Source: Gammaproteobacteria bacterium
Lineage (GTDB): Bacteria > Pseudomonadota > Gammaproteobacteria > Burkholderiales > Burkholderiaceae_D
Direction of reading: 5' to 3'
Assembly (NCBI GenBank): GCA_903970185.1
Contig: CAJCIC010000020.1
Span: 1-64,000, forward strand
Length of the DNA stretch: 64,000 nt
Shown: positions 1 to 64,000 of the stretch, one piece after another
How the letters are laid out: every line of letters begins with the position of its first letter
Position numbering within the stretch: position 1 is the stretch's first letter
The notes under the pieces: model-generated
Databases searched by the model: none
What the model was told of the DNA's origin: nothing
What the model saw: only the letters and a program-made list of their open reading frames with translations
Made by a program: the position numbers and the translations under genes

Positions 1-182
1 GTCCTGAGGTGACGCAGCCCCGCCTGCAAGCGCCACTTCCCGCAGCCCAGGCGCCAAGGCCCGAGGTTGTCCAGCCGCGTGCACCCGCCCCACCCGCCCA
101 GGCCGCGCGACCCGAAGTCGCGCCGCGGGCGCCAGCAGAACACAAGGGCAACGAGCCGAATGAGAAAAAAGAGCGGGAGTAA
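1..182 (+). CDS. C-terminal fragment of a Pro/Ala-rich protein
   Basis: Only the 3' end of the gene is in the window; reading from position 3 it stays open to the TAA at 180-182. The visible 59 residues are almost all Pro, Ala, Gln, Arg, Val and Glu and end in a short charged tail (PNEKKERE). The lipoprotein at 62008-63522 has the same type of Pro/Ala tail and ends in a very similar charged peptide (PNEPEKKENPRE), so this is probably the end of a related cell-envelope protein. The function is unknown and the domain that would identify it lies outside the window. A strong hairpin follows the stop codon. Confidence 0.7.
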   Translation, partial: PEVTQPRLQAPLPAAQAPRPEVVQPRAPAPPAQAARPEVAPRAPAEHKGNEPNEKKERE

Positions 183-190
183 TCCGGCAT

Positions 191-229
191 GAAAAACAGG
201 CATTGCGTCGCGCACACTGCCTGTTTTTC
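191..229 (+). terminator. Rho-independent terminator after the Pro/Ala-rich gene
   Basis: A perfect 12-bp inverted repeat (arms 191-202 and 218-229, loop of 15 bases) has an A-run in its left arm and a run of five T in its right arm. It starts 9 bp after the stop codon at 182. It is likely to end transcription of the upstream gene. Confidence 0.75.
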
Positions 230-363
230 AAGCGTTCATTTTTGCCGGTGGAGTTGCCTGCCCTGTTGCGGCACGTGAATCGCCAAACCAAGGTCGAAAT
301 CACCGCCTCGCGTTCGGCCTTCAGCCGTGTCTTGCACCGGACTCGCTGCTAGAGATCCGGGGC

Positions 364-411
364 AAAAAAGCCTGCCGGTGCCCGCGGCCCTGACGCTTGC
401 CGTGGGGCACC
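364..411 (-). terminator. Probable terminator of the desaturase gene
   Basis: Read on the minus strand, a 7-bp stem (405-411 with 377-383) is followed shortly by a run of six T (369-364). It lies about 11 bp beyond the desaturase stop codon. The loop is long (about 21 bases), so the structure is less convincing than the one at 191-229. The rest of the 183-421 gap shows nothing else. Confidence 0.5.
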
Positions 412-421
412 TCGGCTCTAC

Positions 422-1624
422 CTAGGCATAGCTGCGCAGGCGCCTGCTGAAATCCTGCAGCGTGCGAATGCCGCTTTCTTCCGCGCGCTTGCACCAGTCC
501 TGCAGTTGCACGAGGAGTTGCTCCCGTGATGCACTTGAGCGTTCCCAGATGGCACTGAGCTCAACGCGCATATCGTGCAGCGTACGCAGCACGGCATTTT
601 CGTTCAAGGCCGCAGAAACGCGCTCCTTGTGCATTTCCGAGAGCTTGTCGACATCCTTGTGCAGGAATCGTCGCGCACGTACCAGCGTTTGCACAGACCG
701 GTCACCCGAGGCATCCTTGCCCCGTGCGATTTCCTCGCGCGTGGCACGCTTGAGCGACTTGGCATACTTGGCCATGACGTCGTAACGATTCGAGATCACC
801 GCGTGCAGGTTGTCGAGATCGATCTGGGCGCGCGGCATCGCGAATTTTGGCGTTGGCGCGACCTTCTTGATCGTGGCGAGGCCGACGGCTGACAACATGC
901 GAATGTACATCCAGCCAATATCGAATTCGTACCACTTGTTCGACAGCTTGGCCGAACTTGCGAAGGTGTGGTGATTGTTATGCAATTCCTCGCCGCCAAT
1001 CAGGATGCCCCAGGGCACGATATTGCGGCTCGCGTCAGCGCAGTCGAAATTCCGGTAACCGCTGAAGTGACCGATGCCGTTGATGACACCGGCAGCAAAG
1101 AACGGGATCCACATCATCTGTACCGTCCAGACCACGGTGCCGACACCGAGCCCGAACAGAATCCAGTCGGTCACCAGCATCACGCCACAGCCATGCCAGG
1201 TGAACTTGGAGTACAGGTTGTGCTCAAGCCAGTCATCGGGCGTGCCGTGGCCGTAACGGTCGAGGGTCTCGGCGTTGGCCGACTCTTCCATGTAGAGCTC
1301 GGCACCCTGGAACAGAACGCGCTTGATGCCACGAATCTGCGGGCTGTGCGGATCTTCCTTGGTTTCACACTTGGCGTGGTGCTTGCGATGGATTGCCGCC
1401 CACTCCTTGGTTTGCATGCCCGTCGTCATCCACAGCCAGAACCGGAAGAAGTGCGTCGGCACGGGATGCAAATCGAGCGCACGATGCGCCTGGCAACGAT
1501 GCAGGTAGATCGTAACGCCAGCGATGGTGATGTGGGTCAGGACCAATGCGGCAACGACAATCTCCCAAAGCGGCAGGTTGAGCACGCCGTGATTGAGGAA
1601 GTCGAGCAGGTGCATGGGGATCAT
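422..1624 (-). CDS. Fatty acid desaturase (membrane delta-9 acyl-CoA desaturase type)
   Basis: A 400-residue integral membrane di-iron desaturase that introduces a cis double bond into acyl chains. The three histidine boxes of the family are intact: HRCQAH at residues 42-47, HRKHH at 79-83 and HNNHH at about 217-221. Hydrophobic segments flank the boxes. The C-terminal 130 residues are soluble and rich in Arg/Glu, as in the roughly 390-400-residue proteobacterial desaturases. The ATG at 1624 has GGAG five bases upstream on the minus strand; a second ATG three codons later is possible. A TATAAT about 75 bp upstream suggests its own promoter. Family assignment is sure; whether it acts on acyl-CoA or phospholipid acyl chains is not visible. 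Confidence 0.92.
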   Translation of the reverse strand: MIPMHLLDFLNHGVLNLPLWEIVVAALVLTHITIAGVTIYLHRCQAHRALDLHPVPTHFFRFWLWMTTGMQTKEWAAIHRKHHAKCETKEDPHSPQIRGIKRVLFQGAELYMEESANAETLDRYGHGTPDDWLEHNLYSKFTWHGCGVMLVTDWILFGLGVGTVVWTVQMMWIPFFAAGVINGIGHFSGYRNFDCADASRNIVPWGILIGGEELHNNHHTFASSAKLSNKWYEFDIGWMYIRMLSAVGLATIKKVAPTPKFAMPRAQIDLDNLHAVISNRYDVMAKYAKSLKRATREEIARGKDASGDRSVQTLVRARRFLHKDVDKLSEMHKERVSAALNENAVLRTLHDMRVELSAIWERSSASREQLLVQLQDWCKRAEESGIRTLQDFSRRLRSYA

Positions 1625-1698
1625 TCAAACTCCAGTAAAAAGTGGCGCATCAGACCCGGGCGCTCGTCTTCCTCCTCGGGGATGCTCTATGGACACCG

Positions 1699-1704
1699 AT
1701 TATA
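1699..1704 (-). promoter_or_regulatory. -10 box of a putative desaturase promoter
   Basis: The minus strand carries a perfect TATAAT preceded by GG, about 75 bp upstream of the desaturase ATG and between it and the mscS-like stop codon. No good -35 hexamer lies at 16-18 bp, so this is a -10-only call. Confidence 0.4.
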
Positions 1705-1749
1705 CCCGCGAGTTGCCGGCAAAGCCTCTCGCCATCAGGTTACAGCTAC

Positions 1750-3060
1750 CTAAATCGGGCTCTCGCCCGTGCGCATTTCGACCCGGATATCGCGCCTGGG
1801 GGTGGGTAGCGCCACACCGTCGGCCTTGAAGGCCGCAAGGATCGCAAGATTGATGTCTGAACGGATCCCGCCCGTGCCAAGTTCCGCGTCGTCGATCCAA
1901 AAGCCGAGTTCCAGATCGAACCCGTCCGAGGCGAATCCGAGGGCCAGCGCAACAGGCGCCGGATCGTCAAGGACACGCGGCCGGCCCCGGGCGGCAGCAA
2001 CCATCAATTCCATTGCGTGACTTACGTCACTTTCGTAGGCCACCTGCAGCTTGATGCCAACCCGTGTATGACGGCTGGTGTAGCTGTGATTGAGCACCGG
2101 CGTATTGACCAGCAACTCGTTGGGCAGGATCGCTTCGGTTCCATCCAGCGCCTTCACCACGGTGTAGCGCGTCCTGATCTGGGTCACCGAGCCGGTGTAC
2201 TTGTCAACGGCAATGAAATCGCCAATGCGCAGGCTGCGATCGAGCAGGATGATGAAGCCGCTGACGTAGTTGCTCGCCACGCGCTGCAAGCCGAGCCCAA
2301 GGCCCACGCCAAGTGCGCCGCCAAAAACGCCGAGCACGCCAAGCGGAATGCCGACCACCTGCATGCTGACTAGCACCGCAAGCACGATCAGCACGGCGCG
2401 CACGAATCGACCCATTGCAACCTGCAGGCTGCCATCAAGGCTTGACATGCGCATCAGCCGGCCCTCGAGCGCAGCGCCTCCCCAAAGCGCGATGACAAGC
2501 GTCAACGCCACCCAGAACGCGCCCTGCAGGATCTGTAGCAGATTGATTTCCTCTGCCGTGCCGTGCATCTGGTACACCGGCACCGAGGCGAGTGCATCGG
2601 TCACGTCGGGCAAGAGCCCGGTGATGTGCAACACCACCACCATCCAGGCAACGAAGGTAAAAAGACGCTGCATCAGCGCGAGCAGCCCGCTTGGACGGAA
2701 GACGCGCCGCACCGCGTAGAGCACGAAGCGGATTGCGCCACTTGCGAAGAGCACCAGGACGCCAAGCCTTAGCACCGCGCTTGGCTCGTGACGCGCTTCG
2801 CCGATGCGCTCGGCCAAAAAGGCGAGGAGCGAGCCTAACAGCGGCCAGATCACGTTACCCAGGCTGCGCGCGCGAATGGCTGGCGCCGTGAGCCCGTCGT
2901 TGGACCGGGCAGCGATCGATTTGGCAATGCGCTCGCGACCGGCCCAGACGAGCACGAACGCGAGTGCCATGGAGGCGGCGATGATGCCGAGCTGGATATA
3001 GACCCTCGGCTGCGTGGCCCGAGAAATCAGGTCAGAGACGGTCGCAATCAGGTCGTCCAT
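1750..3060 (-). CDS. MscS-family mechanosensitive ion channel
   Basis: A 436-residue inner-membrane protein with several N-terminal transmembrane segments (about residues 21-41, 67-87, 95-120, 125-150, 175-200) followed by the MscS pore helix and beta domain. The pore region around 235-285 has the Gly/Ala-rich pattern GALGVGLGLGLQ followed by VASNYVSGFIILLDRSLRIGD, split here as two short matches to the family signature. It releases solutes on membrane tension (hypo-osmotic shock). It is larger than E. coli MscS because of extra N-terminal helices. It begins 8 bp after rsmB and is probably the last gene of a purN-rsmB-mscS operon. Confidence 0.88.
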   Translation of the reverse strand: MDDLIATVSDLISRATQPRVYIQLGIIAASMALAFVLVWAGRERIAKSIAARSNDGLTAPAIRARSLGNVIWPLLGSLLAFLAERIGEARHEPSAVLRLGVLVLFASGAIRFVLYAVRRVFRPSGLLALMQRLFTFVAWMVVVLHITGLLPDVTDALASVPVYQMHGTAEEINLLQILQGAFWVALTLVIALWGGAALEGRLMRMSSLDGSLQVAMGRFVRAVLIVLAVLVSMQVVGIPLGVLGVFGGALGVGLGLGLQRVASNYVSGFIILLDRSLRIGDFIAVDKYTGSVTQIRTRYTVVKALDGTEAILPNELLVNTPVLNHSYTSRHTRVGIKLQVAYESDVSHAMELMVAAARGRPRVLDDPAPVALALGFASDGFDLELGFWIDDAELGTGGIRSDINLAILAAFKADGVALPTPRRDIRVEMRTGESPI

Positions 3061-3068
3061 GTCGTCGA

Positions 3069-4325
3069 TTAAGGCTGCCTTTGCATGACAGTTCCGAAAA
3101 ATCCGTCCGTACCGTGCCGGTGCGGCCAGAGTTCAAGGTTTTCTGCGCCCACCGCCGATATTCCCTGGGCCGTGAGCACCTCTGCAGCATTTTGCCGCGC
3201 GAACTCGGGGTGTGTCGAAAGGAACCTGGCCACCACCGACTGATTCTCCTCATCGAGCATGCTGCAGGTGCCATACACGAGGCGGCCGCCCGGGGCCACG
3301 AGGCGTGCGGCGCTGGCGAGAATCGACTCCTGTGCAACGACAAGCAGGGCCACCGTCTCGGGAGTCTGGCGCCACTTCAGGTCGGGATTGCGCCTTAACG
3401 TGCCAAGACCGCTGCAGGGTGCGTCAACCAGCACCCGCTCTGCTTTGCCGGTAAATCGCTTCAGGCGCGCATCGCGCTCGCTGTCGATGTGCATCGGATG
3501 GACGTTGGACAGTCCGCTGCGCGCAAGGCGGGGCTTGAAATTGGCAAGCCGCTTGGCCGAGATGTCGAGCGCGTAGAGGCGCCCGGTCGATCGCATCAGC
3601 GCGCCGAGCGCAAGGGTCTTGCCGCCGGCACCGGCGCAAAAATCGATGACCAGTTCACCGCGCTTGGGTGCAAGCAGCCTGGCCAGCAGCTGGCTGCCCT
3701 CGTCTTGCACCTCGATTGAGCCGTCGTTAAAGATCGCAAGGCGATTCAGCGCCGGCTTTTCCTCCAAGCGGATGCCGTCAGGCGAATAGGGCGTCGCTTC
3801 GCAGGCGAAGCCTTCAACACGCAAAATGCGCAGGGCCTCGTCGCGCGACATCCTGGCTACGTTAACGCGCAAATCGAGCGGAGCACTGCGGTTCAAGGCG
3901 TTGGCCAGTGCCTCGATCTCATCGTTGGCAAAGCGCTTTTGCAGGCGCTCACGGATCCATTCGGGCAAATTGCAGCGCATCTCCCAGGGCAGCGACTTGC
4001 GATCGACGGTCTTGATGTGTTCAAGCCATTGCGCCTCGGCGGGACCGACGCGGGCGACTACCGACTCGATGCCCGCGACATAGGCAAGGCCCAAAAGCGC
4101 AAGCCGGCGCTCGATCGGACCGTTCGCGCTTTGCGCGAAATGGGAAAACTCGAGCTTTTGTCTGAGCACCGAATAGACCGCTTCGGCAACGATGCCGCGA
4201 TCGCGATGGCCAAGCGCGTGATGGGTGCGAAAGTAGCGCGACACGACAGAATCGGCGGGATGCTCGAATTTGAGGACTTCCCGAAGAAGCTGTTCGGCGT
4301 GCGCGATGAGCGGGGCATGGATCAT
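3069..4325 (-). CDS. rsmB: 16S rRNA (cytosine-967-C5)-methyltransferase
   Basis: 418 residues, the usual RsmB (Sun/Fmu) length. The N-terminal 130 residues form a NusB-like helical RNA-binding domain, followed by the NOL1/NOP2/Sun-type methyltransferase. The SAM-binding motif DFCAGAGGKTLALG is at about residues 229-242; the two catalytic cysteines are in DAPCSGLG and YGTCSM. It methylates C967 of 16S rRNA using SAM. Its ATG overlaps the purN stop codon in an ATGA, so the two genes are translationally coupled. Confidence 0.94.
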   Translation of the reverse strand: MIHAPLIAHAEQLLREVLKFEHPADSVVSRYFRTHHALGHRDRGIVAEAVYSVLRQKLEFSHFAQSANGPIERRLALLGLAYVAGIESVVARVGPAEAQWLEHIKTVDRKSLPWEMRCNLPEWIRERLQKRFANDEIEALANALNRSAPLDLRVNVARMSRDEALRILRVEGFACEATPYSPDGIRLEEKPALNRLAIFNDGSIEVQDEGSQLLARLLAPKRGELVIDFCAGAGGKTLALGALMRSTGRLYALDISAKRLANFKPRLARSGLSNVHPMHIDSERDARLKRFTGKAERVLVDAPCSGLGTLRRNPDLKWRQTPETVALLVVAQESILASAARLVAPGGRLVYGTCSMLDEENQSVVARFLSTHPEFARQNAAEVLTAQGISAVGAENLELWPHRHGTDGFFGTVMQRQP

Positions 4326-4963
4326 GTCGCCGGCCCAAGGCCAAGCTGCATTGGCTCCTGCTCGCCCAGCAATTCGACCTTGCCGTCTTGCACACGCAAG
4401 CGATCCTCAATGAACCAGCGCACCACCCGCGGATAGAGTTGGTGTTCAGCTGCGCGAACCCGCTCTTCGAGCCGTTGCTCGTCATCGTCGGCAAACACCG
4501 GTACTGCCGCCTGCGCCACGATCGCGCCGCCATCAACCACGGTTGAGACGAAATGCACCGTGGCGCCGTGAATGCGCACCCCCGCAGCCAGCGCACGGCG
4601 ATGCGCATTGAGGCCGGCAAAGGCGGGCAAGAGCGACGGATGGATATTCAAGAGGCGATGGGCAAAGCGCTCAACGAAGCGATGCGACAGGATACGCATG
4701 AAACCGGCGAGCAAAACCAGTTCGGGTCGATAGGACTCGATTGTCCCGGCCAGAGCCTCGTCATACAGCTCGCGCGAGGCGAACCCGGCAAAAGGCAGCA
4801 CTTGCGTCTCGATTCCCTGCGCGCGCGCAAGCAGAAGCCCGGGTGCATCGCGATCGCTGATGACGGCGACGATTTTCGCCGGCCAGGCCTCGCTACGACA
4901 CGCGGCAATCAGTGCGGCGAGATTCGAACCCCTGCCCGAAATGAGGACCACGATCGATTTCAC
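4322..4963 (-). CDS. purN: Phosphoribosylglycinamide formyltransferase
   Basis: 213 residues, normal PurN length. It transfers a formyl group from 10-formyl-THF to GAR in step three of purine synthesis. The N-terminal ISGRGSNL loop binds the phosphoribosyl part; NIHPSLLPAFAG carries the catalytic Asn and His, and the VVDGG segment carries the catalytic Asp. It is first in the minus-strand operon with rsmB and mscS and diverges from ribF across a gap of about 90 bp. The other purine gene in the window is purD, far downstream. Confidence 0.95.
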   Translation of the reverse strand: MKSIVVLISGRGSNLAALIAACRSEAWPAKIVAVISDRDAPGLLLARAQGIETQVLPFAGFASRELYDEALAGTIESYRPELVLLAGFMRILSHRFVERFAHRLLNIHPSLLPAFAGLNAHRRALAAGVRIHGATVHFVSTVVDGGAIVAQAAVPVFADDDEQRLEERVRAAEHQLYPRVVRWFIEDRLRVQDGKVELLGEQEPMQLGLGPAT

Positions 4964-5018
4964 GGCCGGCAGTGTAGCACCGCAACTCTTGCAGACTCGG
5001 CCCGAAAGAGGGCCCGGC

Positions 5019-5024
5019 TATAAT
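5019..5024 (+). promoter_or_regulatory. -10 box upstream of ribF
   Basis: A perfect TATAAT stands 30 bp before the preferred ribF ATG at 5055, in the divergent purN-ribF gap. The sequence 17 bp upstream is not a recognisable -35 box. If transcription starts near 5031, the ATG at 5034 would be almost leaderless, which is one reason to prefer 5055 as the start. Confidence 0.45.
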
Positions 5025-5054
5025 GGCAAGACCATGCACCGAGCCGAAAAACAC

Positions 5055-6050
5055 ATGCGCGTGTACCGCGGCCTGCCGACTGCGGCAAGCCGGACACCGT
5101 GCGCCATGACCATTGGCAATTTCGACGGCGTGCACCGCGGCCACCAGGCTTTGCTCAAGCATGTGCGGCAAACGGCATTGGATCTGAAGGTCGACTCGTC
5201 GGTGATGACCTTCGAGCCGCATCCGCGCGAGTTTTTTGCGCAGGCCGCGGGCGACCCGGGCCGGGCGCCGACGCGAATCGCCGGACTGCGCGACAAGCTT
5301 GACGCCCTTTGTACAACCGGCATCGATCGGGTGGTCGTGGAACGCTTTAATGCGCGTTTTGCTCGCCTCGATGCGACGGCATTCATCGAGGATGTGCTTA
5401 TCGATGGCTGTCGCGCACGCTGGCTGATGGTCGGCGAGGATTTTCGCTTTGGCGCAAAACGCATGGGCGACGTCGACTTGCTAAGGCGCGTTGGCGCCCG
5501 CCACGGCGTTACGGTTGAGACCCTTGCCGCCGTCGAAACCGGGGGTGAGCGCATCTCCAGTTCTGCCGTGCGCGAGGCCCTGGCCCAGGGCGATCTGGCG
5601 CGCGCCGAGACGCTTCTTGGGCGACCCTATCGCATGTCCGGCCACGTCATCGCCGGTGCGCGGCTTGGCCGCACGCTCGGCTTTCCCACGGCCAACCTTC
5701 TCGTCAATCACGGTCGACCCGCGCTTTCGGGAATTTTTGTCGTGCGCGTGCACGGGGTGCGCAGCCACCCGGTCGGTGGCGTGGCAAGCCTAGGCGTTCG
5801 CCCTACCGTTGACGACTCCGGGCGCGTGCTGCTCGAGACGCACCTCTTCGATTTTGCCGAAAACCTCTATGGGCAACTGATCAGCGTCGAATTCGTGAAA
5901 AAACTGCGCGACGAAATTCACTATGACGATCTGTCAACGCTGACCGCAGCGATCGCTGACGACGCCCAAAAGGCGCGCTCCGAGCTGGGGTTGTTGCCCG
6001 TCGGCAAGAACTTCGCGACTTCGGCCACTGATCGAATTAGTTCGCTCTGA
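5055..6050 (+). CDS. ribF: Bifunctional riboflavin kinase / FAD synthetase
   Basis: 331 residues from the chosen ATG. It makes FMN from riboflavin and then FAD. The N-terminal nucleotidyltransferase domain has TIGNFDGVHRGH (GNFDGVHxGH signature) and a downstream ISSSAVREAL; the C-terminal flavokinase domain has GRTLGFPTANL and ends near residue 315. The reading frame is open from 4860 but that part has no family similarity. Starting at MRVYRGLP (5055) aligns with known RibF proteins; 5034 is the alternative. It heads the ribF-ileS-lspA-coaBC-dut run, a classic proteobacterial order. Confidence 0.94.
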   Translation: MRVYRGLPTAASRTPCAMTIGNFDGVHRGHQALLKHVRQTALDLKVDSSVMTFEPHPREFFAQAAGDPGRAPTRIAGLRDKLDALCTTGIDRVVVERFNARFARLDATAFIEDVLIDGCRARWLMVGEDFRFGAKRMGDVDLLRRVGARHGVTVETLAAVETGGERISSSAVREALAQGDLARAETLLGRPYRMSGHVIAGARLGRTLGFPTANLLVNHGRPALSGIFVVRVHGVRSHPVGGVASLGVRPTVDDSGRVLLETHLFDFAENLYGQLISVEFVKKLRDEIHYDDLSTLTAAIADDAQKARSELGLLPVGKNFATSATDRISSL

Positions 6051-6126
6051 CCTGCCCTTCTGGCAGCACCACTGACCCCTCGATCCAGCTGCCGCGCAGC
6101 GCGCGCGGCTTACAACGGAAAGCATC

Positions 6127-8982
6127 ATGCCTGACTCACCGAAACATCCAGATCCCCCCAAAGACGGCGATCTTGACGACTACAAGAGTACGCTGAACCT
6201 GCCTGACACGCCGTTTCCGATGCGTGGCGATCTCGCCAAGCGCGAACCCGGCTGGGTCAAGGAGTGGCAAGACAAGAAGATCTATCAGCGCATTCGCGAA
6301 GCGCGGCGCGGCCGCCCGAAGTTCCTCTTGCATGACGGGCCGCCTTACGCCAACGCCGACATCCACATCGGCCACGCCTTCAACAAGATCCTGAAGGACC
6401 TGATCGTCAAGGCGCGCGGCATGAATGGCTTCGATGCGCCTTACGTGCCCGGATGGGATTGCCACGGCATGCCCATCGAGATCGAAATCGAAAAGCGTGA
6501 CGGCCGCGGGCTGTCGACGCTTGAAGTCCAGGCGCGCTCGCGAGCCTACGCCACTTTGCAGATCGAGCTGCAAAAGAAGGGCTTCATGCGCCTTGGCATC
6601 CTAGGCGACTGGGACCATCCCTACACGACGATGAATCCGGGCAACGAGGCCGAAGAAGTGCGCACGCTCGCACGCATCATGCGCGAGGGTTATGTCTATC
6701 GCGGCCTGCGTCCTGTCAATTGGTGTTTCGATTGCGGATCGGCGCTTGCCGAAGCCGAAGTCGAGTATCGCGACCGCATCGACACGGCGATCGATGTCGG
6801 CTTTCCCTTTGTCGATGAATACAGAGCCGCGATAGCCAAGGCGTTCGGGCTTGCGGCGCTACCGGATGTGCCGGGCTTCATCCTGATCTGGACGACGGCA
6901 CCCTGGACGCTGCCTGGCAATCAGGCGCTTAACGTCCATCCGGACTTTCAATATGCCCTGGTTAAGACCGAGCGCGGGCTTGTCATCCTCGCTGCCGAGT
7001 GCGTCGAGCGCTGCCTGGCAAGCTACGGCCTTTCGGGCACAGTGCTTGGCACCTGCCTTGGAGAGGCGCTCTACCACCTTGAATTCCGGCATCCTCTTTA
7101 TGCCCGCAACTCGCCCGTGCTCGTTGCCGACTTCGTCACCTTGGAGCAGGGCACCGGGGTGGTGCATTCGAGCCCGGCATTTGGCCCGGAAGACTTCGCC
7201 TCGTGGAAAGCGGACGGTCGAAGCGATGCCGATATCGTCAATCTGGTCATGGGCAACGGCACCTACGCGAGCACCGAGCCGCTGTTTGGCGGCCAGAACA
7301 TCTGGAAAGCCCAGCCCGGTATCGTCGCTGCAGTGGAGGCCCAGGGCGCCCTGTTTCGTGCTGCACAATACACCCACAGCTATATGCATTGCTGGCGCCA
7401 CAAGACGGCAATCATCTATCGGGCGACCTCGCAGTGGTTCGTAGGCATGGACCTCGAACCGACCTCAGGCGGTGCGCCGCTGCGCAAGACCGCGCTTGCT
7501 GCAGTTGCGAACACGCGCTTTTTCCCGGCATGGGGCCAGGCGCGGCTTGGCGCGATGATCGCAAACCGGCCCGACTGGACACTCTCACGCCAGCGCCAAT
7601 GGGGCGTGCCGATGGCATTTTTCGTCCATCGCGAGACCGGTGCACTGCACCCAAACAGCCCGGCGCTTTTGGATGAGGTTGCAAAGCGCATCGAAGTCGG
7701 CGGCATCGAGGCCTGGCAAACGCTCGACCCGAAAGACATCCTCGGTGCCGAAGGCGATGACTACATCAAGAATCCAGACACCCTTGACGTCTGGTTCGAC
7801 TCGGGCTCGACCTTTCAGACCGTGCTCTCGGGCTCGCATCTGGCGGCGAGCAAGTTTCCGGCAGATCTCTACCTCGAGGGCTCCGACCAGCACCGCGGCT
7901 GGTTCCATTCGTCGCTTCTGATCTCCTGCATGCTGCACGGCCGGGCGCCGTATGACATGTTGCTCACGCACGGATTCGTGCTCGATGGCGAATCGCGCAA
8001 GATGTCGAAGTCGCTTGGCAATGTCATCAGCCCGCAGAAGGTATCTGACACGCTCGGCGCTGAAATCCTGCGTCTGTGGGTCGCGAGCACGGACTATTCG
8101 GGCGATGTCAACTTGTCCGACACGATCTTAAAGCGCGTGGTCGAGAGTTATCGGCGCGTGCGCAATACGCTGCGCTTCCTGCTTGCAAACACTTCGGACT
8201 TCGATTCCGGCTCGATGCAAATGCCCGTTGACGAGTGGCTCGAGATCGATCGCTATGCGATCGCCCGCATGGCGTCGCTGCAAGACGAGGTCCTGCGTCA
8301 CTACGAGGCCTTCGAATTCCACCTGGTCGTGAATCGGCTTCTTGCCTACTGCTCGGAGGATCTGGGCGGGTTCTATCTTGACGTCCTGAAGGACCGCCTC
8401 TACACGAGTGCCAAGGACGCACCCCAGCGCCGCGCTGCGCAAAACGCCCTGTGGCACATCACGTCCGGCCTTCTGAAGCTGTTCGCGCCGATCCTTTCAT
8501 TTACGACCGAGGAAGCCTTCGCGATCTTCGCCAGGGAGAACGAGAATCGCTTCGGCACGATCTTCGCGGAGACCTACCACGTCTATCCGGCGATCGCCAA
8601 CGCCGCTGCGCTGCGCGAGAAGTGGGAGCGTGTGCGCGCCGTGCGAGGACTCGTCGCCAAGCACCTCGAAGAGGTACGAAGCGAGGGGCGAATCGGCGCA
8701 TCCCTGCAAGCCGAAATCGAGGTGGTGGCAAGCGGCGCTGATCTCGATGCGCTCTTGGCGCTGGGCGAAGACCTGCGCTTTGTCTTCATCACGTCGGCGG
8801 CACGCGTTACGGCCGGCGCAGAAGGTGATGTCCGGGTCACGGTGACGCCATCGGCGCATGCCAAGTGCGCACGCTGCTGGCACTACCGCGCCGACGTCGG
8901 CAGCGATGCTGATCACAAACACCTGTGCGCGCGCTGCTGCCTCAATCTCTATGGCGGCGGCGAGCATCGCTTGATCGCGTAA
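6127..8982 (+). CDS. ileS: Isoleucyl-tRNA synthetase
   Basis: 951 residues, the usual bacterial IleRS size. It charges tRNA-Ile and hydrolyses mischarged valine in its CP1 editing domain. The class I signature HIGH is at residues 80-83 within [18 protein letters not shown] occurs in [10 protein letters not shown] at about residue 625. A C-terminal zinc finger shows four cysteines in CARCWHY and CARCC. It lies between ribF and lspA as in many proteobacteria. Confidence 0.97.
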
Positions 8983-9019
8983 GCTGTGACGCGCCCTGCC
9001 CGAGTGAAGCGGAAATTCG

Positions 9020-9535
9020 ATGGCCTATAAATCGTCGTTTGGAAGTCGCAGGGTCGCCTCGCTGCCGCGCCGCCTTATGCCCTGGTTGAGTCTTTCAGCC
9101 GTGGTCATCCTTGCCGACCAGCTCTCCAAGATTGCCGTGCGCGATTCAATCGCGCTTGCGGCGCGCGTGCACATCCTGCCGTTTTTCGATCTGACCTTGA
9201 TCTACAACCGCGGCGCTGCATTCAGCTTTCTCAATTCCGAGAGCGGCTGGCAACGCTGGTTCTTCACGGCCCTCGGACTGATCGCGGCACTCTTTATCAT
9301 TTTCCTGCTGGCAAAACACGGTACACAGCGCCTTTTCGCCTTCGGCCTGGCACTGATTCTGGGCGGCGCCCTGGGCAACGTCATCGATCGCATTGCCTAC
9401 GGGCATGTGGTCGATTTTCTCTTGTTCTATTATCGCGACTGGTTCTTTCCGGCATTCAACCTCGCCGATAGCGCGATTACCGTGGGCGCCGTCCTTTTGG
9501 CCTTCGACGAACTGCGCCGTGTCAGAAGAAGCTAA
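9020..9535 (+). CDS. lspA: Lipoprotein signal peptidase II
   Basis: 171 residues with four transmembrane segments. It cleaves the signal peptide of diacylated prolipoproteins at the lipobox cysteine. Family boxes seen: [18 protein letters not shown] and [11 protein letters not shown], the last two carrying the catalytic aspartates. At least two encoded proteins in this window (38131 and 62008) have lipoboxes and would be its substrates. It follows ileS by 37 bp. Confidence 0.95.
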
Positions 9536-9553
9536 GTACCCCAAGGGCTCGAA

Positions 9554-10747
9554 GTGGACGATCCATTAGACGGCAAGCACATCGCTCTTTGTGTCACTGG
9601 CGGTATCGCCGCATACAAGAGCGCCGAGCTGGTGCGGCGCCTGCAGGATCACGGCGCCACCGTGCAGGTGGTGATGACCCAGGCCGCTTGTGCCTTCGTC
9701 ACCCCGGCGACGTTTCAGGCCCTGTCGCAGCGCGCGGTCTATTTCGATCAATGGGACGCGCGCATCCCCAACAATATGGCCCACATCGAGTTGTCGCGCG
9801 CGGCCGACGCCATTTTGGTTGCGCCTGCGAGCGCTGACATGCTGGCGAAGATCGCCAACGGTCTGGCAGACGATCTCGTTTCGGTCCTGTGCCTTGCTCG
9901 CGACTGCCCGCTGCTCGTCGCGCCGGCGATGAATCTGCAGATGTGGGCGAAGCCTGCGACCCAGCGCAACGTCGCGACGCTCAAAAGCGATGGCGTCACC
10001 GTGCTCGGCCCCGATTCGGGATCGCAGGCGTGCGGCGAGTTCGGCGACGGACGCATGCTCGAGGCGGCGCAATTGATCGATTCGCTGCAGGCGTTCTTTA
10101 CCGCCAAGGTCATGGCAGGACGGCGCGTTGTCATGACCGCAGGGCCGACCTTCGAGGCGATCGACCCGGTCAGGGGATTGACCAACCGCTCTTCGGGCAA
10201 AATGGGCTACGCCATCGCGCGCGCGGCGCAGCACGCCGGCGCTGAAGTCGTGCTCGTGTCGGGACCGACCCGCCTTGCAGCGCCCGCTGGCGTGCATCTG
10301 ATCGCCGTCGAAAGCGCAACGGAAATGCTAAGCCAGGTGAAGCGCCATGTTCAAAGCGCCGATTGCTTTATTGCCGTGGCTGCAGTGGCTGACTGGGGCG
10401 TCAAGGAAGTAGCCAAGCAAAAGATCAAGAAGCGCGACAAGGGCCCTCCTCCGCAAATTGCCCTGACCCTGAATCCGGACATCCTGGCCGAAGTCGCCGC
10501 AATGCAGAACGCGCCCTATTGCGTCGGCTTCGCAGCCGAAACCGAGGCGCTCATCGAAAATGCATCGGCCAAGCGGCAGCGCAAGAACATCCCGCTCATC
10601 GTTGCCAACCTTGCGCAGGACGCGATCGACAGCGACGCTGCGGAGCTGGTACTGATCGACAAGAACGGATCGAGCCGCCTGCCACGCGCGGATAAATCCG
10701 CCCTGGCCCGCCTTCTCGTCAGTGAAATCGCCGCACGCCTCGCGTAA
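9554..10747 (+). CDS. coaBC: Bifunctional phosphopantothenoylcysteine decarboxylase / phosphopantothenate-cysteine ligase
   Basis: 397 residues, a normal Dfp length. It converts 4'-phosphopantothenate through the cysteine adduct to 4'-phosphopantetheine in CoA synthesis. The CoaC half has the FMN-binding start [10 protein letters not shown], the catalytic His in AHIELS, the PAMNLQMW motif and the [10 protein letters not shown] substrate clamp. The CoaB half begins with [18 protein letters not shown], and a Lys-rich KQKIKKRDK loop follows. The start is a GTG at 9554, 18 bp after the lspA stop. Confidence 0.95.
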
Positions 10748-10794
10748 AACCAGGGCACGGCGCGGCCTCCCACCCTACTTCACCTTTGCCTGCC

Positions 10795-11247
10795 ATGAGC
10801 ATCCCCATCGATCTGCGCATTCTCGACGCCAGGCTTCGCGATCAACATCCAGCCTATGCGACTAGCGGCAGTGCCGGACTTGACCTGCGCGCTGCCATCG
10901 ATGCGCCACTGCTTCTAGCGCCTGGCGCAACCAGCCTCGTGGCAACCGGCATTGCCATCCATCTGGCCGATCCCGACTACGCCGCCTTGATCCTGCCAAG
11001 GAGCGGCCTTGGCCACAAGCACGGCATCGTCCTTGGCAATCTGGTCGGCCTCATCGATTCGGACTATCAGGGGCAACTGATGGTGAGTGCGTGGAACCGG
11101 AGCCAGGCGGCGTTCACGATCGAGCCCATGGAGCGCATCGCCCAGCTTGTCATCGTGCCGGTCATGCGCGCGCAATTCAGGGTCGTCGACGAATTCTCGG
11201 CCAGCGAGCGCGGCGCGGGCGGCTTTGGCAGTTCGGGGCGCAGCTAG
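10795..11247 (+). CDS. dut: dUTP diphosphatase
   Basis: 150 residues, trimeric dUTPase length. It hydrolyses dUTP to dUMP, keeping uracil out of DNA and supplying dTMP synthesis. The five motifs are visible: [42 protein letters not shown] and the C-terminal [10 protein letters not shown]. The ATG at 10795 is chosen over an in-frame TTG at 10786 because the family begins at this point ([11 protein letters not shown]). It is the last plus-strand gene before convergent rhlE. Confidence 0.94.
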
Positions 11248-11266
11248 CGCCCCGAATGCGCATAGG

Positions 11267-12598
11267 CTAGGCCGAGCGGCGCGGGGCCGTGCGATTGCGC
11301 GTACTGTAAGACGTGCTGCGCGGTGAGCCCGGACGACGTCCGGCCGGTTTTTTGGCGGGAGCACGACCCGCAAAGCGCGGCTCGAGCCCGGCAATGGTAT
11401 GCACCGGAATCGGATGCGCGGTGTAGCGCTCGATCTGGCGAATCGCGCCGATGTCCTTGCCACTGGCAAGACTGATGGCGACCCCTTGCCGACCCGCGCG
11501 GCCGGTGCGGCCGATGCGGTGAACATAGTCTTCTGCCTGCCTTGGCAGGTCAAAATTGATCACATGGCTAATGCCAAGCACGTCGATTCCGCGCGCCGCG
11601 ACATCCGTTGCAACCAGCACCTTGACGCCACCACTGCGCACCGCGTTTAGCGTGCGATTGCGCTCGCCCTGGCGCATGTCGCCATGCAGCGCAGCCGCGG
11701 CAAAGCCGCTGGCCACGAGCGAATGGGCAAGCGTGTCGGCATCGCGCTTGGTCGCCGTGAAAACGACGGCCTGATTGATCGACGCATCGCGCAGCAGGAA
11801 TTGCAGGAGCTTGTTCTTGTGCGACAGGTCGTCGGCGAAATGCAGCCGCTGCTCGATGTTTTCGTGGCGCGCGTGCGCGCTCGAGATTTCGATGCGCTTG
11901 GGTGAACGCGTCATCTTGGCGGCCAGTTTGCCCACCGTGCCATCAAGCGTTGCCGAGAAAAGAAGCGTCTGGCGCGTCGCCGGCGTTGCCGCGACGATGG
12001 TCTCGATGTCGTCGATGAACCCCATGTCAAGCATGCGGTCGGCTTCATCGAGCACAAGCATTTCAAGTCGCGAAAAGTCGATGCGACCGCGCTGCAGATG
12101 GTCGAGCAGCCGACCGGGGGTGGCAACCAGCACGTCGATGCCCTGGCGCAAGAGACGGTTCTGAACCGGATAGGGCATGCCGCCCAGGATCGCGACCGTC
12201 TTGATGCGCCTTAGAAACTTGCCGTAGACCTCGGCGGCCTTGGTGACCTGCAAGGCCAGCTCGCGGGTCGGCGTCAAAATGAGAAGGCGAGGGCCAGTGC
12301 CGGCAGCAGCCTGGCCAGCCGATAAGCGATGCAGTGCCGGCAGCATGAAGGCCGCAGTCTTGCCGCTGCCGGTTTGCGAGGAGACCAGAACGTCAGAGCC
12401 GGCAAGCGCAACGGGAATCGCCTGTTCCTGCACCGGCGTCGGTTCGGTATAGCCCGTGGCCTCGATGGCCCTCAGAAGGTTGGCATTTAGGCCGAGCGCT
12501 GCAAAGCGGTTCGGCAAAGCCGGTAACGCGTTTGGGCCGGATGACGGCGAATTGGCAAAATCTTCGGTGGTATCAGCACCAGGAGTCGAAAACAGCAT
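11267..12598 (-). CDS. rhlE: DEAD-box ATP-dependent RNA helicase, RhlE type
   Basis: 443 residues. The Q motif (PTPVQEQAIP), Walker A (SQTGSGKTAAF), DEAD box (VLDEADRMLDMG), SAT motif and the HRIGRTGRAG motif are all present in order, followed by a short basic tail of about 50 residues rich in Arg, Pro and Ser. The core fits the RhlE subgroup, which unwinds structured RNA in ribosome assembly and RNA decay. Assignment to RhlE over another DEAD-box branch is by overall pattern only. Confidence 0.87.
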   Translation of the reverse strand: MLFSTPGADTTEDFANSPSSGPNALPALPNRFAALGLNANLLRAIEATGYTEPTPVQEQAIPVALAGSDVLVSSQTGSGKTAAFMLPALHRLSAGQAAAGTGPRLLILTPTRELALQVTKAAEVYGKFLRRIKTVAILGGMPYPVQNRLLRQGIDVLVATPGRLLDHLQRGRIDFSRLEMLVLDEADRMLDMGFIDDIETIVAATPATRQTLLFSATLDGTVGKLAAKMTRSPKRIEISSAHARHENIEQRLHFADDLSHKNKLLQFLLRDASINQAVVFTATKRDADTLAHSLVASGFAAAALHGDMRQGERNRTLNAVRSGGVKVLVATDVAARGIDVLGISHVINFDLPRQAEDYVHRIGRTGRAGRQGVAISLASGKDIGAIRQIERYTAHPIPVHTIAGLEPRFAGRAPAKKPAGRRPGSPRSTSYSTRNRTAPRRSA

Positions 12599-12947
12599 GG
12601 CGTTTCTCTTTCACGAAAGCATAAGTAAGCCAACTGCGCGAAGCGCAACCGACCTAAGGGTGGTTAATCACCGGCTCTGACCGGGAAACACACCCTTTTC
12701 ACGCAAGCGGAAAGAATGGAAGTGGCGAGAGACGATGGACTGTGCGAACAACAGAACTGCGCAGTCTCAGGGTGCTGCAGGAGCGACAGCGTGCTGAAAA
12801 TTGAAGCGGGTGTTGCAATGCACAACCAGCATTATACGCACACTTTCGCCAAGCTGTCAGAAACTTGCGGCGCCACGAACAAGTGGCGCCGCAATTCAGG
12901 CGGAAGCGGCCAGGCGGCATGCCCCAGGCGGGCCATGCGCAACAGAC
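12599..12947. other. Intergenic region between rhlE and clpA
   Basis: 349 bp without a convincing gene. Both flanking genes are on the minus strand, so it should hold the end of the clp transcript (hairpin at 12865-12894) and the rhlE promoter nearer 12600-12850. I see no clear -35/-10 pair. Short open frames here have no Shine-Dalgarno sequence or recognisable product. Confidence 0.6.
12865..12894 (-). terminator. Strong hairpin terminator after clpA
   Basis: A perfect 12-bp stem (12865-12876 with 12883-12894) encloses a six-base loop, 54 bp beyond the clpA stop codon on the minus strand. The minus strand then reads only a short T-rich stretch (GTTTCT), so ending may be imperfect. Hairpin strength makes it the natural end of the clpS-clpA transcript. 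Confidence 0.65.
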
Positions 12948-15248
12948 CTAGGCGTCGATCTCTTCCACTTCAGCTGTGGAAGCAGGCGCTGCGCCACCCT
13001 CGGGGAAGCTCAGCTTGATTTCGTCGTTGTCGGTCAGATCGACGGTGACCTTGCCCCCTGCGACCAGACGGCCAAACAGCAACTCGTCTGCGAGGCTCCT
13101 TCTGATCATGTCCTGGATCAGGCGCGCCATCGGGCGTGCGCCCATCATCGGATCAAAGCCCTTCTTGGCGAGATAGGTTCGCAGATTGTCGGTAAAGACG
13201 ATATCGACCTTCTTCTCGTGCAACTGTTCTTCAAGCTGCATCAGGAACTTGTCAACGACGCGCAGGATGACTTCGCGATCGAGCGACTTGAAGGAAATGA
13301 TGGCGTCCAGACGGTTGCGGAATTCAGGCGTGAACATGCGCTTGATATCGGCCATCTCGTCGCCGGCCTGCTTGCTTTCGGTAAAGCCGATGCTCGAGCG
13401 ATGCAGTGCCTCGGCGCCGGCATTGGTGGTCATGATGATGATGACATTGCGGAAATCCGCCTTGCGGCCGTTGTTGTCGGTGAGCGTGCCGTGATCCATC
13501 ACCTGCAGCAGGATGTTGAATACGTCGGGGTGCGCCTTTTCGATCTCGTCCATCAACAGCACCGCGTGCGGCTTCTTGGCAATCGCCTCGGTCAGAAGCC
13601 CGCCCTGATCGAAGCCGACATAGCCCGGCGGCGCACCAATCAGGCGCGACACGGCGTGGCGCTCCATGTACTCGGACATGTCAAAACGGATCAGCTCGAT
13701 GCCAAGGATGAACGCCAGCTGACGCGCGACCTCGGTCTTGCCCACACCGGTCGGACCTGAAAACAGGAAGGAGCCGATCGGCTTTTCGGGCTTGCCAAGG
13801 CCCGAGCGGGCCATCTTGATGGCAGCGGCAAGCGCCTCGATTGCCGGATCCTGGCCAAATACGACGTTTTTCAGGTCGCGCTCGATCGTCGCCAGCTTGC
13901 TGCGATCATCGGAGGACACGTTTTGCGGCGGGATCCTCGCGATTTTCGCGATGATTTCCTCGATATCACCCTTGCCGATGGTTTTCTTGCGCTTGGACGG
14001 CGGCAGGATGCGCTGTGCCGCCCCGGCCTCGTCGATCACGTCGATGGCCTTGTCAGGCAGGTGACGGTCATTGATAAAGCGCGCCGCGAGTTCGGCTGCG
14101 CTGGTTAGCGCCGTCGACGAATACTTGACGCCGTGATGCTCTTCGAAACGCGTCTTGAGTCCGCGCAGGATCTGCACCGTCTGCTCGATGGTGGGCTCGT
14201 TGACGTCGATCTTCTGAAAGCGCCGCGACAGGGCGTGATCCTTCTCGAAGATGCCGCGGTACTCGTTGTAGGTCGTAGCCCCGATGCATTTCAGTTGACC
14301 CGAGGAGAGCGCGGGCTTGAGCAGGTTGGACGCGTCAAGCGTACCCCCCGAGGCGGATCCGGCACCAATCAAGGTATGGATCTCGTCGATGAAAAGAATC
14401 GTGTTGGGATTGTCCTTGAGCTGCTTTAGCACCGCTTTTAGGCGCTGCTCGAAGTCACCTCGATACTTGGTCCCGGCGAGCAAGGCGCCCATGTCGAGCG
14501 CGAAGACCTGCGATTGGGCAAGAATCTCCGGCACGTCATTTTGCGTGATGCGCCACGCCAGGCCTTCGGCAATGGCGGTCTTGCCGACCCCGGCCTCGCC
14601 AACCAGCAGCGGGTTGTTCTTGCGCCTGCGGCACAGCACCTGGATGACGCGCTCGACCTCTGCCTCGCGGCCGATGAGCGGATCGATCTTGCCCTGCAGG
14701 GCCAGGGTATTCAGATTCTGCGTGAACTGGTCAAGCGCAGTCTGGCGCTGATCCTTGTCAGAGTCGGCTTCCTGCTCTTGCGATTCGCTACTCGTGCCCT
14801 GCTGCGAGGGTGCCTTGCTGATGCCGTGCGAGATGAAATTGACGACGTCAAGGCGGGTAATTCCCTGCTGATGCAGGTAGTAGACCGCGTGCGAATCCTT
14901 CTCGCCGAAAATCGCCACCAGCACGTTCGCCCCGGTGACTTCCTTCTTGCCATTGGAGGTCGACTGGACGTGCATCATGGCGCGCTGGATGACGCGCTGA
15001 AAGCCAAGTGTCGGCTGGGTGTCGATTTCCTCCGAACCCGAAACCACGGGGGTGTTGTCGCTGATGAAATTCGACAGGTTCTTGCGCAAATCGTCGATGT
15101 TGGCGGCGCAGGCCCTAAGCACCGCTGCAGCTGTCGGATTGTCCAGTAGCGCGAGCAGCAGATGCTCGACGGTAATGAACTCGTGGCGCGCCTGCCGCGC
15201 CTCGACAAACGCCATGTGCAAACTGACTTCCAATTCCTGCGCGATCAT
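12948..15248 (-). CDS. clpA: ATP-dependent Clp protease ATP-binding subunit ClpA
   Basis: 766 residues. A Clp N-domain (about 1-145), a spacer rich in Gln/Glu/Asp, then two AAA+ modules: D1 with Walker A GEAGVGKT and Walker B LFIDEIH, D2 with [12 protein letters not shown] and [12 protein letters not shown]. The ClpP-docking loop appears as IGFTESK before [10 protein letters not shown]. It unfolds N-degron and SsrA-tagged substrates and feeds them to ClpP. The frame extends upstream to 15350, but the family start [11 protein letters not shown] is at 15248, where the ATG overlaps the clpS stop in an ATGA. Confidence 0.96.
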
Positions 15249-15574
15249 GTTTTCTCCAAAACGCACTGCAGCGGATGCTGATGCTGCCGTGCAAACTCCG
15301 TAACCTGGTCCACCTTGGTCGCCGCGATGTCCTGGGGATAGACGCCACACACACCCTTGCCTTCGCGGTGCACCTTCAACATGATCTGCGTTGCCTGCTC
15401 TCGCCCTTTTCCGAAGAACTGTTGCAACACTAACACTACGAACTCCATCGGAGTGTAATCATCGTTAAGCAACAACACCTGAAACATCGGTGGCGGCTCG
15501 ACCCGCTGGTCCTGTCTTTCAAGTACGGTGGACTCGCCGTGCTGCGGATCATGATGCTTGGCCATCGAATTCAT
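15245..15574 (-). CDS. clpS: ATP-dependent Clp protease adaptor ClpS
   Basis: 109 residues from the ATG at 15574 (a GGATGG sits 7 bp upstream); an ATG three codons later at 15565 is an equal alternative, and the reading frame is open further upstream. ClpS delivers N-degron proteins to ClpA. The core [13 protein letters not shown] and [15 protein letters not shown] match the family; the acidic NDD pair and Met line the N-degron pocket. It overlaps clpA by four bases, so the two are coupled. Confidence 0.93.
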
Positions 15575-15944
15575 TCTAATGCCATCCGTCACGCTGCGCT
15601 CGCATGCAAAAGCCACGCCACGAGGCGATGTTCACAGGATATTGCAGCACAACCAATGAATTCAAGTCTGGCGTCACTGCCAGTCGGGCCCATGGGTAAA
15701 TCCCGGGGGGCCCGGATTCGGCGCTTTCCGGCTTTTTGCGCAACAAGGTGACGCCCCTTGACAGCCGGTACTTTTACCCAGAACAATGAGTCGTGCCACT
15801 GTCAAGGGAGACGCTCGCGCGTTTTTTGCACCATTGAAGACGGGAGGCGCAAGGGGCAGGAAGGGGAGGCCAAGATGACCGCACCAACGGTTGCACGCGC
15901 TGCTTCACGCCCGATTTTCTTCATTCATTGGGAACATGGCATCT
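15575..15944. other. Divergent clpS/csp intergenic region with a long csp leader
   Basis: About 370 bp. It must contain the clpS promoter (minus strand) and the csp promoter (plus strand, see 15758-15787). The roughly 150 nt between that promoter and the csp ATG would form a long 5' leader, as in cspA-type genes where the leader acts as a temperature-sensing structure. I cannot fold it here, and no conserved cold box can be claimed. Confidence 0.5.
15758..15787 (+). promoter_or_regulatory. Putative sigma-70 promoter of the cold-shock gene
   Basis: A perfect TTGACA (15758-15763) is followed after 18 bp by AACAAT (15782-15787), which matches four of six bases of TATAAT. It lies about 160 bp upstream of the csp start. 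Confidence 0.45.
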
Positions 15945-16154
15945 ATGGCAACTGGCACCGTCAAGTGGTTCAACGACGCGAAAGGCTACGGTTTCATCAC
16001 ACCGGATGACGGTGGCGAAGACCTTTTCGCGCATTTCTCGGCAATTCAAATGAATGGCTTTAAAACCTTGAAGGAAGGTCAAAAAGTCCAGTTTGAAGTG
16101 ACACAAGGCCCGAAAGGCAAGCAGGCGTCGAATATTCAGGCTGCCGCAGCCTAG
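15945..16154 (+). CDS. Cold-shock domain protein (CspA family)
   Basis: 69 residues, a single cold-shock domain that binds single-stranded RNA/DNA and melts RNA structure. RNP1 appears as KGYGFITP and RNP2 as DLFAHFSAI. The start at [10 protein letters not shown] is the family start; GGGAAC lies about 10 bp upstream. An ATG at 15936 would add three residues. It sits between clpS and icd, a common betaproteobacterial arrangement. The product may be constitutive or cold-induced; the long leader favours regulation. Confidence 0.93.
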
Positions 16155-16334
16155 AAGCGGCGGTGCCTGCCCTTTCGCGCGCGCGCAACACCCAAAGGCG
16201 GGGCTGCGCGCGAGAATCAGCTCGCGGGTAAGCGGGCGGGCGGCTTTGCCATGCGCCGGTGCCTACCGCCAGGGCGCGCATTGCGGCATGATTTGGCAAC
16301 TCGGGGCGAGGTGTCGCGCTGGCGCCCCTGCGTC

Positions 16335-17588
16335 TTACAGATGATCGATCATCACCTGGCCAAAGCCCGAGCAGGACACCTGGGTCGCGCCGTCCAGCAA
16401 ACGGGCGAAGTCGTACGTCACCTTTTTTGACAAAATCGACTTCTCCATCGACGAGATGATGAGGTCAGCCGCCTCGGTCCAGCCCATGTGGCGCAGCATC
16501 ATCTCCGCCGACAGAATTTCCGAGCCCGGATTGACGTAGTCCTGGCCAGCGTACTTGGGCGCCGTGCCATGCGTCGCCTCGAACATCGCGACCGAATCCG
16601 AGAGGTTGGCGCCAGGGGCGATGCCGATGCCGCCGACCTGGGCGGCAAGGGCGTCCGAAATGTAGTCGCCATTGAGATTGAGCGTGGCGATGACATCGTA
16701 CTCAGCCGGGCGAAGAATGATCTGCTGCAAGAATGCATCGGCGATGACGTCCTTGATCACGATCGGCTTGCCGCTTTTCGGGCTCTTGAACTGCATCCAC
16801 GGGCCGCCGTCGATGAGTTCTGCGTGGAATTCGTTCCTGGCAAGCGCGTAGCCCCAGTCCCGAAAGCCACCCTCGGTGAATTTCATGATGTTGCCCTTGT
16901 GCACGAGCGTCACCGAGGAGCGGCCGTTGTCGATAGCGTACTGGATGGCCTTGCGCACCAGGCGTTCGGTGCCTTCCCGCGACACCGGCTTGATGCCGAT
17001 GCCGGAAGTGTCCGGAAAGCGGATCTTCTTCACGCCCATGTCCTTGATCAGAAAGGCGATCAGCTTTTTCGCCTGCTCGGACTCCGCCTGGTACTCGATG
17101 CCGGCATAAATATCCTCGGAATTCTCACGGAAAATCACCATCTCGACGTTCTCTGGCGCCTTCACCGGGCTTGGCACGCCCTTGAAATAGCGCACCGGAC
17201 GCAGGCATACATAAAGATCGAGCTCCTGTCGCAAGGCGACATTAAGCGAACGGATGCCGCCTCCGACCGGGGTGGTCAAGGGGCCCTTGATCGACACCAC
17301 GTAGTCCTTCAGGACTTTCAGGGTTTCCTCGGGCAGCCAGACATCGGGTCCATAGACCTTGGTTGATTTCTCTCCCGCGTAAATCTCCATCCAGGCAATC
17401 TTCTTCTTGCCGCCGTAGGCCTTGGCGACCGCCGCGTCGACCACCTTGATCATCACCGGGGTGATATCAAGGCCGGTGCCGTCGCCCTCGATATACGGGA
17501 TGATCGGCTCATCAGGTACATTCAGCGAGTAATCGGCGTTGACGGTAATCTTTTGTCCCACCGAGGGGATCTTGATGTGCTGGAACAT
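16335..17588 (-). CDS. icd: Isocitrate dehydrogenase (NADP+)
   Basis: 417 residues, standard homodimeric bacterial Icd length. It oxidises isocitrate to 2-oxoglutarate in the TCA cycle. The substrate loop has [19 protein letters not shown], the Ser of which is the AceK phosphorylation site in E. coli. [12 protein letters not shown] and a C-terminal [17 protein letters not shown] region fit the NADP-type family. An imperfect GC hairpin (16303-16308 with 16323-16328) lies just after the stop but has no T-run, so I do not call it a terminator. Confidence 0.96.
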
Positions 17589-17768
17589 GAATGCGATCTC
17601 CGGAATTATCGGCGCTGGGTGTTCGCGGCCGGCCCGCCATGGACAAAACCTGGCAATTCAAGCCGCGACACCGTTGCCGCGCCTTCGCCTGGCACGCGGC
17701 GCCTCTTCTATAAGAGTTGAAATTATGCCCCATAACCACGGCCAACTGCGCCCGCGGGGCACGGGCCC

Positions 17769-18374
17769 ATGCTGATCGCCTTAAATAAGCCGTTTCGGGT
17801 CCTCACCCAGTTTACGGGCGAAGAGGGCAAGCGCACGCTTGCTGATTACATCCGGTTGCCCCGCGTCTATCCAGCTGGACGGCTCGATTACGACAGCGAA
17901 GGCCTCGTGCTCCTCACCGATGACGGCAGCCTGCAGCATGCGATTGCACAACCGAGGCAGGCCATCTGGAAGCGGTATTGGGTCCAGGTCGAAGGTCAGT
18001 GCACACCCAAGGACCTCGCGCACCTGGCAAAAGGCGTCATGCTTGACGGCCACAAGACCGCCCCTGCACGCGCCCGAGCCCTGCTCGAACCAAGCGGCCT
18101 CTGGCCGCGCGAGCCTGGCATTCGCGTTCGCCGCGAGATTCCGACAAGCTGGATCGAATTGTCGATCACCGAGGGCAAGAATCGTCAGGTCCGGCGCATG
18201 ACTGCAGCAGCCGGGCTGCCAACGTTGCGGCTGATTCGGGTCGGCATCGGCGAGCTCGATCTCTTCGAACTGGGCCTGGCCCCGGGCGAGTCACGCGAAA
18301 TAGGCATCGATCAATTAGGCCCAAAGGTGTTGCAAATGCGCACGCCCGGCAAAATTGCCACGCCGTGCCGATAG
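17769..18374 (+). CDS. rluE: 23S rRNA pseudouridine-2457 synthase RluE type
   Basis: 201 residues, without the N-terminal S4 domain that RsuA and RluB have, which is the hallmark of RluE. The catalytic motif AGRLDYDSEGLVLLTDDG is at about residues 35-52 with the active Asp in GRLD. C-terminal GKNRQVRRMTAAAGLPTLRL is the other conserved block. It isomerises U2457 in 23S rRNA. It diverges from icd across 180 bp. Confidence 0.9.
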   Translation: MLIALNKPFRVLTQFTGEEGKRTLADYIRLPRVYPAGRLDYDSEGLVLLTDDGSLQHAIAQPRQAIWKRYWVQVEGQCTPKDLAHLAKGVMLDGHKTAPARARALLEPSGLWPREPGIRVRREIPTSWIELSITEGKNRQVRRMTAAAGLPTLRLIRVGIGELDLFELGLAPGESREIGIDQLGPKVLQMRTPGKIATPCR

Positions 18375-18461
18375 CGCAGAGCGTGCGCCGCGATTACCAT
18401 GGTGGCTGCGAAATGCGTCTCGCGTTTTTCGCCTGTGATCCTTACCTTTCGGAGAATTTTG

Positions 18462-18596
18462 ATGTCGTCGCTGACCAGAATCATGTGCGGGCTGTTACTC
18501 GCCGCAATCGGTGTGATGTACGTAAGTGAAGCCGCGCAAGCGCAGCCGCGCCGCCATTATCGCCACCACCACCACCATCACTACCATCGCCATTAA
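18462..18596 (+). CDS. Small secreted His-rich peptide
   Basis: 44 residues from the ATG at 18462, which has GGAG seven bases upstream; the frame is open from 18399 but without a ribosome site. Residues 1-28 form a signal peptide with a hydrophobic core and an AQA-like cleavage site. The mature part is only about 16 residues, half of them His (PRRHYRHHHHHHYHRH). Such a tail could bind Ni, Cu or Zn in the periplasm. I do not recognise a named family. It is followed at once by a hairpin with a T-run, which suggests a real monocistronic gene. Confidence 0.6.
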   Translation: MSSLTRIMCGLLLAAIGVMYVSEAAQAQPRRHYRHHHHHHYHRH

Positions 18597-18602
18597 CCAA
18601 AG

Positions 18603-18624
18603 GCGGGCCAGCGCCCGCGCTTTT
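18603..18624 (+). terminator. Rho-independent terminator after the His-rich peptide
   Basis: A perfect 6-bp GC stem (18603-18608 with 18613-18618) with a four-base loop is followed by GC and four T. AAA precedes the stem, so it may also work from the other side. Confidence 0.65.
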
Positions 18625-18702
18625 GCGAAGGATCCCTCGCGTCGCGACTGAATGTGTGTCAACCGGTTACCGCAGCTTGCGTTATTAGCTTGACCGATGC
18701 GC

Positions 18703-18718
18703 GCAGCACCCGTGCTGC
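18703..18718. repeat. Short perfect inverted repeat upstream of the Ala/Lys-rich gene
   Basis: Arms GCAGCAC (18703-18709) and GTGCTGC (18712-18718) are separated by two bases. It lies about 50 bp before the ATG at 18770, where an operator or leader hairpin could be. No partner regulator can be named. Confidence 0.35.
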
Positions 18719-18769
18719 TCTCACCGGGTCACCCAATTAAAAGCTGCACTTACCGGACTAGAACACACC

Positions 18770-19033
18770 ATGAACAAGCTCGTTACGACCCTACTCGCTT
18801 CGCTTTTTGCAACCGCCGCATTCGCTGCAACGCCAGCTGCGAGCACGCCGGCCACGGCGACGCCTGCGGCCACCACGCCTGCAGCCAGCACCGCAGCTGC
18901 GACGACGCCTGCAGCCGCTAGCTCGACTGATGCCCCGAAGGCCAAGAAAGTGGCCCACAAGGCAAAGAAGTCGACCAAGGTCGCCAAGGCTGCAACGCCC
19001 GCGCCCGCCGCTTCTGACGCAGCAGCGAAGTAA
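18770..19033 (+). CDS. Secreted Ala/Thr/Pro-rich protein with a Lys-rich middle
   Basis: 87 residues. A signal peptide (about 1-20, ending AAFAA) precedes a repetitive Ala/Thr/Pro/Ser region (21-54), a basic block (APKAKKVAHKAKKSTKVAK) and a short Ala/Pro tail. It resembles the layout of acid-shock protein Asr (signal peptide, Ala/Thr/Pro, then Lys repeats), but similarity is compositional only. A strong terminator follows. No Shine-Dalgarno sequence is obvious before the ATG. Function unknown. Confidence 0.6.
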   Translation: MNKLVTTLLASLFATAAFAATPAASTPATATPAATTPAASTAAATTPAAASSTDAPKAKKVAHKAKKSTKVAKAATPAPAASDAAAK

Positions 19034-19106
19034 GTCTTCTGCGCCAAGACTCTAACAACAGGCGACTCGAGTCTGGTCCAACAGGCTACGGTCGCAGCCG
19101 GAACTG

Positions 19107-19138
19107 ACCCTCGCGGTGAAAGCCCCGAGGGTTTTTTT
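19107..19138 (+). terminator. Rho-independent terminator
   Basis: A perfect 7-bp stem (19107-19113 with 19126-19132) with a 12-base loop is followed by a run of seven T (19132-19138). It ends the transcript of the Ala/Lys-rich gene. Confidence 0.85.
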
Positions 19139-19191
19139 ACGCGACGCGCGCCAACGTTAGAATCCAGTTTTGGCTTTCCGTGCGGGGCACC

Positions 19192-19656
19192 ATGCAGGCT
19201 GATCTGAAGAAGCACCTCCCGTTGGCAGTCGCGCTACTTCTTTCGTTGCTCGTCGCTGTCCCGGCGCGGGCACAGGAAACGCCGGTAGAACTGCCGGTCA
19301 TCAAGCTGACGGCGGGCATCAATGTCATCCGCGCGGAGATCGCGGCCAATGACCGCGATCGCGAAAAAGGCCTGATGTTTCGCACTAAACTGGGCTCGAA
19401 CCAGGGCATGGCCTTCCTCTTCGATGACCCCGGCAAAGTGTGCATGTGGATGAAAAATACGCTGATCCCGCTGTCGGTTGCGTTCATGGACGAGAGCGGC
19501 CACATCATGAACGTCGAGGACATGGCGCCGCAGACCGAAACCAACCACTGCAGCGCGGGTACGGCACGCTATGCCCTGGAAATGAACCTGGGCTGGTTCA
19601 CCGCGCACGGTGTGCGCCCCGGCATGGTCGTCAGCGGCCTGCCGAGCCACCGCTAG
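19192..19656 (+). CDS. DUF192 family secreted protein
   Basis: 154 residues from the ATG at 19192; an in-frame GTG at 19180 would add four residues before the signal peptide. A signal peptide (about 1-28, ending ARA) precedes the DUF192 domain. Family-typical segments are GLMFRTKLGSNQGMAFLFD, CMWMKNTLIPLSVAFMD and ALEMNLGWFTAHGVRPG. The biochemical role of DUF192 is not established. Its TAG stop shares CTAG with the stop of the convergent gene. Confidence 0.85.
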   Translation: MQADLKKHLPLAVALLLSLLVAVPARAQETPVELPVIKLTAGINVIRAEIAANDRDREKGLMFRTKLGSNQGMAFLFDDPGKVCMWMKNTLIPLSVAFMDESGHIMNVEDMAPQTETNHCSAGTARYALEMNLGWFTAHGVRPGMVVSGLPSHR

Positions 19657-22451
19657 GCATTGGCGCCCACCGGCGCCACTTCGGGCTCGAGTTCCGGCAC
19701 ATCGGGGAGCACATGGCGCACGCCGTCTTCTGCGGCGAGCAAAAGCGGCGCCCGCTGGCCGGTCTCGAGTACTTCATGCGGAACAGAAGCTGAAGTCTTG
19801 CTGCTTTGCGCGGAGATCAGGGCGACAGCAAAAGCCGAGAGATAAGGGATCGCCTGCGTCGCAAGGATGGTCGTCCAAAGCAGCGTCTCGTATTGCATCG
19901 GCATGCTGTAGAGCGTGCCGCCAATGCACACCGCGATGCCCGTCAAAAGCACCAGCTCCTCGCGCACCGCGCCGATCCATTTACGCTTGCCGCCTAACTG
20001 CCAGCTTTTCGGCGTGACGACAAAAGTGCCGCGCTTTTGCGTGAGGCCAAGCAGGATGCCGCGCGCTATGGCATGCGACAGCGCCATGCTGGCAAGCGAT
20101 GCGCCCCACACGTCGGCCCAGCCGCAGTCGACCCGTACGCGATAAAGTGCCGGGCCGAAAAATGCCTTGAGCACGAAGAATCCGAGCACCGGGATGACGA
20201 AAAGATCAAGCGGCAGGCTAAAGTGCTCGGGGCTTAGGATCATGCCGACGGTCCATCCGACTGAAGCCAGCGTGAAGAACAGGTGCAAGGCGTCGGCGAA
20301 CCAGGAAAACCAGCCCGTCAGAAAGTGAAAACGCTGGCCGCCGGTGAGGCCGGGCTGACCGTCCTTGTCTCCCCACAGCCAGCCCCAGCGGCGTTTCAGG
20401 ATCTGCATGGCGCCAAACGCCCAGCGAAAGCGCTGCGATTTATAACCCGCAAAATTCGAAGGCGTCAGGCCGCGCCCCAGGACCTCATCGATGTAGCGGG
20501 TTTCCCAGCCCGCGTGCATGAGCCTAAGGCCAAGCTCCGCGTCTTCACAGATACACCATTCAGACCAGCCGCCCGTCGAGCTTAGCGCCGTCTTTCTGAC
20601 CAGCGTCATGGTGCCATGCTGGATGATCGCGTCGCGCTCGTTGCGATGGTGCATGCCGATGCGAAAGAAGCCATCATATTCCCAGCTGCACATGCGCTGA
20701 AACGCGTTGTGCTGCCAATCGCGATGCGCCTGAGGGGCCTGCACGACCGCGACGCGCGGGGCGTGGAAATGGCTCACCGTGACGCTTAGCCAATCCTGCC
20801 TGACAACGTAGTCCGAATCGACAACTCCGACGATTTCGGCGCGCGGGTCCGTCTCGCCAAGCGCAAAGTTGAGTGCGCCGGCCTTAAAGCCAGGCCAGTT
20901 GTCGAGGTGGAAAAAGCGAACCTTGGGTGCAGCGTTGTTGGCCTTCAGCGCAGCGACATATCGCTCCACCGGGCGCCAGACGGCCTCGTTCTTGGTGTTG
21001 TTGTCGATCACCAGGATTTCGAAATTCTGGTAGTCCATGCGCGCGAGGCTGGCCAGCGTCTGGATGACCATCTCCGGCGGCTCGTTGTGGCACGGCAAAT
21101 GGATCGACACGAACGGTTGCACGGCGTCTGGCGGCAACGCTTCAGGCCGGAATTCACGTAACCAGCGCCCGCACCAGGTGGCCTCGGCAAATTCGAAGCC
21201 GTTGGCAAGCAGGATCATCAACATCGCGGCCAATGCCGGCAGCAGGACGACGAGCATCGTCCAGTCAAGGCTGTTCAGGTAGAACTCGAACGGCAAGGTC
21301 ACAATCCAGATGACAAGCGTCGCTGCCGCCTGGATCAAAATGCCAAAGAAAAGTCGTCCGGCAAGGCGGAATCGCCTGAAAGCGTAGGCAAACCACATGA
21401 TCGGCAGAAACGCCAGCATCGAGGCGACCAGCGCCTTCTTCGGCCATGCAGGGTCAGAGACAATCGGTCCCTCGAGCGAGAATTTAGGCGTGCGATCGGC
21501 GTTGAACATGCCCCAGTAGGCGCCGGTGCGGCCCTCGTCTGCACGCTTCCATGGCTGATCGAACGCCTCCATCAGGAAGTACTCGAGGTGGTGCGCGCGT
21601 GCTGCCGGAAGGAACTCGCGCAGAAACTGCGCCTCGTCGCTGACCGAAGCCGTGGCGTAGGTGAGGCCGCTTTCCGCCTTGACCCGATCGCCGTTACTTG
21701 GCCAGCCGACTTCACCAATCAGGATCTTCTTTCTGGGATAGGCCCGCCGCAATTCCTCGTAGCGGCGCAAGACGTGGGTGACCGCATCTTGCCGCTGCAC
21801 GCCTTCCCAGTAGGGCAAGAGGTGCACCGTGATGAAATCGACATGATTGACGAGATCGGGATATTTGAGCCAGATATGCCAGGGTTCCGCGGTCGAGACC
21901 GGCGTCTTCGGCTCGCGGCGCCTGACAATGTCGAGATAACGCTCGAGTTCGGCCACGCTCAGATCGCCACGAAGAACCGTCTCATTGCCAACGATGACAC
22001 GCGTGATGTTGCTGTTCTCGCGAATCGACTGCAGCAGCGCCTTGATCTCGAGCGCGTTGCGGTCTTTCTGGGAATTGAGCCAGGCGCCGGCCGTCACCTT
22101 CATGCCGAGATCGCGCGCCAGTTCGGGCACGGCGCCCATGTCAATCGAGCTGTAGGTGCGCACCTGGTCGGTGTATTTCGACAGCAGCTGCAAGTCAGAA
22201 GCGAGTTCCTGCTCGGACGGAAAGCTCTCGAGGCGCGGACTCTCGTCGCGCTGATAACCGTTGAAGGCGAAGCCACCGATCTGGCCGTCGAACCCGGGCG
22301 TGACCACCGGGCGATTGCTCCATTGCCAGAATGCGCCGTTGGCAAAAGCGATCGCGGCGGCAATCAGGAGGGAGGTGAAAAGCCCGGGCAAAGAAATCCT
22401 CGCACGCGGGCTGCGCGAGGTGGCGGACTTAGCGGCAGGATTGGAGATCAA
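19653..22451 (-). CDS. GH17-GT2 fusion enzyme, NdvB-like beta-1,3-glucan synthesis/remodelling
   Basis: 932 residues. After an N-terminal membrane anchor comes a GH17 domain (about 50-320) with both expected catalytic glutamates, in IVGNETVL and IGEVGWPS. Then transmembrane helices and a GT2 glycosyltransferase domain (about 440-690) with DNNT, DSDYVV, CEDAELGLR and QRFRW, followed by four or more C-terminal helices. This architecture is that of NdvB-like proteins that make or remodel periplasmic or extracellular beta-1,3-glucans. The start is a TTG at 22451; an in-frame stop lies just upstream on that strand, so no longer start exists. Role in osmoprotection or biofilm is inferred from the family. 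Confidence 0.85.
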   Translation of the reverse strand: MISNPAAKSATSRSPRARISLPGLFTSLLIAAAIAFANGAFWQWSNRPVVTPGFDGQIGGFAFNGYQRDESPRLESFPSEQELASDLQLLSKYTDQVRTYSSIDMGAVPELARDLGMKVTAGAWLNSQKDRNALEIKALLQSIRENSNITRVIVGNETVLRGDLSVAELERYLDIVRRREPKTPVSTAEPWHIWLKYPDLVNHVDFITVHLLPYWEGVQRQDAVTHVLRRYEELRRAYPRKKILIGEVGWPSNGDRVKAESGLTYATASVSDEAQFLREFLPAARAHHLEYFLMEAFDQPWKRADEGRTGAYWGMFNADRTPKFSLEGPIVSDPAWPKKALVASMLAFLPIMWFAYAFRRFRLAGRLFFGILIQAAATLVIWIVTLPFEFYLNSLDWTMLVVLLPALAAMLMILLANGFEFAEATWCGRWLREFRPEALPPDAVQPFVSIHLPCHNEPPEMVIQTLASLARMDYQNFEILVIDNNTKNEAVWRPVERYVAALKANNAAPKVRFFHLDNWPGFKAGALNFALGETDPRAEIVGVVDSDYVVRQDWLSVTVSHFHAPRVAVVQAPQAHRDWQHNAFQRMCSWEYDGFFRIGMHHRNERDAIIQHGTMTLVRKTALSSTGGWSEWCICEDAELGLRLMHAGWETRYIDEVLGRGLTPSNFAGYKSQRFRWAFGAMQILKRRWGWLWGDKDGQPGLTGGQRFHFLTGWFSWFADALHLFFTLASVGWTVGMILSPEHFSLPLDLFVIPVLGFFVLKAFFGPALYRVRVDCGWADVWGASLASMALSHAIARGILLGLTQKRGTFVVTPKSWQLGGKRKWIGAVREELVLLTGIAVCIGGTLYSMPMQYETLLWTTILATQAIPYLSAFAVALISAQSSKTSASVPHEVLETGQRAPLLLAAEDGVRHVLPDVPELEPEVAPVGANA

Positions 22452-22915
22452 CGTCAGGCTGTTCCTTCAACCAGCGGTTGCGGGCAGCCGCTTCGCACTG
22501 CTGCGTCAACGTCACACCGACCCTGCGGCAACGCGCGAGTGACGGCAAGGGTTTACCTGGGGCGCTCTCGGGAGACTCTGCTTGCCGGAGTCGGACGCGC
22601 AGTTCTACTCGCATGAGGCAAAGGGTCTGGAATTACCGGGTCGCAAAGAGATGCATTCGAGCACGCCAGCCGCATTCAAAATGCCAAGTTTGTCACATAA
22701 AAAGGGCTGGGAGCACATGTTGGCGAAGTGTACCGCAGGGTGCTCGCGACGAAAATACGACGGTGCCGGCTTTGAGCGTGGCAAATCACCGCATAAGTCC
22801 AACTGGATCGAAAAATCGCCTTCAGTTAGCCCGTCGCAATCCGGTAATATGCAAAAGCGTAGAAGAGCCCCCGCGCGGGGCTGTGGGATGACTGCGCGCT
22901 TTGCAAACGGAGTCG
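22452..22915. other. Divergent leader between the NdvB-like gene and the kinase-CNB gene
   Basis: 464 bp with no convincing gene. Near the kinase end there is a TAATAT (22845-22850) that could be a -10 box with a weak -35, and a hairpin AGCCCC-loop-GGGGCT (22866-22882), which would lie in the 5' leader. The rest shows nothing I can assign. Confidence 0.5.
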
Positions 22916-24430
22916 ATGGCGCGCGAAAGCACATCAAGGCCCATGGCGGAATCACAACTCACTGTCGAGCGTCAGCGCTACGGTCCCTACCAGGTGCTAG
23001 AGGAGGTAGGCGAAGGTGCGACCTCGATCGTCTATCGCGCCTCGCACGTCGAGACCGGGGCCATCGTCGCCTTGAAGGTGATGCGCCTGGGCGTGAAGAA
23101 GGCGAAGATGGCGCGCCGCCTGAAAAAGCTGTTCATGACCGAAGCTGCGATGGCATCGCGAATCCAGCATCCGAACATCGTGCAGATCTTCTCCGCCGAA
23201 ATCGAGGACGATTTCGCCTACATTGCGATGGAGTTCGTGAAGGGCACGCCGTTGCGCGAATTCTGCACGTTCGACAAGCTGCTGCCCGCCCACCGCGTCA
23301 CCGAAATCATGTTCAAGTGCGCCATGGCGCTCGACTTTGCCGGCCGCCGCGGTATCGTCCATCGCGACATCAAGCCTGACAACATTCTTTTGTCGGATGG
23401 CGATGAAGTCAAGATCATGGACTTTGGCCTCGCACTCAACTTGCGCAAAAGCGGTACCGACTCGACCTTCATCATGGGCGTAGGCTCGCCCGCCTACATG
23501 TCGCCCGAGCAGATCAAGGACTATCCGCTCAACATGCAAAGTGACCTGTACTCACTGGGCGCGGTGATGTTCGAGATGCTCACCGGCCGTCTGCCGTTTC
23601 GCGCCAAGAACCGCGCCGCGCTGATGTACAAGATCATCAATATGGATACGGAGCCGGTCTCGACACTCAATCCGTCGGTGCCCGAGCAGCTCGATCCGAT
23701 CATCAAGCGCGCAATGGAGAAGGATCTGTATTCGCGCTACCACACGGGCATGGAATTCGCCCAGGACCTGTCGGGCGCCAAATTCCAGATTTTAGACGAC
23801 GCCGATTCGATCAAGCTCGGCCGGCGTTTTTCCCTGGTTCGCCAGTGCCCGGCGTTTCTGGATTTCGAAAACGACGAGATCTGGGAAATTCTGCGCATCT
23901 CGCACTGGCGCAACTACAACGAATTGCGCGAATTCATGAGCGAAGGCGATTCGGGCGCCAATTTCGGCGTATTGCTCGAAGGTGAAGTCGAAATCGCCAT
24001 GCGCGGCAAGCGCCTTGCCGTGCTTGGGCCTGGCGAAGTCATCGGTGAACTGGCGTTTTTCAATCCCGGCAAGGCGTCGCGAACCGGGACGGTCGTTGCC
24101 ATGACCGATTGCACCTTCCTCGAAGTCAGCTCGGCTGCCTACGCGCTGGCCTCGGAGGAAACCCGTGAACATTTCAGAAAGCTGGTGGTCGATACGCTGA
24201 TTCGCCGCGTCAATGCAATCAACGAAAAAATAATCGAGACGGCGCCCCCCGCGCGCGTCGGCCTGAAGGATACCGAGTTCGCCTTCGACCTGATTCCGAT
24301 GGAAGGCGAGGAGCCGAAGGTACCGGAGCACGCCACATCGATCATCCTGACCAGTGGCGGCGACATCGTCGTCGTCGAGGACGATCCGGTCAATTCGCGC
24401 GGCCAGCCCGCATCTTTCGTCAAGCGCTAG
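22916..24430 (+). CDS. Serine/threonine protein kinase with C-terminal cyclic-nucleotide-binding domain
   Basis: 504 residues from the ATG at 22916; a TTG at 22901 and an ATG at 22943 are other possible starts. The kinase domain (about 22-290) has the Gly-rich loop GEGATSIVY (32-40), Lys54 in VALK, HRDIKPDN (149-156) with Asp151, DFG at 169-171 and MSPEQ. The second half (about 330-430) is a CNB domain with LLEGEVEI, GPGEVIGELAF and SRTGTVV, including the Glu and Arg that contact the cyclic phosphate in CAP/PKA-type domains. No transmembrane segment is visible, so it is cytosolic. The architecture suggests kinase activity gated by cAMP or cGMP; substrates are unknown. Confidence 0.88.
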   Translation: MARESTSRPMAESQLTVERQRYGPYQVLEEVGEGATSIVYRASHVETGAIVALKVMRLGVKKAKMARRLKKLFMTEAAMASRIQHPNIVQIFSAEIEDDFAYIAMEFVKGTPLREFCTFDKLLPAHRVTEIMFKCAMALDFAGRRGIVHRDIKPDNILLSDGDEVKIMDFGLALNLRKSGTDSTFIMGVGSPAYMSPEQIKDYPLNMQSDLYSLGAVMFEMLTGRLPFRAKNRAALMYKIINMDTEPVSTLNPSVPEQLDPIIKRAMEKDLYSRYHTGMEFAQDLSGAKFQILDDADSIKLGRRFSLVRQCPAFLDFENDEIWEILRISHWRNYNELREFMSEGDSGANFGVLLEGEVEIAMRGKRLAVLGPGEVIGELAFFNPGKASRTGTVVAMTDCTFLEVSSAAYALASEETREHFRKLVVDTLIRRVNAINEKIIETAPPARVGLKDTEFAFDLIPMEGEEPKVPEHATSIILTSGGDIVVVEDDPVNSRGQPASFVKR

Positions 24431-24461
24431 GCGCACCTTCCTGCTTTTAGTACAATAACCA

Positions 24462-24656
24462 GGTGGATCAGGAGAGTGCGCGCCACGGCGCGCCGCCGAA
24501 GGCGTACTTCCCATAATCGCTCAGGCTCATGAACTGGTCACACGGTCGCACCAATCTGGAGAGCGACGGCAGCGTCTAGACGCTGGGCCGTCCACCGAAG
24601 GGGCACGACGCCTGGCATCTGGCGTCAATCTCTCAGGTACAAGGACAGAGGGAAAA
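24462..24656 (+). promoter_or_regulatory. Tandem glycine riboswitch
   Basis: Two glycine aptamers in series precede gcvT. The first has AGGAGAG (near 24470), CCGAAGG (near 24495) and CGCTCAGGC (near 24518). The second is closer to consensus: TGGAGAG (near 24556), CACCGAAGGGGCA (24593-24605) and CTCTCAGG followed by GGACAGAGG (24630-24652). The pattern is that of the cooperative glycine riboswitch. A TACAAT at 24451-24456 may be the -10 box of its transcript. The switch should turn on gcvTHP-sdaA when glycine is plentiful. Confidence 0.92.
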
Positions 24657-24684
24657 CCGGCGAGTAGCGCCGTCGATCTGTTTC

Positions 24685-24696
24685 CTCCCTTGGGAG
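24685..24696 (+). promoter_or_regulatory. Hairpin sequestering the gcvT ribosome-binding site
   Basis: CTCCC and GGGAG face each other across TT just downstream of the second glycine aptamer. The right arm is the gcvT Shine-Dalgarno sequence, six bases before its TTG start. This suggests that the expression platform acts on translation initiation by hiding or freeing the ribosome site. Whether it is formed only without glycine cannot be told by eye. Confidence 0.55.
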
Positions 24697-24702
24697 CTCT
24701 CC

Positions 24703-25821
24703 TTGAGCGATTTGCGCCGCACCCCCCTCTACAGCCTGCATCTCGAACTCGGCGCAAAAATGGTGCCCTTCGCAGGCTACGAAATGCCCGTGCAGTATCC
24801 TGCGGGCGTGCTCAAGGAGCACCTGCATACCCGCTCCAAGGCCGGACTTTTCGATGTCTCGCACATGGGCCAGTTGCACCTGCTTGGCGAAGGCGCGCCA
24901 AAGGCGCTCGAGACGCTGGTTCCGGTTGACATCGTCGGTCTTGCGCTCAATTGCCAACGGTATGCGCTTTTCACGAACGAGGCGGGCGGCATTCTCGATG
25001 ATCTGATGGTCACCCGCATTGAAGGCGGTCTGGCCGTCGTCGTCAACGCCGCATGCAAGATCGACGATGAGGCGCACCTGCGCGCGCACCTCTCAGGTGC
25101 CTGCACGATTGTCGCTCGCCCCGAGTTCGCACTGCTTGCATTGCAAGGTCCAGGCGCGAGCGGGGTGCTCTCGCGGCTCCTTGGCGGCGAGGACCTGAAA
25201 GACTTCATCTTCATGCAGGCAAGGCACATGGTGCTTGCCGGCATCGATGTCTTCGTGACGCGTTCGGGCTATACCGGCGAGGACGGCTTCGAAATCTCGG
25301 TGCACAACGATCACGCCGAGGCCCTTGCGCGCGCGCTTTTGCAGGATCCGGTGGTCGCGCCGATCGGTCTTGGCGCGCGCGATTCACTGCGTCTTGAGGC
25401 CGGCCTTTGCCTCTATGGGCACGATCTCAACGCCTCGACGACGCCGATCGAGGCAGCGCTGCTTTGGGCCATCTCGAAAGCGCGCCGCGCGCAAGGCGAG
25501 CGCGCCGCAGGCTTCCTCGGCGCCGATGTCATCCTCGCGCAAATCAGGGACGGCGCCTTGCGACAGCGCGTCGGCCTGCTGCCGCAAGAGCGCACACCGG
25601 TTAGGGAAGGTGCGATCCTTTGCAACGACGCAGGTGATGCGATCGGCGCAGTGACTTCAGGCGGCTTTGGCCCGACACTCAATGCGCCGCTCGCGATGGG
25701 CTATGTGCAAAAGGCCCATGCAAGCATCGATAGCCTTGTCTACGCCAAGGTGCGCGAGCGCAAGATTGCGCTGAAGGTCGCTAAAACGCCATTTGTTCCA
25801 AACCGCTACTACCGCGGCTGA
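24703..25821 (+). CDS. gcvT: Glycine cleavage system T protein (aminomethyltransferase)
   Basis: 372 residues. It takes the aminomethyl group from lipoylated GcvH and makes 5,10-methylene-THF and ammonia. The N-terminal LYSLHLELGAKMVPFAGYEMPVQY region (cited in part: FAGYEMPVQY), FDVSHMGQL, and SGYTGEDGFEI fit the family; the C-terminal domain has the PVREGA and TSGGFGPTL segments. The start is a TTG with GGGAG six bases upstream; no ATG exists near it. First gene of the riboswitch-controlled operon. Confidence 0.95.
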   Translation: MSDLRRTPLYSLHLELGAKMVPFAGYEMPVQYPAGVLKEHLHTRSKAGLFDVSHMGQLHLLGEGAPKALETLVPVDIVGLALNCQRYALFTNEAGGILDDLMVTRIEGGLAVVVNAACKIDDEAHLRAHLSGACTIVARPEFALLALQGPGASGVLSRLLGGEDLKDFIFMQARHMVLAGIDVFVTRSGYTGEDGFEISVHNDHAEALARALLQDPVVAPIGLGARDSLRLEAGLCLYGHDLNASTTPIEAALLWAISKARRAQGERAAGFLGADVILAQIRDGALRQRVGLLPQERTPVREGAILCNDAGDAIGAVTSGGFGPTLNAPLAMGYVQKAHASIDSLVYAKVRERKIALKVAKTPFVPNRYYRG

Positions 25822-25881
25822 TTTCTCTGCAAAGGCCCGCTTTTCAAATCAGCTCCCGCCCTTATCTTGAAAGGAACCGAC

Positions 25882-26256
25882 ATGCCGAATACGCGCTACA
25901 CCGAAGATCACGAGTGGGTCCGCCCTGAAGGCGATGGCACGGCCACGATTGGTATCACCGACCATGCGCAAGACGCCCTGGGTGACATTGTCTTCATCGA
26001 GCTTCCGGCCATTGGCAGGAGTTACGGCAAGGGCGACACGGTGGCGGTGGTGGAATCCGTCAAGGCTGCAGCCGACGTCAAGATGCCCGTTGCAGGCAAG
26101 GTCATCGCCGTCAACGAGGCATTGCCTGATGACCCGGCGGTGGTCAACTCCGACCCGAGCGGCGCTGGCTGGTTCGTGCGCATCGCGTTATCGACCCCTT
26201 CTGAAATTGACGAATTGATGGATGACGCAGCCTACAAGGCTCTCATCGGGAGCTAG
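25882..26256 (+). CDS. gcvH: Glycine cleavage system H protein
   Basis: 124 residues from the ATG at 25882, with AAAGGAA about seven bases upstream; an in-frame TTG at 25867 is less likely. It is the lipoyl carrier that shuttles the aminomethyl group from GcvP to GcvT. Lipoylation occurs at Lys61 in [12 protein letters not shown]. Length and fold pattern are normal. Confidence 0.96.
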
Positions 26257-26261
26257 CCGCA

Positions 26262-29179
<2,918 letters not shown>

Positions 29180-29180
<1 letters not shown>

Positions 29181-30589
29181 TGGCTGTCAGCGCCTTCGAC
29201 CTGTTCAAGATCGGCATCGGGCCTTCGAGTTCGCATACCGTGGGGCCCATGCGCGCGGCGTCTGGTTTCGCCCTCGAAGCGCTCGCGGCAATCAAAGACA
29301 CTTGCGCAGACGACGCGCCGCTTCGCGTGCGCGCAGAGCTTTACGGCTCGCTGGGTGCAACCGGCAAGGGCCACGGCAGCGACAAGGCCGTCATGCTCGG
29401 TCTTGAAGGCGAAAAACCGGATACGGTCGATCCCGCAGGCATCGGTATGCGGCTGGACGGCATTCGCGAGCGCAAAGTGCTTGCACTGGCCGGCGTGCGA
29501 AATGTCGCCTTCGACTGGCGCGAAGATCTGATTTTTTTCAGGAAGTCGCTCCCGTTTCACCCCAATGGCATGCGCTTTGTCCTGGTCGATGGCAGCGGTG
29601 CCGCAGTCTTCGAGAAAGTCTACTACTCGATTGGCGGCGGCTTTGTCGTTGACGAAAAGGCCGCTGCAAGTGAGCAGATGGTCAGCGACCAGACGCCGCT
29701 CCCCTATCCGTTTCACAGTGGCGACGAACTGCTTGCGCAATGCGAGAAGCACAATCTGTCAGTCAGCTCGCTCATGCTCGCCAACGAATCGGTGTGGCGC
29801 TCGCCTGAAGCCGTGCGCGAACGCCTTTTGCACATCTGGCACGTGATGAGCGAATGCGTGCGCGCCGGCTGCATCAATGAAGGCGTGCTGCCCGGGGGCC
29901 TGAAGGTCAGGCGGCGCGCTCCCCAGCTGTATCGCTCCTTGAGCGAGAACCCGGAAGCGGGCTTGCACGACCCGCTTGTCGTGCTCGACTGGGTCAATCT
30001 CTACGCCCTTGCCGTCAACGAGGAAAACGCCGCGGGCGGGCGCGTCGTTACGGCACCGACCAACGGCGCTGCGGGCATCGTGCCGGCGGTACTTCATTAC
30101 TACACGCGCTTCGTGCCAGGGGCGAGCGACGACGGCGTCGTGCGTTTTTTGCTGACCGCAGCTGCGATTGGCATCCTGTACAAGGAAAACGCCTCGATCA
30201 GCGGCGCCGAAGTCGGCTGCCAGGGTGAAGTCGGCGTGGCGTGTTCGATGGCTGCCGGTGCCCTTGCTGAAGTTCAGGGCGGAACCGTGCGACAGGTCGA
30301 AAATGCAGCCGAGATCGGCATGGAACACAACCTTGGCCTGACCTGCGATCCCGTCGGCGGCCTCGTGCAAGTGCCCTGCATCGAACGCAACGCGATGGGC
30401 TCGATCAAGGCCATCAACGCCGCGCGCATTGCGCTAAAAGGCGATGGCAAGCATTTCGTCTCGCTCGATCACGTCATCAAGACGATGCGCGAGACCGGCG
30501 CCGACATGAAGCTCAAGTACAAGGAAACTGCCCGTGGTGGCCTGGCGCTTAACGCCACCTTCGTGCCGGTCAACGTCATCGAATGCTAG
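29180..30589 (+). CDS. sdaA: L-serine ammonia-lyase (4Fe-4S type)
   Basis: 469 residues from the ATG at 29180; the frame is open upstream to 29132 inside gcvP but the family begins at [14 protein letters not shown]. It deaminates serine to pyruvate and ammonia. [14 protein letters not shown] at the N-terminus is the beta-domain signature, and NGAAGIVPA and [17 protein letters not shown] (with cluster cysteines) are in the alpha domain. Start and gcvP stop overlap (TGATG), so it belongs to the glycine operon. Confidence 0.95.
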
Positions 30590-30684
30590 CGATCGACAAC
30601 GTCTGCTCTTGCCACAGCCCGTAACTTGCACTCCCGGCTCTGCGTACGCGCAATCCGGATCATTTTCGCTTACTCTTCGGCCAT

Positions 30685-33384
30685 ATGCGCACCCAACCCA
30701 ATCCGACCATTTTTCGTCGCGACTATCAGCCCGCGGCATTTCTCATTGACGAAGTCGAACTCGGGTTCGATCTCGACCCGCGGCGCACCATCGTTGCCAA
30801 TCGCATGCACGTCAGGCGACAGGCCGAAGGGCCGCTGCGCCTAAGCGGACACGAACTTGATTTGCTCTTCGTTGCCGTCGATGGCCAAAGGCTTGCACGC
30901 TCTGCATTTCGCGTCACCGGCAGTGAACTGCTGATTGATGAGCTGCCCGACCAATGCATCGTCGATGTCGCAGTTGCGCTTAGGCCCGAATCGAACACGT
31001 CGCTTCTTGGCCTTTACGTGTCCGACGGCTGTTTCATCACCCATTGCGAAGCCGAGGGCTTTTCGCGCATCACCTATTTTGCCGACCGCCCTGACATCAT
31101 GGCGCGCTACAGCGTCATGCTGCGCGCCGACAAGCGCCAGTTTCCAGTGCTGCTTAGCAATGGCAACCAGATCGCCTCGGGCGATCTTGGCGATGGCAGG
31201 CACTTTGCCCTCTGGCGTGATCCGCACCGCAAGCCCTGTTATCTGTTTGCGCTCGTGGCTGGACGTTTTGCCGTCGCGGAACGCGAGGTGATCACGGCAA
31301 GCGGCAAGAGCGCGCGTTTGCAGATCTATGCTCCTGAAGGCGAAATCGGGCGCGTCGGGCATGCCATGGACTCGCTCGTTGCCGCCCTCAAATGGGACGA
31401 AGCCCGCTTCGGACTCGAACTTGATCTTGATCGTTTCATGATCGTTGCCACCAGCGATTTCAACATGGGGGCGATGGAGAACAAGGGCCTGAATATCTTC
31501 AACGGCAAATATGTATTTGCCGACTGGGACAGCAGTACCGACGCCGACCTGATCAGGATCGAGGCGATTATCGCCCACGAATATTTCCACAACTGGACGG
31601 GCAATCGTGTCACCTGCCGCGACTGGTTCCAGCTGACCCTAAAGGAAGGCCTGACGGTATTTCGCGATCAGGAATTCACGGCAGACCGCTCGGCTTTATC
31701 CGGCGCAACGAAGAAGAGCGCGAAGGCCTCTGAGACGGCACGTGCCGTGCATCGCATCGAAGCGGTAAGGACGCTGCGCGGCTCGCAGTTCCCCGAGGAC
31801 GCCGGACCGATGGCGCATCCGATCCGTCCCGAGAGCTATCAGGAGATCAACAATTTCTACAGCAGCACGGTCTACGAAAAAGGCGCAGAAGTCGTGCGCA
31901 TGCTGCAAACGCTGCTCGGGCGCGAGCGCTTTCGCCTTGGCATGGACGAGTATTTCCGTCGTTTCGACGGACAGGCAGTGACTTGTGATGACTTTGTCGA
32001 CGTCATGGAATTCGTCCTCAAACAGGACGATGCGAGCGCCTCGCTGGAACAATTCAGGCGCTGGTACGGGCAGGCCGGCACCCCCCGCCTGGCTGTTCGC
32101 GGCCACTACGATGAGAAGGCTAAGCGCTATACGCTTTCCGTGTCGCAACGCAACCCAAGGGTTGGCGTCGAACGGCTGCAGGAATTGCAAAAGCCACCCT
32201 TGCACATTCCGTTTTCTGTCGGGCTCGTCGGTCCGGATGGGGAGGACCTGCCGCTGATGATGGCCTCCGACAAGGCACCGGCAACAGCCACGACGCGCGT
32301 GCTTTCGGTGACCGAAGCTGACGCCACCTTCGAATTTCTTCACGTCGAGGTCGCGCCCGTACCCTCTTTGCTGCGCAATTTCTCAGCGCCTGTGATCGTC
32401 GACTTCCCGTACACCGACGAAGAACTCGCCCACCTTTCAAGCCACGACAGTGATGCCTTCAACCGTTGGGATGCCCTGCAGCGGCTCGCCGTGCGAACGC
32501 TCGCCGCGCGCGCGCGCGGCGGCGAGCCGATCAGCGCGCATGGGCCACTTGTTGCCGCCCATAGGAAAACCCTTCTCGCGCATCAGCTTGACCCGATGCT
32601 GCAAGCGCTTGCACTGACCCTTCCTGGCGAATACGTCATCGGTGAGGACCTGCCGGTGTATGAACCGCAAGCCGTTCACGCCTGCCGCATCGAGGCCGCC
32701 GCCGTGCTCGGGCGCGCGCTCGAATCGACCTGGCGCGAGACCTATGACCGACACGTCTCGCGCGGCAGTTACTCGTTTGATCGGGCCCACATCGGACAAC
32801 GCGCAATGTCACATTGCGCCCTCGGTTACCTTGCCGCTGCCGGCAACGACGAAGCCGGACTGCTCGCGTGGCAGCTGTTCCAGGCGGCGGACAACATGAC
32901 CGACCGTTTTGCCGCGCTGACGGTATTGGTCAACCACGGGCTGCCGCAAGCCGGTGATGCGCTCTTAGCTTTTTATCGCCGGCACGAGGCGCAACCGGCC
33001 TCAATCGACAAATGGCTGCGCGTTCAGAGCACGGCCGAGCTCGGCCACAAGGAGGTGCTGGCGCGCGTGCAGAAGCTGCTTGGCCACAAGGCCTTCTCGT
33101 TGCGCAACCCGAACAAGGTGCATGCGCTGCTGGGCGGCTTTTTCATATCCAACCCGAGCGCATTTCACCATCCGGATAGCTATGCCTTCTGGAGCGAACA
33201 GATCACGACCATCGATCGCATCAACCCCTCGGTCGCCGGAAAGCTTGCGCGCGCGCTCGATCGGTGGCAGCGTTTGCCCGACGCGCTGCAAAAGGCTGCC
33301 CAACAGGCACTCGCCCTGCTCGCCCGCGACCCGAATTTGTCGCGGGCGGTACGCGAGATCATCGAAAAGGCATTGCGCGTGTAG
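30685..33384 (+). CDS. pepN: Aminopeptidase N (M1 family)
   Basis: 899 residues, E. coli PepN size. A zinc metalloexopeptidase that removes N-terminal residues in cytosolic peptide turnover. GAMEN (in [12 protein letters not shown]) and the zinc motif HEYFHNW (about residues 299-305) with the second Glu in [12 protein letters not shown] are intact. The C-terminal third is the helical M1 domain. It starts 95 bp after sdaA and no promoter is obvious. Confidence 0.96.
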
Positions 33385-33426
33385 AGCAAAAGCCCGCATG
33401 CGTTTGCTGCCAACCAAGGAGGAGCT

Positions 33427-34422
<996 letters not shown>

Positions 34423-34425
34423 CCG

Positions 34426-35817
34426 ATGGCGAAACTCTTAGCGAAGGCCGCCTATGAGCCGGTGAAACTTTCGGCTCCGGCAGTGCTAAGGCGCGCCCAG
34501 GGCAAGGCCCGGCGTGATGTCGCAGCGCGCGACCAACTGGCAAAATTCGATGCAAAAGGCCGCGACCCGATCAAGATTATCGAGGCCTCGAACCGTCATC
34601 GCCTGCAGCGCCTGGTGCCGATCCGCTACGCGCGCATGGTGCAATCCCCCTTCACCTTCTATCGCGGCGCGGCCGCGCTGATGGCGCATGACATCTGCAG
34701 CGCGCCAACGCCTGGCATCCTGACGCAGATCTGCGGCGACTGCCATCTTGGCAATTTCGGCGGCTTTGCAAGTCCCGAACGGACGCTGCTATTTGGCATC
34801 AACGACTTCGACGAAACCCTGCCTGGCAACTTCGAGTGGGACCTGAAGCGCCTTGCCGCAAGCTTTCATATCGCTGCCCGCGAACAGGGCATAGGCGAGC
34901 GCCGCTGCAGCGAAATCGTCAGGCACCTGAGCCTCACGTACCGAACGCGCATTGCACAGTGTTCGGAGATGAAAGCCCTCGAGCTCTGGTACCAGCATGT
35001 CGATCTGTCGACCCTGATTGCCATGGCGCGCTCTGCAAGTTCACGAAAAAATCGCATCGAGATGGCCGAGCGCGCCGTCAACCGGACTTCCGACCATGCC
35101 TTTCCGAAGCTCGCCGAAATGGTCAACGGCAAGGCGCATATCCGTGATCAACCGCCTCTTATCTATCACCCCACGCACCTCGCGGACTTTCACCGCGACA
35201 TCACGCATTTCTGGGACACCTACGTCGCCTCGATGCCCGATGAACGTCGCGCACTGCTGGACCGCTATGAGCTGGTCGATGTCGCCATCAAGGTGGTCGG
35301 CGTGGGCAGTGTCGGCACGCGCTGTGCAATTGCACTTCTGATGGCAGCTGACAACGATCCGCTCTTCCTGCAGTTCAAGGAAGCCGATCGTTCCGTCTAC
35401 GAATCGTACGCACAGCAAAGTCCCTACCCGAACCACGGCCAGCGCGTCGTCGTCGGGCAACGCATGATGCAGGAGGCAAGCGACATATTTCTGGGCTTCG
35501 CGCGCGCCGAGCATATCGGCGTTGATTTCTACGTGCGCCAGCTCCAGGACATGAAGATCTCACTCGTCGCCGAACACATGACTGCGGGTGATTTCGATGA
35601 CTACGCCGAGGCTTGCGGCTGGGTGCTCGCGCGCGCGCATGCCAAAACCGGCGATGCCGCCCTGCTAAGCGGCTATCTCGGCAAGGCGCCTGAGGTCGAC
35701 ACGGCGATGGCGAAATTTTCCAGGGCCTACGCCGACCAGAACGAATCCGACCACGCAGCGCTTGTTGCCGCGATCAAGTCGGGCCGCATCCACGCGGCCC
35801 TCGATCTGCCGCAATAA
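34426..35817 (+). CDS. DUF2252 family protein
   Basis: 463 residues, starting three bp after fbp and likely co-translated. The sequence GDCHLGNFGGF followed by FGINDFDETLPGNFEWDLKRLA is the DUF2252 core, with an Asp pattern like that of kinase-fold aminoglycoside phosphotransferases. No characterised function is known to me. The tight link to fbp hints at a role in sugar phosphate or central carbon metabolism, but that is inference from position only. Confidence 0.85.
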   Translation: MAKLLAKAAYEPVKLSAPAVLRRAQGKARRDVAARDQLAKFDAKGRDPIKIIEASNRHRLQRLVPIRYARMVQSPFTFYRGAAALMAHDICSAPTPGILTQICGDCHLGNFGGFASPERTLLFGINDFDETLPGNFEWDLKRLAASFHIAAREQGIGERRCSEIVRHLSLTYRTRIAQCSEMKALELWYQHVDLSTLIAMARSASSRKNRIEMAERAVNRTSDHAFPKLAEMVNGKAHIRDQPPLIYHPTHLADFHRDITHFWDTYVASMPDERRALLDRYELVDVAIKVVGVGSVGTRCAIALLMAADNDPLFLQFKEADRSVYESYAQQSPYPNHGQRVVVGQRMMQEASDIFLGFARAEHIGVDFYVRQLQDMKISLVAEHMTAGDFDDYAEACGWVLARAHAKTGDAALLSGYLGKAPEVDTAMAKFSRAYADQNESDHAALVAAIKSGRIHAALDLPQ

Positions 35818-35831
35818 GGCGTGCCGCTTCG

Positions 35832-36812
35832 CTAGGGATGCAGGATGGTCGAGCCGGTGGTCTTGCGCGACGCCAGTTCCTGGTGGGCGAGACTGGCCTC
35901 GGCGAGCGCGAAGGTCTGATCGATCTTGACCTTGATCGCGCCCTTTTTGACAAGGTCAAACAACTCCTTTGCCGACGCCTCGAGTTTCTTGCGCGGCGTC
36001 ACGTAAGAAGCAAGCGTGGGTCGCGTCACATAGAGCGAGCCTTTTTGCGCGAGGATGCCCAGATTGACGCCCGCAACCGGCCCTGAGGCGTTGCCGTAGG
36101 ACACCATCAGGCCGCGCGGCTGCAGGCAGTCAAGCGAAGCTTCCCAGGTATCCTTGCCAACACCGTCGTAGACCACCGGGACCTTGGCACCGCCAGTCAA
36201 CTCCATGACACGCTCGACGATATTCTCGCGCGAATAATCGATGGTCTGCCAGGCGCCGTTCGCCTTGGCAAGCGCGGCCTTCTCGGCCGATCCTACGGTG
36301 CCGATCAGTTTCACGCCAAGCGCTTTGGCCCACTGGCAAGCGAGCAGGCCGACGCCGCCTGCAGCGGCATGGAACAGGATGGTTTCGTTGCCCTGCAAGC
36401 GGTAGGTCTGGCGAAACAGGTACTGCACGGTCAGGCCCTTGAGCATGATCGCTGCGGCCGCATCGAAGCTGATGCCGACGGGCAGCTTGACGAGTTGCGC
36501 GATCGGCAGGGTGCGCCGCTCGCTGTAGGCACCGGCCGGCCCCTGGCCGTATGCGACTCTGTCGCCGACACGAAAGTCCCTGACGTCGCGACCAACAGCT
36601 TCGATCACACCGGCACCCTCAAAACCGATCCCCGACGGCAGGCTGGTCGGATAAAGCCCGGTGCGAAAATAAATGTCGATGAAGTTGAGCCCGATCGCAT
36701 GATTGCGCAGGGTCACTTCGCCCGGTCCAGGAGCGGGTACATCAACCTCCTCCAGCTTCAGGACTTCAGGGCCGCCAGTTGCGTGAAAACGAATCGCCTT
36801 TGCTTTGCTCAC
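35832..36812 (-). CDS. NADPH:quinone reductase / zinc-free MDR oxidoreductase
   Basis: 326 residues. Medium-chain dehydrogenase/reductase of the zeta-crystallin type: NAIGLNFIDIYFRTGLYP, the GFEGAGVIEAVG block, and the nucleotide-binding HAAAGGVGLLACQWAKALG (AAxGGVG) region. No structural-zinc cysteines are seen. It probably reduces quinones or enones with NADPH. The start is a GTG at 36812 sharing GTGA with the stop of the next gene upstream, so the pair is coupled. Confidence 0.9.
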   Translation of the reverse strand: MSKAKAIRFHATGGPEVLKLEEVDVPAPGPGEVTLRNHAIGLNFIDIYFRTGLYPTSLPSGIGFEGAGVIEAVGRDVRDFRVGDRVAYGQGPAGAYSERRTLPIAQLVKLPVGISFDAAAAIMLKGLTVQYLFRQTYRLQGNETILFHAAAGGVGLLACQWAKALGVKLIGTVGSAEKAALAKANGAWQTIDYSRENIVERVMELTGGAKVPVVYDGVGKDTWEASLDCLQPRGLMVSYGNASGPVAGVNLGILAQKGSLYVTRPTLASYVTPRKKLEASAKELFDLVKKGAIKVKIDQTFALAEASLAHQELASRKTTGSTILHP

Positions 36813-37762
36813 TTGATTTCTCCTTGACTGCTGCCTTGCGATACGATGAAAACTCCGCCGACGACAAGGAACGTGCCGACCACTTGCGTGACGCCCATCG
36901 CCTCACCCAGCAAGAGCCAGCTGAAGATGATGGTCGAGACCGGACCGATCATTCCGATTTGCGCCGCCGTTGGCGCACCCACCCGCGCGATCGCAAACAT
37001 TACTGCAAATACCGGCAGCACGGTGCAGGCAACGCCATTGATCAGCGAGAGCCAATAGACTTCATGCGGAAGCGTCAGCGCAGAAACCGGCCGGGTCAGC
37101 GCGAACTGCACGATACAGCAAAGCGATGCAACGCAACTGGCATGGGCCGTCAGCCGCAGCGGACCGACGCGCTTGACCATCTCGCCGCTGCCAACGAGAT
37201 AGAGCGCATAGGTCACGGCGCTGCCAAATACGAGGATCGAGCCCAAGGCGATGTTGCTGCCTCCAAGGCGAAAGTCATGCGTGAGTGCGAGCACGACACC
37301 CGCGTAGGAGAGCGCGAGGGCGAGCCATTGGCGAGGAAGAATGCGCCGCTTGAACCAGAAAACGCCAATGGCAAGCACGAGCGTCGGGTTGAGATAGAGG
37401 ATCAGGCGCTCAAGCGTCGCCGTTATATAGGCGAGTCCGAGAAAGTCAAGATAGCTCGCAAGATAGTAACCAAGCACGCCCAGGACAAAAATCTTCGGCC
37501 AGTCCGAACGCAAAAGCGGCTCGGTCTTGGCGCTGCCCTCGATTGCAATCGAAATCCATGCGAAGAATGGCAGCGCCACGGCCATCCGAAGAGCAATCAG
37601 CGTGACTGCATCGACGCCATGGCGATACGCAAGCTTGACAATGATCGCCTTGCCGGAAAAAGCAATCGCACCGAGCGCTGCAAGGGCGACCCCGCCCAAG
37701 CGGGAGGAACGAGTCGAAGCCGCGCTATTTTCGCGTGCCGCAGAAAGGGAAAGACCGGCCAT
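36809..37762 (-). CDS. EamA/DMT family membrane transporter
   Basis: 317 residues with about ten hydrophobic segments in two EamA repeats (about 20-150 and 165-305), as expected for drug/metabolite exporters. GGVALAALGAIAFSGKAII and the QIGMIGPVSTIIFSWLLLGE block are typical. The substrate cannot be deduced. It is the first gene of a pair with the quinone reductase (GTGA overlap). Confidence 0.85.
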   Translation of the reverse strand: MAGLSLSAARENSAASTRSSRLGGVALAALGAIAFSGKAIIVKLAYRHGVDAVTLIALRMAVALPFFAWISIAIEGSAKTEPLLRSDWPKIFVLGVLGYYLASYLDFLGLAYITATLERLILYLNPTLVLAIGVFWFKRRILPRQWLALALSYAGVVLALTHDFRLGGSNIALGSILVFGSAVTYALYLVGSGEMVKRVGPLRLTAHASCVASLCCIVQFALTRPVSALTLPHEVYWLSLINGVACTVLPVFAVMFAIARVGAPTAAQIGMIGPVSTIIFSWLLLGEAMGVTQVVGTFLVVGGVFIVSQGSSQGEIK

Positions 37763-38130
37763 GGGCCCATGACGATACCAAAAACGAAAACCCTGTCCAA
37801 ATCACCGGGGCCGACACTGAGCGCAGTGCGAACTGGGCGACGATGGTTTCTCGCGCGAGGCAAGGAGCGTCTGATCGATGCGGGTGACGCCATGCCGACT
37901 CGAATCTCGGTGTCTGATTTCCGCGCGCGCAGCGGGAGCACGCGAGGCCAGCGATATCGGCGGCAGTTCGACTCTCGAATTCCTGAGACGACCGATCTCC
38001 TTCTGAATCTCGGCCGCTAACTTTCAGCGGCGCGTCGCCAGCGGCAACGAAATCCATCTGCGACAAGGCGGCGGCGCGCGATTCAATTGCGCTAAACTCG
38101 TGGCCGCCATGAATCGCGCGTGCTGATCCG
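37763..38130. other. Intergenic region between the EamA and hydrolase genes
   Basis: 368 bp between divergent genes. It must hold two promoters but I find no clear hexamer pair. An open frame at 37769-38020 (83 codons, basic, no Shine-Dalgarno) starts only six bp from the EamA start, leaving no promoter room, so I do not call it a gene. Confidence 0.5.
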
Positions 38131-39606
38131 ATGGCCACCCGTTTTTTCTGCCCGGTGCTGGTCATCATCGCCTGCCTCTTCGGTTGCCGTGCGCCGGGAG
38201 ATGCGCCCGCGCGCCAGGTCGCGCTTGCGCCTTGTCACGTCAAGGGCGTCGAGCTTGACATGCGCTGCGGCACGCTGGATGTCGCCGAGAACCGCGACAA
38301 GCCCGAAGGCACGCGACTTAAGGTGTGGTTCGCGATCATGCCGGCGATCGCCAAAGGCAGCGTGCTCGACCCGATTGTGGTCCTTGCCGGCGGCCCGGGA
38401 CAATCGGACTCCTCGGTGGCGGGTCTTGTCATGCCGCTTTTTGCCAAGCTCAACCGCAACCGCGACATCGTCTTCATCGACCAGCGCGGCACGGGTCACT
38501 CCGGTGCACTCAATTGCCCGCCGCCAAAGGGCTCGAGCCTGATTGCGAGCCAGCTCGATCCGAACGTCGTGATCGACTCGCTTGATGCCTGCGCGCGCGC
38601 ATTTCACGAGCACGGCATCGATGTCACTCACTACCTGACAACTGATGCCGCACAAGACATCGACGCGGTGCGCAGCGCACTTGGCTATAGCCGCATCAAT
38701 CTGTGGGCCGCTTCCTACGGTACCCGTCTTGCACTCGAGTACCTGCGCCTTTACCCGGACTCGGCACGAAGTGCGGTTCTCGATGGCCCGGCACCGAGCA
38801 GCTTGCAGTTGCCGCTCGCAGCCGGTGCTGACACCGATCGTGCGCTTGACGCGCTGATTCGCAACTGCGCGAGCGAAATCCGCTGCAAAAGCGCCCATCC
38901 GCAGCTTGAACACGACCTTGATGCGCTGTTTGCGAAAGTCGACGACAAATCCCTTGCCGTGACCCTCACCGATCCGGTCACAGGCGAGAAGATGCCCCTT
39001 GTTCTCTCTTCCGATGTGCTGGCCTCATGGCTGCGCACGCCGCTTTACAGTGCATTGACAGCGAGTCTTGTGCCGCAGGCGATCCTTGATGCCGCCAGCG
39101 GCAACGTCGACTCACTGGCTGCGCTCAACCTGTCCGTGGGCGGCGACGTCATCGATGAATTGAGCCTTGGCATGCATCTGTCAGTGGTTTGCAGCGAGGA
39201 TCTGGCAAACGTCGATCAGGCCCAGGTGACAGCGCTCGCGTCGACGCGTTTTCGCAGCGCCTTTTTCGATCTCTACGAGAAGATGTGTGCGCATTGGCCC
39301 ACGCGCAAGGTGCCAGCGGCATTCTTTGCGGCGCCCCATTCGAGCGTTCCCGTGCTGATCCTGGCGGGTGGGCTCGATCCCGCAACGCCGCCTGCGCACG
39401 GCGAGGCGATTCTTCCTGGACTCAGCCAAGGGCGCATGCTGGTGGCGCCAAACCTTGGCCACGGCGTGAGCGAGTCGGCGTGCGCGCCCGATCTGATCTA
39501 CCGGTTTTTCCGTGAAGCTGATGCCCGGTCGCTAGACGGCAGCTGCCTGACGCGCCTGCCGCGCCCACTTTTCTTCGAGCCGATCAAGGCGAAAGACGCG
39601 GCATGA
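38131..39606 (+). CDS. Alpha/beta-hydrolase lipoprotein, TAP-like peptidase
   Basis: 491 residues. The N-terminus has a lipobox (LFGC, Cys19) after a short hydrophobic stretch, so it is probably a lipoprotein. The fold is that of the proline iminopeptidase/tripeptidyl aminopeptidase group: oxyanion segment VVLAGGPGQS, nucleophile elbow WAASYGTRLALEYL with Ser at about 195, and C-terminal AGGLDPATPP and LGHG giving the acid and His. It overlaps the ABC ATPase start in ATGA, suggesting coupled work with the exporter. The substrate is unknown. Confidence 0.85.
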   Translation: MATRFFCPVLVIIACLFGCRAPGDAPARQVALAPCHVKGVELDMRCGTLDVAENRDKPEGTRLKVWFAIMPAIAKGSVLDPIVVLAGGPGQSDSSVAGLVMPLFAKLNRNRDIVFIDQRGTGHSGALNCPPPKGSSLIASQLDPNVVIDSLDACARAFHEHGIDVTHYLTTDAAQDIDAVRSALGYSRINLWAASYGTRLALEYLRLYPDSARSAVLDGPAPSSLQLPLAAGADTDRALDALIRNCASEIRCKSAHPQLEHDLDALFAKVDDKSLAVTLTDPVTGEKMPLVLSSDVLASWLRTPLYSALTASLVPQAILDAASGNVDSLAALNLSVGGDVIDELSLGMHLSVVCSEDLANVDQAQVTALASTRFRSAFFDLYEKMCAHWPTRKVPAAFFAAPHSSVPVLILAGGLDPATPPAHGEAILPGLSQGRMLVAPNLGHGVSESACAPDLIYRFFREADARSLDGSCLTRLPRPLFFEPIKAKDAA

Positions 39607-40379
39607 TCGAAGTCGCGCACCTGCACAAGTCGTTCATGGCAGCCAGCGGTAGAAAGCGCGCGTCCGTCACCGCAGTTGAAGACGTCAGCCTGACCGCTGA
39701 CGATGGCGAGATCACCGGCCTGCTCGGCCCGAACGGCGCTGGCAAGACCACGACGCTGCGCATGATCGCAACCCTCGTTGCCCCCGATCGGGGCATCGCA
39801 TCCGTTGACGGCCTCCATAGCGTCCAGAACGCAATGGAAGTCAGGCGCCGGCTCGGTGTGCTCTCGGACGCGCGCGGTCTTTATGTGCGCCTGACCGCGC
39901 GCGAGAACATTCGCTACTACGGGCGACTGCGTGGCATGTCGGATGCGGCCATCAAGGATTCGACAGAGCGGCTCGCGCAATTGATCGAGATGGAAAACCT
40001 GCTTGATCGTCGCACCGAAGGTTTCTCCCAGGGTGAGCGCATGAAAGTGGCGATCGCCCGCGCACTTGTGCACGACCCGCAAAACCTGGTGCTCGACGAG
40101 CCAAGCAATGGCCTTGACATCATGTCCACGCGCGCGCTGCGCGATCTCATCAGGCGCCTCAAGGAGCAGGGCAAGTGCATCCTCATGTCGAGTCACATCA
40201 TGCAGGAAATTTCGGCGCTGTCCGATCGCATCGTCGTCATGGCAGGAGGTCGCACGGTTGCTGCTGGCACAGCGCCTGAACTGATCGAAATCGCCAAGGC
40301 CAGAAATCTCGAAGACGCGTTCGTCGCGCTCACGGCGCATGCCAGCCAGGACGCCTCACCACCTGGGACGCGGCCATGA
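39603..40379 (+). CDS. ABC transporter ATP-binding protein, NatA-like
   Basis: 258 residues. Walker A GPNGAGKTTTLRM, the signature SQGERMKVAIARAL and Walker B LVLDEPSNGLD are all seen. It energises the ABC-2 permease encoded next, with which it overlaps in ATGA at 40376-40379. Sequence style fits the NatA group (sodium/drug export), but substrate cannot be assigned. Confidence 0.92.
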   Translation: MIEVAHLHKSFMAASGRKRASVTAVEDVSLTADDGEITGLLGPNGAGKTTTLRMIATLVAPDRGIASVDGLHSVQNAMEVRRRLGVLSDARGLYVRLTARENIRYYGRLRGMSDAAIKDSTERLAQLIEMENLLDRRTEGFSQGERMKVAIARALVHDPQNLVLDEPSNGLDIMSTRALRDLIRRLKEQGKCILMSSHIMQEISALSDRIVVMAGGRTVAAGTAPELIEIAKARNLEDAFVALTAHASQDASPPGTRP

Positions 40380-41551
40380 TCGCCACCATCTGGACGGTAT
40401 TTCGCAAGGAATCCCAGGACGGCCTGCGCGATCGGCGCACACTTTTCACCATCCTCATTACCGCCATCGCCATGGGCCCCGTTTTTCTCCTGTTGATGGC
40501 CAATTTCGTCTCGGGACTTGAGGAGCGCGGCACACGCCGCGAGGTCATGGTCGATGGCATTGGCAATGCGCCCGAGCTTGCCAACTTCCTGCAACGCAAC
40601 GATTTCACCATCAAGCCCGCTCCTGCCGATTATCTCGATGAAATCAAGAGCGGGCGGCTGCAAGAAGCAGTGATTGTGATCGCGCCGGACTTTTCGACGC
40701 GCTTCGCACACGGTGACGTGATCGACGTCGAGCTGGTCTTTGACGAGTCCCGCAACGATGCGCAGGTCTCGATCAGGCGCGCGGAAAATCTCCTGCACGC
40801 TTTCGCGAAGGAAATCGGCATCACCCGTTTGATTGCACGCGGCATCGCACCGGACGTGGCGCGTGTGGTCAACGTCGAGCGCATCAATACCGCAACCCCC
40901 AAGCAGCAGGGTGCATTCTTGCTCTTTCTGATTCCCATGTTCGGTTTGATCAGCGCCATGATCGGCAGCATGAGTGCTGCAATTGACACGACTGCGGGCG
41001 AGCGCGAGCGCGGCTCGCTCGAGCCGCTTCTCATGAACCCGGTTGGCGTTGGTGCCCTTGTGATTGGCAAATGGAGCGCGGTGGCGTTGCAGTCATGCGC
41101 CGTGCTGGCGCTGACCATGTTCAGCTTCGCTCTTGCCGCCCACGTCGTGCCAAGCGAGAAACTCAGTCTGCTATTTCAGTTCGGTGCGCCCGAACTCAGC
41201 CGTTTTTTCGCCATGATGCTGCCTTTCGCCTGCATGATCGCCGCGCTGCAGATGCTTGTCGCGACCTACGGCCGCAGCTACAAGGAAGCCCAGACCTATG
41301 CCGGCTACATCGCGCTGGTGGTCAACTTCGTGCCCCTTGTCACCGTATTTTCGGCATTTCGCGATGCGCCATGGCAGTTGCTGATTCCGGCGCTGGCCCA
41401 GCAGATGGTGTTATCGCGGGTGTTGCGCGGCGACAGCGTCAGCGCCTATGCCTATCTCGTGCCAGGCCTTGTGGCAGTGGCGCTTGCCATCCTGTTTCTG
41501 GTTGGCCTTACCCGGCTGCTGCAGCGCGAGCGGATCATTTTCGGTCGCTAG
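40376..41551 (+). CDS. ABC-2 type transporter permease, NatB-like
   Basis: 391 residues. One transmembrane helix near the N-terminus (about 24-42), a periplasmic domain of about 150 residues, and five C-terminal helices (from about 185), with the family phrase [19 protein letters not shown] (cited in part: [15 protein letters not shown]). This is the NatB/ABC-2 layout. Export of sodium, drugs or another substrate is possible. Last gene of the hydrolase-ATPase-permease operon. Confidence 0.9.
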
Positions 41552-41627
41552 CCCCCCCTCGCGAGGCAAGGCACGCGTGCTAAAATTCGGGCCCTCGGAG
41601 CAGTGCCACGACGGACCAAAGGCAAGC

Positions 41628-42350
41628 ATGGCAGGACATTCAAAATGGGCCAACATCCAGCACCGCAAAGGGCGCCAGGATGAAAAAAGGGGCCGCATCT
41701 GGACCCGACTGATCAAGGAAATCACGGTTGCCGCGCGGCTTGGCGGCGGCGATGCGGCAATCAATCCGCGTCTTCGGCTTGCCATCGACAAAGCCAAAGA
41801 CCAGAACATGCCTGCTGACAACATCAAGCGCGCGATCGATCGCGGCACCGGCAGCCTTGAGGGCGTGAACTACGAGGAAATCCGCTACGAAGGCTATGGC
41901 GTCAACGGTGCCGCCGTCCTGGTCGATTGCCTGACCGACAACCGCACCCGCACCGTCGCTGACGTGCGTCATGCTTTTTCCAAGTTTGGCGGCAATCTCG
42001 GCACGGATGGCTCGGTCGCCTACCTGTTTAAGCACTGCGGACAGTTTCTGTTTGCGCCTGGCACGTCCGAAGACAATGTCATGGAGGCAGCGCTCGAGGC
42101 TGGCGCCGATGATGTCATCAGCGATGACGAGGGTGGCATCGAGGTGACTTGCAATCCGCACGACTTCTCCCACGTCAAGGAGCGCCTGCTTGCCGCCGGT
42201 CTTAAGGCAGACGTCGAGGGCATCGTCATGAAACCCATGACCGAAGTCGAATTAAGCGGCGAGGACGCCGCCAAGATGCAAAAGCTGCTCGACGCCATCG
42301 AGAATCTCGATGACGTTCAGGACGTCTACACTTCGGCAGTGCTAAGTTGA
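41628..42350 (+). CDS. yebC: YebC/PmpR family transcriptional regulator
   Basis: 240 residues. [18 protein letters not shown] at the start and [17 protein letters not shown] are family hallmarks. The frame extends upstream to 41448 but the family start is the ATG at 41628, with AAAGG about seven bases upstream. YebC-type proteins bind DNA and/or help ribosomes over difficult sequences. A TAAAAT at 41581-41586 is a possible -10 box. A 7-bp inverted repeat (42348-42354 with 42365-42371) covers the stop codon. Confidence 0.95.
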
Positions 42351-42378
42351 GCCTGCCACCTTCTAGGCTCAGGTTTCA

Positions 42379-43644
42379 ATGAAGGTTCTTGTCGTCGGTG
42401 CTGGCGGTCGCGAGCATGCGCTGGCGTGGCGCCTCGCCCAGTCGCCGCGCGTGCAGCTGGTCTATGTCGCCCCGGGCAATGCCGGCACGGGTGCGCATCC
42501 GAACATGCAAAACGTTCCTGTCACGGATAACGCCGCGCTGATCGAGTTCGTGCGCAAGGAAGGCATCCATTTCACTGTCGTTGGCCCGGAAATCCCGCTT
42601 GCAAGTGGCATCGTCGACGCATTTCGCGAGGCCGAACTGAAAATTTTCGGCCCGACCAAAGACGCTGCGCAACTGGAAACCTCGAAGGATTTTGCCAAGC
42701 AGTTCATGCAACGTCACGCCATCCCGACGGCAAAGTTTCAGACCTTCACCGACCCGCTTGCGGCCAAGGCCTACATCACGCAAAAGGGCGCCCCGATCGT
42801 CGTCAAGGCCGACGGCCTGGCTGCCGGCAAGGGCGTGGTGGTGGCCTCCGATCTGGACAGTGCGCACGCGGCAGTCGATAGCATGTTCAGCGGCTTTGCC
42901 AAGGGTGCACGCGTTGTCGTCGAGGAATTTTTGACCGGCGAGGAAGCGAGTTTCATCGTCATGGTCGATGGCCACCATATCCTGCCCCTTGCGACAAGCC
43001 AGGACCACAAGCGCCTGTCTGACGGCGATGCAGGACCGAACACCGGCGGCATGGGTGCGTATTCGCCCGCGCCCATCGTGACCCCCGAGGTGCACGCGCG
43101 CGTCATGCGTGAAATCATCGTGCCGACCGTGCACGGCATGGCTGCCGACGGCATTCCATTTACCGGATTTCTTTACGCCGGGCTGATGATCGATGCCAGC
43201 GGCAATCCGAAAACGCTCGAATTCAATTGCCGCATGGGCGACCCCGAAACGCAACCGATCATGGCCCGCTTGAAAAGCGACTTGCTGCAGGTGTTCGAGC
43301 ACGCCGTGGCAGGCAGCCTCGATGCGGTGGAGCTCGAGTGGGATCGACGTACTGCCCTTTGCGTTGTGATGGCCGCCAAGGGCTATCCGGATGCCCCGGA
43401 GATGGGCGCGCCAATTAGCGGCATCCCTTCGGACACGCCCGATTGCGTGGTGTTCCAGGCCGGGACGCGGCTGGTCAACGGCAAGACGGTGGTCAGCGGT
43501 GGCCGCGTGCTCGGCGTGACAGCGCTGGCTGATAGCGTGCGCATGGCACAAAGGCGCGCCTACGAGGCGATTGGCTCGATTCATTTTGATGGTGCCCAAT
43601 GGCGCCGCGACATCGGCTGGCGTGCGCTCAACAAGCGCCACTAA
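42379..43644 (+). CDS. purD: Phosphoribosylamine-glycine ligase
   Basis: 421 residues. ATP-grasp enzyme that joins glycine to phosphoribosylamine, the step before PurN. GAGGREHALAWRL at the N-terminus, KADGLAAGKGVVVA in the ATP-binding domain and GFLYAGLM are family landmarks. The hairpin near its start (42348-42371) overlaps the yebC end; its meaning is unclear. Part of the yebC-purD-hemF-nadD run. Confidence 0.96.
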   Translation: MKVLVVGAGGREHALAWRLAQSPRVQLVYVAPGNAGTGAHPNMQNVPVTDNAALIEFVRKEGIHFTVVGPEIPLASGIVDAFREAELKIFGPTKDAAQLETSKDFAKQFMQRHAIPTAKFQTFTDPLAAKAYITQKGAPIVVKADGLAAGKGVVVASDLDSAHAAVDSMFSGFAKGARVVVEEFLTGEEASFIVMVDGHHILPLATSQDHKRLSDGDAGPNTGGMGAYSPAPIVTPEVHARVMREIIVPTVHGMAADGIPFTGFLYAGLMIDASGNPKTLEFNCRMGDPETQPIMARLKSDLLQVFEHAVAGSLDAVELEWDRRTALCVVMAAKGYPDAPEMGAPISGIPSDTPDCVVFQAGTRLVNGKTVVSGGRVLGVTALADSVRMAQRRAYEAIGSIHFDGAQWRRDIGWRALNKRH

Positions 43645-43647
43645 TTC

Positions 43648-44568
43648 ATGTCCAAAGAACCTGCAACCGAGCACGTCGCGCACTACCTTGAAGAACTGCA
43701 GCGCCGCATCGTCCTGGCGCTGCAAGGCCTGGATCGCGAGCGTTTCATGCATGATCCATGGAAAAAAGGCGAGAACGAAGCCTTAGGCGGCCATGGCGTA
43801 ACGTCGATCATCGAGGGCGGATCACTTTTTGAGCGCGGCGGCGTCGGCTTTTCTCGCGTTACCGGCAAGCGCTTGCCGCCCTCGGCGAGCGCGACGCGGC
43901 CCGAGCTTGCCGGACGCAGCTTCGAGGCCATCGGCGTGTCGCTGGTACTGCATCCCAGAAACCCCTACATCCCCACTGTGCATATGAACGTGCGCTATTT
44001 CATTGCAAGCGGCGCCGGACAAGAGCCCGTGTGGTGGTTCGGCGGAGGCATGGACCTCACCCCTTACTATGGCTTTGTCGAGGATGTGCGCCACTTCCAT
44101 CAGACATGCAAGGATGCGCTTGAGCCCTATGGATCCGAGCTCTATCCGAAGTTCAAGACGCAGTGTGATACCTATTTCCGCATCAAGCACCGCAACGAGC
44201 CGCGAGGCGTTGGCGGCATCTTCTTTGACGATTTCAGTGCCCTTGGATTTGATCGAAGCTTTGCCTTGATGGCAAGCGTTGGCGATCACTTCACAAGGGC
44301 TTATCTGCCCCTCGTAGAGCGGCGCAGCGCAATGAGCTATGGCGAAGAACAGCGCCGCTGGCAGTCGCTCAGACGCGGCCGCTACGTTGAGTTCAACCTG
44401 GTTTATGACCGCGGCACGCTTTTCGGGCTGCAGTCTGGCGGCCGCACCGAATCGATCCTGATGTCGATGCCGCCCGAAGTCAGCTGGCGCTACGACCATG
44501 GTCCGACGACCGGCAGTCCGGAATCGGTATTTTTGACCGAATTCCTTGTCGTTCGCGACTGGATATGA
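43648..44568 (+). CDS. hemF: Oxygen-dependent coproporphyrinogen III oxidase
   Basis: 306 residues. It decarboxylates two propionates of coproporphyrinogen III to vinyl groups using O2, in haem synthesis. [20 protein letters not shown] and [11 protein letters not shown] are strong family motifs; [18 protein letters not shown] follows. It starts three bp after purD and overlaps nadD in ATGA. Presence of HemF implies an organism able to grow with oxygen. Confidence 0.96.
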
Positions 44569-45221
44569 GCGCAGGGCGCATTGGAATTCTGGGCGGTACC
44601 TTCGATCCTCCCCACGTCGCCCATGTAGCCCTGGCCGAGCTGTTCAGAAAGGCCCTTGATTTATCGGAGCTGATCCTGATTCCGGCCGGCAATCCCTGGC
44701 AGAAGCCGGCGCTGCGGACGGCAGCGGTCGACCGCATCACCATGCTCGAGCTGGCGTTTGCGACATACCCAGGCCGCGTTGCCATCGACGAGCGTGAAAT
44801 CAGGCGCTCGGGGCCAAGCTATACCGTTGACACGCTCGCGGAATTGCGCGTGGAACAGGGACCGCAAGCCTGCCTGACCTTTCTCATGGGCGCCGACCAG
44901 CTGCTCGCACTTCCGGGCTGGCACCAATGGCGCAAACTTTTCGATCTCGCCAACCTTGCCGCGGCAGGTCGGCCAGGATCTGCGCTTGACCCCCTCGCAT
45001 GGCCGCAGGAATTTCGCAAGGAACTGGCCGGGCGCATCGTGCTTCCCGCCGATCTCCTGACGCCAAATGGCAGCGTTGTGCTGGTCCCGGCCGACTTGGG
45101 CGACGTCTCCTCAAGCCAGGTGCGCAGCTTGCTCAAGGATCGCAGTCCCAACCTTGCAGCCGATCTGTTACCCTCGCCTGTTCTGGAATTCATCCGCCGG
45201 CGCGGGTTGTACACATACTGA
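44565..45221 (+). CDS. nadD: Nicotinate-nucleotide adenylyltransferase
   Basis: 218 residues. It converts nicotinate mononucleotide to deamido-NAD. The nucleotidyltransferase signature [14 protein letters not shown] with its two histidines is at residues 9-22, and the second conserved block SSSQVRSLL is near the C-terminus. ATGA overlap with hemF upstream and direct junction with rsfS downstream. Confidence 0.95.
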
Positions 45222-45728
45222 ATGGATACCCGAAAACTGCAGCGCGTGATCGTCGATGCCTTGGAAGACGTCAAAGGCCAGGACATACGGGTATTTAACA
45301 GCTCGGGGCTCACCGATCTCTTCGATCGGGTCGTGATCGCTACCGGGACGTCGAACCGGCATACCCGATCGCTCGCCAACGCCGTGCGCGAAAAGGTCAA
45401 GGCCGCAGGCGGCGAAGTCATCGGCATGGAAGGTGAAGACAGCGGCGAATGGGTCCTGGTCGATCTCGGTGATGCACTTGTGCACATCATGCAGCCGACG
45501 ATTCGCGCCTACTACAATCTCGAGGAAATCTGGGGCGACAAGCCGGTTGTGCTCAAGTCGGCCGCGGCGCCGAAATCGCCTTCCCGGCCCAAGGCCATGG
45601 CGTCGGGCGAGAAGGCGCGTCAGGTTGTCCCGCGCAAGGCGAGCCGCACAGCCACGACCGCCAAGGCGAAGCCTGCAAAAAAGGCGGCGGCCGGAACAAA
45701 ACGTCTGCCAAGGTCACGCGCCGCGTAG
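45222..45728 (+). CDS. rsfS: Ribosomal silencing factor RsfS
   Basis: 168 residues, longer than the usual 105-120. The RsfS/Iojap domain occupies about 1-115 (KGQDIRVFNSSGLTDLFD, EGEDSGEWVLVDLGDALVHI, YNLEEIWGDKP), followed by a 50-residue tail rich in Lys, Ala and Arg. It binds L14 (uL14) of the large subunit and blocks subunit joining in starvation. The basic tail could contact rRNA; such tails occur in some beta-proteobacteria. It starts right at the nadD stop. Confidence 0.94.
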   Translation: MDTRKLQRVIVDALEDVKGQDIRVFNSSGLTDLFDRVVIATGTSNRHTRSLANAVREKVKAAGGEVIGMEGEDSGEWVLVDLGDALVHIMQPTIRAYYNLEEIWGDKPVVLKSAAAPKSPSRPKAMASGEKARQVVPRKASRTATTAKAKPAKKAAAGTKRLPRSRAA

Positions 45729-45734
45729 CCCGCC

Positions 45735-46202
45735 ATGGCGCTTCTGATCGTCGCGGTCGGACAGCGCATGCCCGCCTGGGTCGAGGCCGGATTTGCCGAG
45801 TATGCCAAACGCATGCCGCCCGAACTTCGCATCGAACTCAAGGAAATCAAGGCGCAGGCGCGATCACAGGCTGCGACCAAGACCCTTCTTCTTGCCGAAG
45901 CCGAACGCATCCGTGCTGTCCTGCCCCGCAAGGCAACGCTCGTCGCCCTCGACGAGAAGGGTCTGGACGTGACAAGCGTTGAACTTGCGCAGCATCTTGT
46001 GCGCTGGCAAGCCCAGGGCGAGCCCGTCGCCTTCGTCATCGGCTCAGCCGATGGGCTGGACGCGTCACTCAAGTCAGATGCAGCGCTGCTTTTGAAACTG
46101 TCGTCGATGACGCTGCCCCACGGACTTGCACGGGTGCTGCTTGCCGAGCAGCTGTACCGCGCGGCAAGCATCATCGCCAAGCATCCCTACCATCGTGTCT
46201 GA
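45735..46202 (+). CDS. rlmH: 23S rRNA (pseudouridine-1915-N3)-methyltransferase
   Basis: 155 residues, the RlmH length. A SPOUT methyltransferase acting on the pseudouridine of helix 69. The SAM-binding knot has [10 protein letters not shown], and the C-terminal [22 protein letters not shown] and YHR-V tail are diagnostic. It starts six bp after rsfS. Confidence 0.96.
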
Positions 46203-46809
46203 AGCTTTGCACAGCTTCATCTATCTGGCATCGGCAAGCCCGCGCAGAAGGGAATTGCTGGCGCAAATCGGCGTTGAATTCAGGATGTTGCTCGCTGCGC
46301 CAAACGAGGACGTCGAAGGGCTCGAAGTCCCCGAAAAGAACGAGAGCGCGCGCCACTACGTGATGCGTGTCACGGCACTCAAGGCCGGCGCCGCGCTGAT
46401 GCGGCTACGCTCGCGCAAGCTGGTTGATGCGCCCCTGCTGGTTGCCGACACAACGGTGAGCATTGAAGGCATGCTTCTCGGTAAGCCGCGCGACGGCAAA
46501 GACGCAACGCGCATGCTGCAACGCCTTTCCGGACGCACCCATCGCGTGCTGACCGCGGTTGCCGTCGCATATCGCCGTCGCCTCGATTTCGCCTTGAGCG
46601 AATCGCGCGTGACGATGGCCGTGCTCGATGCGGCAACCCTCGCGCACTACCTCGAATCCGGGGAAGCCTTCGGCAAGGCGGGTGCATACGCGATCCAGGG
46701 GCGCGCCGCGGCCTTCATCACGCGCATCAGCGGCAGTCACAGCGGCATCGTCGGCCTGCCGCTGGCCGAGACTGCACAACTGCTCAAAAGCTTTGACGTC
46801 AAATTCTAG
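46195..46809 (+). CDS. Maf-like nucleoside triphosphate pyrophosphatase
   Basis: 204 residues from a GTG at 46195 overlapping the rlmH end by eight bp; the frame is open further upstream, but the family begins near [15 protein letters not shown]. Maf proteins hydrolyse non-canonical or canonical NTPs to NMPs. The [10 protein letters not shown] loop and the DTTV motif (metal-binding Asp) are present, and the [15 protein letters not shown] block is typical. It could be YceF or YhdE type; I do not split them. Confidence 0.88.
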
Positions 46810-46836
46810 CGCCACCGCTTGGCATAGAATGGCCCA

Positions 46837-48303
46837 ATGACCGAGGACATATTGATCAACGTCACGCCACAGGAAACGCGCGTGGCGATTGTACTGCAGG
46901 GCGCCGTACAGGAACTCCACATCGAGCGCACGGCGAGTCGCGGGCTCGTGGGCAATGTCTACCTCGGCCGGGTCGCCCGGGTTTTGCCCGGAATGCAGTC
47001 GGCGTTCATCGATATCGGGCTTGAGCGCGCGGCGTTCCTGCATGTCGCCGATATCTGGCACGCTGAGCACCACAAGGAACATCGCGGCAACGGTGCGACG
47101 CCCATCGAGCGCCTTTTGCGCGAAGGCCAGTCACTGGTGGTGCAAGTCATCAAGGATCCGATTGGCACCAAAGGCGCACGCCTGTCGACGCAAATCAGCA
47201 TCGCAGGGCGCATGCTGGTGTATCTGCCGCAGGACTCGCACATCGGCATTTCGCAGCGCATTGCTGACGAAGCCGGACGTGCGCTCTTGCGGGACAAGGT
47301 TGCGCGCCTTGTGCCCGCCGACGAAAAGGGCGGCTTCATCGTTCGCACCATGGCCGAGGATGCGAGCGACAGCGACCTGACTGCTGACATCGCCTATTTG
47401 AGAAAACTGTTAAAGAGCATCGTCGCCGCGAGCCAGACCATGGCGGCGCCGGCATTTCTCTACCAGGACCTGAGCCTTGCGCAACGCGTCTTGCGTGACC
47501 TGGTGGGCGAAGAGACCAGCAGCATCCAGATCGACTCGCGCGAGAGCTACCAGCAACTGCTCGAATTCGCGAAGGAATACGTGCCCTCGGTCAGCGACCG
47601 GCTGCTGCATTACACGGGGGAGCGACCGCTTTTCGATCTGTACCACGTCGAAGACGAGATCGAACGCGCGCTTGGCCGTCGCGTCGATCTGAAATCGGGG
47701 GGCTACCTGATTCTCGACCAGACCGAGGCGATGACCACCATCGACGTCAATACCGGTGCCTTTGTTGGCAACCGCTCGTTTGACGACACCATCTTCAAGA
47801 CCAATCTCGAAGCAGCGCACGCCATTGCCAGGCAACTGCGCCTGCGCAACCTTGGCGGCATCATCATCCTGGATTTCATCGATATGGAAAGCGTGGAACA
47901 CCGCGATGCCGTGCTTGCAGAACTGAACAAGGCCCTGGCGCGCGATCACATGCGCATGACCGTCAATGGATTCACGCAGCTAGGGCTTGTCGAGATGACA
48001 CGAAAGCGCACGCGCGAATCCTTGGCCCACGTTCTTTGCGAGCCGTGCCCGATCTGCCAGGGCAAGGGCGAACTGAAGACAGCGCGCACGATTTGCTATG
48101 ACATCCTGCGCGAGTTGCTGCGCGAGGCGCGACAGTTCAATCCGCGCGAATTCAGGATTCTGGCGTCCCAGCAGGTCATCGACCTTTTTCTTGAAGAGGA
48201 ATCCCAGAACCTCGCCTTGCTTGGCGATTTCATCGGCAAGCCGATCTCGCTCCAGGTGGAGAATGTCTATCATCAGGAGCAGTACGACATTATCCTGATG
48301 TGA
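46837..48303 (+). CDS. rng: Ribonuclease G
   Basis: 488 residues, the RNase G length (shorter than RNase E). It trims the 5' end of 16S rRNA and degrades some mRNAs. An S1 domain is seen from about residue 35 (GNVYLGRVARVLPGMQSAF), the catalytic magnesium site in TTIDVNTGAFVG and IIILDFIDM, and the zinc-link cysteines in CEPCPICQGKG. It ends in TGATG, which overlaps the start of a short ORF. Confidence 0.95.
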   Translation: MTEDILINVTPQETRVAIVLQGAVQELHIERTASRGLVGNVYLGRVARVLPGMQSAFIDIGLERAAFLHVADIWHAEHHKEHRGNGATPIERLLREGQSLVVQVIKDPIGTKGARLSTQISIAGRMLVYLPQDSHIGISQRIADEAGRALLRDKVARLVPADEKGGFIVRTMAEDASDSDLTADIAYLRKLLKSIVAASQTMAAPAFLYQDLSLAQRVLRDLVGEETSSIQIDSRESYQQLLEFAKEYVPSVSDRLLHYTGERPLFDLYHVEDEIERALGRRVDLKSGGYLILDQTEAMTTIDVNTGAFVGNRSFDDTIFKTNLEAAHAIARQLRLRNLGGIIILDFIDMESVEHRDAVLAELNKALARDHMRMTVNGFTQLGLVEMTRKRTRESLAHVLCEPCPICQGKGELKTARTICYDILRELLREARQFNPREFRILASQQVIDLFLEEESQNLALLGDFIGKPISLQVENVYHQEQYDIILM

Positions 48304-48404
48304 TGTCATCGGACGACAACCCGGCCAAGACGACACCAGAAAAATCTGCACGCTCCCTGTTCAATGCCCGCGGCAACGTGGCAGAATTTGCCGGCAGGGG
48401 ATGA
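48303..48404 (+). CDS. Possible coupled micro-ORF (33 aa)
   Basis: An ATG overlapping the rng stop (TGATG) opens a 33-codon frame ending at 48404. The peptide is polar and basic with no signal peptide or motif that I recognise. Its only support is the exact overlap with rng and with the next micro-ORF. It may be a chance frame. Confidence 0.25.
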   Translation: MSSDDNPAKTTPEKSARSLFNARGNVAEFAGRG

Positions 48405-48502
48405 AAGCGGCATCTGCTTGCCTCTATCTCGCCTCGCTTGACCGTGCCTGGCGCGGGTTGCCACAAGACCCGCTGTCCTCATTCGAATGGTGGCATCGAT
48501 GA
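48401..48502 (+). CDS. Possible coupled micro-ORF (33 aa)
   Basis: This frame starts in the ATGA that ends the previous micro-ORF and itself ends in the ATGA that starts the DUF1905/YdeI gene. The peptide is 33 residues with several Trp (AWRGLP, FEWWHR). No family is recognised. The chain of three exact overlaps is unusual, but each frame is so short that chance cannot be excluded. Confidence 0.25.
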   Translation: MKAASACLYLASLDRAWRGLPQDPLSSFEWWHR

Positions 48503-49053
48503 CGAGAACGGCATCAACGATTCGTTTTAGCGCAAAACTGCTGCGTCCGGCAGAACCCTCGAAGGGCGAAGCGTGGACGTTTCTGATCCTGCCAAAAGAT
48601 GCCAGCGCGAAACTTCCTACGCGCGGCATGACCGCGGTGGCAGGCACCCTCAATGGCCAGCCGTTTCGGGCGATGCTTGAGCCCGACGGCCAAAAAAGTC
48701 ATTGGCTGAAAGTGCCCGACAAGGTACGCGAGGCTGCTGCAGCGAAGCCAGGTGACGTGGTCTTGCTGGACATTGTCTCAAGTGGCGAGGAGCCAGAACC
48801 CCGCGTGCCGCCTGACCTGCGCAAGGCACTGGCAGCCTCGCCCAAGGCGGCACAGGTCTGGTCAGACATCACGCCGATCGCGCGCAGGGACTGGATCCAA
48901 TGGATCACGTCTGCCAAGCGCCTTGAGACGCGCGCGCGCCGGATCGGCAATGCGTGCGACATGCTTGCAGCCGGCAAGCGACGGGTGTGCTGTTTTGATC
49001 GATCCGGCGTCTATAGCAAGGCCTTGGGCGCCCCCAGGGCCTGCCCGACCTGA
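48499..49053 (+). CDS. DUF1905 / YdeI (OmdA) family protein
   Basis: 184 residues from the ATG at 48499; an ATG at 48487 would add four residues. The first 95 residues are a DUF1905 beta-barrel-like domain (FLILPKDASAKLP, VAGTLNGQPF, HWLKVPDKVRE). The C-terminal part is the YdeI/OmpD-associated domain: PPDLRKALAASPKAAQVW and ARRDWIQWITSAKRLETRARR. Members are linked to peptide/bacteriocin resistance in some species, but the biochemical role is unknown. Confidence 0.82.
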   Translation: MTRTASTIRFSAKLLRPAEPSKGEAWTFLILPKDASAKLPTRGMTAVAGTLNGQPFRAMLEPDGQKSHWLKVPDKVREAAAAKPGDVVLLDIVSSGEEPEPRVPPDLRKALAASPKAAQVWSDITPIARRDWIQWITSAKRLETRARRIGNACDMLAAGKRRVCCFDRSGVYSKALGAPRACPT

Positions 49054-49088
49054 AGCGTCATGGCCATCGCGTCTGCTGCAATACGCGT

Positions 49089-50696
49089 TTGAACGAGTTG
49101 ACGACAACGATTGCCAGGGCACGCGCTGCGCTGAATGCTGGCGAAGGCCAGAAAGCACTTGAACTGGCACGCGCTGCTCTTGACGCAGCCAGATCGCCCG
49201 ACGCTTTAGCCGAGCAGCTCGCCGAGAGCCTGAACCTCCATGGCGACGTCCTGTTGTTTCGCTCCGAATATGCCGAAGCGATGAGTTGCTTCATCGAAGC
49301 TCTCGACCTCTGGCGCCAGTTGGACAAAAGCGCCATGGTGGTCGGATGCTTGCACAGCATCGCGCAGATCGATATGCATGTGGGCAATCTCGCAGAAGCG
49401 GCCAAGGCCTGCTCGGCCGCGTTAACACTGGCCGCCGGTCTTGACGCCGCAACACAAGCGCCCCTGCTGCAAAGGATGGGGATGCTCTATGCCCGGCTCG
49501 GTGATCTCGAGCGTGCACAAAAGTTCCATGAGGAGGCGGCTTCCTACCATCGCATGATCGGTGACGACGCCGCTCTTGCATCTGCGCTGAATAGCATCGG
49601 CACCCTCTATCTTCGTTCCGGCGAAGAAAATGTAAAAAATGATCCGGTCAAGGCCAGGCAAGCCTTTTTGAGCGCACGAAACCAGCTCGAGACCGCAGCA
49701 GAAATCGCCAAGCGCACGACAGACCGACATCTGCAGGGCCTCATCGCTGGCAACATCGGCAGCGTGCTTGCGCGCCTGGGTCAGCTCGATGACGCGCTTG
49801 AATTAATGCACCTGCAACTTGAAATTGTTCGTTCCGCCGGAGATCGCTATAACGAGTCACTTTGCCTTGCCAATATCGGCGAGGCCATGCGTTTGGCAGG
49901 ACGCCCAACTGATGCGCTCGAAGTCGTCAAGGACGCACTGACGATCGCCGAATCACTCAACTCGGTCATGAGACAACGACGCGCGCACGAGGAGCTGTCA
50001 AACTGCTTCGAGGAATTGGGAGATTTCCGCAGCGCGCTTTTCCACTACAAGCGCTTTGATCACTTCAAGGATGCCGTGCATGCGGAACAAACCGAGCGAC
50101 AAACCCACGATCTCCAGATCCAGGTTGCCGTGAACGAAGTCCGCGCGCAAGCCGAGAGCTATCGCGCCGAGCGAGACCGGCTCGAGCATTTGAATGCGCG
50201 TTTGCATGACGAGGCGTATCGAGACCCGCTGACCCAGCTCTCGAACCGCAGAAGCCTTGATGAAGGGCTGGAAGATGCGTACTCGCGGTCCGTTCGCGAC
50301 AAGACCCCTCTGGCGATTGCCCTCGCCGACGTTGACCATTTCAAGCTCATCAATGACCGCTTCTCGCATGCAACCGGCGACCAGGTCCTCAGGCAGATTT
50401 CAACCTTGCTTCGTCGTGCGCTGCGCGATCGGGATCTGGTCGCTCGCTATGGCGGAGAAGAATTCGCCCTCGTTTTGGTCGGTCTCGAACTCGACCGCGC
50501 CCTGATGGCCTGTGAACGCTTGCGGGCCGCAGTGCAAGGCTATCGCTGGAGCGAAATTCACCCTGACTTGCAGGTGACCATCAGTATTGGCGTCACCGCC
50601 GAAACTTCCCTGGGCTCCGGCAGCGCAATGCTCGAGGCCGCCGATCACAAGTTATACGAGGCCAAGCGCGCCGGGCGCAACCGAATTTCGCATTGA
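49089..50696 (+). CDS. TPR-GGDEF diguanylate cyclase
   Basis: 535 residues from a TTG at 49089; no in-frame ATG exists near it, and another TTG nine bp later is possible. About eight tetratricopeptide-like helical repeats fill residues 1-330, then a coiled coil (about 335-375), then a GGDEF domain. The active site is RYGGEEF at about 455, and an inhibitory I-site RDRD stands exactly five residues before it, so both catalysis and product inhibition should be intact. No signal peptide or membrane segment is seen. The TPR part may sense a protein partner. It makes c-di-GMP and stands upstream of the outer-membrane cluster. Confidence 0.9.
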   Translation: MNELTTTIARARAALNAGEGQKALELARAALDAARSPDALAEQLAESLNLHGDVLLFRSEYAEAMSCFIEALDLWRQLDKSAMVVGCLHSIAQIDMHVGNLAEAAKACSAALTLAAGLDAATQAPLLQRMGMLYARLGDLERAQKFHEEAASYHRMIGDDAALASALNSIGTLYLRSGEENVKNDPVKARQAFLSARNQLETAAEIAKRTTDRHLQGLIAGNIGSVLARLGQLDDALELMHLQLEIVRSAGDRYNESLCLANIGEAMRLAGRPTDALEVVKDALTIAESLNSVMRQRRAHEELSNCFEELGDFRSALFHYKRFDHFKDAVHAEQTERQTHDLQIQVAVNEVRAQAESYRAERDRLEHLNARLHDEAYRDPLTQLSNRRSLDEGLEDAYSRSVRDKTPLAIALADVDHFKLINDRFSHATGDQVLRQISTLLRRALRDRDLVARYGGEEFALVLVGLELDRALMACERLRAAVQGYRWSEIHPDLQVTISIGVTAETSLGSGSAMLEAADHKLYEAKRAGRNRISH

Positions 50697-51160
50697 CGTC
50701 GGTCATCGCCGCCTTCCTGACGCGGGCGGCAAATGCATGCGCTCTTGCGTGCGCCCATCTGTTGCCTATCGACGATCAGAGACACGACGCGCGAGGCGCT
50801 GCCAATGCAAGCGGCTTAGGCACATTCGCAACACGGCTTGCGGTGCAAAACCGGTCTCGGAACCCGTGCAAGCGCCGGCGCGCCAGGAACAAAGCGGCGC
50901 GCACTTCGCTTCCTGAGGCCATCGCCTCGCCTTGATGCGCGATCGCCCAGGCGCGCGCAGCCCGTGCGCGAGGCAAGGCTAAGTCGCGCATCGGTGTGTA
51001 TTTTTTCACACACAATCGTGTTGATTCTTGCGCCGCGTTCATGAACAATGCGTGTCTAAAATTGCGCGCAAAGCACTGTCGCCCCTGGCGTGGGCTGTTC
51101 GAGTAGCGCGACGTTTCGGGCAGGTGGATCGGTGGGGATCGGCATGACCTTGGAGGGCGT
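50697..51160. other. Intergenic region before the TPR-barrel gene, with hairpin and promoter-like boxes
   Basis: 464 bp without a convincing gene. A small AT-rich island near 50990-51070 stands out against the GC-rich background: GTGTGT (50994-50999) pairs with ACACAC (51008-51013) around a T-rich loop, followed by TTGATT (51021-51026), 17 bp and AACAAT (51044-51049), a plausible promoter about 110 bp before the ATG at 51161. A TAAAAT at 51057-51062 is another -10 candidate. Confidence 0.5.
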
Positions 51161-52501
51161 ATGCAGCGTGGAGTAGTTTTTCGAAGAGGTGTCGGGCGGG
51201 CTTTCTGCGGGTGGGTGCTATCGGTCGCAGCGCTAAGTCCGTTGCAGGCTGCGCTTGCCACCGACGCCGAGGACATGCATGACCTCATTCAAAAAAATCA
51301 GCCGGTTGAGGCCTACACGCTTGGGCTCGCCCATGCGGACGAGCTGGGCGATCCGCAGTTCGATCTGTATTTCGGCATCGCGGCGGTGGGCGCCGGACAC
51401 GCAGGCGAAGGGGTGCTGGCCCTTGAGCGTTACGTGCAGCAATTCCCCAATGATCTTTCAGCGCGCGCACAGCTTGCGGTAGGCTACTTTGCGCTTGGCG
51501 ATGACTTGCGCTCACAGCAGGAATTCGAGTATTTGCAAAAGCAGAACCCACCTCCTGAGGTCGCCTCGATCATTGATCACTACCTCACGGCAATCAGGTC
51601 GCGGCAGTCGGAGTACAAGACCACGTGGAGCGGCTTCGTCGAAGCCGGATTGGGCTTTGACAACAATACCAATTCGGGCGCTGGCAGCAGCACCGTGAAC
51701 GTGCCGGTGCTTGGCGCCGTGACCCTGGAACCAGGCGGCGTGAAGATTCCAAGCGTGTACCAGGAGATCGCAGCCGGGGGCCAGGTCAGTACCCCCATCG
51801 CTCCGGGCATCACGGCGTTTGGCGCGGCCAACATCGACGATAAGCTCAATGATGCAGACGATGCCCACGGCTACGACATTCTGACCTTTGGGCTCAGAGG
51901 CGGTGCGACGTATGTCGACCAGGACAACCTGTACCGACTTACCGGCGGCCTTAGCGAACTCCAGCTGGATGGCACCGATTACCTCGAAGTCGCCTCGATT
52001 GCAGGCGATGTCTCGCACCAGATCGACCCGTTCCAGTCGATCGTAGGCTCGCTCTCGGTGGCCGGACTGCGCTATCCGACGCAGACCATTCGCAATTCGA
52101 CGATCTATACCGGCGACCTGTCGTACCGGCGGGTGTTGGTGGCTCCCTGGAACCCGGTGCTCTCCGGTGGACTGACCTTGGGCTACGAGGACAATCCGCG
52201 CGCCGGCAATCTCGCCCGACATATTTACGGCGTTCACGTCGAAACATCGGTCGTGCCGCTGCCGCAATGGCTGCTGCTTGCAGGCCTGGCCGTCCAGCAA
52301 AGCGACTACCTTGATGAGGAGCCGCTGCTTGTCACGACACGGCACGATACCTACGGCTCGCTCAATTTGCTCGCGGTCTATCAGTACAACCGGCAGCTGT
52401 CCTTGCGTATTGAGGCGCTGGTTTCGGGGAATCATTCCAATCTCGGCCTATACGCCTATGATCGAAATGTCATCTCGGCAAAGGTTCGCTATGAATTCTA
52501 G
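51161..52501 (+). CDS. Outer-membrane TPR-beta-barrel protein (DUF560/Slam-like)
   Basis: 446 residues. A signal peptide (about 1-34), then two or three TPR-like helical repeats (about 45-150), then a region of alternating beta-strands with aromatic girdles ending in a C-terminal Phe (KVRYEF), the classic outer-membrane barrel ending. GFDNNTNSG at the start of the barrel and NHSNLGLYAYDRN near its end fit the TPR-plus-barrel outer-membrane group that includes Slam/DUF560 type XI secretion proteins. Membership in that group is by pattern, not alignment. GGAGGG lies just before the ATG. It overlaps the following FecR gene by 11 bp. Confidence 0.72.
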   Translation: MQRGVVFRRGVGRAFCGWVLSVAALSPLQAALATDAEDMHDLIQKNQPVEAYTLGLAHADELGDPQFDLYFGIAAVGAGHAGEGVLALERYVQQFPNDLSARAQLAVGYFALGDDLRSQQEFEYLQKQNPPPEVASIIDHYLTAIRSRQSEYKTTWSGFVEAGLGFDNNTNSGAGSSTVNVPVLGAVTLEPGGVKIPSVYQEIAAGGQVSTPIAPGITAFGAANIDDKLNDADDAHGYDILTFGLRGGATYVDQDNLYRLTGGLSELQLDGTDYLEVASIAGDVSHQIDPFQSIVGSLSVAGLRYPTQTIRNSTIYTGDLSYRRVLVAPWNPVLSGGLTLGYEDNPRAGNLARHIYGVHVETSVVPLPQWLLLAGLAVQQSDYLDEEPLLVTTRHDTYGSLNLLAVYQYNRQLSLRIEALVSGNHSNLGLYAYDRNVISAKVRYEF

Positions 52502-54209
52502 GATCGCCATGCATCTGGCCAGCCACCTTCGTTTGCGCTGGATTTTCGCCGTTGCGGTTGCCGCTGCCGCGGTCCCCGCCCTTGCTGCCGATGCCCCGGC
52601 GCGCGCTTTGTTCGTCACCGGCCAGGTCACCGCGGTGCGCGACGGGCAGCAGCGCCCCCTCTACAAGGGTGCGGAAATCGACGTCGGCGACGAGATCAGG
52701 ACCGGGCTTGCGAGCAATGTACAGATCCGCTTTTCCGATGCCTCCATCGTCTCGCTCAAGCCGCAAACCAATTTTGTTGTGGCCAACTATTATTTCAACG
52801 GTCGTGAAGATGGATCGGAGCGGGTGTTCTTCAACCTGTTGCGCGGCGGACTGCGTACCGTCACCGGCCTGATCGGCCACGCCAACCAGGCCAACTACAA
52901 GGTCACCACGCCAACGGCGACGATCGGCATTCGCGGCACGGTATGGAGTGCCACGCATTGCGTGTCCGATGAATGCAAGAACGACGACGGCACGACCGCC
53001 AAGCCCGGGACCTACGGGGAGGTAAAATCCGGCGCCATCGCCTTGTCCAACGACACGCCCGAAGTGGTCTTCGGCGCGCACACCGCGTTTTATGTCGCCG
53101 ATCGCAGTTCTGCGCCGCAACGGCTTCTTGTCGCCCCTTCGTTTGTCGCCATCGGTTTGCAAATGCGCGCCTCGACGTCCAGTTCGACAAGTGCTGCCGC
53201 CGGCAACTTTGGCGCCGCGCAGGACAGTCTCACCACCACGACATCGTCGTCCGCTGCAAGCGGCGCGCCCACCAGCACCAGCAGCACCGCCATCGGGTCG
53301 TCGGGCGTTCCAACCGCCGCGCAACTCGGCTTCGTCGCATCCAACAACACCAGTTCGTCCGGCACTTCGAGCGTGCTTCCGGCCAGCAACACCTCGACGA
53401 CAGGCACGACAGGCACGATCAGCGGGGTGACCGGGTTCATTGCCGGCTATACGGTCAATACCGACACCACCGACGGAGTCATCTCGGGCAATGGTGGCAA
53501 CGAAAATTACGCCCCGGTGACCTCCTATTCAATCTCATCCGATGGCCATCTGTTGTCCTACAGCTCGTCTCTCGGTCCGCAGGCACTGACCCAAACCGCG
53601 ACGCCCGCCAACATCCAGACCATGCAGATCGACAGCGGCATGCTCTTGATCGGGCAACTGGTTGGCGATTACCGCGGAACCTCCAGCAGTGGCACCGGCT
53701 TCTCGGGTCCGGGCGGTTTCCTCTACATTGAGACCAACTCGCCGCTCGTGAACAACAATTCGAACGGCCCCACCTCGGGCGTGTTTACGTTTGGCGGTCC
53801 CGGGGCATTCATCGGCCTTGCAGCCGATGCTGCCGGAAATACCGCAACGTTCTCACGCTTTACCGCGACATTTAACGTCGGCACCGGCGCGCTGTCGTTT
53901 GCCGCAACGGCCAACTTTGCCTCGATTGCAGGGTACGGGCCGGCGAGCTTGAGTATCACTGGCTCGGCAACCGAGAGCCCCGGATCCTCGAACAGCCAGG
54001 GGACGTTCCCCTTGACTGCGACGTGCACCGGCTCGGGCTGTTTCGAGCCGAGTGCAACAGGTTCGTGGAACGCCAATTTCATCACTTCGGCAACGACCAT
54101 CCCCGCGGCTGTCCTGACCGGAAGCCTGTTTAACGCGACCAGGAATTCAGGCACCGGCAATGCCGTGATCTTCGTTGGCGGCTTGAAGTGCGTCTCCGGC
54201 CATTGTTGA
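52491..54209 (+). CDS. FecR-domain secreted protein with a long Ser/Thr-rich region
   Basis: 572 residues from the ATG at 52491, with AAGG six bases upstream; an ATG at 52509 is possible. A signal peptide (about 1-33, ending ALA) precedes a FecR-like domain (about 40-190: FVTGQVTAVRDGQ, GAEIDVGDEIRTG, TPTATIGIRGTVW). A Ser/Thr/Gly/Ala linker (about 230-320) follows, then a C-terminal beta-rich part (about 380-572) with repeated Gly-Ser-Phe patterns. Only six Cys occur, in three CX4C pairs, the last ending at the final residue. There is no lipobox. It may be the exported partner of the overlapping barrel gene; that is inference. The C-terminal fold cannot be named with confidence. Confidence 0.75.
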   Translation: MNSRIAMHLASHLRLRWIFAVAVAAAAVPALAADAPARALFVTGQVTAVRDGQQRPLYKGAEIDVGDEIRTGLASNVQIRFSDASIVSLKPQTNFVVANYYFNGREDGSERVFFNLLRGGLRTVTGLIGHANQANYKVTTPTATIGIRGTVWSATHCVSDECKNDDGTTAKPGTYGEVKSGAIALSNDTPEVVFGAHTAFYVADRSSAPQRLLVAPSFVAIGLQMRASTSSSTSAAAGNFGAAQDSLTTTTSSSAASGAPTSTSSTAIGSSGVPTAAQLGFVASNNTSSSGTSSVLPASNTSTTGTTGTISGVTGFIAGYTVNTDTTDGVISGNGGNENYAPVTSYSISSDGHLLSYSSSLGPQALTQTATPANIQTMQIDSGMLLIGQLVGDYRGTSSSGTGFSGPGGFLYIETNSPLVNNNSNGPTSGVFTFGGPGAFIGLAADAAGNTATFSRFTATFNVGTGALSFAATANFASIAGYGPASLSITGSATESPGSSNSQGTFPLTATCTGSGCFEPSATGSWNANFITSATTIPAAVLTGSLFNATRNSGTGNAVIFVGGLKCVSGHC

Positions 54210-54492
54210 TCGTGTCCTGATCCCTTCCCGCAGCACTCGGTCGATTCGACAAAGAGGCGCGGCAGTCACTGCCACGGGCAAAGCAACTGTCGATGAGGGC
54301 TTAGGCAGGAGCGCTCGGTGACCCCATGCAGCCCCGCTTGCGCCCATAGAGGAAGGAGCGAAGCGCCGGCGCGTCGGGCGCATCGGCTGAAGACACGCAC
54401 GGTGAAGTCGTCACCTTTTGCTACAGTGCGCGGTGAACTGCAAAAATTCTCGGCGCGCGACTTCCTGATGCTTCAATTCCCTTGCCGGACCC
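54210..54492. other. Gap between the FecR-domain gene and ltaE
   Basis: 283 bp. I see no gene, clear terminator or promoter pair. The only candidate is a weak TACAGT near 54422 before the ltaE GTG. Confidence 0.4.
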
Positions 54493-55533
54493 GTGAATCC
54501 ACCGATCGACCTTCGTTCTGACACCGTCACCCGGCCAACCGAGGCGATGCGCGCCGCCATGGCGCAGGCGCCCGTCGGAGACGACCAGTACGGCGAGGAC
54601 CCAACGACCAATCTCCTGCAGTTTCGCCTCGCCGAGATCCTTGGCAAGGAAGCTTCTTTGTGGCTGCCCACAGGCACAATGGCCAATCAGGTGGCACTGC
54701 GTGTTCTGACCAGGCCAGGCGACGAAGTCATCGCGTCGCGGCAATCGCATGCAGGCTGGCACGAAGCGGGCGGTGCTGCCGCCAACGCCGGCGTGCAGAT
54801 TCATGAGATCGGCGAGCGCGGCATGTTCACGCCAGAAGAACTGCGAGCGGCCATCAAACCGCGCAACTTCGCCATCTTTCCAAGCACGACCCTCGTGCAG
54901 ATCGAGAACACCCATAACCGCGCGGGTGGCGTCGTCGTGCCCCAGGGTCTGGTCGAGAACCTCTGCGCCACTGCGCGCGAGGAAGGTCTGGCCACCTATC
55001 TGGACGGCGCGCGGCTGTGGAATGCGAGTGTTGCCAGCGGTTTGGCCCCGGCAACGCTCGCCGCACCTTTTGACCTCGTCGCCGTGGCCTTCTCGAAAGG
55101 TCTTGGCGCACCGGCGGGTTCACTGCTTGCGGGCAGCAAGGCCACCATCGACTCTGCGCGACGACATCGGCAGCGCATGGGCGGCGCCATGCGGCAAAAC
55201 GGCATCCTCGCGGCTGCGGCGCTTTATGGCCTCGAACACCATCTCGAGCGCCTCGCCATTGACCATGCGAACGCGCGGCTGATCGCAGAGCGCCTCGCGG
55301 CACGGACTCTTGTCCAGCTCGATCTTGCAACGGTCGAGACCAACATCGTGGTATTCAATCTTCCGGCGGCATCGAAGCTTGATGCGCCAGGGTTGACCCA
55401 GCGTGCGCGCGAACGCGATGTCCTGCTCAATGCTTTCGGGCCACGCACGCTTCGCATCGTGACCCATCTCGATGTCAATACGGAGCAGTGCAAGAAAGCT
55501 GCAGAAATACTGGTCGAACTTCTTAAGGGCTAA
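54493..55533 (+). CDS. ltaE: Low-specificity L-threonine aldolase
   Basis: 346 residues. A PLP enzyme that splits threonine (and allo-threonine) into glycine and acetaldehyde. [17 protein letters not shown] at the start and the PLP Lys in [13 protein letters not shown] are family marks; [13 protein letters not shown] and [11 protein letters not shown] also match. The start is a GTG at 54493. It would feed glycine to the riboswitch-controlled gcv operon upstream in the window, although the two are not linked. Confidence 0.92.
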
Positions 55534-55568
55534 TGCGACTTCGCGCTGGGCGCTGCCACTCGCCTTGC

Positions 55569-56174
55569 CTACCGATGAGTCGCAAGCGCAGCATTGACGA
55601 TGGTCTCGAGATCTTCAATGTCGTTAACGAGGAACGCGTGCATGCCAACGGACCGCGCGCCATCGATGTTTTGCTGCGAGTCGTCAAAAAAGCAGATGTC
55701 GGCCGGCCGTGCGTCGCATAGAAGCGCGGCCGCCTCAAAGGCGTCCCGGTCAGGCTTGAGACGGCCACAAAGATGTGACGAAATGGCCACGTCGAATTCG
55801 GCGATGAACGACTGGTAGCGTGCCCAATGGAGTTCGTTCGAGTTGCTAAGGCAGGCGACGCGATAATTCGCCCGCAGCCTGCGAACGAGATCGAACGCGC
55901 CATCCGCGACATCGGCCGGCCAGCCCCTGAACAGCTCGACGAAATCATCGGGCGCGATCTCGATTTGCCATTCGGCGATGAAATCGCTGGCGAACTCATG
56001 TGGCTTGCACTGTCCCGACTCGAAACGTCTCACCGCGCGGGAGGCGAGCCAGCGCGCCTTGAGTTCGGCAAGGTCGGGCTTATCGGGCAGAAGGTCTTTG
56101 AAATGCTGAAACCCTGGATTTCCGATCAGAACGCCGCCGAGATCAAAGAGCAGGACGGGAGACGAAAATGCCAC
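55569..56174 (-). CDS. HAD-superfamily hydrolase (HAD-IA)
   Basis: 201 residues from the GTG at 56174. The first motif is LLFDLGGVLIG (DxG variant; the second Asp is replaced by Gly, as in the epoxide-hydrolase/YihX-like HAD-IA group). Motif II CLSNSN, motif III Lys in CGRLKPDRDAF and motif IV ICFFDDSQQN are in order. YihX-like enzymes dephosphorylate sugar phosphates. An open frame extends upstream to 56333 but overlaps the neighbouring gene and has no family similarity. Confidence 0.85.
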   Translation of the reverse strand: MAFSSPVLLFDLGGVLIGNPGFQHFKDLLPDKPDLAELKARWLASRAVRRFESGQCKPHEFASDFIAEWQIEIAPDDFVELFRGWPADVADGAFDLVRRLRANYRVACLSNSNELHWARYQSFIAEFDVAISSHLCGRLKPDRDAFEAAALLCDARPADICFFDDSQQNIDGARSVGMHAFLVNDIEDLETIVNAALATHR

Positions 56175-56187
56175 GGTCAAAGACGGC

Positions 56188-56745
56188 CTACTTTTGCGGC
56201 GTGAAGGTCGTTCCCGGGGAAATCTGGTTTCCGAGCGGCGCTGCTCCGGGTTGGGGAATCGTGTCCTTGTCACCTGTGGCACCGCCCGCGAGGGTTGAGG
56301 CTGCGGCATTGAGCCGCGCGGCTTCATACGCACGGGCGGCTTCAGTCAGGCAATCCGCCTCGATCGCGCGCCGCACGACCGAGGCGCTGCCGCGGCGCTG
56401 GTAAACATCGGCGGCAAGCGCAGCGTTAACCGGATGCTCGGTGTCGGCAAGTTGCATGGCTAGCGTTGCGCCACCTTCTCGCGCCCACATGATCTTCTCG
56501 GCCTGGATGCCACGCTGGCGGCAACGGCTGTCGGTGGCGCCTGGGACCAGGCCGGTCGAGGCCGGATCCGCGTCGCTGGGAGTTTTTGTCGCCGCACCCG
56601 TTCCTACGACCTTCTGGTTCGTGCCGCTTTCGCAGGGATGGTCCTGGTAGGCATTGCCGCAGCGGTAGAGCGTCTGGGCATGGACAGCGCCGCACAACAG
56701 CGCAGTCGCCACGGCCAGGCCCGGTTTTTTGAGGGGGATGCCCAC
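56188..56745 (-). CDS. Secreted Cys-containing protein, DUF4124-like N-terminus
   Basis: 185 residues. A signal peptide (about 1-23, ending VHAQ) is followed by LYRCGNAYQDHPC, which resembles the DUF4124 pattern (aromatic-Arg, then a Cys after about ten residues). A helical part with two more Cys and a Pro/Gly-rich tail follows. It lies 13 bp upstream of the HAD gene on the same strand, so they may be co-transcribed. Function is unknown. Confidence 0.65.
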   Translation of the reverse strand: MGIPLKKPGLAVATALLCGAVHAQTLYRCGNAYQDHPCESGTNQKVVGTGAATKTPSDADPASTGLVPGATDSRCRQRGIQAEKIMWAREGGATLAMQLADTEHPVNAALAADVYQRRGSASVVRRAIEADCLTEAARAYEAARLNAAASTLAGGATGDKDTIPQPGAAPLGNQISPGTTFTPQK

Positions 56746-56879
56746 GACGAATAGCTAAAGCCCGAGAATGCGACCCGCCATGGTATCGCGGATGCGACGC
56801 TGCGGCCCATAGTTGGTCCAGGAAATGCCGCACTGCAACGGTTCGCTGATACGATAATCGCTTGCCTTAAGGAGCCGCC

Positions 56880-58046
56880 ATGACGCAAAGCCGAGTGCCG
56901 CACCTCGCCGAGTATGCGAGCGAGTTCTTTGGCACGGCCCTGATGATGGCAATCGGCGTCGGTGCGATCACCCTGATGTGGTCAAGTGGCAGCCCGATGC
57001 GCGAGGTGATCCATTCGGATGGCTTGCGCAGGCTCGTCACCGGCATCATGTTTGCCGGCGGCGCGACGCTTGTCGTGCTCTCGCCCTTGGGGCAGCGCAG
57101 TGGCGGCCATCTCAATCCCGCGGTCACCCTGGCCTTCTGGTGGAAAGGGCAGATCACGACGCCAGACGCGCTCGCCTATGTCGTCGCCCAGATCCTGGGC
57201 GCCCTGCTTGGCGTTGGCGTTATCGTCGCTGCTGCCGGCAGTGCAGCCAAGACAGTTCAATACGGCATGACCGCGCCAGGGCAGGGTTTTTCCGTGGCGA
57301 CCGTGTTCGCCGCCGAAATCCTCATCACCTTTCTTCTCGTCTTTCTGATCCTGTACTCGGTCAACAACCAGCGCTTTGCGCCAAAAACACCTTACCTTGC
57401 GGGATCACTGGTCGCACTTCTGGTGTTCGTTGAAGCGCCGATTTCCGGCACCAGCCTGAATCCGGCGCGCAGTCTCGCGCCAGCCGTACTGATGAACTCG
57501 TTTCAGGACCAGTGGCTGTATTGGATCGCCCCCCTGGTTGGCGCGCTGATCGCCGTGAAACTGTTCGGCGCGCTCTTTGCCAAGTCCGAACAGTCGGGGT
57601 GTGCCAAGCTTTATCACACCGAGCGCTACCGCTGCATTTTTCTCAATTGCGGCTACAAGAACGTCACGGCCGGAACGGTTGTCATGCGCCAGGGCGAGGC
57701 CGCCAGCGCAGCCTACGTGATCGAAAGAGGCGAGCTCGAGGTACGGATGCAAACCGCAGCCGGCGATGAAGTCGTGCTGGCCCATCTGCATCCGGGCGAC
57801 TGGGTTGGCGAAATGGCGCTTTTGCTCGAACTGCCGCGCAGCGCGACGGTGGTTGCCGCCAAGGATTCGGAGCTGCGCATGGTGACTGCGCACAATCTCG
57901 CCCACGTCATCGCCGAACATCCCTCCGAGACGGCACGCCTTCTGAAGCAGATGACAGCGCGCCTGCACGAAGCCAACCTGCGCCTCGGGCTGCCCCTGAC
58001 CATGCACGCAGGAAGCCCCGATTCGGAGCATGCCGCAACCAATTAG
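56880..58046 (+). CDS. Aquaporin with C-terminal cyclic-nucleotide-binding domain
   Basis: 388 residues. The first 235 residues are a complete MIP channel with six transmembrane segments, a first NPA at 79-81 in SGGHLNPAVTL and a second at 194-196 in SLNPARS with the filter Arg197. A short linker with C241, H246, C252 and C257 leads to a CNB domain (about 258-350). Its phosphate-binding cassette VGEMALLLELPRSATVV (309-325) closely fits the cAMP/cGMP consensus GE(L/M)AL...PR(S/A)AT, with Glu311 and Arg320. This is a channel-sensor fusion that should respond to a cyclic nucleotide. Water versus glycerol transport is not resolved, though the NPA/Arg pattern fits a water channel. It diverges from the DUF4124-like gene. 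Confidence 0.87.
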   Translation: MTQSRVPHLAEYASEFFGTALMMAIGVGAITLMWSSGSPMREVIHSDGLRRLVTGIMFAGGATLVVLSPLGQRSGGHLNPAVTLAFWWKGQITTPDALAYVVAQILGALLGVGVIVAAAGSAAKTVQYGMTAPGQGFSVATVFAAEILITFLLVFLILYSVNNQRFAPKTPYLAGSLVALLVFVEAPISGTSLNPARSLAPAVLMNSFQDQWLYWIAPLVGALIAVKLFGALFAKSEQSGCAKLYHTERYRCIFLNCGYKNVTAGTVVMRQGEAASAAYVIERGELEVRMQTAAGDEVVLAHLHPGDWVGEMALLLELPRSATVVAAKDSELRMVTAHNLAHVIAEHPSETARLLKQMTARLHEANLRLGLPLTMHAGSPDSEHAATN

Positions 58047-58321
58047 TGCATGGAGCCGGTCTCGTCGCGTGTCGCGCACGCGCCGTCGTGCTGCGGCTGC
58101 TCCTTGCCGACAACGGCCGACCAAAAAAACTATTCAGAGCGGTTTGCTCTGTCGTAAAGTCACGTTCTGAGGGTCGCTTATGCCGCAATCGACCCAGCGC
58201 CGTTTCAGGTTCCTAACATCCTGCCGTCAAAGAGCACAGCTAGGCTGCCTGTGGCGGGGGCAATTTCGTTATCCATCGAGGTAGCAGAAGGTGCAAACCG
58301 AAATCCAAGGGGAGCGATAGC
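58047..58321. other. Gap between the aquaporin-CNB gene and the glucosidase gene
   Basis: 275 bp without a convincing gene or terminator. A GGGGAG at about 58310 serves the glucosidase GTG. I see no clear promoter pair. Confidence 0.4.
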
Positions 58322-60985
58322 GTGGCCGCAAATGAAGCAAAACGTCTGAAGGAAATCAAGGAAAACGGAGCCGAATGGCAACGCTGGGGGCCGTATCTGA
58401 GCGAGCGCTCATGGGGCACGGTGCGCGAAGACTACAGCCCGCACGGCTCGGCATGGAATTATTTCACGCACGATATGGCGCGCAGCAAGGCGTATCGCTG
58501 GGGCGAGGACGGCCTTGCCGGCATCTGCGATCGCTATCAGCTGCTGTGTTTCTCACTGGCGCTTTGGAATGGGCGCGATCCGATCCTGAAGGAAAGACCA
58601 TTCGGGCTGATTCCAGCTGAAGGCAATCATGGCGAGGACCTGAAGGAATATTACTTCTACCTCGACAGCACGCCCACGCACAGCTACATGAAGTACCTCT
58701 ACAAGTATCCGCAGGCCGAATATCCCTACGCCTGGCTGGTCGAAGAGAACGGCCGCCGCGGCGGCACCGGCCCCGAATTCGAATTGCTCGACACCGGCGT
58801 CTTCAACGAGGATCGCTATTTCGATGTGTTTGTAGAGTATGCCAAGGCAGGCGCCGAGGACATCTGCATCCGTATCGAGGCCTTCAATCGCGGCCCGGAC
58901 GAAGCGACGCTGCACCTCATTCCCCAGCTCTGGTTCCGCAACATCTGGGGCTGGGGCAGCAAGCGCGCGCGTGAACCGGTAATCACGCTTGGCGAAGGCG
59001 GGGCAAATTTTGTCGTTCTGAGCGCAGACGACAGCGAAGCCGACGGGCTTGACAACCTGCCTACTAAATACAGCCTGGGGCGGCGCATGCTTTACGCCGA
59101 GGCCGACGCCAAGCCTCTGTTCACCGACAATGAGAGCAACAATCTCAAGCTCTACGGCGAGCAGGCCGATGACGGTCGCAAGTACGTCAAGGACGCCTTC
59201 CATCGCCACATCGTCAACGGCGAGCGCTGCGTCAATCCGCGGCACAAGGGCACCAAGGCGGGGCTTCAGTTCGTGCGCAAGGTGCCGGCGCACGGCTCGA
59301 CCGTCGTGCATTTGCGCCTGAGCAACAAGGCCATGAAGGATCCGCTTGGCGATGTCGACGCGATCGTTGCCAAACGCCTGGCCGATGCCGACGACTTCTA
59401 CGCCACGGTGCATCCAAAAAATGCCAACGAAGATGAACGCCGGGTGCAGCGCCAGGCCTTTGCCGGGCTGATGTGGTCAAAGCAGAACTATATCTTCGAC
59501 GTCGAGAAGTGGCTCAAGGGCGACAACCCCGACATGCCGCCCCCGTATTCGCGCAATTTTGTGCGCAACACGCATTGGCATCACCTCAATTCGATGCGCG
59601 TTTTGTCGATGCCCGATAAATGGGAATACCCCTGGTTCGCCGCGTGGGACCTGGCTTTTCACACGGTCGCAATCGCCTTGATCGACGCCAACTTCGCCAA
59701 GGAGCAGTTGTGGTTCATGCTGTTTGAGCAGTTCCAGCATCCGAACGGCCAGATTCCCGCCTACGAGTGGGAGTTCTCCGACCTGAATCCACCGGTCCAT
59801 CCGTGGGCGGTCTGGCGCGTCTACAACATGGACCGCATCCGTTCCGGCACTGCCGATCGCGCCTTCCTCGAGAAATGCTTCCAAAAGCTCCTGATCAACT
59901 TTGCCTGGTGGATCAACAAGGTCGACAGTACCGGCAACAACATTTTCGAGGGCGGCTTTCTCGGCCTTGACAACATCACGCTGTTTGACCGGTCGGACAA
60001 GCTGCCAGGTGGGGCCGTGCTCGAACAATCCGACGCCACGGGCTGGATGGGTCTTTTCTGCCTGAACATGATGCGCATGGCACTCGAACTGGCAAAAGAG
60101 AACAAGACCTATGAAGGCCTTGCCACCAAATTCTTCCAGCACTACATCTATGTCGGTGCTGCAATGAAGAAGATGGGCGGGCGAAATTACAACCTGTGGG
60201 ACGAAGACGACGGCTTCTTCTATGACGTGCTGCGTTATCCGGACGGCAAGTTCGAAAAGCTGCGCGTGCGCTCGATGGTCGGCTTGATACCACTATATGC
60301 CGTCGAGCGGCTCGAGACCGAATGGATCGAACAGTTCAGCGAATTCAAGAGCAGCCTTGAATGGTTCCTCGAGAATCGCAAGGACCTGGTGCAGCACTGC
60401 GTCACGCGCATTCCTGGCAAGAGCGGCGAGACCCTGGCCCTGACCATCGTCGATCAGCACCAGCTGAAACAGATGCTCGAACGCGTCATGGATCCGCGCG
60501 AGTTCCTCTCGGACTTCGGTCTCAGAAGCCTGTCGGCAAGCCATCTTGCGCAGCCCTTCGTTCTTGGCGATAACCGCGTCACTTATGAACCTGGCGAAGC
60601 CGATTGCAAGATCAAGGGCGGCAATTCCAACTGGCGCGGCCCGATCTGGTTCCCGACCGCGTTTCTCCTGATCGAATCCCTGCGCAAGCTGGGCAAGGCG
60701 CACGGCGCCGACGTCACGGTCGAAATTGACGGCACCACCTTCACGATCGGCGAGATGGCAAAGACGCACGCCGAACGCCTGATGGCGATTTTCATGAGAG
60801 ATTCAAGTGGCCGACGTCCGGTCTTCGGGCACATCGAGAAATTCCAGACGGATCCGTACTGGCGCGACTACTTGCTCTTCCATGAATATTTCCACGGCGA
60901 CACGGGCGTTGGTCTTGGCGCATCACACCAGACCGGCTGGACCGGTCTTGTCGCATCACTGATCGACGAATGGCGATCGGCATGA
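58322..60985 (+). CDS. Glycoside hydrolase family 63-type glucosidase
   Basis: 887 residues. A cytosolic (no signal peptide) GH63/MGH1-type enzyme with an (alpha/alpha)6 barrel; the segment [15 protein letters not shown] (about 435-450) and [17 protein letters not shown] (about 765) carry the expected acidic catalytic environment, with Asp in AWDLAFH. Bacterial members hydrolyse alpha-glucosyl di- or oligosaccharides such as glucosylglycerate/mannosylglycerate or similar. The start is a GTG with GGGGAG eight bp upstream. It is followed by a glucose-dehydrogenase-like gene 36 bp downstream. Confidence 0.83.
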
Positions 60986-61021
60986 TCCACAGTTATAGCG
61001 AAAACTTTTTACGGAGAAATG

Positions 61022-61825
61022 ATGAGCTATCAGCCGCTTAAAGGACAGAAGGCCTTAGTCACCGGAGCCAGCTCGGGAATTGGCGCAGGCGTTGCACTGT
61101 CGCTTGCCGCCGCCGGAGCCGACGTGCTCGTCAACTACGCATCGAGTCTTGCCGGTGCGCAAAAAGTGGTCGACCAGATCAAAGAGCTCGGTGCCAACGC
61201 CATCGCTGTCAAGGCGGACGTGTCGAAAGAAGATGACGTCAAGGCGATGTTTGACGAAATGCTCGGCACGTTTGGTGCGATCGACATTCTGGTCAATAAC
61301 GCCGGTTTGCAGCAGGACGCGCCGTTTACCGAAATGACGCTGGCCCAATGGAATACGGTCCTTGGCATCAACCTGACCGGCATGTTCCTTTGCACCCAGC
61401 TTGCCGTTCGCGCCATGATCAAGCGCGGCATCCCGCCTGGTTCGCGCTGTGCCGGCAAGGTCATCTGCATGTCCTCGGTGCATGAAGTGATTCCATGGGC
61501 CGGGCACGCAAACTACGCGGCGTCAAAAGGAGGCGTCAAGCTCTTCATGCAAACGCTGGCCCAGGAACTTGCGCCGCAGAAGATTCGCATCAATTCGATC
61601 GGACCCGGTGCGATCCAAACGCCGATCAATCGCGCCGCCTGGGACACCCCCGAGGCGCTTGCCTCGCTTCTGAAGCTGATCCCCTACGGACGCATTGGCA
61701 TACCCGAGGACATCGGTAATGCCACGGTATGGCTCGCGTCGGATGCGGCGGACTACGTCAACGGCCAGACCATCTTCGTTGACGGCGGCATGACCCTCTA
61801 TCCGGAATTCGCAGACGGCGGCTAG
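61022..61825 (+). CDS. SDR-family glucose-1-dehydrogenase-like oxidoreductase
   Basis: 267 residues from the second of two adjacent ATGs (61019 and 61022; GGAG five bases before the second). The Rossmann motif TGASSGIG, the NNAG motif, catalytic Ser in MSSVHE and YAASK (Tyr-x-x-x-Lys) are all present. GGMTLYPEF at the C-terminus fits the glucose-1-dehydrogenase group. It could oxidise glucose released by the upstream glucosidase to gluconolactone. The adjoining genes are probably an operon. Confidence 0.88.
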   Translation: MSYQPLKGQKALVTGASSGIGAGVALSLAAAGADVLVNYASSLAGAQKVVDQIKELGANAIAVKADVSKEDDVKAMFDEMLGTFGAIDILVNNAGLQQDAPFTEMTLAQWNTVLGINLTGMFLCTQLAVRAMIKRGIPPGSRCAGKVICMSSVHEVIPWAGHANYAASKGGVKLFMQTLAQELAPQKIRINSIGPGAIQTPINRAAWDTPEALASLLKLIPYGRIGIPEDIGNATVWLASDAADYVNGQTIFVDGGMTLYPEFADGG

Positions 61826-62007
61826 ACGCCCAAGAGCGACCGGCGCAAGAACAACGGCGAAACGAAAACACGCAACCGCCGGCTGGGGCCCCGCGTCCGT
61901 TACACTCAGTTACCCCAAACTCTGCGGAAGTCGCGCGACGCGGGCGGCTCACTAGAGTAAAACGCTAACTGGCGCGTTCGCCATCAACGAGAAAAAGAGA
62001 CGACCCC

Positions 62008-63522
62008 ATGAAAAAATTCATCCTTGCCGCCGCAGCCGCAGCTGTACTTGCCGCCTGTGATAAGGGAGCACCGCCGGCGCCAGACAGTGCATCGGTGAGC
62101 GCGGCCCCTGCAGTTGACAGTACGACCGCGGCGGCACCTCAACCCGCACCGATGGCAGCCGCCCCGGCAGCCGCACCCTACCCCGCCCCGGCGCCGGCGC
62201 CCTATGCTGCACCGGCCCCTGCGCCTGCCGTCGTGGCGCAGAACAGCACCGACGAATTCGACGGCGACGAGGACTACGAACCGCCCGCACCGCAACCGGT
62301 CGTTAGCGTCTATGAAGACTACGCGACCAGCCAGCCGCCACCCGTTGCGGTACGCTGGGCGCCGCCGCCGATGCTCGTCGAGCCACCGCCGCCGCAACCC
62401 GCCCCGAACTACTACTGGACCGGTGGCTATTGGTCCTGGCAGGGTCAGTGGGTGTGGTCGCACGGTCGCTGGGCGCCGCCACCCCAGCCCGGCTACCTGT
62501 TTCGACCGCCCTATTATGAAAACCGTGACGGCGCGGTCATTTTCGTCAACGGCTACTGGTCACCGCCGTCGGTTGCGTTCGTTCCCCCGGCGATCGGCAT
62601 TTCGATCGGATTTGGTGCCATCGGCATCGGTGTCGTTGCAGGTATCGCGCCGATCGGGCCGCCCGGAATATTTGTGCCGCCTCCGCCAGGATCGCGCTTT
62701 GGCCTCATCGTTCCCGCGCCTTATGGCACCAATCCGCAAGTCGTCATCGGTGCGCCGCCGGTCATCAATACGGGCATGCGCATCACCAACGTCACGAACA
62801 ACACGACGATTAACAACACCACGATCAACAACGTGACCAACGTGCGCAATGTCACCATCGTGGCACCGGCGAGCGCAACGGCCACGCACCAGGCCATCTC
62901 TTCGACCGTTCCCGCGCAAGCCCAGCTGGCTGCTGCGCAGCGACCCGTGGTACGCGCCGTGGCGCCCGTGCCCACATCGACAAAACCAATCCCGGCTTAC
63001 CGTGGCGGCACGCCGCCCGCGCTGCCTGCGCCGCAAACCGTAAAACCGATCGTGCCGCCGCAATTGGCCCAGGCCCGCGCCGCCCAGCGCCCGGGCCCTG
63101 CGGCTGTAGCGCCTGCAGCCCGTCCGGCACCAGCCACACCCGCTGCTCGTCCTGCAACGCCGGCGGCTCGCCCGTCAACCCCAGCCGCCGCAGCGCGGCC
63201 GCAAGCCTTGCCCGAACGTGCTGAAGCCAAGCCTGCACCGAAAGCAGAGACGCCCGCTGCGCGTCCGGCGCCAGCGGCCCGTCCTGAAGCGCGGCCGGTT
63301 CCTGCGCCCAAGCCCGAAGCCAAGCCCGAGCAACAGGCTCGACCGGCACCTGCTGCCCGGCCAGCGCCTGCGCCCAAGGCCGAGCCCAAGGCCGAGTCGG
63401 AGCACCGTCCCGCTCCCAAACCCGCGCCCGCGCCTCATCCGGCTGAAAAACCAGCCGCAGAAAGGCCGGCTGCGCCAAAAAAACCCAACGAGCCCGAGAA
63501 GAAGGAAAACCCACGCGAATGA
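62008..63522 (+). CDS. YXWGXW-type Pro/Ala-rich lipoprotein
   Basis: 504 residues. A signal peptide with a lipobox (LAAC, Cys16) begins a lipoprotein. A Pro/Ala-rich region (17-130) leads to a YXWGXW-like segment (GYWSWQGQWVWSHGRW), then a Gly/Ile/Pro-rich hydrophobic part, an Asn/Thr repeat (TNNTTINNTTINNVTN) and a roughly 200-residue Pro/Ala/Lys tail with repeated ARPAPA and KAE. Such proteins are thought to span the periplasm or face outward. The ending resembles that of the gene at 1-182. No enzymatic domain is seen. Confidence 0.8.
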   Translation: MKKFILAAAAAAVLAACDKGAPPAPDSASVSAAPAVDSTTAAAPQPAPMAAAPAAAPYPAPAPAPYAAPAPAPAVVAQNSTDEFDGDEDYEPPAPQPVVSVYEDYATSQPPPVAVRWAPPPMLVEPPPPQPAPNYYWTGGYWSWQGQWVWSHGRWAPPPQPGYLFRPPYYENRDGAVIFVNGYWSPPSVAFVPPAIGISIGFGAIGIGVVAGIAPIGPPGIFVPPPPGSRFGLIVPAPYGTNPQVVIGAPPVINTGMRITNVTNNTTINNTTINNVTNVRNVTIVAPASATATHQAISSTVPAQAQLAAAQRPVVRAVAPVPTSTKPIPAYRGGTPPALPAPQTVKPIVPPQLAQARAAQRPGPAAVAPAARPAPATPAARPATPAARPSTPAAAARPQALPERAEAKPAPKAETPAARPAPAARPEARPVPAPKPEAKPEQQARPAPAARPAPAPKAEPKAESEHRPAPKPAPAPHPAEKPAAERPAAPKKPNEPEKKENPRE

Positions 63523-63541
63523 CACTTCCCGTCTGATAAAC

Positions 63542-63566
63542 ACAACGGCCACTCTGTGGCCGTTGT
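63542..63566 (+). terminator. Hairpin terminator after the lipoprotein gene
   Basis: A perfect 11-bp stem (63542-63552 with 63556-63566) with a three-base loop lies 20 bp after the stop codon. The following bases are only partly T-rich (CGTTCTG), so it is a strong hairpin but a weak U-run. Confidence 0.65.
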
Positions 63567-63620
63567 CGTTCTGCACGCAACAGCCTATCGTGCGGCTACG
63601 TCGAATTTCGAAAAGATCCT

Positions 63621-63887
63621 GTGAAAAAAACTGACCTTGAAAAAGCCAAGGCACTCAAACTGATGGGCAACCTCAAGGCGCGCGTTCCTGCGCGCTTTGG
63701 CAACCCAGGCGAAGTGCAAAGCCGGCGTGAGCGCCGCGCCGAAGAGCAAAAACTCGGACTCATCCCGTTTGCCGTGAAGCTCGACCAGACCCTGGTGCAA
63801 AGCGTGCGCGATCTGGCCAAAGCGAAAAGCACGAGCGTCGATGCTGTCGTTGGCGAGTTGCTGCAAAGCGCCCTCGAAAAGGTCTAG
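63621..63887 (+). CDS. Small conserved-looking basic protein, possibly ribbon-helix-helix-like
   Basis: 88 residues. Lys/Arg-rich N-terminal half (KKTDLEKAKALKLMGNLKA, then QSRRERRAEEQK), and a C-terminal segment (IPFAVKLDQTLVQSVRDLAKAKSTSVDAVVGELL) that reads as one strand followed by two helices, like a ribbon-helix-helix fold. I do not recognise a named family. It sits four bp before the next gene, so the two may be co-translated. Confidence 0.6.
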   Translation: MKKTDLEKAKALKLMGNLKARVPARFGNPGEVQSRRERRAEEQKLGLIPFAVKLDQTLVQSVRDLAKAKSTSVDAVVGELLQSALEKV

Positions 63888-63890
63888 CGC

Positions 63891-64000
63891 GTGAACAACA
63901 TTGCAGTCACATTTTCATATGACCGGGCCGCCGCCGAGCAAGTCGTCCTTAAGACGCGCTCGTGGGTCGAGCGCGCCGTGATCGGTCTTAACCTGTGTCC
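63891..64000 (+). CDS. DUF1415 family protein, 5' part only
   Basis: Starts at a GTG three bp after the previous stop and runs off the window end. The visible 36 residues include TRSWVERAVIGLNLC, the DUF1415 N-terminal signature (W-x-x-x-x-VIGLNLCPF). Its function is not established. Confidence 0.75.
   Translation, partial: MNNIAVTFSYDRAAAEQVVLKTRSWVERAVIGLNLC

Follow-up and report, generated by a model that had tools for sequence, protein, structure and literature searches.

We found that a single gene in the 64,000-nucleotide stretch of DNA analysed here (the window) encodes a channel of the aquaporin (MIP) superfamily followed by a cyclic-nucleotide-binding (CNB) domain, a fusion that is real and conserved and that is apparently undescribed. 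The 388-aa frame (56880..58046, + strand) begins with ATG, has a Shine-Dalgarno-like AAGGAG close 5' of it, and holds two complete Pfam domains in the same frame, MIP (E 6e-45) and then CNB (E 6.5e-20), which bears out the description, in an earlier note on this DNA, of one frame encoding a full channel plus a CNB domain. Judging from the sequence, we propose, with a probability of about 0.55, that the protein is a cAMP-responsive small-solute facilitator tied to glucan/glucose metabolism.

A scan of ~85,000 bacterial and archaeal species genomes (GTDB) returned nine other fusions; because the scan requires exact 8-residue words, more distant ones may exist. Their sources are MAGs labelled Burkholderiales, Nevskia, Steroidobacteraceae or unplaced proteobacteria and one record labelled Klebsiella pneumoniae (L007); the latter is a 2.5 Mb genome, its fusion groups with that of a gammaproteobacterial MAG (L006), and the label is probably wrong. 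Over their full length, the nine proteins show 54–68% identity to the window protein in an alignment of the ten. The residues to which the earlier note drew attention in the channel (both NPA motifs and Arg197), in the phosphate-binding cassette (Glu311 and Arg320) and in the linker between the domains (C241, H246, C252 and C257) are present at the positions given there and invariant in 10/10 fusions, as are G310, P319 and A322 of the cassette and A242, K243, L244, T247, Y250 and F254 of the linker. The comparison with other MIP-then-CNB proteins suggested in that note thus revealed neither degraded NPA motifs, nor a lost cassette Glu or Arg, nor an unconserved fusion, the observations that it had listed as contrary to its proposal. 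Mean pairwise identity among the fusions is 71% for the MIP part, 76% for the linker motif and 65% for the CNB part, and 36% for the seven residues N-terminal to the linker motif. In pairwise comparisons, dN is much smaller than dS for both domains (for L006/L009, dN 0.033 and dS 0.652 in MIP, and dN 0.058 and dS 0.902 in CNB), indicating purifying selection on both halves. We considered whether two separate genes had been falsely joined by a sequencing or assembly error; chance and misassembly are excluded by the recurrence of the same junction in nine further, independent assemblies, by dN values far below dS in both halves and by a confident model for each domain, so that the probability left to an artefact is negligible.

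The fusion is rare, and its carriers, few in number, are for the most part uncultured bacteria. With a single-protein query against 250 genomes of the order, it appeared among the best matches only in the window's genome, and a profile built from the ten fusions likewise retrieved only that genome among 369 genomes of the class and among 398 of the phylum. The 97 genomes of the family yielded one further fusion, that of the L001 genome, and the window's genus consists of one genome only. We therefore rejected a wide distribution, given the near-empty scans of order, class, phylum and family; no fusion was found in the viral contigs scanned.

The protein is a member of the MIP/aquaporin superfamily by profile, motifs, filter Arg and fold. 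Residues 6-226 (56895..57557, + strand) match positions 5-219 of 222 of PF00230 (E 5.8e-45; 154 bits, cut-off 25) and comprise six TM helices and two NPA half-helices, with the first NPA motif at N79-A81 (57114..57122, +) and the second at N194-A196, followed by the filter Arg197 (57459..57470, +); in Foldseek, the first half of the AlphaFold model falls on solved aquaporins. From comparison with AqpZ-like sequences, the selectivity filter is formed by A59 (or G60, depending on the placement of one gap), V182, T191 and R197, and A59, V182, T191 and R197 are identical in 10/10 fusions. In bacterial MIPs this ar/R filter is mostly Phe/His-or-Ile/x/Arg, with Phe at H2 and His or Ile at H5 in AqpZ types, or Trp/Gly/x/Arg, with Trp at H2 and Gly (Ile in some) at H5 in GlpF types (PMC6912568), whereas the fusion has A(G)/V/T/R, with A59/G60 and V182 at the positions in question. 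Because its filter fits neither the AqpZ nor the GlpF type, a wide pore without specialisation for water is probable. The suggestion in the earlier note of a water or small-solute channel therefore holds better in its second half: a filter of Ala(Gly)/Val/Thr/Arg without Phe and His speaks against the water part and makes a wider, small-solute pore likelier. The filter residues tilt us slightly towards a substrate other than water; the solute would most likely be small and neutral, and water is possible.

The CNB domain spans residues 260-347 (57657..57920, + strand; PF00027, E 6.5e-20), with its C helix extending to ~369. It scores 71 bits with the cNMP_binding profile (cut-off 27.5; profile positions 2-89 of 89); PKA and PKG align with it, and CAP is another of its matches. 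In the AlphaFold model, it has the expected beta barrel (strands within 259-335) and B and C helices (337-346 and 348-369). Its phosphate-binding cassette GEMALLLELPRSA (residues 310-322; 57807..57845, +) contains E311 and R320, and in all ten fusions the Glu and Arg stand at the canonical spacing of CNB domains of the PKA/CAP type; a degenerate cassette was rejected on the invariance of these two residues. In place of Thr, the Arg is followed by Ser, or in L001 by Ala. This gives no pointer to a cGMP preference, and cAMP would be the simpler guess for the ligand. CNB domains can lose or switch ligands; from the state of its cassette, that of the fusion quite likely binds a cyclic nucleotide. 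The fusion cassette GEMALLLELPRSATVVA also matches canonical ones such as GELSLLTGGPRSATVRA (tabulated in PMC2246266).

Between both domains lies the motif G-C-A-K-L-x-H-T-x2-Y-x-C-x-F-x2-C (residues 240-257; 57597..57650, + strand), a candidate metal or redox site. The invariance of C241, H246, C252 and C257 in the ten fusions agrees with the redox or metal sensing that the earlier note had considered for this linker; a similar tail is nevertheless present in most unfused sister aquaporins (see below) and is not confined to proteins with a CNB domain. Ten close sequences gave a poor first AlphaFold model (mean pLDDT 62.6); the model used here was built from 34 aligned rows, namely fusions, MIP domains from viral-contig loci and CNB domains mostly from myxobacterial loci (single chain; mean pLDDT 83.3, pTM 0.70). 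In this model, pLDDT is about 90 for MIP, 82-94 for the CNB barrel, 71-78 for the C-terminal helices and below 50 for the linker (236-255); given a pTM of 0.70 and a linker without defined structure, the model does not fix how the domains are placed relative to each other or the path from CNB to pore. Residues 233-258, at the position of the N3A element, contain no helix and have pLDDT below 50. With no helix modelled from the end of helix 6 to the first CNB strand, the usual N-terminal helical element of CNB domains seems to be replaced by the conserved Cys/His linker. By analogy with AqpZ and GlpF, whose N- and C-termini are cytoplasmic (PMC6912568), the CNB domain should be on the cytoplasmic side.

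The fusion gene is followed directly downstream, in the same order and strand in 10/10 loci, by genes for a glycoside hydrolase and an SDR oxidoreductase. In the window, these are a GH63/MGH1-like, glucosidase-type enzyme of 887 aa (58322..60985, +; PF22422, E 1.2e-24; PF03200, E 2.6e-8), 75–80% identical to the GH63 enzymes of the loci compared with it, and a 268-aa SDR (61019..61825, +) whose best NCBIfam match is glucose 1-dehydrogenase (NF005559, 239.7 bits, above the cut-off of 215; NF006493, 302.5 bits, below the cut-off of 420). Six loci (L004-L009) form a clade with a fourth gene in the row, and with divergent GlgC and GlgA genes on the other side of the fusion; where there was enough flank (L004, L006, L007 and L009), a further 149-aa gene and a GAF-GAF-PAS-class III cyclase gene were found. 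Literature searches for a tie between GH63, glucose dehydrogenase and aquaporin found nothing relevant. In the window, a TPR-GGDEF (diguanylate cyclase) gene lies ~6 kb upstream of the fusion, with a FecR-domain gene further on (49089-50696 and 52278-54209).

The GAF-GAF-PAS cyclase of the clade keeps FTD, DKFIGD, DYT and GVNLA[SA]R, and with them the metal Asp, the purine Lys and the Thr, a set that we take to be the signature of adenylyl-type class III enzymes. All of the fusion genomes searched (8/8) have at least two class III cyclase matches above the PF00211 cut-off. In the genomes of L006 (G1066) and L007 (G1067), the two class III cyclases recognised are both encoded no more than about 8 kb from the fusion, which counts as one evolutionary case because these genomes are close relatives. 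G1066, G1067 and G1068 have a second class III cyclase gene (~375-383 aa) on the other strand, ~2 kb past that of the GAF-PAS cyclase. No class III cyclase was found within the window; of the five in the window's genome, the nearest is encoded on the same contig at a distance of about 47 kb. The flanks fetched for L001-L003 contain no homologue of the clade's cyclase. Because each of the fusion genomes examined has class III cyclases, with one adjoining the fusion in one clade, nucleotide control becomes more plausible.

The closest unfused channels share 35–41% identity with the fusions. In the tree, these sisters and the fusions are one group apart from AqpZ-like proteins (support 100/99), within which the fusions fall together (82/86), and a single origin of the fusions is possible. 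Most unfused sisters have a C-terminal tail similar to the GCAKLYHTERYRCIFLNCGY of the fusions, for example HCAKLIHSADQRCIHCHYEPP. A GH63 gene adjoins 5/8 of the sisters, some of which also have genes for an SDR, a glycogen debranching enzyme, a gluconolactonase-like protein or a GMC oxidoreductase nearby. Since unfused sisters have a similar tail and often a GH63 neighbour, it is simplest to regard the channel, its tail and the glucan/glucose module as older and the CNB domain as an addition behind the tail, although it is also possible that the domain was lost in the unfused lines instead of gained in the fusions. The five unfused MIPs beside GH63 genes (L069:3784-4632, L071:8498-9565, L077:8430-9269, L078:8519-9349 and L079:8194-9117) have a C-terminal C-[AC]-K-[LI]-x-H-x5-C-then-Cys tail, which looks like a metal or redox site; we know of no description of this subfamily.

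In the proposed facilitator, cAMP from the class III cyclases of the cell would bind the CNB domains of a tetramer, and the bound nucleotide would alter the conductance or opening of the channel, its assembly or its stability via the short Cys/His linker. The channel would serve the co-encoded module of the GH63 glucosidase and then the glucose-dehydrogenase-like SDR, so that the flux of a small solute would be matched to glucan breakdown. That transport is regulated in some way by nucleotide binding to the CNB domain seems to us somewhat better than an even bet; a directly ligand-gated pore, in which cAMP on the attached domain would open or close it through a metal- or disulfide-braced linker and so couple glycogen/glucose metabolism to solute flux, is a more tentative idea. 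Few gating mechanisms have been proven for aquaporins, and those known act chiefly via phosphorylation, pH, calcium or calmodulin. The CNB domain might instead bind its nucleotide as an assembly or docking module that recruits the GH63 and SDR enzymes, or sets the turnover or placement of the channel, the pore itself not being gated. This would suit the adjacency of both enzyme genes in 10/10 loci and a linker that is undefined in the model and possibly flexible, but unfused sisters keep the GH63 neighbour without any CNB domain, so the channel-GH63 partnership does not need it, and we consider this role rather unlikely.

Less probable still is that the ligand of the domain is a different nucleotide, cyclic or not, or that the domain has a structural role without any ligand, with the Cys/His linker as the real, redox- or metal-responsive sensor. 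The linker Cys and His residues are indeed invariant and recur in a similar tail without CNB, and CNB domains with other ligands exist, as in trypanosome PKA, which binds nucleosides (PMC10959531); against this, the cassette Glu and Arg are kept at canonical spacing in all ten proteins, and the genomes searched have class III cyclases throughout. The CNB domain also matches the PADLOC profile PycTIR and other Pycsar profiles, which could point to a role in phage defence, as a Pycsar-type membrane effector that responds to a cyclic pyrimidine nucleotide. However, the match is confined to the CNB domain, with none to a Pycsar membrane effector; the fusion has metabolic neighbours in 10/10 loci, and the cyclase adjacent to it in the clade belongs to the GAF/PAS class III enzymes and has adenylyl-type residues, all of which renders a defence function very improbable.

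The six-helix fold, two NPA motifs, filter Arg and expected tetramer are shared by the fusion with AqpZ, GlpF and other bacterial MIPs. The bacterial MIPs reviewed in PMC6912568 have short cytoplasmic ends, and the fusion instead carries a CNB domain after the channel. CNB domains are known on other channels, namely K channels and bacterial mechanosensitive channels (PMC2246266). The latter (Channel_Bact, PMC2246266; MscS-type bCNG) also combine a bacterial channel with a CNB domain and a GE.ALL...PR.A cassette. An osmotic role is possible for them and the fusion in common. Their pore, in contrast, has a fold unrelated to MIP, conducts ions and is tension-related. MloK1 and SthK have, as the fusion does, a C-terminal cytoplasmic CNB domain past the last TM helix in a tetramer, but with a pore of the K-channel type and a helical linker in place of the Cys/His segment. 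Human AQP1 reportedly has a cGMP-activated cation conductance, and the trafficking of human AQP2 is driven by cAMP/PKA; their cyclic-nucleotide control resembles that proposed here, but neither polypeptide contains a CNB domain.

The earlier note knew of no characterised example, and our searches of the open literature (subscription papers were outside their scope) likewise found no description of an aquaporin-CNB fusion; a survey of CNB proteins (PMC2246266) does not mention aquaporins, and a review of prokaryotic aquaporins (PMC6912568) mentions neither cyclic nucleotides nor fusions. Uncommented database entries with the MIP-CNB architecture may well exist. A natural fusion of this kind would extend the range of channel folds with CNB domains to MIP and offer a compact, testable system in which to study how a ligand controls a MIP pore; it would also connect cAMP with solute flux in glucan metabolism in little-studied proteobacteria.

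A second CNB protein is encoded in the same gene row in the L004-L009 clade. The fourth gene of the row, which follows the fusion, GH63 and SDR genes, encodes, in L004, a pyridine-nucleotide oxidoreductase-CNB-CNB-4Fe-4S protein (L004:10795-13083, with Pyr_redox-CNB-CNB-Fer4 equivalents in L005-L009). This is the architecture of the Bact_Pyrredox tandem-CNB proteins (PMC2246266), which are redox enzymes and not channels. The window's genome has a homologue on another contig (C52; L072:5601-9015), where the gene of this protein, which has the same domains (oxidoreductase, two CNB, 4Fe-4S), adjoins, on the same strand, a gene for a Kir-like potassium channel.
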